Positions 1-39,560 of a stretch of 39,560 nucleotides of DNA are shown here, one piece after another. The translations under genes and the position numbers were made by a program. Source of the stretch: a virus; the IMG/VR virus record IMGVR_UViG_3300034104_006876, positions 1 through 39,560 of that record. One strand, given 5' to 3'. Below the pieces are notes generated by a model, which had not been told where the DNA came from, ran no database searches, and saw only the letters and a program-made list of their open reading frames with translations. Numbering within the stretch: the first letter of the stretch is position 1; the number at the start of each line of letters is the position of its first letter.

Positions 1-1
1 T

Positions 2-103
2 GGATGCATCTGCCCTCCGGGCGCTAACAAGGAATGTGAGAATCCAATTTGCCCTCGCAAACCTCAAGTAAATTTGTCCAGCACTATCAACGTAAAGGAT
101 TAG
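2..103 (+). CDS. 3' end of a small Cys-rich protein (partial)
   Basis: An open frame enters from the left edge and stops at TAG 101-103, five bases before the next start codon. The 33 visible residues hold four cysteines in the arrangement CICPPG, then C, then C, ending in a PRK turn, which looks like a small zinc-binding knuckle of the kind seen in short phage proteins. The start lies outside the window. A second open frame ends at 70, so frame choice rests on the cysteine pattern and on the tight spacing to the next gene. Function unknown. Confidence 0.45.
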   Translation, partial: GCICPPGANKECENPICPRKPQVNLSSTINVKD

Positions 104-107
104 TATA

Positions 108-275
108 ATGCGTTGGTATCCACGTGATCACTGGCGAAAGTGGTACGCATGGTATCCTATCATAACCGACCACGGTGTTGTGGCTTGGTTAGAAACAGTC
201 TGGCGGCGTCACGATGGTGTGCGGCATCACTATCTTTTGCGCGAGGAGTATAGTGACATTGAGCCGACGGTATAA
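108..275 (+). CDS. hypothetical protein, 55 aa, Trp/His-rich
   Basis: ATG at 108 is preceded by an AAAGGAT ribosome-binding site at 94-100. The 55-residue product is rich in aromatic residues and basic/His residues (starts MRWYPRDHWRKWY), with no membrane segment. I do not recognise a family. It follows the partial Cys-rich gene by four bases and is followed by about 170 bases without a gene, so it probably closes an upstream operon. Confidence 0.6.
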   Translation: MRWYPRDHWRKWYAWYPIITDHGVVAWLETVWRRHDGVRHHYLLREEYSDIEPTV

Positions 276-340
276 CCACCGGTTATATTGGTTTTGCCCA
301 CTTTTCATCTTTTAGTTTCAATGGCTTGCAGACCACCCTT

Positions 341-358
341 TGTGACAAAAATGTCACA
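341..358 (+). promoter_or_regulatory. TGTGA-N8-TCACA palindrome upstream of promoter
   Basis: Imperfectly spaced dyad TGTGA/TCACA with an A-rich centre, 36 bases upstream of the -35 box at 395. The same dyad recurs at 9150, 9528 and 11533, each time 36-37 bases before the same promoter type. No T-run follows, so a terminator is unlikely; an operator or activator site fits better. The spacing of eight differs from the CRP consensus of six. Confidence 0.55.
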
Positions 359-394
359 CCCACCCCAGATGAACAAAAGTTAATAAAATAGGTC

Positions 395-423
395 TGTACA
401 TCTACCCTCATCCACGGTATAAT
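395..423 (+). promoter_or_regulatory. promoter TGTACA-N17-TATAAT
   Basis: The -35 box TGTACA (395-400), a 17-base spacer and -10 box TATAAT (418-423) give a start near 430 and a leader of about 18 bases before the ATG at 448. The same -35/-10 pair with identical spacing recurs at 8875, 9582, 11588 and 15701, and with variant -10 boxes at 2363 and 9205. The 276-447 gap holds only this promoter and the palindrome. Confidence 0.8.
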
Positions 424-447
424 GGTCACATCAGAAGGAGAGAGAAC

Positions 448-627
448 ATGACCACCGTTAATCAGATTATGCTGACCCTGGCCGAGCATGGTAAGGCCCA
501 CGTTGTTACCGACCGCCCTCTGGTCGCGCGCCAGATTTTCCGTGAGGCCGCGCGCAAGGATGGCGCCTATGTCCGCATCGACATCGTCGAGGGTGGCATT
601 AACCTTCGCCTGCGCCGCTTTGCATGA
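448..627 (+). CDS. hypothetical protein, 59 aa
   Basis: ATG at 448 follows a strong GAAGGAGAGAG ribosome-binding site and sits directly behind a promoter. The product is 59 residues, Arg-rich in its second half (ends NLRLRRFA), with a predicted helix then strands; no recognised family. Its stop overlaps the next start as ATGA (624-627), so it is the first gene of a polycistronic run reaching at least to 2278. Confidence 0.7.
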   Translation: MTTVNQIMLTLAEHGKAHVVTDRPLVARQIFREAARKDGAYVRIDIVEGGINLRLRRFA

Positions 628-884
628 ATATAGTGAATAGGCACGCGACCGACCGAGATATCGAACTTCTGTTCGGTCCGTTGGAGCCGCATGAGAAGGT
701 TGCCCGCGTGGATACGGATGAACTCCTTTTCGAGGATATCGCCGTAGTCGTTGGCGCGTGGCCTTCACGTGGTCAGGCTCGTAAGAACGGTTGGTCGGGT
801 CGCGTGCCTACCCGCTTTGGTAACCGCAAGCTTGGTAAGCGTACAATCTGGTGGTTAGAGGCGCTTTCTATTGAGGAGCCATAG
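624..884 (+). CDS. hypothetical protein, 86 aa
   Basis: Translationally coupled to the preceding gene through an ATGA overlap. The N-terminal part is acidic (positions 10-40, with DRDIELLFGPLEPHEKVARV); the C-terminal part is basic and aromatic (RKNGWSGR, GKRTIWW). No signal peptide or membrane segment and no family recognised. The stop TAG is followed immediately by the next ATG. Confidence 0.65.
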   Translation: MNIVNRHATDRDIELLFGPLEPHEKVARVDTDELLFEDIAVVVGAWPSRGQARKNGWSGRVPTRFGNRKLGKRTIWWLEALSIEEP

Positions 885-1535
885 ATGCCCAAAAATTTAG
901 TTGTATTTGGTTGCAGTTTTGTTTATGGGCATGGGCTACCAGATTGTCATATTGATCCAGATCAACCTGGGCCGCATCCAAGTAATATGGCGTGGCCTAG
1001 CTTATTGGCACAAAGGTTGGGTAGAAACTGTATTAATATATCATCACCCGGTGCGAGTAATTTCGAGATAGTTCTTAATGTATTGAAATTCAAATTTCAC
1101 CCAGATGATATATGCATTATCATGTGGACTTTCCCTGATAGGGATTGGATTTTATATGATAATGGTAAAACAGAAAAAATTGGAAACTGGGCGGATAAAA
1201 ACAAATTTATATCTTGGTTGAAACTTAATCCAGAAAAAACAACACATCTTCGTTTTTGGTCATGGGTAACTTTAATTCATTCTTGGTTAATTAGTAATGG
1301 TATTAAAGTATATTATCTTCAACCAAGAATGAATCTTTACGGTATATGTCCACCTTGGGCAAAACATGTAAAATTCTTATCGTCGAATCTATTTGAAATT
1401 AGACAGATATATCCGAAAGCATTGGATAATCGTCATCCCGGTCCAGAAGCCCATCAGGTTTTTGCTAAAGAAGTTTTTAACGAAATCGAACAACCTACAG
1501 GAGAGACATATGCATTACGAAGTTACGATCCTTGA
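885..1535 (+). CDS. SGNH/GDSL-like hydrolase
   Basis: 216 residues with SGNH-hydrolase features. Block I is FGCSFVYG near residues 8-15, with Ser11 as likely nucleophile and the GDS motif replaced by GCS, as is common in phage members. A Gly/Asn block (SPGASN, 54-59) follows, and a C-terminal DxxH (D181, H184) could complete the triad. The family hydrolyses esters, including acyl groups on glycans; the substrate here is unknown. The composition is AT-richer than its neighbours, suggesting separate acquisition. A GAGGAG site at 873-878 serves the ATG. The 3' end overlaps the next gene by 26 bases. Confidence 0.72.
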   Translation: MPKNLVVFGCSFVYGHGLPDCHIDPDQPGPHPSNMAWPSLLAQRLGRNCINISSPGASNFEIVLNVLKFKFHPDDICIIMWTFPDRDWILYDNGKTEKIGNWADKNKFISWLKLNPEKTTHLRFWSWVTLIHSWLISNGIKVYYLQPRMNLYGICPPWAKHVKFLSSNLFEIRQIYPKALDNRHPGPEAHQVFAKEVFNEIEQPTGETYALRSYDP

Positions 1536-1674
1536 CGGTCGCCGTATTATTCGGCGCGAGACGTTTAACTCCTATGAGGCTGCTATGGCCTTCTTTGATG
1601 TGCAGCGCGATAAGTACACCTGCGAGTTTCGTGACCTGCGCGCATATGATCGCTGGTCGCTGCGGGCGGCCTAA
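1510..1674 (+). CDS. hypothetical protein, 54 aa
   Basis: ATG at 1510 is chosen because an AGGAGAG site lies at 1499-1505; a longer in-frame reading would run back through the hydrolase gene. The product begins MHYEVTILDGRRIIRRETF, a beta-hairpin-like start, followed by an amphipathic helix. It overlaps the SGNH gene out of frame. The GC-rich third positions resemble the small upstream genes rather than the hydrolase. No family recognised. Confidence 0.65.
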   Translation: MHYEVTILDGRRIIRRETFNSYEAAMAFFDVQRDKYTCEFRDLRAYDRWSLRAA

Positions 1675-1676
1675 TC

Positions 1677-1835
1677 ATGGAACGCAAGCTGTATTATTGC
1701 GAGTGTGATCCACACGGTGATGCCGTGTGTGATCGCCCATGCGCGCGATCAGCCACGGAACGTAAGGCTGAGGCCGATGCTCTTGTAGAGGCTGCGCGTC
1801 AGGCTAGGCTTGCCGCAGATAAACAGAAGTCATAA
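1677..1835 (+). CDS. hypothetical protein, 52 aa, N-terminal Cys cluster
   Basis: Starts two bases after the preceding stop. Four cysteines occur in the first 26 residues (YYCECDPHGDAVCDRPC), a possible metal-binding knuckle, followed by an Ala/Glu/Lys-rich helix (residues 27-52). The stop TAA overlaps the next ATG (1835). No family recognised; real because of coupling and the purposeful codon pattern. Confidence 0.6.
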   Translation: MERKLYYCECDPHGDAVCDRPCARSATERKAEADALVEAARQARLAADKQKS

Positions 1836-2041
1836 TGCTAGAGGACCTAGCCGTCTGGTTTGGGTGTAACCCATCATTACAGGACCCAATCCTGTGTATC
1901 ATTAATACCATACTCATATTACCAGGCGTTGTTGGTCTATCCTCGGTCTTTCTTTTATACATTATGGCCGTACCTATAGTCATATGGGCTATGTGCATCA
2001 ATCTGGTGAAATATATACGGCAAAGGATAAGAGGAGATTAA
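1835..2041 (+). CDS. small membrane protein, 68 aa
   Basis: TAATG overlap with the upstream gene. Two hydrophobic stretches (about residues 18-34 and 37-56) with a basic tail (KYIRQRIRGD) predict a two-pass inner-membrane peptide with a cytoplasmic C-terminus. T4-like phages carry many such small membrane proteins of unknown role in host takeover or lysis timing. No recognised family. Confidence 0.6.
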   Translation: MLEDLAVWFGCNPSLQDPILCIINTILILPGVVGLSSVFLLYIMAVPIVIWAMCINLVKYIRQRIRGD

Positions 2042-2042
2042 T

Positions 2043-2192
2043 ATGGCACCATATGGTGGCGGCCGCGATCACCCACCCAGGCCGCGCGAGAATTTTATTG
2101 AGACTCAGCATGTGCATGACCTATCCGCAGTTGATAGCGCGCTGGCTGTGCTATTCATTGTAGGCGTATTGGTTGCAATTATGCTATGGTAG
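2043..2192 (+). CDS. small membrane-anchored protein, 49 aa
   Basis: ATG two bases after the previous stop, with AAGAGGAG at 2028-2036. A Gly/Arg/Pro-rich hydrophilic N-terminus (residues 1-30) leads to one C-terminal transmembrane helix (about 33-49, ending VLVAIMLW), so it looks tail-anchored. The 3' end overlaps the next gene by seven bases. Function unknown. Confidence 0.55.
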   Translation: MAPYGGGRDHPPRPRENFIETQHVHDLSAVDSALAVLFIVGVLVAIMLW

Positions 2193-2278
2193 GCATTGAC
2201 GAATTTTTTGTCGGTCTAATTCTAGGACTTGTAATAGGTTGTTTGTGGACAGCCTATTATCTAATGGGGAAAAAATAG
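2186..2278 (+). CDS. membrane micropeptide, 30 aa
   Basis: ATG 2186 overlaps the preceding stop region. The 30-residue product (starts MVGIDEFFVGLILG) is a single transmembrane helix followed by YYLMGKK. The position in a run of coupled small membrane genes supports it, but the short length and lack of a clear ribosome-binding site keep confidence low. The tRNA-Gln gene starts at the very next base. Confidence 0.4.
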   Translation: MVGIDEFFVGLILGLVIGCLWTAYYLMGKK

Positions 2279-2352
2279 TGCCCGATCGTCTAATGGTAGG
2301 ACTACAGGTTTTGGTCCTGTGTATGTTGGTTCGAATCCAGCTCGGGTAGCCA
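2279..2352 (+). tRNA. tRNA-Gln (anticodon TTG)
   Basis: Full cloverleaf: acceptor TGCCCGA pairs with TCGGGTA (one G-U), anticodon arm ACAGG/CCTGT with loop TTTTGGT giving anticodon TTG, T-loop TTCGAAT, discriminator G and encoded CCA. It would read CAA. It begins directly after the stop of the micropeptide gene. Confidence 0.9.
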
Positions 2353-2362
2353 CAAATAATTC

Positions 2363-2391
2363 TGTACACCACGCCTGCTATATGGTAATAT
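2363..2391 (+). promoter_or_regulatory. promoter TGTACA-N17-TAATAT
   Basis: TGTACA at 2363-2368, a 17-base spacer and TAATAT at 2386-2391, eleven bases after tRNA-Gln. Predicted start near 2398, giving a short leader before the ATG at 2415. It belongs to the recurrent TGTACA family but lacks the upstream palindromes. Confidence 0.65.
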
Positions 2392-2414
2392 GTTTATATC
2401 AAGAGGAGAGTGAC

Positions 2415-2666
2415 ATGAAGCTTGAAATTGATGACGACCTGGTTGACAAGATCGTGGTTGAGGCGCTTCGCCGCCAATATGAAAGCCTGTGTAAATCCAT
2501 TCACGACCTTGAGGGTCGTCGTAGCCTCGCTAAGTATGAAGAGGAAGACCTGAAGGATAATATCATGTATGCCCGCGCGATTCGAAAGGCTGTGGAGTAT
2601 TTCTCGCCGGTCGATGATCATGAGCGTTGGCTTACCGGTGTGGAGGATGAAATCAATGACCGCTAA
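2415..2666 (+). CDS. conserved T4-like hypothetical protein, 83 aa
   Basis: ATG 2415 has an AAGAGGAGAG site at 2401-2410 and lies just after a promoter; longer in-frame reading would start inside the tRNA and upstream of the transcription start. The product is helical and highly charged (starts MKLEIDDDLVDKIVVEALRR), compatible with a short coiled coil, and resembles small acidic helical proteins in other T4-like phages. Role unknown. It overlaps the next gene by 11 bases. Confidence 0.7.
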   Translation: MKLEIDDDLVDKIVVEALRRQYESLCKSIHDLEGRRSLAKYEEEDLKDNIMYARAIRKAVEYFSPVDDHERWLTGVEDEINDR

Positions 2667-2865
2667 TATCGCATATGGTATTGCAGGTTTCTTTGCTGTA
2701 ATTTTTGGTGCGCCAGCAATCATCTATCTGCATAATCTCTATCTTGGTTTTCTATTTGGTGGTGTATTTTTCTGGACTAGCCTTTGGTTGATCATCATTG
2801 GGCTTGCTATCGGTTCAATGATTACCGAACTTCGTAGTATGACCAAGAAGAAGTCCGATGCCTGA
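2656..2865 (+). CDS. membrane protein, 69 aa
   Basis: Internal ATG 2656 gives MTANIAYGIAGFF, with GTGGAGG at 2639-2645 as ribosome-binding site; longer reading would duplicate the upstream gene in another frame. Two hydrophobic helices (about 5-25 and 31-54) and a basic tail (TKKKSDA) suggest a two-pass inner-membrane protein. Coupled by overlap to both neighbours. Function unknown. Confidence 0.6.
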   Translation: MTANIAYGIAGFFAVIFGAPAIIYLHNLYLGFLFGGVFFWTSLWLIIIGLAIGSMITELRSMTKKKSDA

Positions 2866-3265
2866 ATTTGATTCAGAACTGCAGAAGCTTGTTGATGCTT
2901 GCGACTATGATACCAAGCTTGCTGTAACCGCGTGGGTTATCTCCCACATTGATGATCATGGTAATGGTGGTGGCTCTTTTCGGTATCTAATCTATAATCG
3001 TCTTAACTTTGGTCCAGATGCCTATGTGCCTCTGTATGAGGCTGGCGGTATGAATATTACAAATGAGCTGGACTATGACGCCATGCGTAATATCGCTGAT
3101 GTCATGCGCGAGGAGAAGATTGAATCAGCAAAGCTAAAGGGTATGGTCGGTCTTTGTGACGAACCTGGTTGCTTTGATTTTATTACCTGTGGTACGCCGA
3201 CTGATGATGGTTATCGCAGCACTTGTAGTGAACACGCTCCGAACCGTGTAAGTTCGGGCCCGTAG
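2858..3265 (+). CDS. conserved phage hypothetical protein, 135 aa
   Basis: Overlaps the upstream membrane gene by eight bases. The N-terminal 80 residues look helical; the C-terminal part carries CDEPGCFDFITCGTPTDDGYRSTCSEH, a short run with four cysteines and a histidine near residues 112-138 of the kind that binds zinc (only part is quoted as a continuous motif: CDEPGC, then C, then CSEH). The stop codon lies inside the acceptor stem and D-arm start of tRNA-Leu, so the mRNA and the tRNA must be alternative products of one transcript. Confidence 0.65.
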   Translation: MPEFDSELQKLVDACDYDTKLAVTAWVISHIDDHGNGGGSFRYLIYNRLNFGPDAYVPLYEAGGMNITNELDYDAMRNIADVMREEKIESAKLKGMVGLCDEPGCFDFITCGTPTDDGYRSTCSEHAPNRVSSGP

Positions 3266-3329
3266 CCCAACCGGCAGAGGCAGAGGACTTAAAATCCTCA
3301 CAGTGTCGGTTCGAATCCGACCGGGCCTA
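3256..3329 (+). tRNA. tRNA-Leu (anticodon TAA)
   Basis: Acceptor GGGCCCG/CGGGCCT, a three-pair D stem, anticodon arm GAGGA/TCCTC with loop CTTAAAA (TAA, reads UUA), T-loop TTCGAAT and discriminator A; no encoded CCA (CGG follows). The variable region is only about five bases, short for leucine but typical of many phage Leu tRNAs. It overlaps the end of the preceding coding sequence by ten bases, and the next tRNA begins two bases after the discriminator. Confidence 0.85.
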
Positions 3330-3330
3330 C

Positions 3331-3406
3331 GGACCTGTAGCTCAATGGTTAGAGCTGGCCGCTCATAACGGTCTGGTTGGGGGTTCGAGTCCCTCCGGGT
3401 CCACCA
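3331..3406 (+). tRNA. tRNA with anticodon CAT (Met, or Ile if lysidine-modified)
   Basis: Acceptor GGACCTG/CGGGTCC, D-arm GCTC/GAGC, anticodon arm GGCCG/CGGTC with loop CTCATAA (CAT), T-arm with loop TTCGAGT, discriminator A and encoded CCA. A CAT anticodon decodes AUG, or AUA after lysidine modification. The GGACC...GGTCC acceptor is reminiscent of Ile2 tRNAs, so the amino acid cannot be settled by eye. Confidence 0.85.
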
Positions 3407-3409
3407 GAT

Positions 3410-3561
3410 TATGGTGTGGTTGCTAGATGCCGCACCATATGCCCGAGTATCCGCGATTAGGATACGGGGCTTAGTCATCTAGCTATGCTTGCGCTGGGTG
3501 GGGGTGCAGGCGAGACTAATTCCTACTGCTGCACGCGGTGGGAATAGCCCACCCCATTTTT
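3410..3561 (+). ncRNA. candidate structured RNA with pseudoknot potential
   Basis: About 150 bases without an open frame hold nested hairpins. Stem 1 pairs 3410-3419 with 3430-3439 (ten pairs, one G-U) around a ten-base loop. Stem 2 pairs GTATCC 3447-3452 with GGATAC 3460-3465, extended by GCCC 3441-3444/GGGC 3467-3470. Eight bases of loop 1, GCTAGATG (3422-3429), are perfectly complementary to CATCTAGC at 3476-3483, so the loop could close a pseudoknot over stem 2. A GC-rich 3' hairpin with a T-run ends it. It directly follows tRNA-Met, so it may be released by tRNA 3' processing. No known RNA family recognised. Confidence 0.55.
3496..3561 (+). terminator. GC-rich hairpin with T-run
   Basis: GGGTGGG (3496-3502) pairs with CCCACCC (3548-3554), and inside it GTGCAG (3504-3509) pairs with CTGCAC (3529-3534); TTTTT follows at 3557-3561. 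This should end the tRNA/ncRNA transcript ahead of the radical SAM gene. The stem is long and branched, so it may also be a domain of the RNA above. Confidence 0.5.
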
Positions 3562-3578
3562 GAGAGAATATATATCTG

Positions 3579-4994
3579 ATGAATAGTCAGGTATATTCTA
3601 TGAATCAATCAAATACATTTTGTATCTTACCATGGATACACTTAAGCAGTCGTCCAGACGGCCGAATGCGTATATGTTGCACCGCTAATGCCAGTTCAGT
3701 ATTAGACCCCGATTCCAGTCAAAAAATTGGTGCTGGTTCAATCGGCGTAGTCAAAAATGATGATGGTATTCCAGCAAATTTCAATCATACTACGCTAGAT
3801 GAAGCTTGGAATTCCAGTTATATGAGAAATATACGAAAAATAATGATGCGTGGTGGAAAACCAGCAAGCTGCATGAAATGCTATAAAGAGGAAGATTCTG
3901 GATATCTTAGCAAGAGAAATTGGGAGACTGAATATTGGGGAAAACGATACGATATTGATGCAATAGTAGATGAGACTGATAAAGACGGTAATATCCCGGT
4001 CAAAATTAGATATATTGATTTGAGGCTAGGTTCTAAATGCCAATTGGCATGTGTGATGTGCACCCCACATGATAGTTCAGGTTGGGTAAAAGAATGGAAT
4101 GAGATATTTCCGCAAATTCAAAATAAAAAATTAAAAGATAATAGTCAATGGATCAATAAAGGTAAAATTCATGGTGCCAATTATAATTGGCACAAAAATA
4201 ACCCCAGATTTTGGAATGAATTATTTGACCAGATACCTAATTTATATCAGTTATATTTCGCTGGTGGAGAGAGTCTTATAATAGATGAGCACTATGAACT
4301 TCTTGAAGAATGCATAAAACGTGGATATGCTAATAAGATAGTGCTTCGATATAATTCAAATGCTGTCGAGTGGAGAAGTGATCTTTTTGATCTTTGGAGT
4401 AAATTCAAACAAGTAAGATTTCATTATTCAATTGATGCTTATGGTGAGCAAAATGACTATATTAGATATCCATCAAATTGGAAAAACCAAGAGGAAGTAT
4501 TTTGGAAATTAGATCAAACTCCTAGCAATGTTATTATTACTATTGCCACTACAGTTATGGCAATAAATGTTCCATACATACCAGAATTTGTAAAATGGAA
4601 AATTGAGCAGGGATTTAAAAAAATAAATTTGTGGCCTTTTGGAGCAGGTAGCATCGGTACTCATTTTGCATATTGGCCACCACACTTAAATGTTAAAATT
4701 CTACCTAAACATATTAAAAAATGGGTAACTTCAAAATATGAAGATGAATTCTACCCATGGATAGAAGATAATTGGGACAAATTTACGGGCATAAAAGAAT
4801 TTGGTATAACCAAAGAACAATTTTTATCCGATGAATATGGTCTACCTAGATTTAAAGCTATTATCAATTTTATGAATTCTGAGGATTGGTCGGGTCGTCT
4901 ATCTGAGACAAAAGAATATCTTCAGTTAATTGATAAAACTCGAGGTTTATCATTTGCAAAGACCTTTCCGGACCTAGTAGATTTAATTATCTAA
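3579..4994 (+). CDS. twitch-domain radical SAM protein
   Basis: 471 residues. The radical SAM cluster motif is C154-x3-C158-x2-C161 (CQLACVMC), binding a [4Fe-4S] cluster and S-adenosylmethionine. An N-terminal segment with FCILPWIHL, then RICC (33-34), then CMKC (98-101) is the cysteine-bearing twitch/SPASM-like region seen in phage twitch radical SAM proteins. The substrate is unknown. Two glycosyltransferases follow at 12-base and overlapping spacing, so a joint glycan or peptide modification is plausible (inference). Codon use is strongly AT-biased compared with genes at 9.6-12.4 kb. A second in-frame ATG at 3600, giving MNQSNTFCILPW, is an equally possible start. Confidence 0.8.
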   Translation: MNSQVYSMNQSNTFCILPWIHLSSRPDGRMRICCTANASSVLDPDSSQKIGAGSIGVVKNDDGIPANFNHTTLDEAWNSSYMRNIRKIMMRGGKPASCMKCYKEEDSGYLSKRNWETEYWGKRYDIDAIVDETDKDGNIPVKIRYIDLRLGSKCQLACVMCTPHDSSGWVKEWNEIFPQIQNKKLKDNSQWINKGKIHGANYNWHKNNPRFWNELFDQIPNLYQLYFAGGESLIIDEHYELLEECIKRGYANKIVLRYNSNAVEWRSDLFDLWSKFKQVRFHYSIDAYGEQNDYIRYPSNWKNQEEVFWKLDQTPSNVIITIATTVMAINVPYIPEFVKWKIEQGFKKINLWPFGAGSIGTHFAYWPPHLNVKILPKHIKKWVTSKYEDEFYPWIEDNWDKFTGIKEFGITKEQFLSDEYGLPRFKAIINFMNSEDWSGRLSETKEYLQLIDKTRGLSFAKTFPDLVDLII

Positions 4995-5006
4995 TTAGTT
5001 TGTAGA

Positions 5007-5792
5007 ATGACATTTCATATACAATGGCGAGCAAATGAAGGTATAGGTGATTTTGTATCTGGTATATGCTATGCACATTCATCTGTGCTAAAATACCAGA
5101 AACCTGTGCGCGCGACATTTCATTGGCCTAATCGAAAAGATTTTTTATTTGCGCCAGATGATACAGAATCAATATATGATAGATTTGAATGCGTCCTTAA
5201 CCATCTAAAATCAGTTGATGGTTTGACAGTGGATCATGTATTTGAGTCGCAGCCTAAATTTAGATACATAAATCTTCTTGATGAATTCAACCCCATGCAC
5301 GGTCTATGGTATACCAAACAACCGACGATAATAGAGTCAGGTCTTGTTGTATTATGGACATCAAGACACAATACCAAATTTGTTGGTTATCAAAAAGATC
5401 CAGCACATGATATGTGGGATGAGATAGTTAAACGATTGGAAATGCGCGGGTATAATATTGTTGAAGTTACATATCGCACTCCGATTAAGGAAATGATCGA
5501 TCTAATTCATAGATGCGAATTTGGTCTTGGTTATCAGGGTCTAGCCATGCATCTATATAAATTTATGTGGAAGCCTTTAATTGTCATATCAGGTAGAGCT
5601 AAGTGGTGCAGATTTTTGGTACCACAAGCATATACATTAGATGACCCAAAATTGCTTCTTGGTGATATTGCTAGGTATGCAGATAAGAGTAAGGGCATAA
5701 TGGAAAAGTTATTGATAGATCATAAGAGATACCTAAATGATTATCATAATCCGATAATGCATCCATTATATGAAAAGCCTATCTTTTCATGA
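5007..5792 (+). CDS. GT-B-like glycosyltransferase (heptosyltransferase-like)
   Basis: 261 residues. The N-terminus has GIGDFVSGICYAHSSVLKY, the Gly-Asp loop and helix found in GT9/heptosyltransferase-type N-terminal domains. The C-terminal half has EMIDLIHRCEFGLGYQGLA followed by MHLYKF and KPLIVISG, which resembles the nucleotide-sugar-binding end of GT-B enzymes (Gly/His followed by a Pro-hydrophobic strand). Donor and acceptor are unknown. AT-rich like its neighbours. The stop overlaps the next ATG as ATGA, so it is co-translated with the GT8-like enzyme. Confidence 0.6.
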   Translation: MTFHIQWRANEGIGDFVSGICYAHSSVLKYQKPVRATFHWPNRKDFLFAPDDTESIYDRFECVLNHLKSVDGLTVDHVFESQPKFRYINLLDEFNPMHGLWYTKQPTIIESGLVVLWTSRHNTKFVGYQKDPAHDMWDEIVKRLEMRGYNIVEVTYRTPIKEMIDLIHRCEFGLGYQGLAMHLYKFMWKPLIVISGRAKWCRFLVPQAYTLDDPKLLLGDIARYADKSKGIMEKLLIDHKRYLNDYHNPIMHPLYEKPIFS

Positions 5793-6454
5793 TTAGAATA
5801 TTTGTCGGATATGAATCTAGACAATCAATGGCGTACCATGTTCTAGCAAATTCTATTATTTCTAGATCATCTATTCCGCTGACAATCTCACCTTTGGCGT
5901 TATCGAATCTACAGACCATTTTTGATCGGCCTAGAGACCCATTACAATCAACAGATTTTTCATTTACACGTTTTCTAATACCTTATCTTTCAAATTATGA
6001 AGGATGGTCGCTATATCTTGATTGCGACATGGTAGTGGTGGATGACATAGCTAAATTGTGGGAGCTAAGAGATAACAAATATGCTATTCAGGTTGTAAAA
6101 AATAATCATACACCTCAAGATGATATAAAATTTTCTGGTGAGAAACAAACAATGTATTCAAAGAAAAATTGGTCTAGTGTTATGTTATTCAATAATGATA
6201 GATGTAAAAAGCTTGATCCAAATTATGTAAAATTAGCTAAAGGTCTTGACCTTCATCAATTTAAATGGTTGGATTCTGATGATGAAATAGGCGCATTGCC
6301 AATGCAATGGAATTATCTAGCCGAATATGAACAAAATTTAGCCCTTGACAAAATCTCACTAATACACTATACTAACGGTGGTCCATATTTTTCGGAATAC
6401 AAAAATTGCGAATATGCAGATATTTGGTTCCGCGAGATGAATAAATTGAAATAG
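5789..6454 (+). CDS. GT8-like glycosyltransferase (GT-A fold)
   Basis: 221 residues matching phage/bacterial GT8-like enzymes. It starts MIRIFVGYESRQSMAYHVL; a DxD metal/nucleotide-sugar motif lies in LYLDCDMVVVDDI (DCD 78-80); KNWSSVMLFN and the C-terminal HYTNGGPYF motif are typical of the family. It would transfer a hexose or related sugar with retention of configuration; the acceptor is unknown. Translation is coupled to the upstream glycosyltransferase through ATGA. A consensus promoter is embedded in its last 110 bases, ahead of tRNA-Arg. Confidence 0.78.
   Translation: MIRIFVGYESRQSMAYHVLANSIISRSSIPLTISPLALSNLQTIFDRPRDPLQSTDFSFTRFLIPYLSNYEGWSLYLDCDMVVVDDIAKLWELRDNKYAIQVVKNNHTPQDDIKFSGEKQTMYSKKNWSSVMLFNNDRCKKLDPNYVKLAKGLDLHQFKWLDSDDEIGALPMQWNYLAEYEQNLALDKISLIHYTNGGPYFSEYKNCEYADIWFREMNKLK
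6345..6373 (+). promoter_or_regulatory. sigma-70-like promoter inside GT8 gene
   Basis: TTGACA (6345-6350), 17-base spacer, TATACT (6368-6373). It lies within coding sequence, about 80 bases upstream of tRNA-Arg, and could drive the tRNA and the small gene after it. The coding strand here encodes a conserved motif, so chance is possible. Confidence 0.4.
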
Positions 6455-6461
6455 ATAATTT

Positions 6462-6538
6462 GGTCCCGTAGCTCAGCTGGATAGAGCAACAGACTTCTAA
6501 TCTGTGGGCCGCACGTTCGAGTCGTGCCGGGATCGCCA
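6462..6538 (+). tRNA. tRNA-Arg (anticodon TCT)
   Basis: Acceptor GGTCCCG/CGGGATC, D-arm GCTC/GAGC, anticodon arm ACAGA/TCTGT with loop CTTCTAA (TCT, reads AGA), T-loop TTCGAGT, discriminator G and encoded CCA. AGA is a frequent arginine codon in the late genes of this window. Confidence 0.92.
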
Positions 6539-6566
6539 TTTGATTAAATAGGAGAATAGGTTTGAT

Positions 6567-6761
6567 ATGATTAAGAATATTCGAATTGTTCAGGATCATG
6601 GATGGATCCAACAACCTGATGGTAGACTTGAATGGGCACCAACTCAATTTTGGATTGAGGTGCAAAATGGTTTGAATGAATGGCAAAAGTTGGAGGTATT
6701 TAAGATTAATGAAGTACCTCGTGATGATGATCCTCTTTATGACCGCCCACATAGCCATTGA
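6567..6761 (+). CDS. hypothetical protein, 64 aa
   Basis: ATG 6567 with AGGAGAATAGG upstream (6551-6561). The 64-residue product is Trp-rich with a beta-like pattern (HGWIQQPDGRLEWAPTQFW) and an acidic/His C-terminus. No family recognised. It sits between tRNA-Arg and the tRNA-cluster promoter, whose -35 box overlaps its stop codon. Confidence 0.6.
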   Translation: MIKNIRIVQDHGWIQQPDGRLEWAPTQFWIEVQNGLNEWQKLEVFKINEVPRDDDPLYDRPHSH

Positions 6762-6786
6762 CATTTAACCTCAACTAATATAGTAT
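6758..6786 (+). promoter_or_regulatory. promoter of the tRNA cluster
   Basis: TTGACA (6758-6763), a 17-base spacer and TAGTAT (6781-6786). The predicted start near 6793 is at or within two bases of the first tRNA residue. It would drive the four tRNAs to 7139. The -35 box begins inside the stop codon of the upstream gene. Confidence 0.75.
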
Positions 6787-6794
6787 TACTTTAT

Positions 6795-6885
6795 CGGCGT
6801 GAGGGTTGGTACTCACCAGGAGCTTATACCTCCTTAGGCAGCTGATTACTGTTGGGATAGGGTTCGATTCCCTACATGCCGACCA
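6795..6885 (+). tRNA. atypical long-variable-arm tRNA, anticodon probably TAT
   Basis: Acceptor CGGCGTG/CATGCCG, discriminator A, encoded CCA and a good T-arm TAGGG/CCCTA with loop TTCGATT. The strongest anticodon arm is AGGAG/CTCCT with loop CTTATAC, giving TAT (Ile, AUA). About 23 bases separate it from the T-arm and form a small hairpin, a class II variable arm that Ile tRNAs normally lack. An alternative arm GGCAG/CTGTT with loop CTGATTA would give GAT, also Ile. The D-arm is poor under either reading. Expression is supported by the promoter just upstream. Confidence 0.65.
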
Positions 6886-6891
6886 AGTTTT

Positions 6892-6966
6892 GGGTGATTA
6901 GCTCAGCGGTAGAGCACCGCCTTTACACGGCGAGGGTCGGGAGTTCAATCCTCTCATCACCCACCA
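6892..6966 (+). tRNA. tRNA-Val (anticodon TAC)
   Basis: Acceptor GGGTGAT/ATCACCC, D-arm GCTC/GAGC, anticodon loop TTTACAC (TAC, reads GUA), T-loop TTCAATC, discriminator A and encoded CCA. The outermost anticodon-stem pair is a C-A mismatch, leaving four pairs. Confidence 0.9.
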
Positions 6967-6972
6967 ATTTTT

Positions 6973-7061
6973 GGGGAAGCTGCTCGGATGGCGGACGGGC
7001 ACCGGACTGTAAATCCGGCACATAAGAAACACAGTAGGTTCGAATCCTACCTTCCCCACCA
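6973..7061 (+). tRNA. tRNA-Tyr (anticodon GTA)
   Basis: Acceptor GGGGAAG/CTTCCCC, anticodon arm CCGGA/TCCGG with loop CTGTAAA (GTA), a long class II variable arm as expected for bacterial Tyr, T-loop TTCGAAT, discriminator A and encoded CCA. Confidence 0.92.
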
Positions 7062-7067
7062 TTTCTC

Positions 7068-7139
7068 GGACCCTTAGCTCAGCGGTAGAGCATCGGACTT
7101 TTAATCCGTTGGTCCCGGGTTCGAATCCCGGAGGGTCCT
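7068..7139 (+). tRNA. tRNA-Lys (anticodon TTT)
   Basis: Acceptor GGACCCT/AGGGTCC, D-arm GCTC/GAGC, anticodon stem CGGA/TCCG with loop CTTTTAA (TTT, reads AAA), T-loop TTCGAAT. The CCA is not encoded and the discriminator is T, unusual for Lys. The opposite-strand nuclease gene ends at the next base. Confidence 0.88.
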
Positions 7140-7595
7140 TTAATTGCACCAGCTAGTTTTGGCCTCACCAAAATATTCGCGCGCGAGACCTTCTCTGATG
7201 AGCATCGTACGAAGCGATGCACCATCAACCATAATATCACCTATTACACGACCACCATATTTGTCCCATTCCCTCAGCATCACTGTTACTCTTGATGCTG
7301 AGGTAACGGCACGGGTGGTATATTCTGTAGCACGTTGACCTAATGCTGCTTCCCTTGGACATTGGGCCCTATGCCCCTTTTCCGGAGTATCAACTCCAAA
7401 AATTCGGACTGATATTCGTTGTGGGATTGGTGCGGGTACCCATGGCGCCGCAAATTGAACCGTATCACCATCAACCACACGTATTACACTCCACGAATGC
7501 TCAACAGGTTGAATATTTCGCCCTTGAGCCACTGAGGTATCCATACCAACCATTAGACCAGTAATAAGACCTAAAATTGCCATTAAAATGTGCAT
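7140..7595 (-). CDS. secreted staphylococcal-nuclease-like nuclease
   Basis: 151 residues. The N-terminal 23 residues form a signal peptide (hydrophobic core ILGLITGLMVGM, then a VAQ cleavage-like site). The SNase core follows: DGDT at 42-45, R64, D69 and E72 in RIFGVDTPEK, and R116 in KYGGRVIGD, matching the Ca-binding and catalytic positions of thermonuclease. It would cut DNA or RNA in the periplasm or outside the cell, for example host DNA debris or competing nucleic acid (inference). The single C-terminal SWCN and one internal cysteine could form a disulfide. It converges on the tRNA cluster with no space between. Confidence 0.85.
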   Translation of the reverse strand: MHILMAILGLITGLMVGMDTSVAQGRNIQPVEHSWSVIRVVDGDTVQFAAPWVPAPIPQRISVRIFGVDTPEKGHRAQCPREAALGQRATEYTTRAVTSASRVTVMLREWDKYGGRVIGDIMVDGASLRTMLIREGLAREYFGEAKTSWCN

Positions 7596-7604
7596 AATTA
7601 TTCC

Positions 7605-8423
7605 TTACCAAGATGTAATATTATCATATTGTTTGTGTTGTGAGATCATGTCTATGATAGACTGTCGATCTAATTTGGTAATTAGATCGGCAACAGGTAT
7701 ATCACCTAAAGATATTTTAGGATCATTTTTATAAAACCCTAGTGAATTTAACCAATTTGAATTTCGATCAAACCAACTAAAAAATTCAGTTACCTTATAA
7801 TCGGTGTCCGAAAAATATATGGTAGTATCGGCATTATATTTACTTAGTGGTACTATATTATGTTCCCCAACGATATTATCTTCATCTTTAAAAACATCAT
7901 ATAGGGTCTTACCTACATGAGGATAATGTATGTATGCGGTACCAAATTTCATTGAGGTTTCAAATTTAAGATAATCATTTGATAATAGTGAATCTTTTTT
8001 TATATTATTAGCCCTAATTACAATTTTTTTATTACCTGATTTAAATGATTCTATTTTGTGAATCAATATATTAAATCGCTCTATATAAAATTTTACCTTT
8101 GGTGGAGCATTTGCAAAAAAAAGCTCCGGCGTGTCTTCATTCCCTCTCATAATCTCAAAATATTTGTGAAGATAATTCATATCAAATTTTGATATATCAA
8201 TTATTGGTTCCCACAAATTTATAATCTCAGCACACTTTATAAGTTGATCAATTGTATTACCAATATTATCATTGAAATTGTAAAGTCTGTCTTTTTCACA
8301 AAAAGTTGATGTGTTTATAGCTAAGAGTAGTTTTTGATACCATCTCCTAGCTATATCTGTATCTCTTATTTTGAATTTTAAATTTGATTCTTTAAAATGT
8401 AAAAAGAAACCACAATCTGACAT
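7605..8423 (-). CDS. hypothetical protein, 272 aa, AT-rich
   Basis: I do not recognise a family. ATG 8423 gives MSDCGFFLHFKESNLKF; a TTG at 8435 would add four residues and overlap the upstream stop as TTGA. The protein is soluble, rich in Lys, Asn, Ile and Asp, with a long helical middle and a C-terminal segment (SDTDYKVTEFFSWFDRN). No nucleotide-binding or metal motif is evident. Its AT-rich codon use contrasts with the genes at 9.6-12.4 kb and resembles the radical SAM/glycosyltransferase block, hinting at a common outside source. Confidence 0.7.
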   Translation of the reverse strand: MSDCGFFLHFKESNLKFKIRDTDIARRWYQKLLLAINTSTFCEKDRLYNFNDNIGNTIDQLIKCAEIINLWEPIIDISKFDMNYLHKYFEIMRGNEDTPELFFANAPPKVKFYIERFNILIHKIESFKSGNKKIVIRANNIKKDSLLSNDYLKFETSMKFGTAYIHYPHVGKTLYDVFKDEDNIVGEHNIVPLSKYNADTTIYFSDTDYKVTEFFSWFDRNSNWLNSLGFYKNDPKISLGDIPVADLITKLDRQSIIDMISQHKQYDNITSW

Positions 8424-8431
8424 GCATATAA

Positions 8432-8776
8432 TCAATATTGGGTAGATTTCTTAGCCTTTCTACCGCGCTTGGTAGAAGCAGGTGGTGGCGGTGCTACCTT
8501 AGGTGCACGTGGCTTACGCACAACCTTTTCCTTGACCTTAGCAACCTTAACCTCAACCTTTTCGACAGCCTTCTCGACTTCAACCTGAGCGGCTTCGACC
8601 TTAGCTTCGACCTTCTCGATAACCTGCTTTACTTCAACCTGAGCGGCTTCGACCTTAGCCTCTACCTTAGCTTCAACCTTGTCGGTAATTTCCTTGAGAT
8701 CGGCCTTAATCTCATCAAGCTTCTTCTCGGCCTCGCCCTTTTTTAGACCCAGCCATATAAGAATTTTGGTAAACAT
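8432..8776 (-). CDS. Lys/Ala/Glu/Val-rich coiled-coil protein with basic tail
   Basis: 114 residues. A short hydrophobic amphipathic start (MFTKILIWLGLKK) is followed by repeated 11-residue-like units such as EAKVEAAQVEV (about residues 30-82), predicted to form one long amphipathic helix. The C-terminus is Pro/Ala/Lys/Arg-rich (RKPRAPK, then KRGRKAKK), like histone H1 or Hc1-type nucleoid proteins. Membrane or nucleic-acid binding is possible; no function is established. A strong TAAGGAGGAAAT site precedes the ATG. The same 29-base block occurs at 8577 and 8631 in the helix-coding part. Confidence 0.7.
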   Translation of the reverse strand: MFTKILIWLGLKKGEAEKKLDEIKADLKEITDKVEAKVEAKVEAAQVEVKQVIEKVEAKVEAAQVEVEKAVEKVEVKVAKVKEKVVRKPRAPKVAPPPPASTKRGRKAKKSTQY

Positions 8777-8874
8777 ATTTCCTCCTTATAGCGAATATAT
8801 CGCAGATTTATGTATATCACATTTGCTATGTATTATACAGGGCTAGCTTGATTTAAATTAGCCAAGTTTTTCTC

Positions 8875-8903
8875 TGTACATAATGGCCATTATCCTGTAT
8901 AAT
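8875..8903 (+). promoter_or_regulatory. promoter TGTACA-N17-TATAAT
   Basis: TGTACA (8875-8880), 17-base spacer, TATAAT (8898-8903); predicted start near 8910. It rules out the in-frame ATG at 8902 and sets the start of the next gene at 8926. A GGCTA/TAGCC hairpin with a downstream T-stretch (8841-8871) lies just upstream and may block read-through. Confidence 0.78.
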
Positions 8904-8925
8904 GTCCTATGAAAGGAAACAGGTA

Positions 8926-9117
8926 ATGAATAGTACTATTCAGGTTCAGATGCAAAATAAATCTGGTATTCCTATTCGTAATTGGCAAGATGTTTCCAGT
9001 CTTAGAAATGCTACATTGCAAATAATTGCAAATGAAATGCAAATTATTTCTAAGCGTTATCCCAATGCTCGTATTAGAGCTGTAGATTCCTCTGGTCGTA
9101 TTATTGATATTCTTTAA
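8926..9117 (+). CDS. hypothetical protein, 63 aa
   Basis: ATG 8926 has AAAGGAAACAGG upstream and a 16-base leader from the promoter. The product is polar and Gln/Asn/Ile-rich, with a helix in the middle (ATLQIIANEMQIISKRYP) and a short beta end (RIRAVDSSGRIIDIL). No family recognised. It appears monocistronic: about 130 bases of palindromes and promoter follow. Confidence 0.65.
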   Translation: MNSTIQVQMQNKSGIPIRNWQDVSSLRNATLQIIANEMQIISKRYPNARIRAVDSSGRIIDIL

Positions 9118-9149
9118 TTCATTTCAATAATAAGTGATATATTTGTCAC

Positions 9150-9195
9150 TGTGACATTTTTATCACACCCACCCAAAGGTTAACATAAGTTAACC
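9150..9195 (+). promoter_or_regulatory. tandem palindromes upstream of promoter
   Basis: TGTGA (9150-9154) and TCACA (9163-9167) form the N8 dyad, and GGTTAAC (9178-9184)-ATAA-GTTAACC (9189-9195) is a perfect second dyad ending nine bases before the -35 box. The same pair occurs at 11533-11578 with the same spacing. Likely protein-binding sites controlling the promoter. Confidence 0.6.
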
Positions 9196-9204
9196 AAATA
9201 CCTC

Positions 9205-9233
9205 TGTACATATGCCATAAAGCCCTCTAGTAT
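9205..9233 (+). promoter_or_regulatory. promoter TGTACA-N17-TAGTAT
   Basis: TGTACA (9205-9210), 17-base spacer, TAGTAT (9228-9233). The start near 9240 gives a leader of about 20 bases to the ATG at 9260. Confidence 0.7.
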
Positions 9234-9259
9234 GCCCACAGATGAGAGGAGCAAACGAC

Positions 9260-9442
9260 ATGGAATATAGGGTTGATACCGAACGCAACCTTTCTACCCT
9301 CGACATCGAGTGGGTAGAATATGTGGCTGGGCGAAAGGTCTCCACCGAGGAGGCCCTCCAGCTTATCCGCGAGTACAATGAGTGGCTGGATCAGATGGAG
9401 GCAAATGATGTCGGTCCGGAATTGTATACCGAAGCAGCGTGA
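9260..9442 (+). CDS. hypothetical acidic protein, 60 aa
   Basis: ATG 9260 (MEYRVDTERNL) has GATGAGAGGAG at 9241-9251; an upstream in-frame ATG at 9242 lies almost at the transcription start and lacks a binding site. The protein is acidic, with a helix-turn-helix-like middle (STEEALQLIREYNEWLDQME). No family recognised. Small acidic proteins after early promoters are often host-takeover factors in T4-like phages (inference). Confidence 0.65.
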   Translation: MEYRVDTERNLSTLDIEWVEYVAGRKVSTEEALQLIREYNEWLDQMEANDVGPELYTEAA

Positions 9443-9467
9443 CCCCTCCTGGAGGTTCCTCCGGGCA

Positions 9468-9566
9468 ATGGGTACGAAGGTGGTCCGTGCAAAGCGCGGC
9501 CGGGGATCGTATACCCGCAAGGGTCGGTGTGATAAAAATGTCACACCCTCCCGGGACCCCGGTTGA
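9468..9566 (+). CDS. short basic peptide, 32 aa (candidate)
   Basis: An open frame from ATG 9468 encodes MGTKVVRAKRGRGSYTRKGR and 12 more residues, strikingly basic. The GGAGG at 9451 is rather far (12 bases). The frame runs through the palindrome at 9528-9545, as the acetyltransferase-like gene does at 11533. The pattern resembles short Arg/Lys/Gly-rich phage peptides, but I cannot confirm a family. Otherwise 9443-9527 would be empty. Confidence 0.4.
   Translation: MGTKVVRAKRGRGSYTRKGRCDKNVTPSRDPG
9528..9545 (+). promoter_or_regulatory. TGTGA-N8-TCACA palindrome
   Basis: TGTGA at 9528-9532 and TCACA at 9541-9545, extended by one G/C pair on each side. It ends 36 bases before the -35 box at 9582. 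A degenerate second dyad (GGTTGAC ... GTTTTCC) follows at 9561-9579. Confidence 0.55.
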
Positions 9567-9581
9567 CCTCAAGTTTTCCTC

Positions 9582-9610
9582 TGTACAAGTGGCTAAACCC
9601 GTGGTATAAT
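9582..9610 (+). promoter_or_regulatory. promoter TGTACA-N17-TATAAT
   Basis: TGTACA (9582-9587), 17-base spacer, TATAAT (9605-9610); start near 9617. It excludes longer readings of the next gene that begin upstream of the promoter. Confidence 0.8.
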
Positions 9611-9643
9611 GGCCACGTTGACAACATGAAAGGCTCTTATATT

Positions 9644-10195
9644 ATGACCATGAAGCGTAACGACAAAGTTCAGATCATCACCGACCTGCTGGCTGCCGGC
9701 AACGGTCGATTTACAGTGGCCGAGCTGCTGGCCGCTGCTGGCTCCGAGCGCCGTGCGCGGTCCGCCATCTTTCTCGCGCGCGAGGCGGGTGAAGGCCTTG
9801 AGCCGATCCGCGACGGTCGCGAGGTTATCGCCTACCTTAGCGCCAAGATTGGCTCCGCGCAGCGCGCGGCCGCCAATACCGCGGCGAAGGCTACGGCCTC
9901 TGCCAAGCCTGTCAAGGTGAAGGCCGTCAAGGCTCCGAAGCAGGTCAAGACCAAGATCGATGCTCCGACACCGGTCAAGCTGCCGAAGGGTGCGACTCCG
10001 GTGCCGGGTCATCCCACTCAGTATGATATGCCTGCTCCTGCGCGGTCCTCTTGGCGCGGCCAGAAGGGCTTTGCTGATGAGCTGGCTGACATGCTGCAGG
10101 AGGCTGGTCCGACTGTGGTTGCTATGGGTAAGCGCGACCTCGGTCCTGAGGGTGCGCTTGAGGTCGAGGAGATTACCGAAAAGAAGGTGGCCTAA
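9644..10195 (+). CDS. winged-helix-like, Lys/Ala-rich protein
   Basis: 183 residues from ATG 9644 (AAAGG at 9629-9633); ATGs at 9626 and 9650 are alternatives. Residues 8-65 (VQIITDLLAAGNGRFTVAEL, then a second helix and a beta-turn) look like a small winged helix. Residues 70-115 form an Ala/Lys/Pro-rich basic linker, and the C-terminus (145-183) is acidic and helical. A DNA-binding or bridging role is plausible but unproven. GC-rich codons contrast with the AT-rich accessory blocks. The stop overlaps the ligase start as TAATG. Confidence 0.65.
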   Translation: MTMKRNDKVQIITDLLAAGNGRFTVAELLAAAGSERRARSAIFLAREAGEGLEPIRDGREVIAYLSAKIGSAQRAAANTAAKATASAKPVKVKAVKAPKQVKTKIDAPTPVKLPKGATPVPGHPTQYDMPAPARSSWRGQKGFADELADMLQEAGPTVVAMGKRDLGPEGALEVEEITEKKVA

Positions 10196-11088
10196 TGGCC
10201 TCCTTCCGCCCCATGCTGGCCTGTCAATATGACAAGGCCAAGGTGCGCTGGCCTATGCTTGCTAGCCCTAAGCTGGATGGCATCCGCTGTCTAGCTTTTG
10301 GCGGCGTAGCCATGGCCAGGTCCATGAAGCCTATCCGCAACCGCTACATCCAAGCCTGGTTCAAGGCTAATGCTGAGGTATTGCAGGCATTTGATGGCGA
10401 GCTAATCGTTGGTCCACCCAATGCTGCCGATGTATTCAATGTGACCTCCTCTGCTGTCAACAGCGAGGACGGCGAGCCCGACTTTACGTATCACGTATTT
10501 GACCGGGTCGCGCTCGGTGATTATACTCATCGTTTTGATTATCTTCATCAAGATGATATGCCCGATCGTGTCAAGCTTGTGCCAAATTTTACCATCTTCA
10601 GCGAGGGTGATCTTGGCTTTTATGAATCCAAGGCACTGGATGAGGGTTATGAGGGTGTCATGCTTCGCCATCCAATGTCACCTTACAAGCAAGGTCGATC
10701 CACTCCAAAGGAGGCATATCTCGTTAAGGTCAAGCGGTTTTTCGATGCCGAGGCCGAGATCATTGACATGCTAGAGGAAATGCGTAATGATAATCCTCTG
10801 ACAACAAATGAATTGGGTCTTGGTAAACGATCTAGCCATCAAGGCAATCTAGTTGCCAAGGGTACCATGGGTACACTTTGTGTCCGCGGTATCAATGGTG
10901 AATTCAAGGGTGTGGAGTTTGGTATTGGGTCTGGCTTTGATCAAGCTACCCGCCAATCACTCTGGGATAACCGACAGAATATGCTTGGTAAGGTCGTGAC
11001 ATATAAGTACTTTTCGATTGGCGTAAAGGACAAGCCACGGTTTCCTGTATTCAAGGGTTTCCGTGACATGACTGATATCGGAGAGTGA
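10195..11088 (+). CDS. ATP-dependent DNA ligase
   Basis: 297 residues, a minimal phage-type ligase that seals nicks during replication and repair. Motif I is KLDGIR with nucleophile K26, which is adenylated. Motif III lies in FDGELIVG (about 66-73), motif IV in EGVMLRHP (about 155-162) and motif V in LVKVKRF (about 177-183). The C-terminal OB-fold half ends with KDKPRFPVFKGFR, typical of T7-like ligases. Unlike T4 gp30 it is short and lacks an N-terminal DNA-binding domain. Coupled to the upstream basic protein by TAATG. Confidence 0.9.
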   Translation: MASFRPMLACQYDKAKVRWPMLASPKLDGIRCLAFGGVAMARSMKPIRNRYIQAWFKANAEVLQAFDGELIVGPPNAADVFNVTSSAVNSEDGEPDFTYHVFDRVALGDYTHRFDYLHQDDMPDRVKLVPNFTIFSEGDLGFYESKALDEGYEGVMLRHPMSPYKQGRSTPKEAYLVKVKRFFDAEAEIIDMLEEMRNDNPLTTNELGLGKRSSHQGNLVAKGTMGTLCVRGINGEFKGVEFGIGSGFDQATRQSLWDNRQNMLGKVVTYKYFSIGVKDKPRFPVFKGFRDMTDIGE

Positions 11089-11090
11089 CA

Positions 11091-11537
11091 ATGGACATGA
11101 GAGAATACCGAGCATCCGAAGCTTGGCTAGATGAACTACTCATGTCCGATCCAGTTAGACCCTCCATATCCATTCCCGATAGGTATGGCCATAATCGCGC
11201 CGTATTTGTTTTGTGGCAAGATGACAAGCCTGCAGCCGTTTGCTGTGTGGTGTTGCTAGATTATGTCCCGGCGGCCGAATCGGAGCTGTTTTATGAAGGT
11301 AATGAGCATTATGATCATGCCTGCATGTATACGATCTGGGCATTGCACCCTGGAGCTGGGCGCGCGCTAGCCACGCGACTAGTCCCACACCTGCGCCAAA
11401 AATACCACGTGGCGCGCGTGGTCACCCTATCGCCCGATACGGCCATGGCAAAACGGTTCCATCTTAATAACGGGGCTGTAATATTTCGGGATAATCAAGA
11501 TTTCGCTACCGTAAATTACGAGTACGAGGTGGTGTGA
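11091..11537 (+). CDS. GNAT-like acetyltransferase fold protein
   Basis: 148 residues. ATG 11091 is preferred: GGAGAG at 11080-11085 is seven bases upstream. The C-terminal half carries a GNAT-like acetyl-CoA loop (HPGAGRALATRLVPHL), then a helix with SPDTAMAKRFHLNNGAVIFR, the usual position of the fourth and fifth strands. The N-terminal beta part (AVFVLWQDDKPAAVCCVVLL) fits strands 2-4. Substrate unknown. The stop codon lies inside the TGTGA half of the palindrome at 11533. Confidence 0.6.
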   Translation: MDMREYRASEAWLDELLMSDPVRPSISIPDRYGHNRAVFVLWQDDKPAAVCCVVLLDYVPAAESELFYEGNEHYDHACMYTIWALHPGAGRALATRLVPHLRQKYHVARVVTLSPDTAMAKRFHLNNGAVIFRDNQDFATVNYEYEVV

Positions 11538-11578
11538 TATAATTGTCACACCCCTCTGAAGGTTAACATAAGTTAACC
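11533..11578 (+). promoter_or_regulatory. tandem palindromes upstream of promoter
   Basis: TGTGA (11533-11537)/TCACA (11546-11550), then GGTTAAC (11561-11567)-ATAA-GTTAACC (11572-11578), nine bases before the -35 box. Sequence and spacing match 9150-9195. Overlap with a stop codon argues against a terminator role. Confidence 0.6.
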
Positions 11579-11587
11579 AAATACCCC

Positions 11588-11616
11588 TGTACATACCCCT
11601 AGCAGCGTGGTATAAT
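11588..11616 (+). promoter_or_regulatory. promoter TGTACA-N17-TATAAT, leaderless geometry
   Basis: TGTACA (11588-11593), 17-base spacer, TATAAT (11611-11616). The next ATG is at 11623, six bases after the -10 box, so transcription should start at or next to the A of the start codon. Confidence 0.8.
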
Positions 11617-11622
11617 GCTCCC

Positions 11623-11751
11623 ATGAAAGAGACAGAGTTAACGTTCGCGCTTATGCTGCTAGCTGGCTTTGCTGCCGGCTGGCTTCTCGCGGACCTTATC
11701 CAAGGCATCATTATCATCACCATCATGGCGCTGGTCGCCCTAGGAGCCTGA
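11623..11751 (+). CDS. membrane peptide, 42 aa, possibly leaderless
   Basis: MKETELTFALMLLAGFAAGW begins a peptide with two hydrophobic segments (about 6-22 and 26-42). The ATG coincides with the predicted transcription start, so translation would be leaderless; no internal start with a ribosome-binding site is evident. AGGAG near its 3' end (11742-11746) serves the next gene, whose ATG follows the stop by one base. Function unknown. Confidence 0.55.
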   Translation: MKETELTFALMLLAGFAAGWLLADLIQGIIIITIMALVALGA

Positions 11752-11752
11752 T

Positions 11753-12442
11753 ATGAAGCTGTTGAACATCGACGCCAATGCCAAGACCGTCAAGGGTCAA
11801 GGCCGCGGTTACATGACCGCCATTCTCTATCTCGCCCCAGCCGACGAGTCTGGGTATGAGGTCTGTCCGATGGCTAGCCAGGGCTGCCGCAAGGCTTGCC
11901 TGAATAAGGCTGGCATGGGCGCCTTTAGCAATGTCCAGGCGGCACGCATCGCCAAGACCCGCCTCTATTTTGAGGACCGAGAGGCCTTCATGGCTCAGCT
12001 TATGGGCGAGGTCCGCGCCTTCATCCGCAAGGCCTTCAAGGCTGGCCTGATCCCCGTGGTGCGCCTCAATGGCACCTCCGACATTCCGTGGGAGCGGGTG
12101 CCGGTCGAAGGTAAACCTAACATCATGGCACACTTTCCGACGGTGCAGTTCTACGACTACACCAAGCGGCACAACCGTCGCGACCTTCCTGACAATTATC
12201 ACCTCACGTTTAGTCTGGCCGAGGATAATGACTCGCGCGCGAGCGCGGCCGCGAGCAATGGTGCCAATGTGGCCGTGGTCTTCCGCACCGACAAGTTTCC
12301 GGCTACCTTCATGGGTATGCCCGTGGTCGATGGCGACGCCGACGACCTGCGGTTCCTCGACGGCAGGGGTGTCGTTGTCGGCCTGAAGGCTAAGGGTCCT
12401 GCCAAGAAGGACACCAGTGGCTTTGTGAGGGACGCGGCATGA
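11753..12442 (+). CDS. Gp88-family phage protein
   Basis: 229 residues resembling the actinophage Gp88 family. It has the cysteine cluster C38, C45, C49 (CPMASQGCRKAC), a GMGAF segment, RLYFEDREAF, and the VVRLNGTSDIPWE signature at about 102-114. The biochemical function is not established. The cysteine spacing C-x6-C-x3-C suggests metal or Fe-S binding, and the TIM-barrel-like alternation of strands recalls radical SAM folds (inference). GC-rich codon usage. Coupled to the downstream gene by ATGA. Confidence 0.65.
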   Translation: MKLLNIDANAKTVKGQGRGYMTAILYLAPADESGYEVCPMASQGCRKACLNKAGMGAFSNVQAARIAKTRLYFEDREAFMAQLMGEVRAFIRKAFKAGLIPVVRLNGTSDIPWERVPVEGKPNIMAHFPTVQFYDYTKRHNRRDLPDNYHLTFSLAEDNDSRASAAASNGANVAVVFRTDKFPATFMGMPVVDGDADDLRFLDGRGVVVGLKAKGPAKKDTSGFVRDAA

Positions 12443-12687
12443 GCGAAGAAAACCACACTCAACCATCATGCTTTACCTTTGAGGCCTATGTGCCTGAATA
12501 TGTGGCTGATGATGGTACACCAATGATGCATAATGTTAGGCATCAGGTTCAGTCTAGGGATATGACCCTAGGGGCTTTGCTTGAGGCCTTTGAAAATTTT
12601 CTTAGGGGTGCTGGCTATGCTGCACAGCTTAGGACCAAATATATTGACCTTGTTGATATTGAAAGGGATGAACATGCTTCCGTTTAG
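12439..12687 (+). CDS. hypothetical protein, 82 aa
   Basis: Overlaps the Gp88-like gene as ATGA. Mixed beta/alpha composition (HQVQSRDMTLGALLEAFENF), acidic, with no cysteine motif or membrane segment. No family recognised. Its 3' end overlaps the next small membrane gene by 14 bases. Confidence 0.6.
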   Translation: MSEENHTQPSCFTFEAYVPEYVADDGTPMMHNVRHQVQSRDMTLGALLEAFENFLRGAGYAAQLRTKYIDLVDIERDEHASV

Positions 12688-12823
12688 CTATATGGTTCTT
12701 GGTCTCAATGTGATGGCCACATTTGTTAATGCTGTAACTGGTAATGTCGCCCAGACACTGCTTGGTATTCTTGTGGCAGTTGTCATTGGGTATCATGTGT
12801 GGAAGGATAGTCAAAATGCCTGA
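12674..12823 (+). CDS. small membrane protein, 49 aa
   Basis: ATG 12674 is chosen because AAAGG (12662-12666) is seven bases away; 12668 would add two residues. The hydrophobic N-terminus (PFSYMVLGLNVMATFV) and a second segment (TLLGILVAVVIGYHVW) predict two transmembrane helices. Function unknown; overlaps both neighbours. Confidence 0.55.
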   Translation: MLPFSYMVLGLNVMATFVNAVTGNVAQTLLGILVAVVIGYHVWKDSQNA

Positions 12824-13121
12824 GATTTTTCTTGTTGAATGTATCACCCAGCATCGCATTGTGTATGCGGTTGAGGCTGAGAGCCGAGAAGATGCATCGG
12901 ATATTGTAGCTATCGAATCAAGCGATAGCACCAATTTTCAAGAGCTTGGTCAGCAATGGCTCGGCGAGACGATTGTTAGCGCCAGGCCTGTCGATGAAGC
13001 TACATACCTCGAAGAGTTCGACCTGATTAATGGTTATCTTGAGAGTTGGCCTACGGAAAAGAAGTTGTCCCTTATAAACAAGGAGCCTGCACGTGAAAGT
13101 CACCATCGGAAACTACCCTAA
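12816..13121 (+). CDS. conserved phage hypothetical protein, 101 aa
   Basis: ATG 12816 with AAGGA at 12803-12807. Starts MPEIFLVECITQHRIVYAVE, a beta-hairpin pattern, then a helix (SREDASDIVAIE) and a second beta unit (WLGETIVSARPVDEATYLEE), like a small alpha/beta domain. The layout with the next two genes is a conserved run in marine T4-like phages as I recall it. Function unknown. Overlaps the next gene by 29 bases. Confidence 0.65.
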   Translation: MPEIFLVECITQHRIVYAVEAESREDASDIVAIESSDSTNFQELGQQWLGETIVSARPVDEATYLEEFDLINGYLESWPTEKKLSLINKEPARESHHRKLP

Positions 13122-13572
13122 AAGCTCGAAAAAAGAGCGTAAGGTATCTGTGCGTATTGATAGGTCTGATGTGTGGAATATGGACCACACTCTGGCCCTA
13201 ATTGTCGTACCCATGCTTAAGATGACTAAGGACGATAAGCACGGGTCACCATATGTTGACAATGACGATGTGCCCGAGCATCTTCGTTCTACTCAAACCG
13301 AACCTAGTTATGACACCGATGAAACCCATCATGAAAGGTGGGCGTGGGTTCTTGATGAAATGATTTGGGCCTTTGAGCAACACGCCAATTCTGAATGGGA
13401 AACCCAATATTATAGTGGTGATATCGATATGTATGTTGATGATAACGGCTTGTTGTGTGAGGGTCCTAATCATACATTTATTGTAGATCATGATGGTCAG
13501 ACAGCGCATCGCGCGAGAATGCGGAATGGTCTTCGGCTTTTTGGTAAGTATTATGATAGGCTGTGGACGTGA
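13093..13572 (+). CDS. conserved T4-like hypothetical protein, 159 aa (GTG start)
   Basis: GTG 13093 with a good AAGGAG site at 13080-13085. The protein begins MKVTIGNYPKSSKKERKVSV and has WNMDHTLALIVVPMLK and RWAWVLDEMIWAFEQ, sequences I associate with a widely conserved uncharacterised family of T4-like phages. It is acidic and Trp-rich with no catalytic motif recognised. The stop overlaps the next GTG as GTGA. Confidence 0.75.
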   Translation: MKVTIGNYPKSSKKERKVSVRIDRSDVWNMDHTLALIVVPMLKMTKDDKHGSPYVDNDDVPEHLRSTQTEPSYDTDETHHERWAWVLDEMIWAFEQHANSEWETQYYSGDIDMYVDDNGLLCEGPNHTFIVDHDGQTAHRARMRNGLRLFGKYYDRLWT

Positions 13573-13715
13573 AGAAAGATGTGACCCCTGAGTGGATAAG
13601 GTCTCTTATCCCTTACACAGTTTTTAACGCTGATCGTGAAAATTATCGCATCATAGCAGATGCGATGGAAAAATTGTTAAAGCAAATTGAAGACCTAACA
13701 AAATCCAAAATGTAG
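13569..13715 (+). CDS. small helical protein, 48 aa (GTG start)
   Basis: GTGA overlap with the upstream gene. Begins MKKDVTPEWIRSLIPYTVFN, followed by a charged helix ending KQIEDLTKSKM. It pairs with the previous protein in other T4-like phages as far as I recall. The stop abuts, with no gap, the stop of the convergent radical SAM gene. Confidence 0.62.
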   Translation: MKKDVTPEWIRSLIPYTVFNADRENYRIIADAMEKLLKQIEDLTKSKM

Positions 13716-14705
13716 TTAAAATTCATATTTCCATTTTGGAATTTTGGAGTCGGCTGAACTAACACATGACGGCGTAATACACTTTTTCGGAATTTTGAAT
13801 AACTTAAAATTAGACAGTGTTCCTATAGGCACATCATGACAGCTATAGCTTCTTTTAACTTGATTGCCTCTAATTATAACACTCTGAAAACCGCTTGTGC
13901 ATTCCCAATTTTTAAAATTATTAAAACCATAAGCATTAAATCTTTCGGCCTGATCAAAAGAATATTCTATGCCATTTTTATCAAATAATGCCATTTGATA
14001 AAATTCTTCACCGCCATATTTTTGAGGAAAACCTATTTGCATAATATCAATCATTTTTTCATTATATCCATCAACTATTGAACTTGCTTTTTCATCACTT
14101 TGTGGTTTAAGGGTTACGTTGATTCCTCGTTGATGAAGACGTTTACATCTTTCATATAATTCCCAAAATATTTTAGGTACCATAACTTGATTGATTGTGA
14201 CTCCAACACCAGCATCAATCAACTGTAGACATTTTTCTTCAAATTCACTTTCTGTTGCATGTTCAGCATGATAGCTGGCTGTGATATTTCTTTGTTGAAG
14301 TTTTGATGTATTTTCACACCATTTTTTCCACCATTTTCTGCTTGGGCTTAAATTGGTGGTCATATGTATACTTTGATATGGGCTTATACCATCATTCAAG
14401 TGATTTATCAAATCCAATAATTTTTTATATGCGGTAGGTTCTCCACCACTAAAGCTCCAATGAAATTCAGTAAATCCATTTTCTCTAGCTTGTCTTTTTA
14501 TCTCATCCATAGCATTAATGTAAATTTCAAATTCTTGATAATCAGGCTTATCTGTTCTCGCATAGGGCCAGCAATATGAGCATTTGTAATTACAAAATCT
14601 TCCTAGAATCCAGCTTACGGTAAAAAGAGGACGATTTAGCATTCTCTTTTCACCAATTTTAGTTATATTGTCAAATGGTATGGACTGAAATTTGTGATTT
14701 ATCAT
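13716..14705 (-). CDS. radical SAM protein
   Basis: 329 residues. The cluster motif is C38-x3-C42-x2-C45 (CNYKCSYC); the SAM-binding GGE motif is in FSGGEPTAY (about 84-92). Later strands carry HMTTNLSPS and VTINQVMVPK. The C-terminus has CTSG, SCHD and CITPSC, possible auxiliary Fe-S ligands as in SPASM/twitch enzymes. The product is unknown. ATG 14705 is used; a TTG at 14717 would add four residues. AT-rich and on the strand opposite to its replication-gene neighbours, in one operon with the holin-like gene, so it is probably expressed late. Confidence 0.8.
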   Translation of the reverse strand: MINHKFQSIPFDNITKIGEKRMLNRPLFTVSWILGRFCNYKCSYCWPYARTDKPDYQEFEIYINAMDEIKRQARENGFTEFHWSFSGGEPTAYKKLLDLINHLNDGISPYQSIHMTTNLSPSRKWWKKWCENTSKLQQRNITASYHAEHATESEFEEKCLQLIDAGVGVTINQVMVPKIFWELYERCKRLHQRGINVTLKPQSDEKASSIVDGYNEKMIDIMQIGFPQKYGGEEFYQMALFDKNGIEYSFDQAERFNAYGFNNFKNWECTSGFQSVIIRGNQVKRSYSCHDVPIGTLSNFKLFKIPKKCITPSCVSSADSKIPKWKYEF

Positions 14706-14728
14706 TTTCAAACTCAAAAATATTTAAT

Positions 14729-15079
14729 TTATTTTTTATCTATGACCGAACGAACTTCCTTCATCGCATCAATTATATCTTTTTCTTCTTTGTCAAGTCT
14801 TTTTAACATTCTAGATATCATCGACAAAATAGACCATGAGAAGAATCCTATAACTGCACCTGCTACTAGAATCATATGCATATTCAAACTTAATTCAAAA
14901 AATTCTAAGGCAGGAACCGCAAAAATAATTGCTGAGCCTGTTGATATGCCAGATCGAATGCAAGCATCCAGCATGTTTAGTGGTCTCCAAAATGCAAAGA
15001 GGGCTAAACCGCCTAGCAGGCCACCAATACCTGATATAATTTTGTACATAAGAAAGGTGCTAGTACCTGTAACTGACAT
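14729..15079 (-). CDS. membrane protein, holin-like candidate
   Basis: 116 residues with three predicted transmembrane helices (about 12-30, 46-62, 67-86) and a charged cytoplasmic tail (KRLDKEEKDIIDAMKEV). Size and topology (short periplasmic start, three helices, charged C-terminus) fit a class I holin, and a NATAAATA late promoter lies 28 bases upstream, but no family is recognised. AGGGG nine bases before ATG 15079 supports the start. The downstream gene is the radical SAM protein. Confidence 0.55.
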   Translation of the reverse strand: MSVTGTSTFLMYKIISGIGGLLGGLALFAFWRPLNMLDACIRSGISTGSAIIFAVPALEFFELSLNMHMILVAGAVIGFFSWSILSMISRMLKRLDKEEKDIIDAMKEVRSVIDKK

Positions 15080-15106
15080 GCGGTTTAGCCCCTAAAATAT
15101 TTTGTT

Positions 15107-15114
15107 TATTTATT
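15107..15114 (-). promoter_or_regulatory. T4-type late promoter -10 (AATAAATA)
   Basis: On the minus strand AATAAATA matches the T4 late consensus TATAAATA except at the first base, 28 bases before the ATG at 15079. Late promoters need only this extended -10 box plus gp55/gp33-type factors. Confidence 0.55.
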
Positions 15115-15128
15115 CACAGGAGCATGTT

Positions 15129-15716
15129 ATGAATTTGATTGGTATCTGTGGTCTAATCGGTTCTGGTAAGGATACCATTGCAGGTACACTTGTTGGTATT
15201 GGATGGAAGCGATATAGCATGGCTAAACCGCTTAAGGATATGACGGCTGCATTATTCAATTGGCCGCGCGACATGGTTGAAGGTGATACCAAAGAATCCA
15301 GACAATGGCGTGAGCAACGTGATGACTGGTGGTCTGAACGTCTTGGGCGCGAAGTAACCCCGCGCTGGGCTTTGCAATATATGGGTACAGAAATTATGCG
15401 CCAAAATTTTCATGATGACATTTGGGTGGCTTGCATGGAAAAATTCTATGCAGAAAATGGGCCTCATATTGTTATTAGCGATGTTAGATTCCCAAATGAA
15501 ATTGCAGTCATTCGTCGTCTTGGTGGAGAAATTTGGCATGTTCATCGCTCACCGCTTCCACATTGGTTTGAACGTGCTGTTATTGGTGAGGATGTACCTG
15601 AAGTACATCTATCCGAGCGCGCATGGCTTGGTATTGAACCCGATCGCATATTCTGGAATGATGGTAGCCTTCAAGAATTGAGAAATGCCGTAATTCGGTG
15701 TGTACAGGGTTATTAA
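15129..15716 (+). CDS. deoxynucleoside monophosphate kinase (gp1-like)
   Basis: 195 residues. The P-loop GLIGSGKDT (8-16) is typical of T4 gp1-type dNMP kinases, which phosphorylate dNMPs, including modified ones, for phage DNA synthesis. AKPLKDM, the DxRFPNE motif (VISDVRFPNE, about 117-126) and HVHRSP are family features. ATG 15129 follows CAGGAG at 15117-15122. The enzyme feeds the same replication machinery as gp32, gp59 and ligase in this window. Confidence 0.87.
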   Translation: MNLIGICGLIGSGKDTIAGTLVGIGWKRYSMAKPLKDMTAALFNWPRDMVEGDTKESRQWREQRDDWWSERLGREVTPRWALQYMGTEIMRQNFHDDIWVACMEKFYAENGPHIVISDVRFPNEIAVIRRLGGEIWHVHRSPLPHWFERAVIGEDVPEVHLSERAWLGIEPDRIFWNDGSLQELRNAVIRCVQGY

Positions 15717-15729
15717 AACCTGATATAAT
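15701..15729 (+). promoter_or_regulatory. promoter TGTACA-N17-TATAAT, leaderless geometry
   Basis: TGTACA (15701-15706), 17-base spacer, TATAAT (15724-15729); the next ATG is at 15736, six bases beyond. The -35 box is inside the 3' end of the dNMP kinase gene. Confidence 0.78.
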
Positions 15730-15735
15730 GTTCTT

Positions 15736-16302
15736 ATGAACAGATTCATTCTTTCCACCGACCCCGTCGAAGCCGCGCAGATGCATTGCGATAAGCATGT
15801 CGTCAAGATGATTCTTGAAGAGGCGCAAATGCTATCCACTGCACATCGCGTACTTGACGGTACTATGACCATCGAGCAGCGATATGTGCAAGGTTCTCTA
15901 CCTGCACGCTTTCGCAAGGTCAAGCGATGGGTGCATTCTAATCCCGATCTAGATAAGGTTCTATATCAGGCCACGCATATTAATCATCCATGCGCGGTTT
16001 GGTCGCGTGTTTGCCGCGACAATTATCTTTGGGGTTATGAATTGCTTGAGGCTCTGTGTAAAGAATATACTTTACGTTATGGTAAGACTCACTTGGTCGA
16101 GACTAAGCTAATCGATGTGCTGTCTCACCCACCACATAAGATTCAATATGGCCAAATTCTTACAAATTTCCCGCAGGCCATGCCTGATGAATGTAAACAT
16201 GAAGACCCGGTTGAAGCCTATCGTAAATATTATATTGAAAAGAAGGTTCGTTTTGCAAAATGGACCAATCGTCAGCCGCCTAGCTGGTGGCCCAATAGCT
16301 AA
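15736..16302 (+). CDS. conserved large-DNA-virus protein, probably leaderless mRNA
   Basis: 188 residues. The start MNRFILSTDPVEAAQMHCDKHVVKMILEEA (quoted here only as landmarks FILSTDP, CDKHVVKM) is the conserved N-terminus of an uncharacterised family common in T4-like and other large phages, which makes ATG 15736 secure. THINHPCAVWSR, LRYGKTH and MPDECK are further family blocks; His/Cys conservation suggests a metal site. The function is not known to me. The transcript should start at the ATG itself, with no ribosome-binding site. Confidence 0.75.
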   Translation: MNRFILSTDPVEAAQMHCDKHVVKMILEEAQMLSTAHRVLDGTMTIEQRYVQGSLPARFRKVKRWVHSNPDLDKVLYQATHINHPCAVWSRVCRDNYLWGYELLEALCKEYTLRYGKTHLVETKLIDVLSHPPHKIQYGQILTNFPQAMPDECKHEDPVEAYRKYYIEKKVRFAKWTNRQPPSWWPNS

Positions 16303-16305
16303 ATA
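16298..16305 (+). promoter_or_regulatory. late-promoter-like box GCTAAATA
   Basis: One mismatch to NATAAATA, 23 bases before ATG 16328, overlapping the end of the upstream gene. The distance matches those before gp25 and gp8, but the gene set around it is not obviously late. Confidence 0.35.
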
Positions 16306-16327
16306 CCACTATGAAAGAGGAGCAGTA

Positions 16328-16561
16328 ATGCCAACATATAATATCGAAGATACCGAAACTGGTATCATCACCGCGGAAATGATGTCCGTGGCTGAGATGG
16401 AACAGCTCCTCAAGGACAATCCAAATAAGCGATTGATTATTGGGTCCCCTAAAATTGTCTCTGGTGTAGCCTCGAAGCATAATAAGCCTTCTGAGGGCTT
16501 CCGCGACCTCCTAAAGACTATCAAGAAACACAATCGAGGGTCTACCATGAATACGTGGTAG
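16328..16561 (+). CDS. FmdB-like small protein without cysteines
   Basis: ATG 16328 with GAAAGAGGAG upstream. 77 residues: MPTYNIEDTETGIITAEMMS resembles the N-terminal layout of FmdB-type zinc ribbons found in T4-like phages, but the cysteine pairs are missing. GFRDLLKTIKKHNRGSTMNTW is the conserved C-terminal tail. The precise role is unknown. Confidence 0.65.
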   Translation: MPTYNIEDTETGIITAEMMSVAEMEQLLKDNPNKRLIIGSPKIVSGVASKHNKPSEGFRDLLKTIKKHNRGSTMNTW

Positions 16562-16602
16562 ACCTGTTTTGCTATGTCAACCCTAACCAACGGGAGTAGC
16601 AC

Positions 16603-17388
16603 ATGGGGTTTGCTCAAACTGTCGATATCGAAAATGAATTTTTACCCGAATTTCTAACACGAAATCAGAAAAAGAGACTAAAAAAACAAGTTCGACAGCA
16701 TAAGCAGCCAAGTAAGGCTCAACCTCAGCAGAATATTATGCAATTACCAAAGATAAATCCCCTAACATCGGGCCAGGCCCGCACCTTTCAGTCCTTTGAT
16801 GATGGTAAAAATCTGATTTTGCATGGTGTTGCCGGCACCGGCAAGACTTTCATGTCGGTTTACCTTGCTCTTAGGGCCGTTCTAGACGGTGATGCACCAA
16901 AACCTGTCGTAATTATTCGATCAGTTGTGCCTACCCGTGACATGGGCTTTCTCCCAGGAACCCAGAAAGAGAAATCCGCTGTATATGAGGAGCCGTATTC
17001 AGCAATCTGTAATGAGCTTTTCAAGAAGCCGGGTGCATATGACACACTTAAGCGCGATGGTACCATTCAGTTTGCCACTACCTCATTTCTTCGCGGCTTG
17101 ACTTTCAGAGATAATATCGTTATAGTGGATGAGTGTCAGAATATGACATTCCACGAGCTGGATTCCGTCATTACTCGCATGGGTACTGGGTGCAGAGTCA
17201 TCTTCTGTGGTGATTTCCGCCAGAGTGACCTTTGGAGAAATGATGAGCGCGAGGGTCTACATACATTCATGTCTGTTATAAAGCACATGCGTAGCTTCGC
17301 GCGCGTGGAGTTTACAAAGGATGACATTGTGAGGTCAGACCTTGTTCGTGAATATATTGAGGCGAAGTTGGAAGAAGGGCTTGTGTGA
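16603..17388 (+). CDS. phoH: PhoH-like ATPase
   Basis: 261 residues. Walker A GVAGTGKT (75-82), Walker B IVIVDECQN (about 175-183), a VVPTRDMGFLPG loop and sensor CGDFRQSD are hallmarks of the PhoH family, an ATPase possibly involved in RNA or phosphate-stress metabolism and very common in marine myophages. The N-terminus (20-45) is a basic Lys/Gln-rich extension. GGGAG lies 11 bases before ATG. The stop overlaps the next start as GTGA, so it is co-translated with the exonuclease. Confidence 0.92.
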   Translation: MGFAQTVDIENEFLPEFLTRNQKKRLKKQVRQHKQPSKAQPQQNIMQLPKINPLTSGQARTFQSFDDGKNLILHGVAGTGKTFMSVYLALRAVLDGDAPKPVVIIRSVVPTRDMGFLPGTQKEKSAVYEEPYSAICNELFKKPGAYDTLKRDGTIQFATTSFLRGLTFRDNIVIVDECQNMTFHELDSVITRMGTGCRVIFCGDFRQSDLWRNDEREGLHTFMSVIKHMRSFARVEFTKDDIVRSDLVREYIEAKLEEGLV

Positions 17389-18053
17389 GATTTGTTCATG
17401 ATTTGGTGACACTACCAGAGCTTACCGCGGTTCAAACAGATCGCGGTAGGCTCTATAACACCCCTTCTGGTGAAGCATATCCTTCAATCACCACAGTTTT
17501 AGGCGCGCGCCCAGAAAAAAAGCGCATTATCGCCGAGTGGCGCGCCCGTGTTGGTGAACAAGAGGCTAATCGTGTGTCAGCGCAAGCTTCTCGGCGCGGT
17601 ACTTCGATTCATACCATGATGGAAAAATACATTGTGGGTGAAGATCCTACAATTGGTGAAATGCCTAACAATGTCACGATGTTTAATTCGATCAGGTCTG
17701 TTGTCGATAAGCATCTTACGCATGTTTATGCAATGGAAGCGCCACTATATTCTGATCGTATGAAGATTGCCGGTAGATGTGATCTAGTTGGCAAGTGGGC
17801 TGGCACAGATTGCATTATTGATTTCAAGACTTCAAAGCGTCTTAAGACCGAAGAGCATATTGATAACTATCTGCTGCAGGCTACTGCATATTCTCTGATG
17901 TTTGAGGAGCTTACTACTCGGGTTATACCCGGCATAGTCATTCTTATTGGTGTTGATGATGAGGTAAAGCCTCAAATGTTTTGTCGATACCGCGACAAAT
18001 ACGTGGAAAATCTATGTGAGGTCATCTTGAACTATCACAAAGGTAGCCATTGA
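17385..18053 (+). CDS. RecB/MGME1-like PD-(D/E)XK exonuclease
   Basis: 222 residues from GTG 17385. The motifs are GTSIH (H76), E118 in MEAPLYS, GRCDLVG (D133), IIDFKTSK (D146, K148) and a downstream YLLQATAY helix with Gln169-like placement. This is the RecB-type nuclease core related to Cas4 and mitochondrial MGME1. It probably processes DNA ends in recombination-dependent replication. Coupled to PhoH. The stop codon overlaps the -35 box of the tmRNA promoter. Confidence 0.85.
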   Translation: MRFVHDLVTLPELTAVQTDRGRLYNTPSGEAYPSITTVLGARPEKKRIIAEWRARVGEQEANRVSAQASRRGTSIHTMMEKYIVGEDPTIGEMPNNVTMFNSIRSVVDKHLTHVYAMEAPLYSDRMKIAGRCDLVGKWAGTDCIIDFKTSKRLKTEEHIDNYLLQATAYSLMFEELTTRVIPGIVILIGVDDEVKPQMFCRYRDKYVENLCEVILNYHKGSH

Positions 18054-18078
18054 CAAATTAGCTACTTTGCTGTATAAG
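18050..18078 (+). promoter_or_regulatory. tmRNA promoter TTGACA-N17-TATAAG
   Basis: TTGACA (18050-18055), 17-base spacer, TATAAG (18073-18078); start near 18085, immediately before the P2 strand GTCATC of the acceptor piece. The same box pair precedes gp32 at 21095. Confidence 0.8.
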
Positions 18079-18079
18079 T

Positions 18080-18149
18080 AGTATTGTCATCGTTGATGGC
18101 GATATAATAGATACTACGGACCGCGGGGCAGTGCCGCGCAGCTCCACCA
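18080..18149 (+). ncRNA. ssrA: permuted tmRNA, acceptor piece
   Basis: The 3' half of a tmRNA placed upstream of its 5' half. A hairpin CGCGG (18122-18126)/CCGCG (18134-18138) with a seven-base loop sits in the T-arm position. CAGCTCC (18139-18145), A and encoded CCA (18147-18149) form the 3' acceptor strand, pairing with GGGGCTG at 18268-18274 of the coding piece (one G-U). GTCATC (18086-18091) pairs with GATGAC (18311-18316) as part of helix P2. The T-loop GGCAGTG is not the usual TTCRANY. The 5' end is approximate. The split form is characteristic of Alphaproteobacteria. Confidence 0.82.
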
Positions 18150-18150
18150 G

Positions 18151-18222
18151 GGCAGATAGGTCTGGGACCCAGTGTGGCTCATAACCACATCCAGCTCGGT
18201 TCGAATCCGGGATCTGCTTCCA
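18151..18222 (+). tRNA. tRNA-like element in the tmRNA intervening segment (anticodon CAT)
   Basis: Acceptor GGCAGAT/ATCTGCT, anticodon arm TGTGG/CCACA with loop CTCATAA (CAT), T-arm CTCGG/CCGGG with loop TTCGAAT, discriminator T and encoded CCA. The D-arm is too short (about 15 bases between acceptor and anticodon stems), so the function as Met tRNA is uncertain. It begins one base after the tmRNA acceptor CCA; RNase P cleavage here would free the acceptor piece. Confidence 0.62.
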
Positions 18223-18230
18223 TATTATGG

Positions 18231-18267
18231 CCGTGACCTCTGCCCTAGGTACGTCACGGTTTTCTTT
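18231..18267 (+). other. hairpin with T-rich tail before tmRNA coding piece
   Basis: CCGTGAC (18231-18237) pairs with GTCACGG (18253-18259), followed by TTTTCTTT directly before the first G of the coding piece. It looks like an intrinsic terminator, but termination would cut off the coding half, so a processing signal is the better guess. CTGCCC in its loop (18240-18245) could also pair with GGGCAG at 18150-18155. Confidence 0.5.
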
Positions 18268-18430
18268 GGGGCTGAAACAGAATCGACGGGTATGGTAAAG
18301 GTTGACCGGAGATGACGGCTAGTGGCCTAACCACTATTGATAAGTGCCAATGACAACGGCTTTGCCGTAGCACTCGCTGCCTAATAGGTAAGCGCGGTTT
18401 GAGGAGCACCGGGCAACAGAAGCTCCTCAC
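18268..18430 (+). ncRNA. ssrA: permuted tmRNA, coding piece
   Basis: Begins GGGGCTGAAACAG followed by GAATCGACGGG, the conserved tmRNA 5' region. The tag frame runs from GCC 18346 to TAA 18382-18384: ANDNGFAVALAA, with the ANDN start and ALAA-like end of alphaproteobacterial degradation tags. A GAGGAGC (18401-18407)/GCTCCTC (18422-18428) hairpin closes the 3' side. No T-arm or CCA follows, which confirms that the acceptor half lies upstream. The RNA would release stalled ribosomes and mark peptides for proteolysis. The 3' boundary is approximate. Confidence 0.85.
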
Positions 18431-18481
18431 CCTACTCAATGTATCCTCTTGACTAGGGCCACAACAGAAGGACAAAACATC

Positions 18482-19060
18482 TTGACGGAAAGGATTATAA
18501 GCGTCGCCCTGGGCGCGCTAGTAGGCGCAGCTTTAGTTATTTTTGGTATCGATATGCTCTATCATTCGGCCGAAGCTGCACCAAGAAACAATCAATCTGA
18601 GGTTAGAGAAGCTAGGATTAGTGTCCCTCAGCTTGATATTGGATTGAATCTAGCTCCGCCGGAGTTTGAAGATCGTATTACTACAAGCCAAGCGGACCTG
18701 CATTGCATGGCCCACGCTATATACTACGAAGCGCGTGGTGAGAGATTTGTTGGTATGCTTGCGGTGGCTAATGTGATCATGAATCGTTCACAGGATCCGG
18801 ATTATCCTAATACGATCTGTGGTGTCACTCGACAGAGAACCCGAAACATTTGTCAGTTTGAATATTACTGCAAGGTCGGTAATCGAGTCCCGCCAGCAAA
18901 TGACCCACAATGGCAAATGGCTAATGATATTGCGATGCATGTCATGTCTGGTAATCTACCTGATATTACAGACGGCGCAATACGTTTTCATGCTATAAGT
19001 GGGTCTTCGCCGCAGAGAAATGCATTACGTATTGGGTCACATTTGTTTTATAGGAGATAA
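18482..19060 (+). CDS. SleB-type cell-wall hydrolase (endolysin) with signal-anchor
   Basis: 192 residues from TTG 18482, chosen because AAGGA (18468-18472) is nine bases upstream; TTG 18449 is an alternative. The N-terminal hydrophobic helix (about 4-26, ISVALGALVGAALVIFGIDM) is a signal-arrest-release or signal anchor. The Hydrolase_2/SleB domain follows: LHCMAHAIYYEARGE with the catalytic Glu, GMLAVANVIMNR, CGV and CQFEYYC. It cleaves peptidoglycan for host lysis. Cysteines could form disulfides in the periplasm. It sits next to the tmRNA and a Kdo synthase. Confidence 0.85.
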   Translation: MTERIISVALGALVGAALVIFGIDMLYHSAEAAPRNNQSEVREARISVPQLDIGLNLAPPEFEDRITTSQADLHCMAHAIYYEARGERFVGMLAVANVIMNRSQDPDYPNTICGVTRQRTRNICQFEYYCKVGNRVPPANDPQWQMANDIAMHVMSGNLPDITDGAIRFHAISGSSPQRNALRIGSHLFYRR

Positions 19061-19063
19061 GTT

Positions 19064-19897
19064 GTGAGTCTTTTTTATGATAATTGTCGAAATGAATTTA
19101 CCTTGAGTGTGATTGCAGGACCATGTGTGTTTGAGTCCAAGCAACATGCGCTTGATATGGCAGGTCAGTTATCTGAAATCTGCAAAGACTTAAATATAAA
19201 CTACATCTATAAGACTTCTTTTGACAAGGCAAATCGAACAAGCATCACATCATATCGTGGAGCTGGGTTTGATGAAGCATTCTATGGGTTTGTGGCCGTC
19301 AAAGAAATGTTGGGGCTTGAAGTTTTGACTGATGTGCATGAGCCGTGGCATTGCGAAACTGTGCCTGCGGATATTATTCAAATTCCAGCATTTCTCTGCC
19401 GTCAAACTGACCTGCTGCAGGCTGCTGCGGCATCTGGTAAACCCGTAAATGTAAAGAAGGGTCAGTTTCTCTCGCCACGTGAGATGGTCAATATCGTGCA
19501 TAAGCTGGAGTCATCTGGTTGCACTAAGGTCATGATGACTGAGCGCGGCACTACATTTGGTTATAACGATCTTGTTGTTGATATGCGGTCGCTTGATATC
19601 ATGCGTGGTAATACTCCAATGAATTATCCTGTCATCATGGATTGCACTCACGCGGTACAGTCGCCTGGTGGTAACGGTATTTCATCTGGTGGTAATCGAG
19701 ATATGGTGCCTGTCATCGCCCGAGCGGCCACAGCTGTCGGTATTGCTGGTGTGTTTATGGAAGTGCATCAAGACCCAGACAATGCACCATGCGATGGTCC
19801 AAATATGCTACACTTAGCCAATTTTAGGTCTGTACTTGAACAGCTACTTGAGATAGATTATGTGGTGAAGACTCATATGCCGTCTAAAGGAGAATAA
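19064..19897 (+). CDS. kdsA: 3-deoxy-8-phosphooctulonate (Kdo-8-P) synthase
   Basis: 277 residues from GTG 19064 (AGGAG at 19052-19056). KdsA landmarks in order are IAGPCVFES (about 17-25), YKTSFDKANRTS (48-59), TDVHEP, QIPAFLCRQTDLL, NVKKGQFLSP, TERGTTFGYNDLVVDMRSL, MDCTHAVQ and GVFMEVHQDPDNAPCDG. The enzyme condenses phosphoenolpyruvate with arabinose-5-phosphate to make Kdo-8-P for lipopolysaccharide or capsule. Length is normal (family about 280), and active-site Lys, His, Glu and Asp positions are kept, so it looks functional. It probably boosts or redirects host surface-sugar synthesis during infection. Confidence 0.92.
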   Translation: MSLFYDNCRNEFTLSVIAGPCVFESKQHALDMAGQLSEICKDLNINYIYKTSFDKANRTSITSYRGAGFDEAFYGFVAVKEMLGLEVLTDVHEPWHCETVPADIIQIPAFLCRQTDLLQAAAASGKPVNVKKGQFLSPREMVNIVHKLESSGCTKVMMTERGTTFGYNDLVVDMRSLDIMRGNTPMNYPVIMDCTHAVQSPGGNGISSGGNRDMVPVIARAATAVGIAGVFMEVHQDPDNAPCDGPNMLHLANFRSVLEQLLEIDYVVKTHMPSKGE

Positions 19898-19898
19898 C

Positions 19899-20279
19899 AT
19901 GAAGCTTGGTAAGGTCTGGGGTGATACAGAGGATCTGTTTACCTCACCCAATATAGAAGTACATCGCATCAATACTAAGGCGGGGTTTCGATGCTCGCTG
20001 CATAGTCATCGCCATCGCTGGAATGGCTTCTATGTAATTAGTGGTATCATCGAAATTCATACTGAAAAGCAATATGGGCTGACAGATGTAACTGTGCTTC
20101 GCCCCGGTGACTTTACTGCGGTGCCACCAAATGAGGTGCATTGCTTTGTCTGCACCCAAGATGCTCAGGCCCTTGAGATTTATTGGCCTCAGCATATGGA
20201 ATCGGTTGATATCGTTCGCAAGGATGTTGGTGGGTTTGTTGCCGCATTAGCTGCTAAGTCGGTTGATGATGCAGCCTGA
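19899..20279 (+). CDS. cupin-domain protein
   Basis: 126 residues, ATG one base after the kdsA stop with GGAG upstream. Cupin motif 1 appears as LHSHRHRWNGFYVISG (HxH at about 35-37, the usual Glu replaced), and motif 2 as RPGDFTAVPPNEVHCF. A metal-binding small-sugar isomerase or sensor role is possible. Tight linkage to kdsA suggests action on a related sugar or as a regulator of it (inference). Confidence 0.75.
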   Translation: MKLGKVWGDTEDLFTSPNIEVHRINTKAGFRCSLHSHRHRWNGFYVISGIIEIHTEKQYGLTDVTVLRPGDFTAVPPNEVHCFVCTQDAQALEIYWPQHMESVDIVRKDVGGFVAALAAKSVDDAA

Positions 20280-20508
20280 GCTGTCTATCATGACGCCTGA
20301 ACGGTTTACCTCGACAATCGAGAAAACCGTCATCGAAAAGAACATGACATATCTTGATGCAATCATGCACGTATGTGATACCACGGGTCTAGAGATTGAG
20401 GTGATCCCTCGTCTCCTTTCGCCTCGGGTTAAGAAGATTCTGACCAGCGAAGCTAATGGTCTTAATCTACTAAAGCGCAAGCCGGGTGAGGTTAGGTTAC
20501 CTATTTAA
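20269..20508 (+). CDS. 33: gp33-like late transcription coactivator
   Basis: 79 residues from ATG 20269; 20266 and 20290 (MTPERFTSTIEK) are alternatives. The blocks TPERFTSTIEKTVIEKNMTYLDAI, then CDTTGLEIEVIPRLL and KKILTSEANGLN (landmarks TYLDAI, EIEVIPRLLS, SEANGLN) and the LPI tail resemble T4 gp33, the small bridge between RNA polymerase, the gp55 sigma and the gp45 clamp at late promoters. Position directly before gp59 matches T4 gene order (33-59-32). NATAAATA late promoters elsewhere fit this role. Confidence 0.75.
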   Translation: MQPELSIMTPERFTSTIEKTVIEKNMTYLDAIMHVCDTTGLEIEVIPRLLSPRVKKILTSEANGLNLLKRKPGEVRLPI

Positions 20509-20519
20509 GGATGGAAGGC

Positions 20520-21098
20520 ATGAAGGCATATCAGGAATATGTCGCCTTGCGACTGCATTTTACGCAGGATAGCTATGACTACTTTAAATATCAAGGCAAA
20601 GTAAAGCCTATTAAGAGTTCTACGTTTGAGGCACGGAATGATGTATTTCATTTCCGTCGTCTTGAACGTAGATACAAGGATGATCTGACTGGGTTTTATG
20701 TCGCAAATATGACCCAGGGTGTCAGATTTATCCGAGAGATGGTTACCGTCGAGGCTGAAAAGCGATATGTTGATTGGAAGCGCCACATGGAATCCATCAC
20801 ATATCGCTTCAAGCAAGATATGCAAAATGTAGCCGAAAGCTGTAGTGACGTAGCCAAAGCATGGTCAACTAATGGCGATCATCCTGAGGTATTGCGTCTT
20901 TATCTTGGTGGAAAACTGTCAATAGAAAGTCTAATTCTGTCTGATCGGGTTCTTAAATTTCAAGATCGATGGGATACTCGCATTACGGATACTATCATCT
21001 GGCCAGATGTGTCTCGTCTTATGAAGAAATATGGTCCATTCGTAACTGCGGATAATGATACCATAAAGAAAACCATGCGTCAGGTGTTTATTTCTTGA
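20520..21098 (+). CDS. 59: gp59-like DNA helicase loader
   Basis: 192 residues from ATG 20520 (AAGGA at 20507-20511, eight bases away). MKAYQEYVALRLHFTQ and YDYFKYQGKVKP, then FHFRRLERRY, GFYVANM, YVDWKRHMESITYRFKQD follow the gp59 helicase-loader family. gp59 loads the gp41 helicase on forks coated with gp32. Synteny gp33-gp59-gp32 is conserved with T4. The stop region overlaps the -35 of the gp32 promoter. Confidence 0.87.
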   Translation: MKAYQEYVALRLHFTQDSYDYFKYQGKVKPIKSSTFEARNDVFHFRRLERRYKDDLTGFYVANMTQGVRFIREMVTVEAEKRYVDWKRHMESITYRFKQDMQNVAESCSDVAKAWSTNGDHPEVLRLYLGGKLSIESLILSDRVLKFQDRWDTRITDTIIWPDVSRLMKKYGPFVTADNDTIKKTMRQVFIS

Positions 21099-21123
21099 CA
21101 CACCACCTTCAACATGATATAAG
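21095..21123 (+). promoter_or_regulatory. gp32 promoter TTGACA-N17-TATAAG
   Basis: TTGACA (21095-21100), 17-base spacer, TATAAG (21118-21123), start near 21130. Identical -35 and -10 boxes and spacing to the tmRNA promoter. Confidence 0.8.
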
Positions 21124-21127
21124 TACA

Positions 21128-21165
21128 TGCGTGGTCATGGTCGAAGTGAACAAGATACACACGCA
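21128..21165 (+). promoter_or_regulatory. gp32 mRNA 5' hairpin, possible autoregulatory operator
   Basis: TGCGTG (21128-21133) pairs with CACGCA (21160-21165) at the very 5' end of the predicted transcript. It is followed by an unstructured A-rich run to the GGAG at 21181. T4 gp32 represses its own translation by nucleating on a 5' pseudoknot and coating an unstructured leader; the layout here is the same, though the pseudoknot itself is not proven. Confidence 0.4.
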
Positions 21166-21192
21166 ATATACAAAACATACGGAGAACATACA

Positions 21193-22119
21193 ATGTCTAA
21201 TGATTTCGCTTCGCTGAAGCGTGCTACTACCAGCAACCTTGATCGGCTTTCCAAGGAGCTTGGTAAGCTTGCTAATAACGGCAGCCAGCGTGAAGCTGAT
21301 GACCGTTTCTGGCAGCCTGAGGTTGATAAGGCTGGCAACGGTTACGCCGTCATTCGATTCCTTCCTGCTGCTAAGGGTGAAGACCTGCCTTGGGTTCGCA
21401 TCTGGTCGCACGGATTCCAGGGACCTGGTGGTTGGTATATCGAAAACTCTCTGACAACTCTCGGTCAGAAGGATCCTGTCGCTGAAATGAATTCCAAGCT
21501 ATGGAATAGTGGTAGCGATAAGGACAAGGAAGTCGCGCGCAAGCAGAAGCGTCGCCTTTCTTACATTGCCAACGTCTATATTGTCAAGGACCCTTCTAAT
21601 CCTCAGAATGAGGGTAAGGTCAAGCTGTTCAAGTTTGGTAAGAAGATTTTTGATAAGATCAACGAACTGATGACGCCTCAGTTTGAGGATGAGAAGGCGG
21701 TTAATCCCTTCGATTTCTGGGCTGGTGCAAACTTCAAGCTGAAGATTCGTAATGTCGAAGGTTATCGTAATTACGACAAGTCCGAGTTTGATCGTTCAGA
21801 GCCTCTGTCTGCCGATGATTCGGAGCTGGAGCGCATCTGGAATTCTCAGCATAAGCTTCAGGCCTTTGTTGCTCCTGATCAATTCAAGAGCTATGATGAA
21901 CTGAAGGCTCGCCTCGATAAGGTGCTCAATGAGAGCAGCGCACCTCGTCGTCGTGATAATGATGAGGATGATACCCGCGAGGAACGTCCGCTCGCGCGCG
22001 CGACGGCCGAGGCCAAGACTCGTACTGCTGAGGCTCCTACCGCACGTGGTTCGGCTCGCCCGCCGTGGGAAGATGATTCTGATATCAATCTGTTTGAGCG
22101 ACTGGCTCAGGATGATTGA
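21193..22119 (+). CDS. 32: single-stranded DNA-binding protein gp32
   Basis: 308 residues from ATG 21193 (GGAGAA at 21181-21186). The N-terminal basic helix (LKRATTSNLDRLSKEL) corresponds to the cooperativity domain. The core has FWQPEVDKAGNGYAVIRFLP and WSHGFQGPGGWYIENS, typical of gp32, followed by the OB-fold and IYNVYIVKDP-like strands. The zinc-ligand cysteines of T4 gp32 are absent, as in many relatives. The C-terminus is a long acidic/disordered tail ending FERLAQDD, the surface that recruits gp59 and other replication proteins. Strong promoter and terminator make it a single-gene transcript. Confidence 0.93.
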   Translation: MSNDFASLKRATTSNLDRLSKELGKLANNGSQREADDRFWQPEVDKAGNGYAVIRFLPAAKGEDLPWVRIWSHGFQGPGGWYIENSLTTLGQKDPVAEMNSKLWNSGSDKDKEVARKQKRRLSYIANVYIVKDPSNPQNEGKVKLFKFGKKIFDKINELMTPQFEDEKAVNPFDFWAGANFKLKIRNVEGYRNYDKSEFDRSEPLSADDSELERIWNSQHKLQAFVAPDQFKSYDELKARLDKVLNESSAPRRRDNDEDDTREERPLARATAEAKTRTAEAPTARGSARPPWEDDSDINLFERLAQDD

Positions 22120-22123
22120 GCCG

Positions 22124-22153
22124 ATGGGCGGGAGAAATCCCGCCCATTTTTTT
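22124..22153 (+). terminator. intrinsic terminator after gp32
   Basis: A ten-base perfect stem ATGGGCGGGA/TCCCGCCCAT with GAAA tetraloop (22134-22137), followed by seven Ts (22147-22153). It separates gp32 from the convergent virion operon and, being symmetric, may work on both strands. Confidence 0.93.
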
Positions 22154-23909
22154 AGCTTGGTAGCATATGCTGCGTTAAAGCTTCCAACATTGCATGTTCT
22201 GGATTTCTAATTTGTAATCCGGTAACTGGTGTTTGCGCCTGCTGTCTTGGTTGTGGTGCAGGTTGTGATTGATTGCGATTTGGTATATTTATTGGTGGTA
22301 ATACTTGTATCGCCCCTGGCGGAAGACGCGCCTCACCAATTTCCGTGCTTACGATTTGTTGCGGAAGATTTAATCTTCTAGCCACCTCAGGTGATATTTC
22401 AAGACTACCACCTTGACGTAATGTTGTGGCAACCTCTTCATGTCGATTTTGATATCTTCCACCGGATCTCATTTCAATTGTAATAGCTTGTGCTTGTTGT
22501 GGTGTTAGTCTATTTTCTTGCTGCGCAATTCTGATCATATTTTGCGCTTGCTGTCTTGGTTGTGGTGTTGATTGTAATTGATTGCGATTTAGTATATTTA
22601 CTGGTGGTAATACTTGTATGGCACCTGCAGGAAGACGCACTTCACCAGCTTCTGTATTTACAATTTGCTGAGGAAGATTTAATCTTCTAGCCACATCAGG
22701 AGATATTTCGAGGCTACCACCCTGACGTAATATTCTGGTAATTTCCTCATGCTGATTTTGATATCTTCCCCCGGACCCCATTTCAAATGTGAGTGCTTGC
22801 GCTTGCTGCGGTGTTAGTCTATTTTCTTGCTCTGCAGTTCTAATCATATTTTGCGCTTCGCTACGCGCTAATGCTCTACGTTCAGGAGATCCTGGTGGTG
22901 TATTAGCTGCACGATCTCTTAATCTTTGTTCTGCCGTTCTCGCTTGTGGTGGTCTTTGATTACCAGCTTCACCCAATTGTTGTTCCATCTCCGTGCGTTC
23001 TTCGGTAGGAGTGCGTCGCGCGAGACGAAGTTGTTCACGTTCATATTCAGCACCAGCTTCAAGTGATGTTGGGTCTAGTAAGTTAAGACCAGGAATACGG
23101 CGGCGAGGATTTAATAATGCTTCACCTGCTGTCCTAAACATATTTCGTAAACCAGATGACCTAGGTTGACCTGATGGTGTTGGTCGATTAGGTTGACCAC
23201 CGGATCCAGGTGCTGGTCGATTAGGTTGACCACCCGGTATTGATGGGCGAGGCTGACCGCCTGGTGTGGGTCGATTAGGTTGACCGGCCGGTGGTCGAAT
23301 ATTTGGTCTCTGTAATGCTCTGCGGGCAATTTCAGCCACTGTTAGCCCTGCGGCGGCGGCAGCAATTTGCCCTAAAATATTGGTTATATTACTAATCGCA
23401 CCAATAATTTCATCAACCGCGGCACCAAAACGTGCAACAGATTCATTAGGTATTGCGGCAAACCCTAATATGCTTCCACCCAAAATGGCTGCTAATGATA
23501 GACCTGGTCTAGCTCTAACAACATTTCCAACTCTTTCCATTCCACCTGAAGCTAAACGCCCTAACAGCGATGATCTACCTTCAGCAGCATTTTCTCTATT
23601 ATCAAGTTCATAATCACGCAGGCGCTCTGTATCTCTTAGCTGTGCGCGCTGCATCTCAAATAGAGCTTGCAGCGCCTCGCGGGTAAGCTCTGTTGTATGT
23701 GATACAAATCGAAATAAGTCAGCGCGTAAATTTAAAAATTCTTGACGTGTTACATATTGATCTGGTCTATCTGCGCGCTGAGGTGTTCCCATAGCTGCGA
23801 CCCTAGCACCACTAACCATGCGATAGTTTTGCAACATATCATGATATCTTTTGGTGCGTTCATCATAAACAATATTGCTTGGTAAATTTAGATCGGCAAG
23901 ACTGGCCAT
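22152..23909 (-). CDS. virion-module protein with tandem duplicated domain
   Basis: 585 residues. Residues 1-120 form a helical region with MASLAD start and a coiled coil (TRQEFLNLRADLFRFVSH). A hydrophobic Ala/Gly/Ile segment (about 135-195) could span a membrane or pack as a helix. A Pro/Gly-rich GQPNRP repeat linker (about 200-255) follows, then charged helices, then two near-identical copies of a 103-residue unit (NRLTPQQAQA, SGGRYQN, SLEISPDVARRLNLPQQIV). No family recognised. It shares the MASLAD start with the upstream lytic transglycosylase, so the two may be co-injected or share a tail/head-targeting signal. Confidence 0.65.
   Translation of the reverse strand: MASLADLNLPSNIVYDERTKRYHDMLQNYRMVSGARVAAMGTPQRADRPDQYVTRQEFLNLRADLFRFVSHTTELTREALQALFEMQRAQLRDTERLRDYELDNRENAAEGRSSLLGRLASGGMERVGNVVRARPGLSLAAILGGSILGFAAIPNESVARFGAAVDEIIGAISNITNILGQIAAAAAGLTVAEIARRALQRPNIRPPAGQPNRPTPGGQPRPSIPGGQPNRPAPGSGGQPNRPTPSGQPRSSGLRNMFRTAGEALLNPRRRIPGLNLLDPTSLEAGAEYEREQLRLARRTPTEERTEMEQQLGEAGNQRPPQARTAEQRLRDRAANTPPGSPERRALARSEAQNMIRTAEQENRLTPQQAQALTFEMGSGGRYQNQHEEITRILRQGGSLEISPDVARRLNLPQQIVNTEAGEVRLPAGAIQVLPPVNILNRNQLQSTPQPRQQAQNMIRIAQQENRLTPQQAQAITIEMRSGGRYQNRHEEVATTLRQGGSLEISPEVARRLNLPQQIVSTEIGEARLPPGAIQVLPPINIPNRNQSQPAPQPRQQAQTPVTGLQIRNPEHAMLEALTQHMLPS
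22232..22849 (-). repeat. 309-bp tandem duplication in coding sequence
   Basis: Two in-frame copies (22232-22540 and 22541-22849), clearly diverged but still very similar at DNA level. Each encodes about 103 residues. It is an internal gene duplication, not an insertion element. Confidence 0.8.
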
Positions 23910-23910
23910 G

Positions 23911-25440
23911 TTATGCTCCTACCACCACAGGTAATATAAACATACCAGCAGATGCTTGCTGTTGCGGTACATAAGATGCTGCCTGCTGAACTGATGGTGT
24001 AATTGTTGGTGCGGAACTAATCTGTGGTCCGCGAGTTGTCTGTTGTGGTTGATTTGCTCTAGCACCAAATCTTTCATTCACTTCCGGCATTCTTTCTACA
24101 CGAGCGCGATGTCTTCCCATTACGGCATCAAGATCGGATATGGTTATAACACCATCATTATTAGCATCAAGACCTGGGTTTGCTGTATAAAAATTTTCGG
24201 GGTTTCTTGATAATACACCATCACCTCGACTAATTGCGCTTCGCGCGCGCCCAGGCAAATACACATATGCATAGAGAGTACCACGACTTGCGCCCTGCGG
24301 CAATCCAACCATTTGAAAATATCTTTCTACAAGTTGCATTTGTTGTGCGGCACTCATTTCGCGTATTTCCTCAACTGTTGTACCCAAAGCCGCAGCAGTC
24401 TGAGGTATAAACTGAATTAACCCTGTAGCGCGTGATGTTGGATTTTGTGCTCTAGGATTTAAGCTTGATTCTGCTCTCATAACAGCTAGCATATCCAATG
24501 GGTCTACGCCAAATCTTGCTGATACACGATTAACTTCGCTCATAAAATCACCTGAAGGCGCAGTTTCTTGTGGTGCTCTTTCTGGTGCCCCAGGTTCTGC
24601 TCTGGGTGCGGCAGGTTGATTGGGTAATGGTACTGCACTGGGTACTGGTGCTGGTGCTGGTGTAGATGGTTCTGCTCTGGGTGCGGCAGGTTGATTGGGT
24701 AATGGTACTGCACTGGGTACTGGTGCTGGTGCTGGTGTAGATGGTTCTGCTCTGGGTGCGGCAGGTTGATTGGGTAATGGTACTGCACTGGGTACTGGTG
24801 CTGGTGCTGGTGTAGATGATTCTTCTGGTGCTGCGCGAGGTATGGGTGGTTCTTCTGGTAATTCGTTTTCTCGACCACGTAGATATTGAAATGCTGACCC
24901 AATAAGACCACCAATTACTACTGCTGGGTGTCGTCTTAAAATTCCCATCAATAGCGGGATCGCTCTTAAAAGACCTAGTGCAGCTGGTGCTAATCGACGT
25001 AATGTACCTAAAAGTCTACGAACGCCATTTGTTATAGCATCTAATGCTCGACTTATGGTCGACATAACATCTCTTAGTATGCGGAGAAAATTTGAAATTA
25101 AACTTGAAGAATCATCTTCACGTTCTTCGACCCTTTCAACTCTACGTTCAGGTTGAAGTCGAGTCATCTCGACTCTATTTTCTCTTTCTTGACGGTCTAT
25201 TCTTTCAATTACAGTTTGCTGCTTTATCTTTTCGGCAGCTATTGCACGTAATGTTGATATTACTTGTCTAGAATAACCTTGTAAATTATTCAATTGCTGA
25301 AATAGGCCACCAGAAACTCTGGTTAATAAATTACGATTTGCTGGCGGCGACAAAAATATGGGCGCGACAGCTACAGTGGCCGCGCGGGTATCTTGACCGA
25401 GCATATTATGTTTCAGTAATGCGTCGGCCAAAGATGCCAC
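23911..25440 (-). CDS. virion lytic transglycosylase with EF-hand-like motif
   Basis: 509 residues from GTG 25440 (GGGAGG seven bases upstream). Regions: helical coiled coil 40-105, an Arg/Leu-rich hydrophobic region (140-195), Pro/Ala-rich repeats (about 206-285), then an SLT-type lysozyme-like domain. The catalytic Glu lies in MLAVMRAESSLNP, followed by ATGLIQFIP and TLYAYVYLPGRA. A Ca-binding DANNDGVITISDLDAV loop sits in the C-terminal part. It would cut peptidoglycan during DNA entry as a structural protein. The T4 baseplate spike lysozyme domain is absent from the gp5-like gene here, so this protein may replace it. Confidence 0.78.
   Translation of the reverse strand: MASLADALLKHNMLGQDTRAATVAVAPIFLSPPANRNLLTRVSGGLFQQLNNLQGYSRQVISTLRAIAAEKIKQQTVIERIDRQERENRVEMTRLQPERRVERVEEREDDSSSLISNFLRILRDVMSTISRALDAITNGVRRLLGTLRRLAPAALGLLRAIPLLMGILRRHPAVVIGGLIGSAFQYLRGRENELPEEPPIPRAAPEESSTPAPAPVPSAVPLPNQPAAPRAEPSTPAPAPVPSAVPLPNQPAAPRAEPSTPAPAPVPSAVPLPNQPAAPRAEPGAPERAPQETAPSGDFMSEVNRVSARFGVDPLDMLAVMRAESSLNPRAQNPTSRATGLIQFIPQTAAALGTTVEEIREMSAAQQMQLVERYFQMVGLPQGASRGTLYAYVYLPGRARSAISRGDGVLSRNPENFYTANPGLDANNDGVITISDLDAVMGRHRARVERMPEVNERFGARANQPQQTTRGPQISSAPTITPSVQQAASYVPQQQASAGMFILPVVVGA
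24596..24820 (-). repeat. three 75-bp tandem repeats
   Basis: Three consecutive, almost identical 75-base units (24596-24670, 24671-24745, 24746-24820) encode 25-residue Pro/Ala units such as STPAPAPVPSAVPLP. The near-identity points to recent slippage expansion. The linker tethers the transglycosylase domain. Confidence 0.9.
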
Positions 25441-25443
25441 TTA

Positions 25444-25620
25444 TTATTCCTCCCTTTTAGCCTTCTCCGATTCTATAAAATCCACCAACATCTTAACGTA
25501 TATTTCCCTCTCCCACGGAATCATACCCTCTATCTCACTTAGACTGTATTTGTGATGTTGCATAAGCGAAAAATTCAAAACATAATAATTAGCTAGCGAG
25601 GTATGAGAGAGGGCTATTAA
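25444..25620 (-). CDS. -1 frameshift extension of gp26 (gp51-like hub assembly region)
   Basis: The gp26 frame ends GAT-TTT-TTT-TAA. A -1 slip on the eight-T run (25619-25626) reads on as LIALSHTSLANYYVLNFSLM, then QHHKYSLSEIEGMIPWERE, to TAA 25444-25446, adding 58 residues. This reading has no ATG with a ribosome-binding site (first Met at 25563), and the peptide is strongly protein-like (HHKYSLSEIEGMIPWE), so programmed frameshifting, as in lambda G/G-T, is the best explanation. The total fusion would be 293 residues. Confidence 0.68.
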   Translation of the reverse strand, partial: LIALSHTSLANYYVLNFSLMQHHKYSLSEIEGMIPWEREIYVKMLVDFIESEKAKREE

Positions 25621-26324
25621 AAAAAATCAGATAATCCTCTTAGTGTAACTGTGTCATTCTGACCGCAACCTGGGCATTTGTATGTAACAGTATGCTCAAT
25701 TGTTGGCATTGTCTCAAAAAATTTCATAACGGATAGAAATTGTTGATTGCTCAATGAACCTAAAAACCTCTTAGCATCTTCAGCATCATCGGGTTCAAAA
25801 ATATCATCATTATCATAGACACTTTCAATGCAATTTGCAACTAGGTCTATACCATCGTCGGTTGTCGAATTAACCTTAAGATCCTTTATAGTTGGGTATC
25901 GCATTTTTAGAGTCAATGTATCTGTAAGTTTGATAAGTGGGCTATGATTAGTATCAAACTTAACTTCAACTTGATCAAGATCAATCTTGACATCGGTTAT
26001 GGCCTCACACTTATCACCCGCATAATTTACACCGTCAACATGGCGATAGCTTAAGGTAACTTCTTCGCTAACCGACTTAGCTCTTACCTTAAGAAATAGG
26101 TATTCAATGTCAAATGACGGTAGCTTATTGACATCAATATCCGTTATAATGCATGATGATAGAACATCAATCATTGCTCGCTGCATATGATCAAGGTCCT
26201 TCGACTCCATTGCAACTAGAAGAACCTTTTCTTCCTTTACGACAAAAGGTCGAAAGACAATTTCCTGCTTAGTTGATGGTAGAATAGTTGTAAACGTCGG
26301 TATTGTAATCTTAGGTAAAGCCAT
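25617..26324 (-). CDS. 26: baseplate hub subunit gp26
   Basis: 235 residues. The N-terminus (ALPKITIPTFTTILPSTKQE, then FRPFVVKEEKVLL and IEYLFLKVRAKSVSEEV) matches the T4-type gp26 baseplate hub/assembly family. A C-terminal CPGCGQ half zinc ribbon lies near 219-224. In T4, gp26 is needed for hub assembly and is present in low amount or absent in the particle, consistent with a chaperone. It ends in a T8 slippery run that allows a longer product. It shares an operon with the transglycosylase, the gp54-like protein and gp4. Confidence 0.83.
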   Translation of the reverse strand: MALPKITIPTFTTILPSTKQEIVFRPFVVKEEKVLLVAMESKDLDHMQRAMIDVLSSCIITDIDVNKLPSFDIEYLFLKVRAKSVSEEVTLSYRHVDGVNYAGDKCEAITDVKIDLDQVEVKFDTNHSPLIKLTDTLTLKMRYPTIKDLKVNSTTDDGIDLVANCIESVYDNDDIFEPDDAEDAKRFLGSLSNQQFLSVMKFFETMPTIEHTVTYKCPGCGQNDTVTLRGLSDFF

Positions 26325-26341
26325 ATTATCCTCTCATTCAA

Positions 26342-27268
26342 TCATCTAGTAAATGAACGTGCTGCGCCGCCCAATGCAGTGCTTGTATTTCTTATATTAG
26401 ATCCGACCTGCGACCCAATTGCACGCAGACCACCAGAAACACCATTTTTGCTAAACACAGAAATGAGCGGAGAAAATCTATTGTAAAGAGCAGACCCGCT
26501 ACGAAGCAGTCGCTCAAGGCCTAGCATATTCTCAAACGGCAGAGCTGCTGGGTGTTGCTCATATGCTATGAAATATTCCATATCAACAAACATTTTAGCT
26601 GTACCATCGGCTGCCCAATCAAGCTCAACTTCACTTATGCTAATAGGATAAGCTTCTTCCAATGTTATCTTATATTGCGGGAAGATTGATCTATCAGTAC
26701 CACCAGCAAAATTTGTGTTTAGTGGATTAAGTTGTTCAATTACATCACTAACAAGCCCTCTCAAATCACTACCACCACGAATTAGTGTTTGAGCAAGATC
26801 AATACCTGACGGCACTTGAAATTTAGGCGATTCTGCAAACTGCAATAGACTTACTCGACCAACCATTTCATCATAGAATGTCGAGTCAAAGCCACCATTC
26901 TTAAGTGCTCCAACTTTTGCGCGACGATATGATGCTAGACCACCAGACGATATCGCAAGGTCCTGCCAAGCCATAAAAATTTCGCGCTCTATCATATTTT
27001 CGCTGAGTGCGATTTTTAGTCGCATTGGTGTATTCATATGACGATAGGGAATTCTTCTGGTTGGGCCATGATAATTCTGATCTATCGTCATAAGAGAGCG
27101 TGGCGGCAAGCTTGCAGACTCGATGCGTAGCGGTAGATGCGAGGCATCAAAAAATGAGCTAATATTGCTAGGTAGCGATAGCATCACAGAGAAATGGCTA
27201 GGTTTAGCTAAACCCCTCTTGCCAACTTCCGATGAAAATTCTGCTACGTTAAATCTGCGATTGGCCAT
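26342..27268 (-). CDS. gp54-like baseplate tail-tube initiator
   Basis: 308 residues. Layout matches tail-tube-fold baseplate proteins: FSVMLSLP, IESASLPPRSL, a YHGPTRRIPYRHM loop, then REIFMAWQD, and a C-terminal strand block (YKITLEEAYPISISEVELDW, MFVDMEYFIAYEQH). This order is shared by T4 gp54 and gp19. The Gly/Ser-rich C-terminus may be flexible. It would cap the central hub and start tube polymerisation with gp48. Position between gp26 and gp4 fits a baseplate operon. Confidence 0.68.
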   Translation of the reverse strand: MANRRFNVAEFSSEVGKRGLAKPSHFSVMLSLPSNISSFFDASHLPLRIESASLPPRSLMTIDQNYHGPTRRIPYRHMNTPMRLKIALSENMIEREIFMAWQDLAISSGGLASYRRAKVGALKNGGFDSTFYDEMVGRVSLLQFAESPKFQVPSGIDLAQTLIRGGSDLRGLVSDVIEQLNPLNTNFAGGTDRSIFPQYKITLEEAYPISISEVELDWAADGTAKMFVDMEYFIAYEQHPAALPFENMLGLERLLRSGSALYNRFSPLISVFSKNGVSGGLRAIGSQVGSNIRNTSTALGGAARSFTR

Positions 27269-27891
27269 TATTGCACCTTTGCGTAGCTATCTCTATGCAC
27301 AGCACCAACACTAGCTCCGACAAATCTTTCCAACGGCATGAAAAGTGCAATGTCCCAAGAAGCTGGATCTATGCGAAAATATCTGGTTCTAACATGAGAA
27401 AATAGATATTGTTTTATGCACGGTTTGTAAAATCTATATTTTGTAACTGAGCTTAACATCTTATATGAAATCTGTAGATGCGTGCGTTCATCATATTTCT
27501 CATCACTTATAACCGAATAAAGTGCATCCATCATTCTAGCGCGCAATCTAAGGGGTAGATAGTGCATATTCAGCCCCATAAATCCTGCAGAGCTAGATGC
27601 ACCTACAGCGCGACCAGCAGTTCTGACAGTATCAAATGGAATGACCAGAGGGTATCTATCATAATATGGCAACTTATCTTTTGTTTTGGGTTCATATGCA
27701 AAAAGATACATCTGACCAATCATTGGTACTGTGACCATCGCGCTACGATCCTGAGCCATCAAAGCATTTGGGCTCATTGCAACCTTGCTCGCTTGCGCGC
27801 GAAACCAATTTCTTGACTGCATGGTACGATTAGGTAGCTGCCCTTGCTTCTCGCCTTGCGTCAGTAGATTGTCAAAGACAGATGCTACCAT
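27268..27891 (-). CDS. conserved T4-like structural-module protein
   Basis: 207 residues. NWFRAQASKV near the start; GQMYLFAYEPKTKDKLPYYD, LVIPFD, GLNMHYLPLRLRARMMDALY and WDIALFMPLERF are blocks I associate with a conserved protein of marine T4-like phages, but I cannot assign a T4 gene number with confidence. The stop and start overlap neighbours by one base, so it is co-translated with gp4 upstream and the gp54-like gene downstream. A tail- or head-completion role is inferred from position. Confidence 0.62.
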   Translation of the reverse strand: MVASVFDNLLTQGEKQGQLPNRTMQSRNWFRAQASKVAMSPNALMAQDRSAMVTVPMIGQMYLFAYEPKTKDKLPYYDRYPLVIPFDTVRTAGRAVGASSSAGFMGLNMHYLPLRLRARMMDALYSVISDEKYDERTHLQISYKMLSSVTKYRFYKPCIKQYLFSHVRTRYFRIDPASWDIALFMPLERFVGASVGAVHRDSYAKVQ

Positions 27892-28337
27892 TATTTGATG
27901 CCTAATTCCCTCTCGGTGATTATGACGAAATCCCAGCCTCGATCAGCACAAAACTCTCTTGCGGCTTTCCACTTTGCGCTATTTATCCCATATCTAGCCA
28001 CTTCTGTAATATACTTTTTAGTTGGTTTTCTCTTACCATCATGCGGTGGTGGGGCCATGGTTTGAGAAAGAGGTTTGACCTCAATCATCTTTGTTTTTAT
28101 TGCACCACCCTTTTCGCGCATTTTGACTACAAAATCTGGAAAATATCGATGATATCTACCGTCCAACGGGGATCGATATGGAACTATGACTTCTTCAGAT
28201 CCCCATTCTAGAACATGAGGGTTGGTGTCAAATTCTACCATGACACGGCGTTCCCACAACGATCTATAGACGATATTTGTCGGATCGCCTCGATATTTGC
28301 TAGAATTGACTGGTCGATATTTGCCGCTGTAAGCCAT
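27891..28337 (-). CDS. 4: head-completion nuclease gp4
   Basis: 148 residues. YRSLWERRVMVEFDTNP, VIVPYRSPLDGRYHRYFPDF, IEVKP and the C-terminal KWKAAREFCADRGWDFVIIT belong to the T4 gp4 (gp50) head-completion family, a TnsA/restriction-endonuclease-like fold with D (PDF) and E-x-K (IEVK) catalytic residues. It acts after DNA packaging to finish the head before tail joining. It is the first gene of the minus-strand virion operon; no clear promoter is visible upstream on that strand. Confidence 0.85.
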   Translation of the reverse strand: MAYSGKYRPVNSSKYRGDPTNIVYRSLWERRVMVEFDTNPHVLEWGSEEVIVPYRSPLDGRYHRYFPDFVVKMREKGGAIKTKMIEVKPLSQTMAPPPHDGKRKPTKKYITEVARYGINSAKWKAAREFCADRGWDFVIITERELGIK

Positions 28338-28353
28338 GTTGTATCTATGGCGC

Positions 28354-28361
28354 TATAAATA
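28354..28361 (+). promoter_or_regulatory. T4-type late promoter TATAAATA
   Basis: Exact T4 late consensus, 27 bases before the ATG at 28388. It lies in the short divergent gap between gp4 and gp48 and would drive the plus-strand baseplate operon. Confidence 0.78.
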
Positions 28362-28387
28362 TCAAAATCGATCGGAAGGTAACTTTA

Positions 28388-29506
28388 ATGGTTGAAATAT
28401 CAGGCAATCAGACTTTTAGTCCTGTAACCGGTGAAACAAATTCACGTATAGGTGCGGTTTCCTCACTATATTTTCCGCTCAATTATGAAAATATTGATCA
28501 TTTGGTTACATTTCAAGTTTTAAAATTTGAAAGGGTAACTCGTACTTCAACTTTGAATAGCGATGCTCCAATTGTAAACACTGGAACGCCTGAACAAAGA
28601 CTAGCACGAAGAGGATTATCTAGTATTACTTTACCTATGCCATCATCATTGCTAACAGAATATAATACATCATATGACTCACCTGATATTAGTGCATTAG
28701 GCGAGCTAGTTGCAACGGCTGCATCGAATGCTAGAAATACTGATCCGCGCACATTAGGTAGAAATTTGGGTGAAGCTATTTCCGGACCATTTAGGGATTT
28801 GGCTCAGGGTGGTACATTTGGTGCTCGCATAACAGGTATGCACGCATCTCTTCAGGAATCACTTAACAACTTATATCGTAATTTAGGTCCAACATCACCT
28901 CTAGGAGGAGCAGCAATAGCTTCAACTGCGGCCGGTGCAGCGGGTAGACTGAGTCCGTCATTTACAGCAGCATTGGCCAATGTTACAAATGTAGCTAGAA
29001 ATCCGCATAAGGTAGTATTATTTACGGGAGCGAATTTTAGAGAGCATAGATTTACATACAGCCTAACGCCTAAAAATGCTAGAGAAGCTGAGATAATCTA
29101 TGAGATAATTAGGAAATTTAAATTTCACATGTCACCCAAATATGGTTTGGGTAATGTAGGTCAAATATCTGCAGGACTAGTTCAAGGTTTAGGTGGTGAT
29201 GGTAGTGGTGCATTTGCCAATGATCTTGCTGGGCTAACACAAGAGGCTGGTGCTACATCGCGCGCATTCTTTGAATACCCTGAAGTATTTCAAATTAAAT
29301 TTAGTAGAGAATCCACACTATTCTCAATTAGTGAATCTGTGTTAAAGTCATTTACGATAAATTATCACCCCCAAAACTATCCAGCTTATGTTCGCTCGCT
29401 TACTCAAGGTGGCGCAAAAGCATATCCTGCTGAAGTGGTAATCGATATGCTATTCTTAGAGACTGATGTTATTACCAAGGAACAGATAGAGCAGAACGGA
29501 AGATAA
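28388..29506 (+). CDS. 48: gp48-like baseplate tail-tube cap
   Basis: 372 residues. SLYFPLNYENIDHLVTFQVLKF opens the protein; a low-complexity Ala/Gly helix region occupies the middle (about 150-205). FREHRFTYSLTPKNAREAEIIYEIIRKFKFHM is the tail-tube-like core typical of gp48 (quoted landmarks SLTPKNAREAE, IIRKFKFHM), and the C-terminus has SFTINYHPQNYPAYVR and EVVIDMLFLETDVITKE. It caps the hub and receives the tape measure and tube. AAGGTAAC precedes the ATG. A late promoter lies upstream; gp53 follows after five bases. Confidence 0.75.
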   Translation: MVEISGNQTFSPVTGETNSRIGAVSSLYFPLNYENIDHLVTFQVLKFERVTRTSTLNSDAPIVNTGTPEQRLARRGLSSITLPMPSSLLTEYNTSYDSPDISALGELVATAASNARNTDPRTLGRNLGEAISGPFRDLAQGGTFGARITGMHASLQESLNNLYRNLGPTSPLGGAAIASTAAGAAGRLSPSFTAALANVTNVARNPHKVVLFTGANFREHRFTYSLTPKNAREAEIIYEIIRKFKFHMSPKYGLGNVGQISAGLVQGLGGDGSGAFANDLAGLTQEAGATSRAFFEYPEVFQIKFSRESTLFSISESVLKSFTINYHPQNYPAYVRSLTQGGAKAYPAEVVIDMLFLETDVITKEQIEQNGR

Positions 29507-29511
29507 TTTCA

Positions 29512-30084
29512 ATGAAATATTTTTCAAATTTTCCGTCTTTGACGTATAATTTACCCGGCATGCCAAATTCGGTTGAAGCTACCGATGTTACAAAGCGTTT
29601 TATCATAAGGGACTTTTATAAGAAACAAGCTTTATCTTTTTTTACATATAATGTCACAGACGGCGAACGACCAGATACCGTTGCTTATAATATCTACGGT
29701 GATGATTCGCTTGACTGGTTAATTCTTTTACCAAATGAGATTTTGGACCCTAGTTATGAGTGGCCTATGGGGCAGCAGACACTAAATGAATATATTAGAA
29801 CCAAATACGGTAGCGTATCTACTGCAATGGCTCAGGTTCATCATTATGAGCAAATTATACAAAAGAGACAAGAAATTCTTAATCAAGATGGTGAATTGAT
29901 ACTCATACCTGAAAAGACTCTTATTGTAGATCAAACAACTTATACAAGTCTGTCTCCTGTAAATAGAACAGCTGTTACAAATTATGATTATGAATTAGCT
30001 AAGAATGAAAGACGCAGAAATATATCGATAATTAGCAGCAGGGCTGTTCCAAGTATTCTTGAAGCCTTTAGGGACCTTTATTAA
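29512..30084 (+). CDS. 53: baseplate wedge subunit gp53
   Basis: 190 residues. MKYFSNFPSLTYN, DFYKKQALSFFTYNVTDGER, PDTVAYNIYGDDSLDWLIL and LNEYIRTKYG are gp53 features (a LysM-like wedge component), followed by a C-terminal helix with KNERRRNISIIS. gp53 joins wedges to the central hub. Close spacing to gp48 and gp27-like genes indicates a single operon. Confidence 0.85.
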   Translation: MKYFSNFPSLTYNLPGMPNSVEATDVTKRFIIRDFYKKQALSFFTYNVTDGERPDTVAYNIYGDDSLDWLILLPNEILDPSYEWPMGQQTLNEYIRTKYGSVSTAMAQVHHYEQIIQKRQEILNQDGELILIPEKTLIVDQTTYTSLSPVNRTAVTNYDYELAKNERRRNISIISSRAVPSILEAFRDLY

Positions 30085-30086
30085 TA

Positions 30087-31385
30087 ATGACGGTACAACC
30101 TGAATTTAGATCGGGTACAGGTGTAATACATGACCTGGCAATTCGCTCGACAGTCAATACCAATGTTACAGATTTTAAGCAGCTAGTTACAGAGATTAGC
30201 TATTATGAATCCATTGATTCGCCTGCTACATCAATGTATCTTGATGTCATGGATGCAATTGCATTTCGTAATACATTACCTATAGTAGGTGGTGAGACGG
30301 TACAATATTCTATTTCCGATAGTAATCGAAATGCTAATCGTATTCGTGGTAATATGACTCTCTACAAGCTCTCTAATCGTGTTAGAGCAAAGCAAGGTGT
30401 GGATTCATATGAGCTTAATTTAACCACAAATACTTTGTTGCAGGATCAATCTACTGTTATATCTCAAGGTCTGCAAACTACCAACATTTCGGATATGGTG
30501 CGTCAGGTATTTTCAACACACATTGCACCACTAACAAATAAACCGTTAGTTACGGTAGAAGATACAGAGGGAACCTTTACTACTGTATTGCCTAGGGTAA
30601 GCCCACTCACCGCGATGCGATATCTTGCGGATGAGGCCAAATCGGCAAATGATCGTAGCACCTCAAATTTCTTCTTTTTTGAAAATGCAAGAGGGTTTCA
30701 TTTTGCATCTTTACAATATTTGATGCGTCAACCACCAAAAGCGACGTTTTATAATCTTGAAGATCGCATACCGGGTGATGATAGATTTGACAGATCGCGT
30801 GTAGTTGCAATAGAACAGTCGGTTGGGTTTGATTTGTTATCCGGTGTGACAAATGGTCAGCTTGGTGTGCAGGTCTTATCGCTTGATCCAGTTGCAAAGA
30901 GATTTAGAACATCACAATATCTCTATAATCGAGATTTTGGTCAAGTTGAACACATAACAGCCCATCCAAGAATTGCACCGTCAGTAGCACAAAGATTAGG
31001 TTCTTCAATATCAAGAGAAAAATTTATAGTATCTAATTCATATCAAGGTACAATACCTTATATTACAAACAATGACGGTTCAACACAGAATACCTTTAGA
31101 CGTCGCCAAGACTTTCTCGCGCGCGAGACATATCTTAATTCGGAATTATTGTCATCTGTTACTAAGGTCATGATTCATGGTAATTCTGACATTGCCGTCG
31201 GTGATACTATAAAAATAGTAATGCCAAAAGTTGGTGAGTCATCATCGCGGGATAAGCAAACTGATTCCTTTGTCTCGGGTAAATATCTTGTGACGGCAGT
31301 ATCTCATAGATTAACTGCAGGTGGATTGGAATATTCAACACTATTGGAGTGCGTGGCCGATGCCTACAGCACACCTATTGCTTAG
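30087..31385 (+). CDS. 27: gp27-like baseplate hub protein
   Basis: 432 residues. Layout of a gp27/gpD-type hub: first beta-domain with VTDFKQLVTEISYYESI, then MTLYKLSNRVRAKQGVDSYEL, a helical/beta part with SPLTAMRYLADEA and NFFFFENARGFHF, and C-terminal VTKVMIHGNSDIAVGDTIKI plus KYLVTAVSHRL. The trimer would hold the gp5-like spike and continue the tube symmetry. It starts two bases after gp53. The assignment rests on domain order and position rather than close identity to T4. Confidence 0.78.
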   Translation: MTVQPEFRSGTGVIHDLAIRSTVNTNVTDFKQLVTEISYYESIDSPATSMYLDVMDAIAFRNTLPIVGGETVQYSISDSNRNANRIRGNMTLYKLSNRVRAKQGVDSYELNLTTNTLLQDQSTVISQGLQTTNISDMVRQVFSTHIAPLTNKPLVTVEDTEGTFTTVLPRVSPLTAMRYLADEAKSANDRSTSNFFFFENARGFHFASLQYLMRQPPKATFYNLEDRIPGDDRFDRSRVVAIEQSVGFDLLSGVTNGQLGVQVLSLDPVAKRFRTSQYLYNRDFGQVEHITAHPRIAPSVAQRLGSSISREKFIVSNSYQGTIPYITNNDGSTQNTFRRRQDFLARETYLNSELLSSVTKVMIHGNSDIAVGDTIKIVMPKVGESSSRDKQTDSFVSGKYLVTAVSHRLTAGGLEYSTLLECVADAYSTPIA

Positions 31386-31396
31386 AGGATAGATTA

Positions 31397-32638
31397 ATGC
31401 CCGTAAGAGCTGACGAATGGATGGGCACCAACGGCTTTGTATGGTTTGTTGGTATTGTCGAAGATCGTAGTGACCCACTTAAAATCGGTCGTGTTCGTGT
31501 TAGGTGCTTTGGTTGGCATTCAAATGACAAAGCTGCTCTACCTACGGCATCATTGCCATGGGCGCAAGTTATGGTACCAACAACATCGGCCAGCACCAGC
31601 GGTGTAGGTAGTTCACCTACGGGTTTGACTGAAGGGTCTTGGGTCATAGGCTTTTTTATGGACGGTCGCCGCGCGCAGACACCAATGATAATGGGATCAT
31701 TTCATGGTGTTGCTGGTGATGCTGCAAATCCCAATGAAGGCTTTGGTGACCCAAATGGTGTGTACCCAGTCGTATCGGGTATCCCGGATACATCACCAAT
31801 GGCCGCGGGTGGCAACTCATATGTCGATACGGCAATTGTTCAAGATCGCATATCAACCAAAGTAAAAAATGTACCTGAAGCTGCAATACAGAAAATTACA
31901 TCTGTAGCATATGATGCTGATGATGCAACTTATGAGACTCCTACCTGGAATCAACCTGATTTACACGCAGAAACAAATCCACCATTATATCCATATAATC
32001 ACGTTCGCACTACAGAATCCGGACATCTATTTGAAATCGATGATACAAATGGTGCGCGACGTATTCATGAATATCATGCATCTGGCACTAACCGCGAAAT
32101 TATGAATGACGGAACCACAGTTACTCGCATAGTAGGTGATGACTATCAAATAGTCGTCAAAGATAAAAAAGTCATCATCTTTGGTTCTTGTAGCGTAACT
32201 ATAGCGGGTGATGCGCGACTTAGAATTGATGGTGATATGGTGCATGAAGTGCTAGGTGATTATCATCTGCATGTTAAAGGTAGCATGAAATCAAAAATTG
32301 AAGGCAATCAAGAAACAGAAATTATAGGGTCTTCGGTTACTCAAATTAATTCAAATGATTCTAAGAGCATTGGTGGAAATCGGGTCAGAAATGTTGGTGG
32401 CGAAGTATCAGAAAATTTTGCATCGGTGCATCGTTATACGATAGGCGGTGATGTAACCCAAATAATTGGTGGTTCCAAGCTTACAACCGTCGCTAGCAAA
32501 ATAACTCAGGTATCTGGCGGTGATCTGAATATGGGTTCTGGTGGCGCAACCTCAATAGCCGGTAAATCTTCATTCACATCAGGATCTCCTGGGCCCACAA
32601 CTATTAAGGGGTCTAGGATCGATCTAAACCCACCATAA
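31397..32638 (+). CDS. 5: gp5/VgrG-like baseplate spike, no lysozyme domain
   Basis: 413 residues from ATG 31397 (AGAGGA at 31384-31389). The N-terminal OB-fold has FVWFVGIVEDRSDPLKIGRV and RVRCFGWH, then WVIGFFMDGRRAQTPMIMGSF, as in gp5/VgrG. ESGHLFEIDDTNGARRIHEYHASG starts a long triple-stranded beta-helix with repeating hydrophobic/Gly pattern (about 215-413). The T4 lysozyme insertion is missing; the virion transglycosylase encoded at 23911-25440 may take its place. It pairs with the upstream hub protein. Confidence 0.85.
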   Translation: MPVRADEWMGTNGFVWFVGIVEDRSDPLKIGRVRVRCFGWHSNDKAALPTASLPWAQVMVPTTSASTSGVGSSPTGLTEGSWVIGFFMDGRRAQTPMIMGSFHGVAGDAANPNEGFGDPNGVYPVVSGIPDTSPMAAGGNSYVDTAIVQDRISTKVKNVPEAAIQKITSVAYDADDATYETPTWNQPDLHAETNPPLYPYNHVRTTESGHLFEIDDTNGARRIHEYHASGTNREIMNDGTTVTRIVGDDYQIVVKDKKVIIFGSCSVTIAGDARLRIDGDMVHEVLGDYHLHVKGSMKSKIEGNQETEIIGSSVTQINSNDSKSIGGNRVRNVGGEVSENFASVHRYTIGGDVTQIIGGSKLTTVASKITQVSGGDLNMGSGGATSIAGKSSFTSGSPGPTTIKGSRIDLNPP

Positions 32639-32650
32639 TGAGGTGATAGC

Positions 32651-33469
32651 GTGACTATTCCTAGCCCACAAAATTTACAAGCTTCTATATCATCAGCATC
32701 AGGTGTTGTTGCTTCAGCGCAGCAAGCTCTTGGTGCAGGTTGCGGTGTTGGTTCAGCACTATCGCAAATTAATTCATCGATACAACAAGCTAGTGAAGCA
32801 ATCAATAATGCCATATCTACAGCAAATGATATCATATCTGCTGTGCAAAATCTACCGAATATTATCACACAGCAAGTAAGTGGTGTTATATCAACAGCAA
32901 TAACAAATGCTTTAGGTCCTGTGCGTGAGCTTAATGCTTTAGCAAATCAAATTCAAGCTGAGGTTGCTAATCTTTTGCGATTGGTCAATAATCCTGCGGC
33001 CTTTATCGCACAATATCTTAATATTCAAAGATTATTCCCAAACCTAGACCTTAACGGTTTGTTAAATCGAATATTATCTGGTATGAATATATGCCAAGCA
33101 ACGGCAGAAGCAGCGCAGCAAGCACCCAATCACCCACCATCTACTGCATCCGCTGAAGCTGCGCCAACAGCACAACCAACACCGGAAGCACCTGAACCCG
33201 CACCAGTTGTAAATCTTTCATATCAGTCTCAGATAACTCGTGAGCCACTAGAACCACCACCTGGGGTTGCTGGTTCTGCCGGAAATACATCAACAGATGA
33301 TGCATTAAATCGCATTAGAGACCAGCAAAGGGCCGCATTGGAAGCTCAATATTGGAGATTAAGTTTACAAAGATTTTGGTCAACCGATGATCAAGAACGC
33401 GCCGATCTTGCACGACAAATGCTTGATACAAGAGAACAACAACAGGCATTTATACGCACATCGCCATAA
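32651..33469 (+). CDS. virion-module protein with helical N-terminus
   Basis: 272 residues from GTG 32651 (GAGGTGATA upstream). Residues 1-130 form an Ala/Ser/Gln/Asn-rich amphipathic helix array (INSSIQQASEAINNAISTA) with a single cysteine; residues 135-190 are Pro/Ala-rich; the C-terminus is helical and charged (RDQQRAALEAQYWRLSLQRF). No family recognised. Located between the spike and gp25, it may be a spike-tip or internal tail protein. It lacks the PAAR motif expected of a spike tip. Confidence 0.6.
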   Translation: MTIPSPQNLQASISSASGVVASAQQALGAGCGVGSALSQINSSIQQASEAINNAISTANDIISAVQNLPNIITQQVSGVISTAITNALGPVRELNALANQIQAEVANLLRLVNNPAAFIAQYLNIQRLFPNLDLNGLLNRILSGMNICQATAEAAQQAPNHPPSTASAEAAPTAQPTPEAPEPAPVVNLSYQSQITREPLEPPPGVAGSAGNTSTDDALNRIRDQQRAALEAQYWRLSLQRFWSTDDQERADLARQMLDTREQQQAFIRTSP

Positions 33470-33476
33470 TGTGGTT

Positions 33477-33484
33477 GATAAATA
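33477..33484 (+). promoter_or_regulatory. late promoter GATAAATA
   Basis: Fits NATAAATA, 21 bases before gp25 at 33505. A short TGTGG/CCACA hairpin surrounds it. Same box as before gp8. Confidence 0.6.
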
Positions 33485-33504
33485 AGCCACAAACGGAGAG
33501 ATGA

Positions 33505-33903
33505 ATGTCAAACGCGATCAAGACGCCAATCTTTAAGGATTTTGATCTAAACATGAAGATGCACCCGGTAACGGGTAAGCTAATTGTGCGTAAGAATCAA
33601 GATTCAGTTAAGCAGGCTCTTAGATCGCTAATACTTACGGATAGAGGCGAAAGACCATTTAGAAATCAGTTTGGGTCTGACATTCGCGCGAGACTATTTG
33701 ATCTTATGGATCCTAGTTTGGCGCTACAGATAGAAAGTGATGTTTTACTAGCCGTAGCTAATTATGAAGAAAGAGCTATAATACTAAACGTAGGTGTGGT
33801 TGATGATCCAGAGAATAATGTTGTTCGTGTAAACATAACTTTTAGAACTACAACTTCTCAGGCTCCTGCTAACCTAACATTAACTCTGGAGGCCATACGA
33901 TAA
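33505..33903 (+). CDS. 25: baseplate wedge subunit gp25
   Basis: 132 residues, the conserved lysozyme-like-fold wedge protein. IFKDFDLNMKMHPVTGKL, QALRSLILTDRGERPFRNQFG, then DPSLALQIESDVLLAVANYE and VVRVNITFRT are classic gp25 blocks, including the EPR-like ERPFR motif that anchors the sheath-initiator strands. Strong ribosome-binding site ACGGAGAG. The stop overlaps the gp6 ATG as TAATG. Confidence 0.93.
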   Translation: MSNAIKTPIFKDFDLNMKMHPVTGKLIVRKNQDSVKQALRSLILTDRGERPFRNQFGSDIRARLFDLMDPSLALQIESDVLLAVANYEERAIILNVGVVDDPENNVVRVNITFRTTTSQAPANLTLTLEAIR

Positions 33904-35747
33904 TGGCGGCTAATAGTGCAATTACCGTAGCAGGTCTAGATTTTGATACGATTCGTCTCAATCTGCGAAACTTTATGGCAGGTAAACCCGATTTCTCAGA
34001 TTTTGATTTTGAGGATTCTGCCATAGGTACGCTACTTGATCTTCTGGCATATAATACTTACTATAGCGCATTCTATGCAAATATGGCAGCAAATGAAGCA
34101 TTTCTTGATACGGCTCAGATTTATGATAACGTCGTATCTCGCGCCAAAATGCTTGGATATCTTCCGACTTCAGCACGCGGCCCAACCGCAAATGTGCGAG
34201 TAAGTTTTACAGTTCCAGCAAATTCAACTTTCAGAACTATCAATATTGCAAAAAATACTCAGTTTAGGGCCGTAGTTAATGGTGTATCATATACATTTGT
34301 GACACCACAATCATATCCTATAACTGCAAATTCATCAAATAGATTTAATGGTTTTATTCAGATTACAGAGGGTGTACCATTAACGCATAGATTTCTTTTC
34401 TCTGCGGCCAATACATCATTTATATTACCTAATGCAAATACCGACACATCAAGCATAACTGTCGCAGTCACGACATCGGGTAATACTCAGACATATATTC
34501 AAGCATCCGATTTAAGAACTGTCAATTCTACATCAAAGGTTTTCTTTATAGAACCTGATCGCAATAAGCTGTTTAAAATTAGCTTTGGTGATAATGTTCT
34601 CGGGCAGAAACCTACGTTTAATAGCACAGTTGCGGTATCATATCGAGCAACAAACGGAACAAGAGCTAATGGTGCCAATAATTTTACCGCCATAAGCACA
34701 GTTGGTGGGCAAAGCAGCTTTACGTTAACAACAGTCGAAAGAGCCACTGGTGGTGCAGAAATTGAATCAATCGAATCGATTAGATTTAACGCACCGCGTC
34801 TCTATGAAACACAAAATCGTGCAGTAACTAAGGAAGACTATAAGAGAATAATTCTGCGCGATAACCCTGATCTATCGGCAGTCAATGTTTGGGGTGGCGA
34901 AGAAAATGATCCGCCAATATTTGGTAAAGTATATGCATGTGTAAAGCCTAGTGTTGGCACGCTCGTATCTACTAATCGCAAAGAGCGCATAAAGCTGGCC
35001 ATTAAATCTTATAATGTGCAGTCAATCGACCTTGAAATTGTCGATCCAACATACCTATATGTGGTCCCAACAACAATAGTTCGTTACGATCCTCTTCTCA
35101 CCACACTACAACCATCAGAAATTGCAGTTCGCGTTGCAAATAAGATCATAGCATATGAATCATCAAATTTAAATCGTTTTGATGGTAAATTTAGATATTC
35201 TAGATTTCTAGATTCGATTGATTCGGCTGAATCATCAATCGTATCAAGCACGGCCAAAATTGAAGCTCAAAAGAAATTCTTACCGTCAATTACACAATCA
35301 AATACCTATCGAATTTCATTCAATCGAATGATATATCACCCAAGTGACGGATATCAGACGGCCACTTCATCTACATCATTTATTTTAAATGGATTTACAT
35401 CATTTTTTGATGATGATGGTAACGGAAATGTACGGGTATATTACGTATCTCAGGGTAAGCGAACTTATATCAAAAATATTGGTACAATAGATTACCTGAC
35501 TGGACTAATTACACTAAATGCATTTCAGCCTACATCAGTTGCAACTGGTGAAATTGATATTCGTGTAGAACTTGATGATTATAATATCTCACCTATACGC
35601 AATCAGATATTACTAATAGCTGGTGCAAAGATAACACTAATAAATGACAATACAGGCGCAATTGATGCGCGTCTGGAAACCGTTAGTACTGTCGGTAACA
35701 GCGCGACTTTAGGTGCAACCTCAATTTCTCAGCTAACGACATTCTAA
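33903..35747 (+). CDS. 6: baseplate wedge subunit gp6
   Basis: 614 residues, close to the T4 length. DFDFEDSAIGTLLDLLAYNT, FYANMAANEAFLDTAQ and KMLGYLPTSARGPTA are the gp6/gpJ core, followed by beta-domains and ESIRFNAPRLYETQNRAVTKEDYK, the typical C-terminal helix-strand block. Gp6 dimers form the inner baseplate ring that opens on contraction. Coupled to gp25. Confidence 0.93.
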   Translation: MAANSAITVAGLDFDTIRLNLRNFMAGKPDFSDFDFEDSAIGTLLDLLAYNTYYSAFYANMAANEAFLDTAQIYDNVVSRAKMLGYLPTSARGPTANVRVSFTVPANSTFRTINIAKNTQFRAVVNGVSYTFVTPQSYPITANSSNRFNGFIQITEGVPLTHRFLFSAANTSFILPNANTDTSSITVAVTTSGNTQTYIQASDLRTVNSTSKVFFIEPDRNKLFKISFGDNVLGQKPTFNSTVAVSYRATNGTRANGANNFTAISTVGGQSSFTLTTVERATGGAEIESIESIRFNAPRLYETQNRAVTKEDYKRIILRDNPDLSAVNVWGGEENDPPIFGKVYACVKPSVGTLVSTNRKERIKLAIKSYNVQSIDLEIVDPTYLYVVPTTIVRYDPLLTTLQPSEIAVRVANKIIAYESSNLNRFDGKFRYSRFLDSIDSAESSIVSSTAKIEAQKKFLPSITQSNTYRISFNRMIYHPSDGYQTATSSTSFILNGFTSFFDDDGNGNVRVYYVSQGKRTYIKNIGTIDYLTGLITLNAFQPTSVATGEIDIRVELDDYNISPIRNQILLIAGAKITLINDNTGAIDARLETVSTVGNSATLGATSISQLTTF

Positions 35748-35748
35748 T

Positions 35749-38229
35749 ATGACAATATCAGGCGCCGAAGAAACATTCAAAAAAATATCACCTCTTATTG
35801 AGGCACAATTTCCTGCATTCATACGTGAAGAAGGACCCCGATTTGTATCCTTCTTAAAAGCTTATTATGAATTTATGGAGCAGTCTGGTCAGGCTGTTAA
35901 TGCGACCCGAAGCTTAATTGATAATCAAGATATAGATCGAACTTTAGATTCATTTGTTGAATATTTTCAACGCGAATTTATGTTAAACATTCCAAAAGAT
36001 GTTTTGGCCGATAAAAGATTACTTGTCAAGCATATTAGAGATTTCTATAGAACTAGAGGATCTAAATTTTCATATGATTTTCTATTCTATGCGCTGTTCA
36101 ATAAGCAAATAGAGATTGTTTATCCTGGTGATTTTATACTAAGAGCATCTGATGGTAGATGGGTACGAGAGACAATACTTAGAGTTGGTAATCCATTTTC
36201 AACACTACCTACTAATTTAGACGGTAGAAATATTGTCGGATCAGTTTCAGGTGCGACGGCTCGGGTACAGAAAGTTACTCGCGTTGTGGTTCTTGGTCAT
36301 CCACTATTTGAATTGCTTGTTGAAAATGTTGTTGGTGAGTTTATTGATGGTGAAACTGTATCTGATGATTTAGGTAATAATGCAACAATTACTTCAGCAT
36401 TTGGTAGCTTAATTGGTATTGAACAAGTTGTTGATCCCGGTGCTTTTCACCAATCCGGCGATTCTGTTATAATAACCTCATCAGGGGCTACAGCATCAGC
36501 AAGAGTAGCATCAACAAATGATTTAGGACCAGTATCATTTCGCATCAATAGAGGAGGTAGTGGTTATCGTTTAGGTCAAACTGCAATAATTGTGGAAGGT
36601 GGATCGGGCACTGGTGCGGCTGCTATTGTTACATCTTTATCTAATACTACATTTGTTAGTTTAAATACAAATCAGATAGCACCATTATCTAATGTAGTTC
36701 TTAATACGGGCCCAACATTCGTATCTCTTGGTACAAATACAGCTTCGGTATCTGCAAATTTGGCGGCGGCCAATATATCATCGACTCTTGCAACATCCTT
36801 AAATTTTGCAAATTCAGTTGCTGGATCAATTAATGCAATTTCAGTTACTAGTGTTGGTATTAATTACGTACCGGAATTACCAACAGTTACTACACGGGAT
36901 CAAATTGTATTCGAGCTAGGTGTGCCTGGCCAAGCTGGTAGACTTCAGGGTGATGATGCAGTAATTATTCCAATACGAGCACCCGGAGCAATTTCATCTC
37001 TTGGGGTAATATCATCGGATGCATCATTTGATAAATTTACTGATGCAATTGTAGTAAATTCTCGAGGCACCGCACCCACAATAGATCAGAATATTGATTT
37101 AGCAGGTAATCAGCGTTTTACCATTAGAAATACAACATATAACGCTGATATCAAACCTATTATTGCTGGCGTTATTACTCAGCCGGGTAGATACATTGAT
37201 ACTAAAGGCTTTCTTAGCTGGAATATGAGATTACAAGATAATGATTTTTATCAGGAATATTCATATCTGATTAAGGTCACAGAGATTGTAGATCGATATA
37301 GAGATGTTGTCAAGAGAGTATTGCATCCTGCAGGCTCTAAGATGTTTGGTAGCTATCAGTTTGTATCAAATACAAATCTATCACATAATCATGGTTTCAT
37401 TTATAGTCAAGAAGCAATTTTACCGATTACATTAAGTGTTAATAAGGCAACATTAAGATCGGCAAATGTATCCGTTGCTGCTCAAGATAGTCAAGCAGTT
37501 GGATTAACCTTTAGCCCATCAGGTAGACAAATGTACATGATTGGGTCGAATACGGATAGAGTATATCAATATAAATTATCAACAGCATTTGATGTATCAA
37601 CCGCAACTTATACTTCTAAAAATATATCAATTGCAAATACATCAACAACCGGTGCTGGTGATACATCACCAACCGATGTAAAATTTCATCCTGAAGGTCA
37701 TACAATGTATATTGTTGGTACCATTAGGGATAGAGTTTATCAATATTCTTTATCTAAAGCTTGGGATGTATCTACAGCAACATTTGCATCCAAAAGTGCA
37801 TTAGTATCATCACAAGATACTGCACCACAGTCTGTTGAATTTGGTGATAATGGTAGCAAGATGTATATTCTCGGTTCTACCAATGATAGAATTTTTCAAT
37901 ATACACTATCAACCCCGTGGGATGTTTCTACAGCAACGTATGCATCTAAATTTTTATCGGTGGCCACACAAGAAAATAGCCCACTAGCTATGGTTTTTGG
38001 TAGTGATGGTAAACAGGTTCTTGTAGTTGGTAGCACCACTGATACAGTTTATCAATATACACTATCAACGGCGTGGGATATTTCTACAGCAACATATGAT
38101 AATAAGAGCTTAAATGTTGGATCCCGAGAATCAGTTCCACATGGGTTAGCATTAAGCATAGATCAAACAAAATTGTTTGTTGTGGGTACATCAACCGACA
38201 CAGTTTATACCTACCAAAGGTCAACCTAG
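35749..38229 (+). CDS. gp7-position baseplate wedge protein fused to beta-propeller-like repeats
   Basis: 826 residues. The N-terminal 135 residues (EGPRFVSFLKAYYEFMEQSG, DRTLDSFVEYF, FYRTRGSKFSYDFLF, PGDFILRASDGRWVRE) resemble the N-terminal domain of wedge proteins found after gp6 in marine T4-like phages. A Gly/Ser/Ala-rich beta middle follows (140-560). The C-terminal 260 residues hold five repeats of about 50 residues with MYMIGSNTDRVYQYKLSTAF-like units (then DVSTATY). This suggests blades of a propeller, possibly a host-contact domain. No T4 gp7 similarity is obvious beyond position. Confidence 0.72.
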   Translation: MTISGAEETFKKISPLIEAQFPAFIREEGPRFVSFLKAYYEFMEQSGQAVNATRSLIDNQDIDRTLDSFVEYFQREFMLNIPKDVLADKRLLVKHIRDFYRTRGSKFSYDFLFYALFNKQIEIVYPGDFILRASDGRWVRETILRVGNPFSTLPTNLDGRNIVGSVSGATARVQKVTRVVVLGHPLFELLVENVVGEFIDGETVSDDLGNNATITSAFGSLIGIEQVVDPGAFHQSGDSVIITSSGATASARVASTNDLGPVSFRINRGGSGYRLGQTAIIVEGGSGTGAAAIVTSLSNTTFVSLNTNQIAPLSNVVLNTGPTFVSLGTNTASVSANLAAANISSTLATSLNFANSVAGSINAISVTSVGINYVPELPTVTTRDQIVFELGVPGQAGRLQGDDAVIIPIRAPGAISSLGVISSDASFDKFTDAIVVNSRGTAPTIDQNIDLAGNQRFTIRNTTYNADIKPIIAGVITQPGRYIDTKGFLSWNMRLQDNDFYQEYSYLIKVTEIVDRYRDVVKRVLHPAGSKMFGSYQFVSNTNLSHNHGFIYSQEAILPITLSVNKATLRSANVSVAAQDSQAVGLTFSPSGRQMYMIGSNTDRVYQYKLSTAFDVSTATYTSKNISIANTSTTGAGDTSPTDVKFHPEGHTMYIVGTIRDRVYQYSLSKAWDVSTATFASKSALVSSQDTAPQSVEFGDNGSKMYILGSTNDRIFQYTLSTPWDVSTATYASKFLSVATQENSPLAMVFGSDGKQVLVVGSTTDTVYQYTLSTAWDISTATYDNKSLNVGSRESVPHGLALSIDQTKLFVVGTSTDTVYTYQRST

Positions 38230-38233
38230 ACCT

Positions 38234-38241
38234 GATAAATA
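38234..38241 (+). promoter_or_regulatory. late promoter GATAAATA
   Basis: Identical to the box before gp25, 23 bases before the gp8 ATG at 38264. Confidence 0.6.
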
Positions 38242-38263
38242 ATGTGACTAGGAAAAGGTTCAG

Positions 38264-39560
38264 ATGACAAATAGAATCACTCCATTCTTTCGTTTAAATA
38301 CAGCCGATCAGTTGAAGGAGTCATTTGATGAGCCTTCACCGACTCGGCTTTACATGTTTATGGGTGGGGTAACACCTTTTGCTAATGATTCATCACCACC
38401 GGCAGTAACAAACAATCAATTTACTACAGAGTTTGATGTATATCGAGATATGGTTGCGCTAAAGAGAATCAATTCAACCGACATCATCTCAATTGCGCCT
38501 CGATATAACTGGACAAATAATACTGTATATACTGAATATAATGATAGAACTGCAAATCTATATGATAAGCAATTTTATGTGCTTACATCAGAAAACAATG
38601 TCTATAAGTGCATAGACAATAATAGAGGCGCAGTATCGATAGAAGAACCCTCTGGTATTAGCACATCAGTTGTTAGCACAGCCGATGGTTATCGTTGGAA
38701 GTTCTTATTTGCTATAACTACCGCCGATGCGCAAAAATTCTTAAATAGCTCTTATATTCCAGTTAGGGAGATAACTGCAAATAACGGAAGCGCACAGTGG
38801 TCGGTGCAGCAAGTTGCGGCCAATGGGTCAATTGACCATATTGTAGTTACATCCAATGGTAGTGGTTATATAAGCACGGCTAATACCTTCTTATCAGTAA
38901 CAAATTCGAGCGTGGTAAGATTAGAAACTAATGCATTACAGATTGACGGCGCATATACCGGATCAACTCTGTATATCTCATCCGGACTTGGTGTGGGTCA
39001 GCTTAGACGTATAACAAAATATGTTGGTACAGGTCGAGTGGTAACAGTTAACAACGCATTTACTATTACACCAAATACTTCATCGACTTATTCTATTGCG
39101 CCTACTGTGATAGTTAGTGGTGATAGTGGTGCAACTGCATCCATACGCGCAACCGCACATGTTTCTAATACATTGGGTGGCCAAGTTCGCAAAATCACCA
39201 TGATAACTAACGGTCGTAGTTATGGCGAAGCAAATGTAGCCATCATAGCAAATTCATCATATGGGTCAGGTGCTATCGCACAAGCTATCATATCACCAAG
39301 AGGTGGTCATGGTAGCAATGCACGCAAAGAATTAAATGCTAAGGATCTAATGCTTTCTGTATCTATAGCTGGTGGTGAGTCAAATACATTTCCAACAAAT
39401 AATGATTTTAGAACCATCGGTGTAATTAGAGATCCAAAGCTTAGAAGCGGGCCTGCAGCCAATGCATCGGTAATCGATCAGTGTCATCGTATAGTGCTAC
39501 AAAATGTGTCGGGCGACTACACCGCTGATGAAATTGTAACTGGTGGCGTAAGCGGCGCTA
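38264..39560 (+). CDS. 8: baseplate wedge subunit gp8 (partial, 3' end outside window)
   Basis: 432 residues are visible and the frame is open to the right edge. ATG 38264 follows AGGAAAAGG. Gp8-type blocks are RLYMFMGGVTPF, VYRDMVALKRINSTDII, APRYNWTNNTVY, KQFYVLTSENNVYKCIDNN and DGYRWKFLFAI, then beta-rich repeats with GSGYISTAN. Gp8 links the inner and outer baseplate wedge. The order gp25-gp6-(gp7-like)-gp8 is as in T4. Confidence 0.88.
   Translation, partial: MTNRITPFFRLNTADQLKESFDEPSPTRLYMFMGGVTPFANDSSPPAVTNNQFTTEFDVYRDMVALKRINSTDIISIAPRYNWTNNTVYTEYNDRTANLYDKQFYVLTSENNVYKCIDNNRGAVSIEEPSGISTSVVSTADGYRWKFLFAITTADAQKFLNSSYIPVREITANNGSAQWSVQQVAANGSIDHIVVTSNGSGYISTANTFLSVTNSSVVRLETNALQIDGAYTGSTLYISSGLGVGQLRRITKYVGTGRVVTVNNAFTITPNTSSTYSIAPTVIVSGDSGATASIRATAHVSNTLGGQVRKITMITNGRSYGEANVAIIANSSYGSGAIAQAIISPRGGHGSNARKELNAKDLMLSVSIAGGESNTFPTNNDFRTIGVIRDPKLRSGPAANASVIDQCHRIVLQNVSGDYTADEIVTGGVSGA

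Follow-up and report, generated by a model that had tools for sequence, protein, structure and literature searches.

A T4-like phage probably carries a functional, circularly permuted tmRNA gene of the alphaproteobacterial type, with a tRNA-Met(CAT)-like gene inserted into its intervening sequence (IVS) directly behind the acceptor CCA. The phage is represented by a 39.6-kb virus record, called the window below. The permuted gene, its conserved helices, the tag, the exact position of the tRNA insertion and the variable IVS can all be read in the DNA itself and in that of related phages. The tRNA-like gene was overlooked in the first-pass annotation of this DNA and is the most distinctive feature of the locus.

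The permuted tmRNA gene

The tmRNA at window positions 18046-18431 is circularly permuted and of the alphaproteobacterial type, with a match far above chance. The first-pass annotation had called for a covariance-model search. The full-length RF01849 model gave 130 bits (E=2.2e-35, gathering score 50) and RF04321 (tmRNA_permuted) 93.6 bits (gathering score 47), while ARAGORN called a tmRNA* at 18057-18475 with the tag ANDNGFAVALAA and two stops. The gene order was as first described, the acceptor half (CAGCTCC-A-CCA) preceding the coding half, whose first bases (GGGGCTG) close a 7-bp acceptor helix that includes G3-U70 (18270/18143). The P2 pairing across the two pieces was confirmed, and the predicted frame ending in TAA does encode ANDNGFAVALAA, with a resume alanine, small hydrophobic residues at its end and then TAA TAG. 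The T-loop sequence GGCAGTG had been considered unusual, which is wrong for this family; the RF01849 consensus is GGCgGUA. The coordinates are collected in Table 1. From its family membership, the transcript would be cut into two mature RNAs, although in some close relatives just 4 nt separate the pieces.

Table 1. Features of the tmRNA locus, in window coordinates, and of the nested tRNA-Arg in contig L205
Feature	Position	Strand	Basis or remark
Permuted alpha-type tmRNA	18046-18431	+	RF01849, RF04321, ARAGORN
PD-(D/E)XK exonuclease, upstream neighbour	17385..18053	+	phrog_298 E=1e-60; PF12705
Putative sigma70-type promoter	18050..18078	+	TTGACA 18050-18055, 17-nt spacer, TATAAG 18073-18078; read from sequence
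tmRNA acceptor piece	18086..18149	+	RF01849/RF04321 alignments; compensatory changes, 75 viral sequences
P2 5' strand GTCATC	18086-18091	+	Pairs with GATGAC 18311-18316
T-stem	18122-18126/18134-18138	+	Acceptor piece
T-loop GGCAGTG	18127-18133	+	Acceptor piece
Acceptor strand CAGCTCC; discriminator A; CCA	18139-18145; 18146; 18147-18149	+	
IVS	18150..18267	+	118 nt; presumably removed from mature tmRNA; contents vary among close relatives
Nested tRNA-Met-like gene	18151..18222	+	ARAGORN; anticodon CAT 18180-18182, CCA 18220-18222
Conserved IVS hairpin (GGCCGTGAC...GTCACGGTT) and U-rich tail reaching coding piece	18229..18261	+	-16 kcal/mol, z=-4.1
tmRNA coding piece	18268..18431	+	RF01849/RF04321; ARAGORN end is 18475
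5' acceptor strand GGGGCTG	18268-18274	+	Coding piece
P2 3' strand GATGAC	18311-18316	+	Coding piece; tag and further helices downstream
Tag reading frame ANDNGFAVALAA, then TAA TAG	18346..18387	+	ARAGORN; identical tag in all clade members
Cell wall hydrolase/endolysin ORF, downstream neighbour	18449..19060	+	PF07486 E=2e-18
tRNA-Arg(TCT), intact	L205:4705-4781		RF00005 69.4 bits, above gathering

The upstream exonuclease was used as an anchor for finding relatives, and in all eleven contigs retrieved in this way a tmRNA with the identical tag occupies the identical place. The mature pieces are 85-100% identical to those of the window, and the flanks 59-93%. Compensatory changes support the predicted helices: P2 changes from GTCATC/GATGAC to GCTATC/GGTAGC in one relative (L010). 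In an alignment of non-redundant viral permuted tmRNAs both sides had changed in 28-29 of 75 sequences at the freely varying acceptor pairs and in 35-41 of 75 at the T-stem pairs. The acceptor ends pair in all 75, with double changes at the free positions; the positions of CTCC and GGGG were set by the search pattern and provide no independent evidence for the pairing.

The window belongs to a T4-like phage, with genes for a gp32-like ssDNA-binding protein, PhoH, a T4 Gp59-like protein and the baseplate wedge. Its closest cultured phages by the gp6-like baseplate protein, at 35-39% identity, are Methylophilales phage Melnitz (the nearest, 38.7%), Pelagibacter phages and Ochrobactrum phage OC. 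The tmRNA region gave chance 37-nt matches only when compared with cultured phage DNA. The earlier proposal, that a phage of the T4 kind has a permuted alpha-type tmRNA with its own tag, is supported by the model and ARAGORN calls, the phage genes and the compensatory changes.

The putative promoter overlaps the stop codon of the exonuclease gene, and the pattern TTGAC(A/T) or TTTACA, N17, TATAA(G/A) is kept upstream of the tmRNA in every clade member. A promoter scan of the window did not list 18050-18078, as it requires T at the last -10 position. The -10 box is TATAAGTA in the window and TATAAATA in L005 and L006; the latter is also the T4 late-promoter consensus. Downstream, the hydrolase ORF probably starts at the TTG at 18483. 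It is followed at 19064-20279 by a DAHP/KDO8P synthase-family gene and a cupin/mannose-6-phosphate-isomerase-like gene, which are possible auxiliary metabolic genes. Elsewhere in the window, 3579-4994 encodes a phage Radical SAM/SPASM-domain protein (SPASM above its cut-off, Radical_SAM below), and at 3256-3406 a tRNA-Leu without encoded CCA and a tRNA-Met were called with zero spacer.

The nested tRNA-like gene

The nested gene begins one base (G18150) past the tmRNA CCA. Its acceptor, anticodon and T arms and its encoded CCA are intact; the D arm is shortened to a 4-bp stem (GGTC/GACC) with a 3-nt loop that has none of the usual D-loop guanines, and so departs from a normal D arm with its tertiary contacts to the T-loop. 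The gene also has G1-U72 and U73. ARAGORN recognised it, with anticodon loop, T arm and CCA, whereas 20,000 dinucleotide shuffles of the IVS gave not a single tRNA call. The Rfam tRNA model (RF00005), run on the IVS alone, gave 23.5 bits (E=0.0035), under the 29-bit gathering score; when the window was first scanned with Rfam, the gene went unlisted, its score being below the cut-off and its position overlapping the tmRNA of the same clan. On account of this score, the shortened D arm, G1-U72 and U73 we call it tRNA-like, and decoding by it is doubtful.

Alignment with three relatives about 91% identical to the window (L005, L008 and L009) breaks exactly at 18149/18222, with the 72 nt from 18150 to 18221 missing. 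The insert is flanked by two CCA triplets (18147-18149 and 18220-18222), an arrangement that would fit recombination at CCA ends. One other record, L004/L193, which over 8.4 kb differs from the window by one mismatch and one 38-nt gap, shares the insert, and an assembly chimera is therefore unlikely. All other relatives are without the nested tRNA, which makes gain the simplest reading. The closest match outside the same phage was 73% over 60 nt among the matches listed, which include many elongator-Met-like tRNAs.

An initial pattern for nested tRNAs in viral contigs returned two matches, both ordinary tRNA arrays, which were discarded. In bacterial genomes one exact pattern, which does match the window, gave 0 matches; it covers only that spacing and exact CTCCACCA. 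A targeted pattern found a second case, in L205, a contig with a T4-type DNA polymerase from a T4-like phage unrelated to that of the window. The permuted tmRNA of L205 is a different one (RF04321 109.4 bits, tag ANDNFAIEGYALAA), and its IVS contains an intact tRNA-Arg(TCT) that begins 17 nt in. This tRNA is 84% identical to the tRNA-Arg of another tmRNA-bearing phage (L192), and a tRNA-Arg(TCT) adjoins the tmRNA in several such phages. With the window insert and the L205 tRNA-Arg, a tRNA has probably entered the IVS of a tmRNA at least twice.

Variation of the intervening sequence

The tmRNA halves stay conserved while the contents of the IVS differ among relatives. Across the phages that share the tag it takes several forms: ATAT (4 nt; L010 and L012), 5-7 nt (L028, L035, L166, L178 and L179) or a 45-46-nt hairpin (L005, L008, L009, L013 and L014). 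In L006 and L007 the hairpin is accompanied by a 61-nt segment containing a 57-nt element with a GCCA end, in L011 the IVS is a 76-nt pseudoknot-like element, and in the window and L004 it consists of the tRNA and the hairpin. Most close relatives have the hairpin, which is larger in L123 and L186 and missing from L010, L012, L028 and L035. Together with its U tail it might act as a terminator, but a scan of the window did not list it, and transcription must cross it to reach the coding piece. The 57-nt element was rejected as a tRNA relic, since a search up to E=10 gave no match to tRNA and its fold lends no support. An element like that of L011 (4598-4673) occurs in the IVS of L126, in a different tmRNA; the hairpin loop GTGTC could pair with a downstream GACAC in a possible pseudoknot. 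The L011 element has no Rfam match of its own at gathering.

The survey also covered at least 115 different permuted tmRNA genes of viruses, which were included if ARAGORN recognised them or if the coding piece had a strict motif at its 5' end. Among the matches listed, IVS length spans 4 to 277 nt with a median of 74, and the window gene alone has an ARAGORN tRNA inside. An end-to-end closing helix of at least 7 bp is possible in 60 of 72 IVSs of 40-180 nt, again among the matches listed, compared with 9% of shuffles. T-arm-like hairpins with TTCRANY loops stand beside the closing helix in L142, L206, L211, L207/L208 and L209/L210, and are possibly tRNA relics. As tRNAs, the IVSs of L142 and L211 were rejected, with a T-arm only and scores below the cut-off.

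Short ORFs of about 30-77 codons lie in the IVS of other phage permuted tmRNAs (L146, L015, L150, L198, L135, L071, L143, L031 and L129). Several of these belong to marine phages, and some of the ORFs are homologous between contigs. For three pairs compared in frame, pN and pS were 0.12 and 0.37, 0.04 and 0.25, and 0.12 and 0.33, and the other frames showed no comparable gap; two more pairs had too few differences or none that were synonymous. These values are suggestive of selection on the ORFs, from small counts.

Proposed processing and function

We infer that the promoter is used, that the transcript is cleaved and the tmRNA charged, and that trans-translation follows; the same applies to any role of the nested tRNA in decoding. 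The promoter at 18050-18078 would give a single transcript, which host RNase P would cut 5' of GGGG (18268), and the 3' end of the acceptor piece would be matured to the CCA at 18149. By analogy with known two-piece tmRNAs, pairing in the acceptor and P2 helices would join the pieces. The acceptor would be charged by host AlaRS through G3-U70. An SmpB gene was found neither in the window nor in 13 other phage records, several of which are fragments, so the tmRNA presumably depends on host SmpB, which would deliver it to stalled ribosomes. There ANDNGFAVALAA would be added as a degradation tag and the ribosomes would be recycled during infection. A further RNase P cut may fall where the nested tRNA begins, and would then free the acceptor piece and release a third small RNA. 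With one base between the tmRNA CCA and the tRNA, this cut alone would give no clean CCA; in L205, where 17 nt of IVS precede the tRNA, RNase P would not directly create the tmRNA 3' end. The nested tRNA of the window may be decaying, or may be only a processing module.

That the tmRNA functions and the nested tRNA is passive filler, recombined into a discarded spacer and now decaying, is quite possible, if somewhat short of probable. Such an origin would agree with the freely variable IVS of close relatives, 4 to 118 nt long, with the short D arm and sub-threshold score, and with the distance of the insert from every tRNA of the compared loci, with identities of at most 69%. However, the acceptor, anticodon and T arms and the encoded CCA are all intact, and the tRNA-Arg that an unrelated phage has in a comparable position is of full quality.

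The intact parts are those read by RNase P (acceptor, T arm and CCA), the reduced part is the D arm, and the tRNA begins 1 nt past the tmRNA CCA. From these features the insert could have been retained as a device for processing: RNase P (and RNase Z) would read the acceptor-T arm and cut the precursor, which would mature the acceptor piece. We regard this as rather unlikely. T-arm-like hairpins beside the closing helix in other phages (L142, L206 and L211) would fit it, as would the frequency of the T-arm-like motif in an unbiased set, 2 of 72 IVSs among the matches listed against 0.02 per shuffled set. However, an IVS of 4 nt or a simple hairpin suffices in close relatives, so that no such device is required, and the two T-arm-like cases tested (L142 and L211) do not score as tRNAs.

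A fully degenerate back-translation of ANDNGFAVALAA, which does match the window, gave 0 matches in about 85,000 bacterial and archaeal species genomes, and the tag therefore appears specific to these phages. Its absence from those genomes would suit a phage tmRNA that serves mainly as a decoy or competitor of host tmRNA, or that carries a fate-changing tag, rather than one for plain ribosome rescue; the tag-less tmRNA of phage DS6A inhibits endogenous tmRNA in E. coli (PMC11915505). We consider such a role improbable, since the tag frame, the tandem stops and the ...LAA ending are conserved across the clade, as they should be in a normal degradation tag. That the gene is a non-functional piece of host DNA, or an artefact of assembly, is hardly credible: although the window is a fragment of an uncultured virus, nothing was found in favour of this reading, and many contigs share the gene's place and tag, with compensatory changes and conservation above that of its flanks.

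Relation to known systems

The window gene shares its gene order, the G3-U70 pair of the acceptor helix, the class of T-loop, the P2 pairing between the two pieces, the tag frame and the presence of an IVS with the two-piece tmRNA of alphaproteobacteria (RF01849, RF04321; Caulobacter type). It differs in being phage-encoded, in its tag and in the tRNA-like gene in the IVS, and some of its relatives have an IVS of 4-7 nt.

Phage permuted tmRNAs are already known, and the window gene is a further member. According to the sections of the Melnitz report cited here, Melnitz is itself T4-like and has a permuted tmRNA of the alpha type (PMC9004378). In those sections the Melnitz gene differs in being reported with a glutamine riboswitch and in another gene context, and they mention no tRNA within the IVS. 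The same sections give the host of Melnitz as a gammaproteobacterium (PMC9004378). The suggestion that a permuted tmRNA points to the host group is consequently weak, as the host cannot safely be assigned from the tmRNA type.

A tmRNA database paper covering about 12,000 permuted genes reported one tRNA in a tmRNA spacer and called it unique (PMC11915505). That case, a tRNA-Ala nested in the IVS of GCA-2688965__sp002688965.2, is the nearest parallel in arrangement; unlike the window gene it is high-scoring, non-phage and not shown to be a presence/absence variant, and it comes from an archaeal-binned, possibly misbinned, genome (PMC11915505). The tRNA arrays of T4-like phages offer another likeness, as the window phage also has several tRNAs with short spacers, but its nested tRNA sits inside another structural RNA gene. 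As far as the literature searched shows, a nested tRNA that is a presence/absence variant in phages is new, as is the swapping of IVS contents.

We tentatively propose, as a possibility, that the IVS of phage tmRNAs is a genetic cargo slot, with tRNA and small protein genes exchanged within a segment that the tRNA-processing enzymes remove in any case, so that one transcript would give a two-piece tmRNA and a third product. If so, phages would have a simple route for gaining RNA or peptide genes without new promoters. Spacers of 4, 46 or 118 nt, or with another tRNA, would then also constitute a natural test of tmRNA processing by RNase P and 3' nucleases. For annotation, tRNA and tmRNA calls must be permitted to overlap if genes such as the one missed here by the first Rfam scan are to be found.
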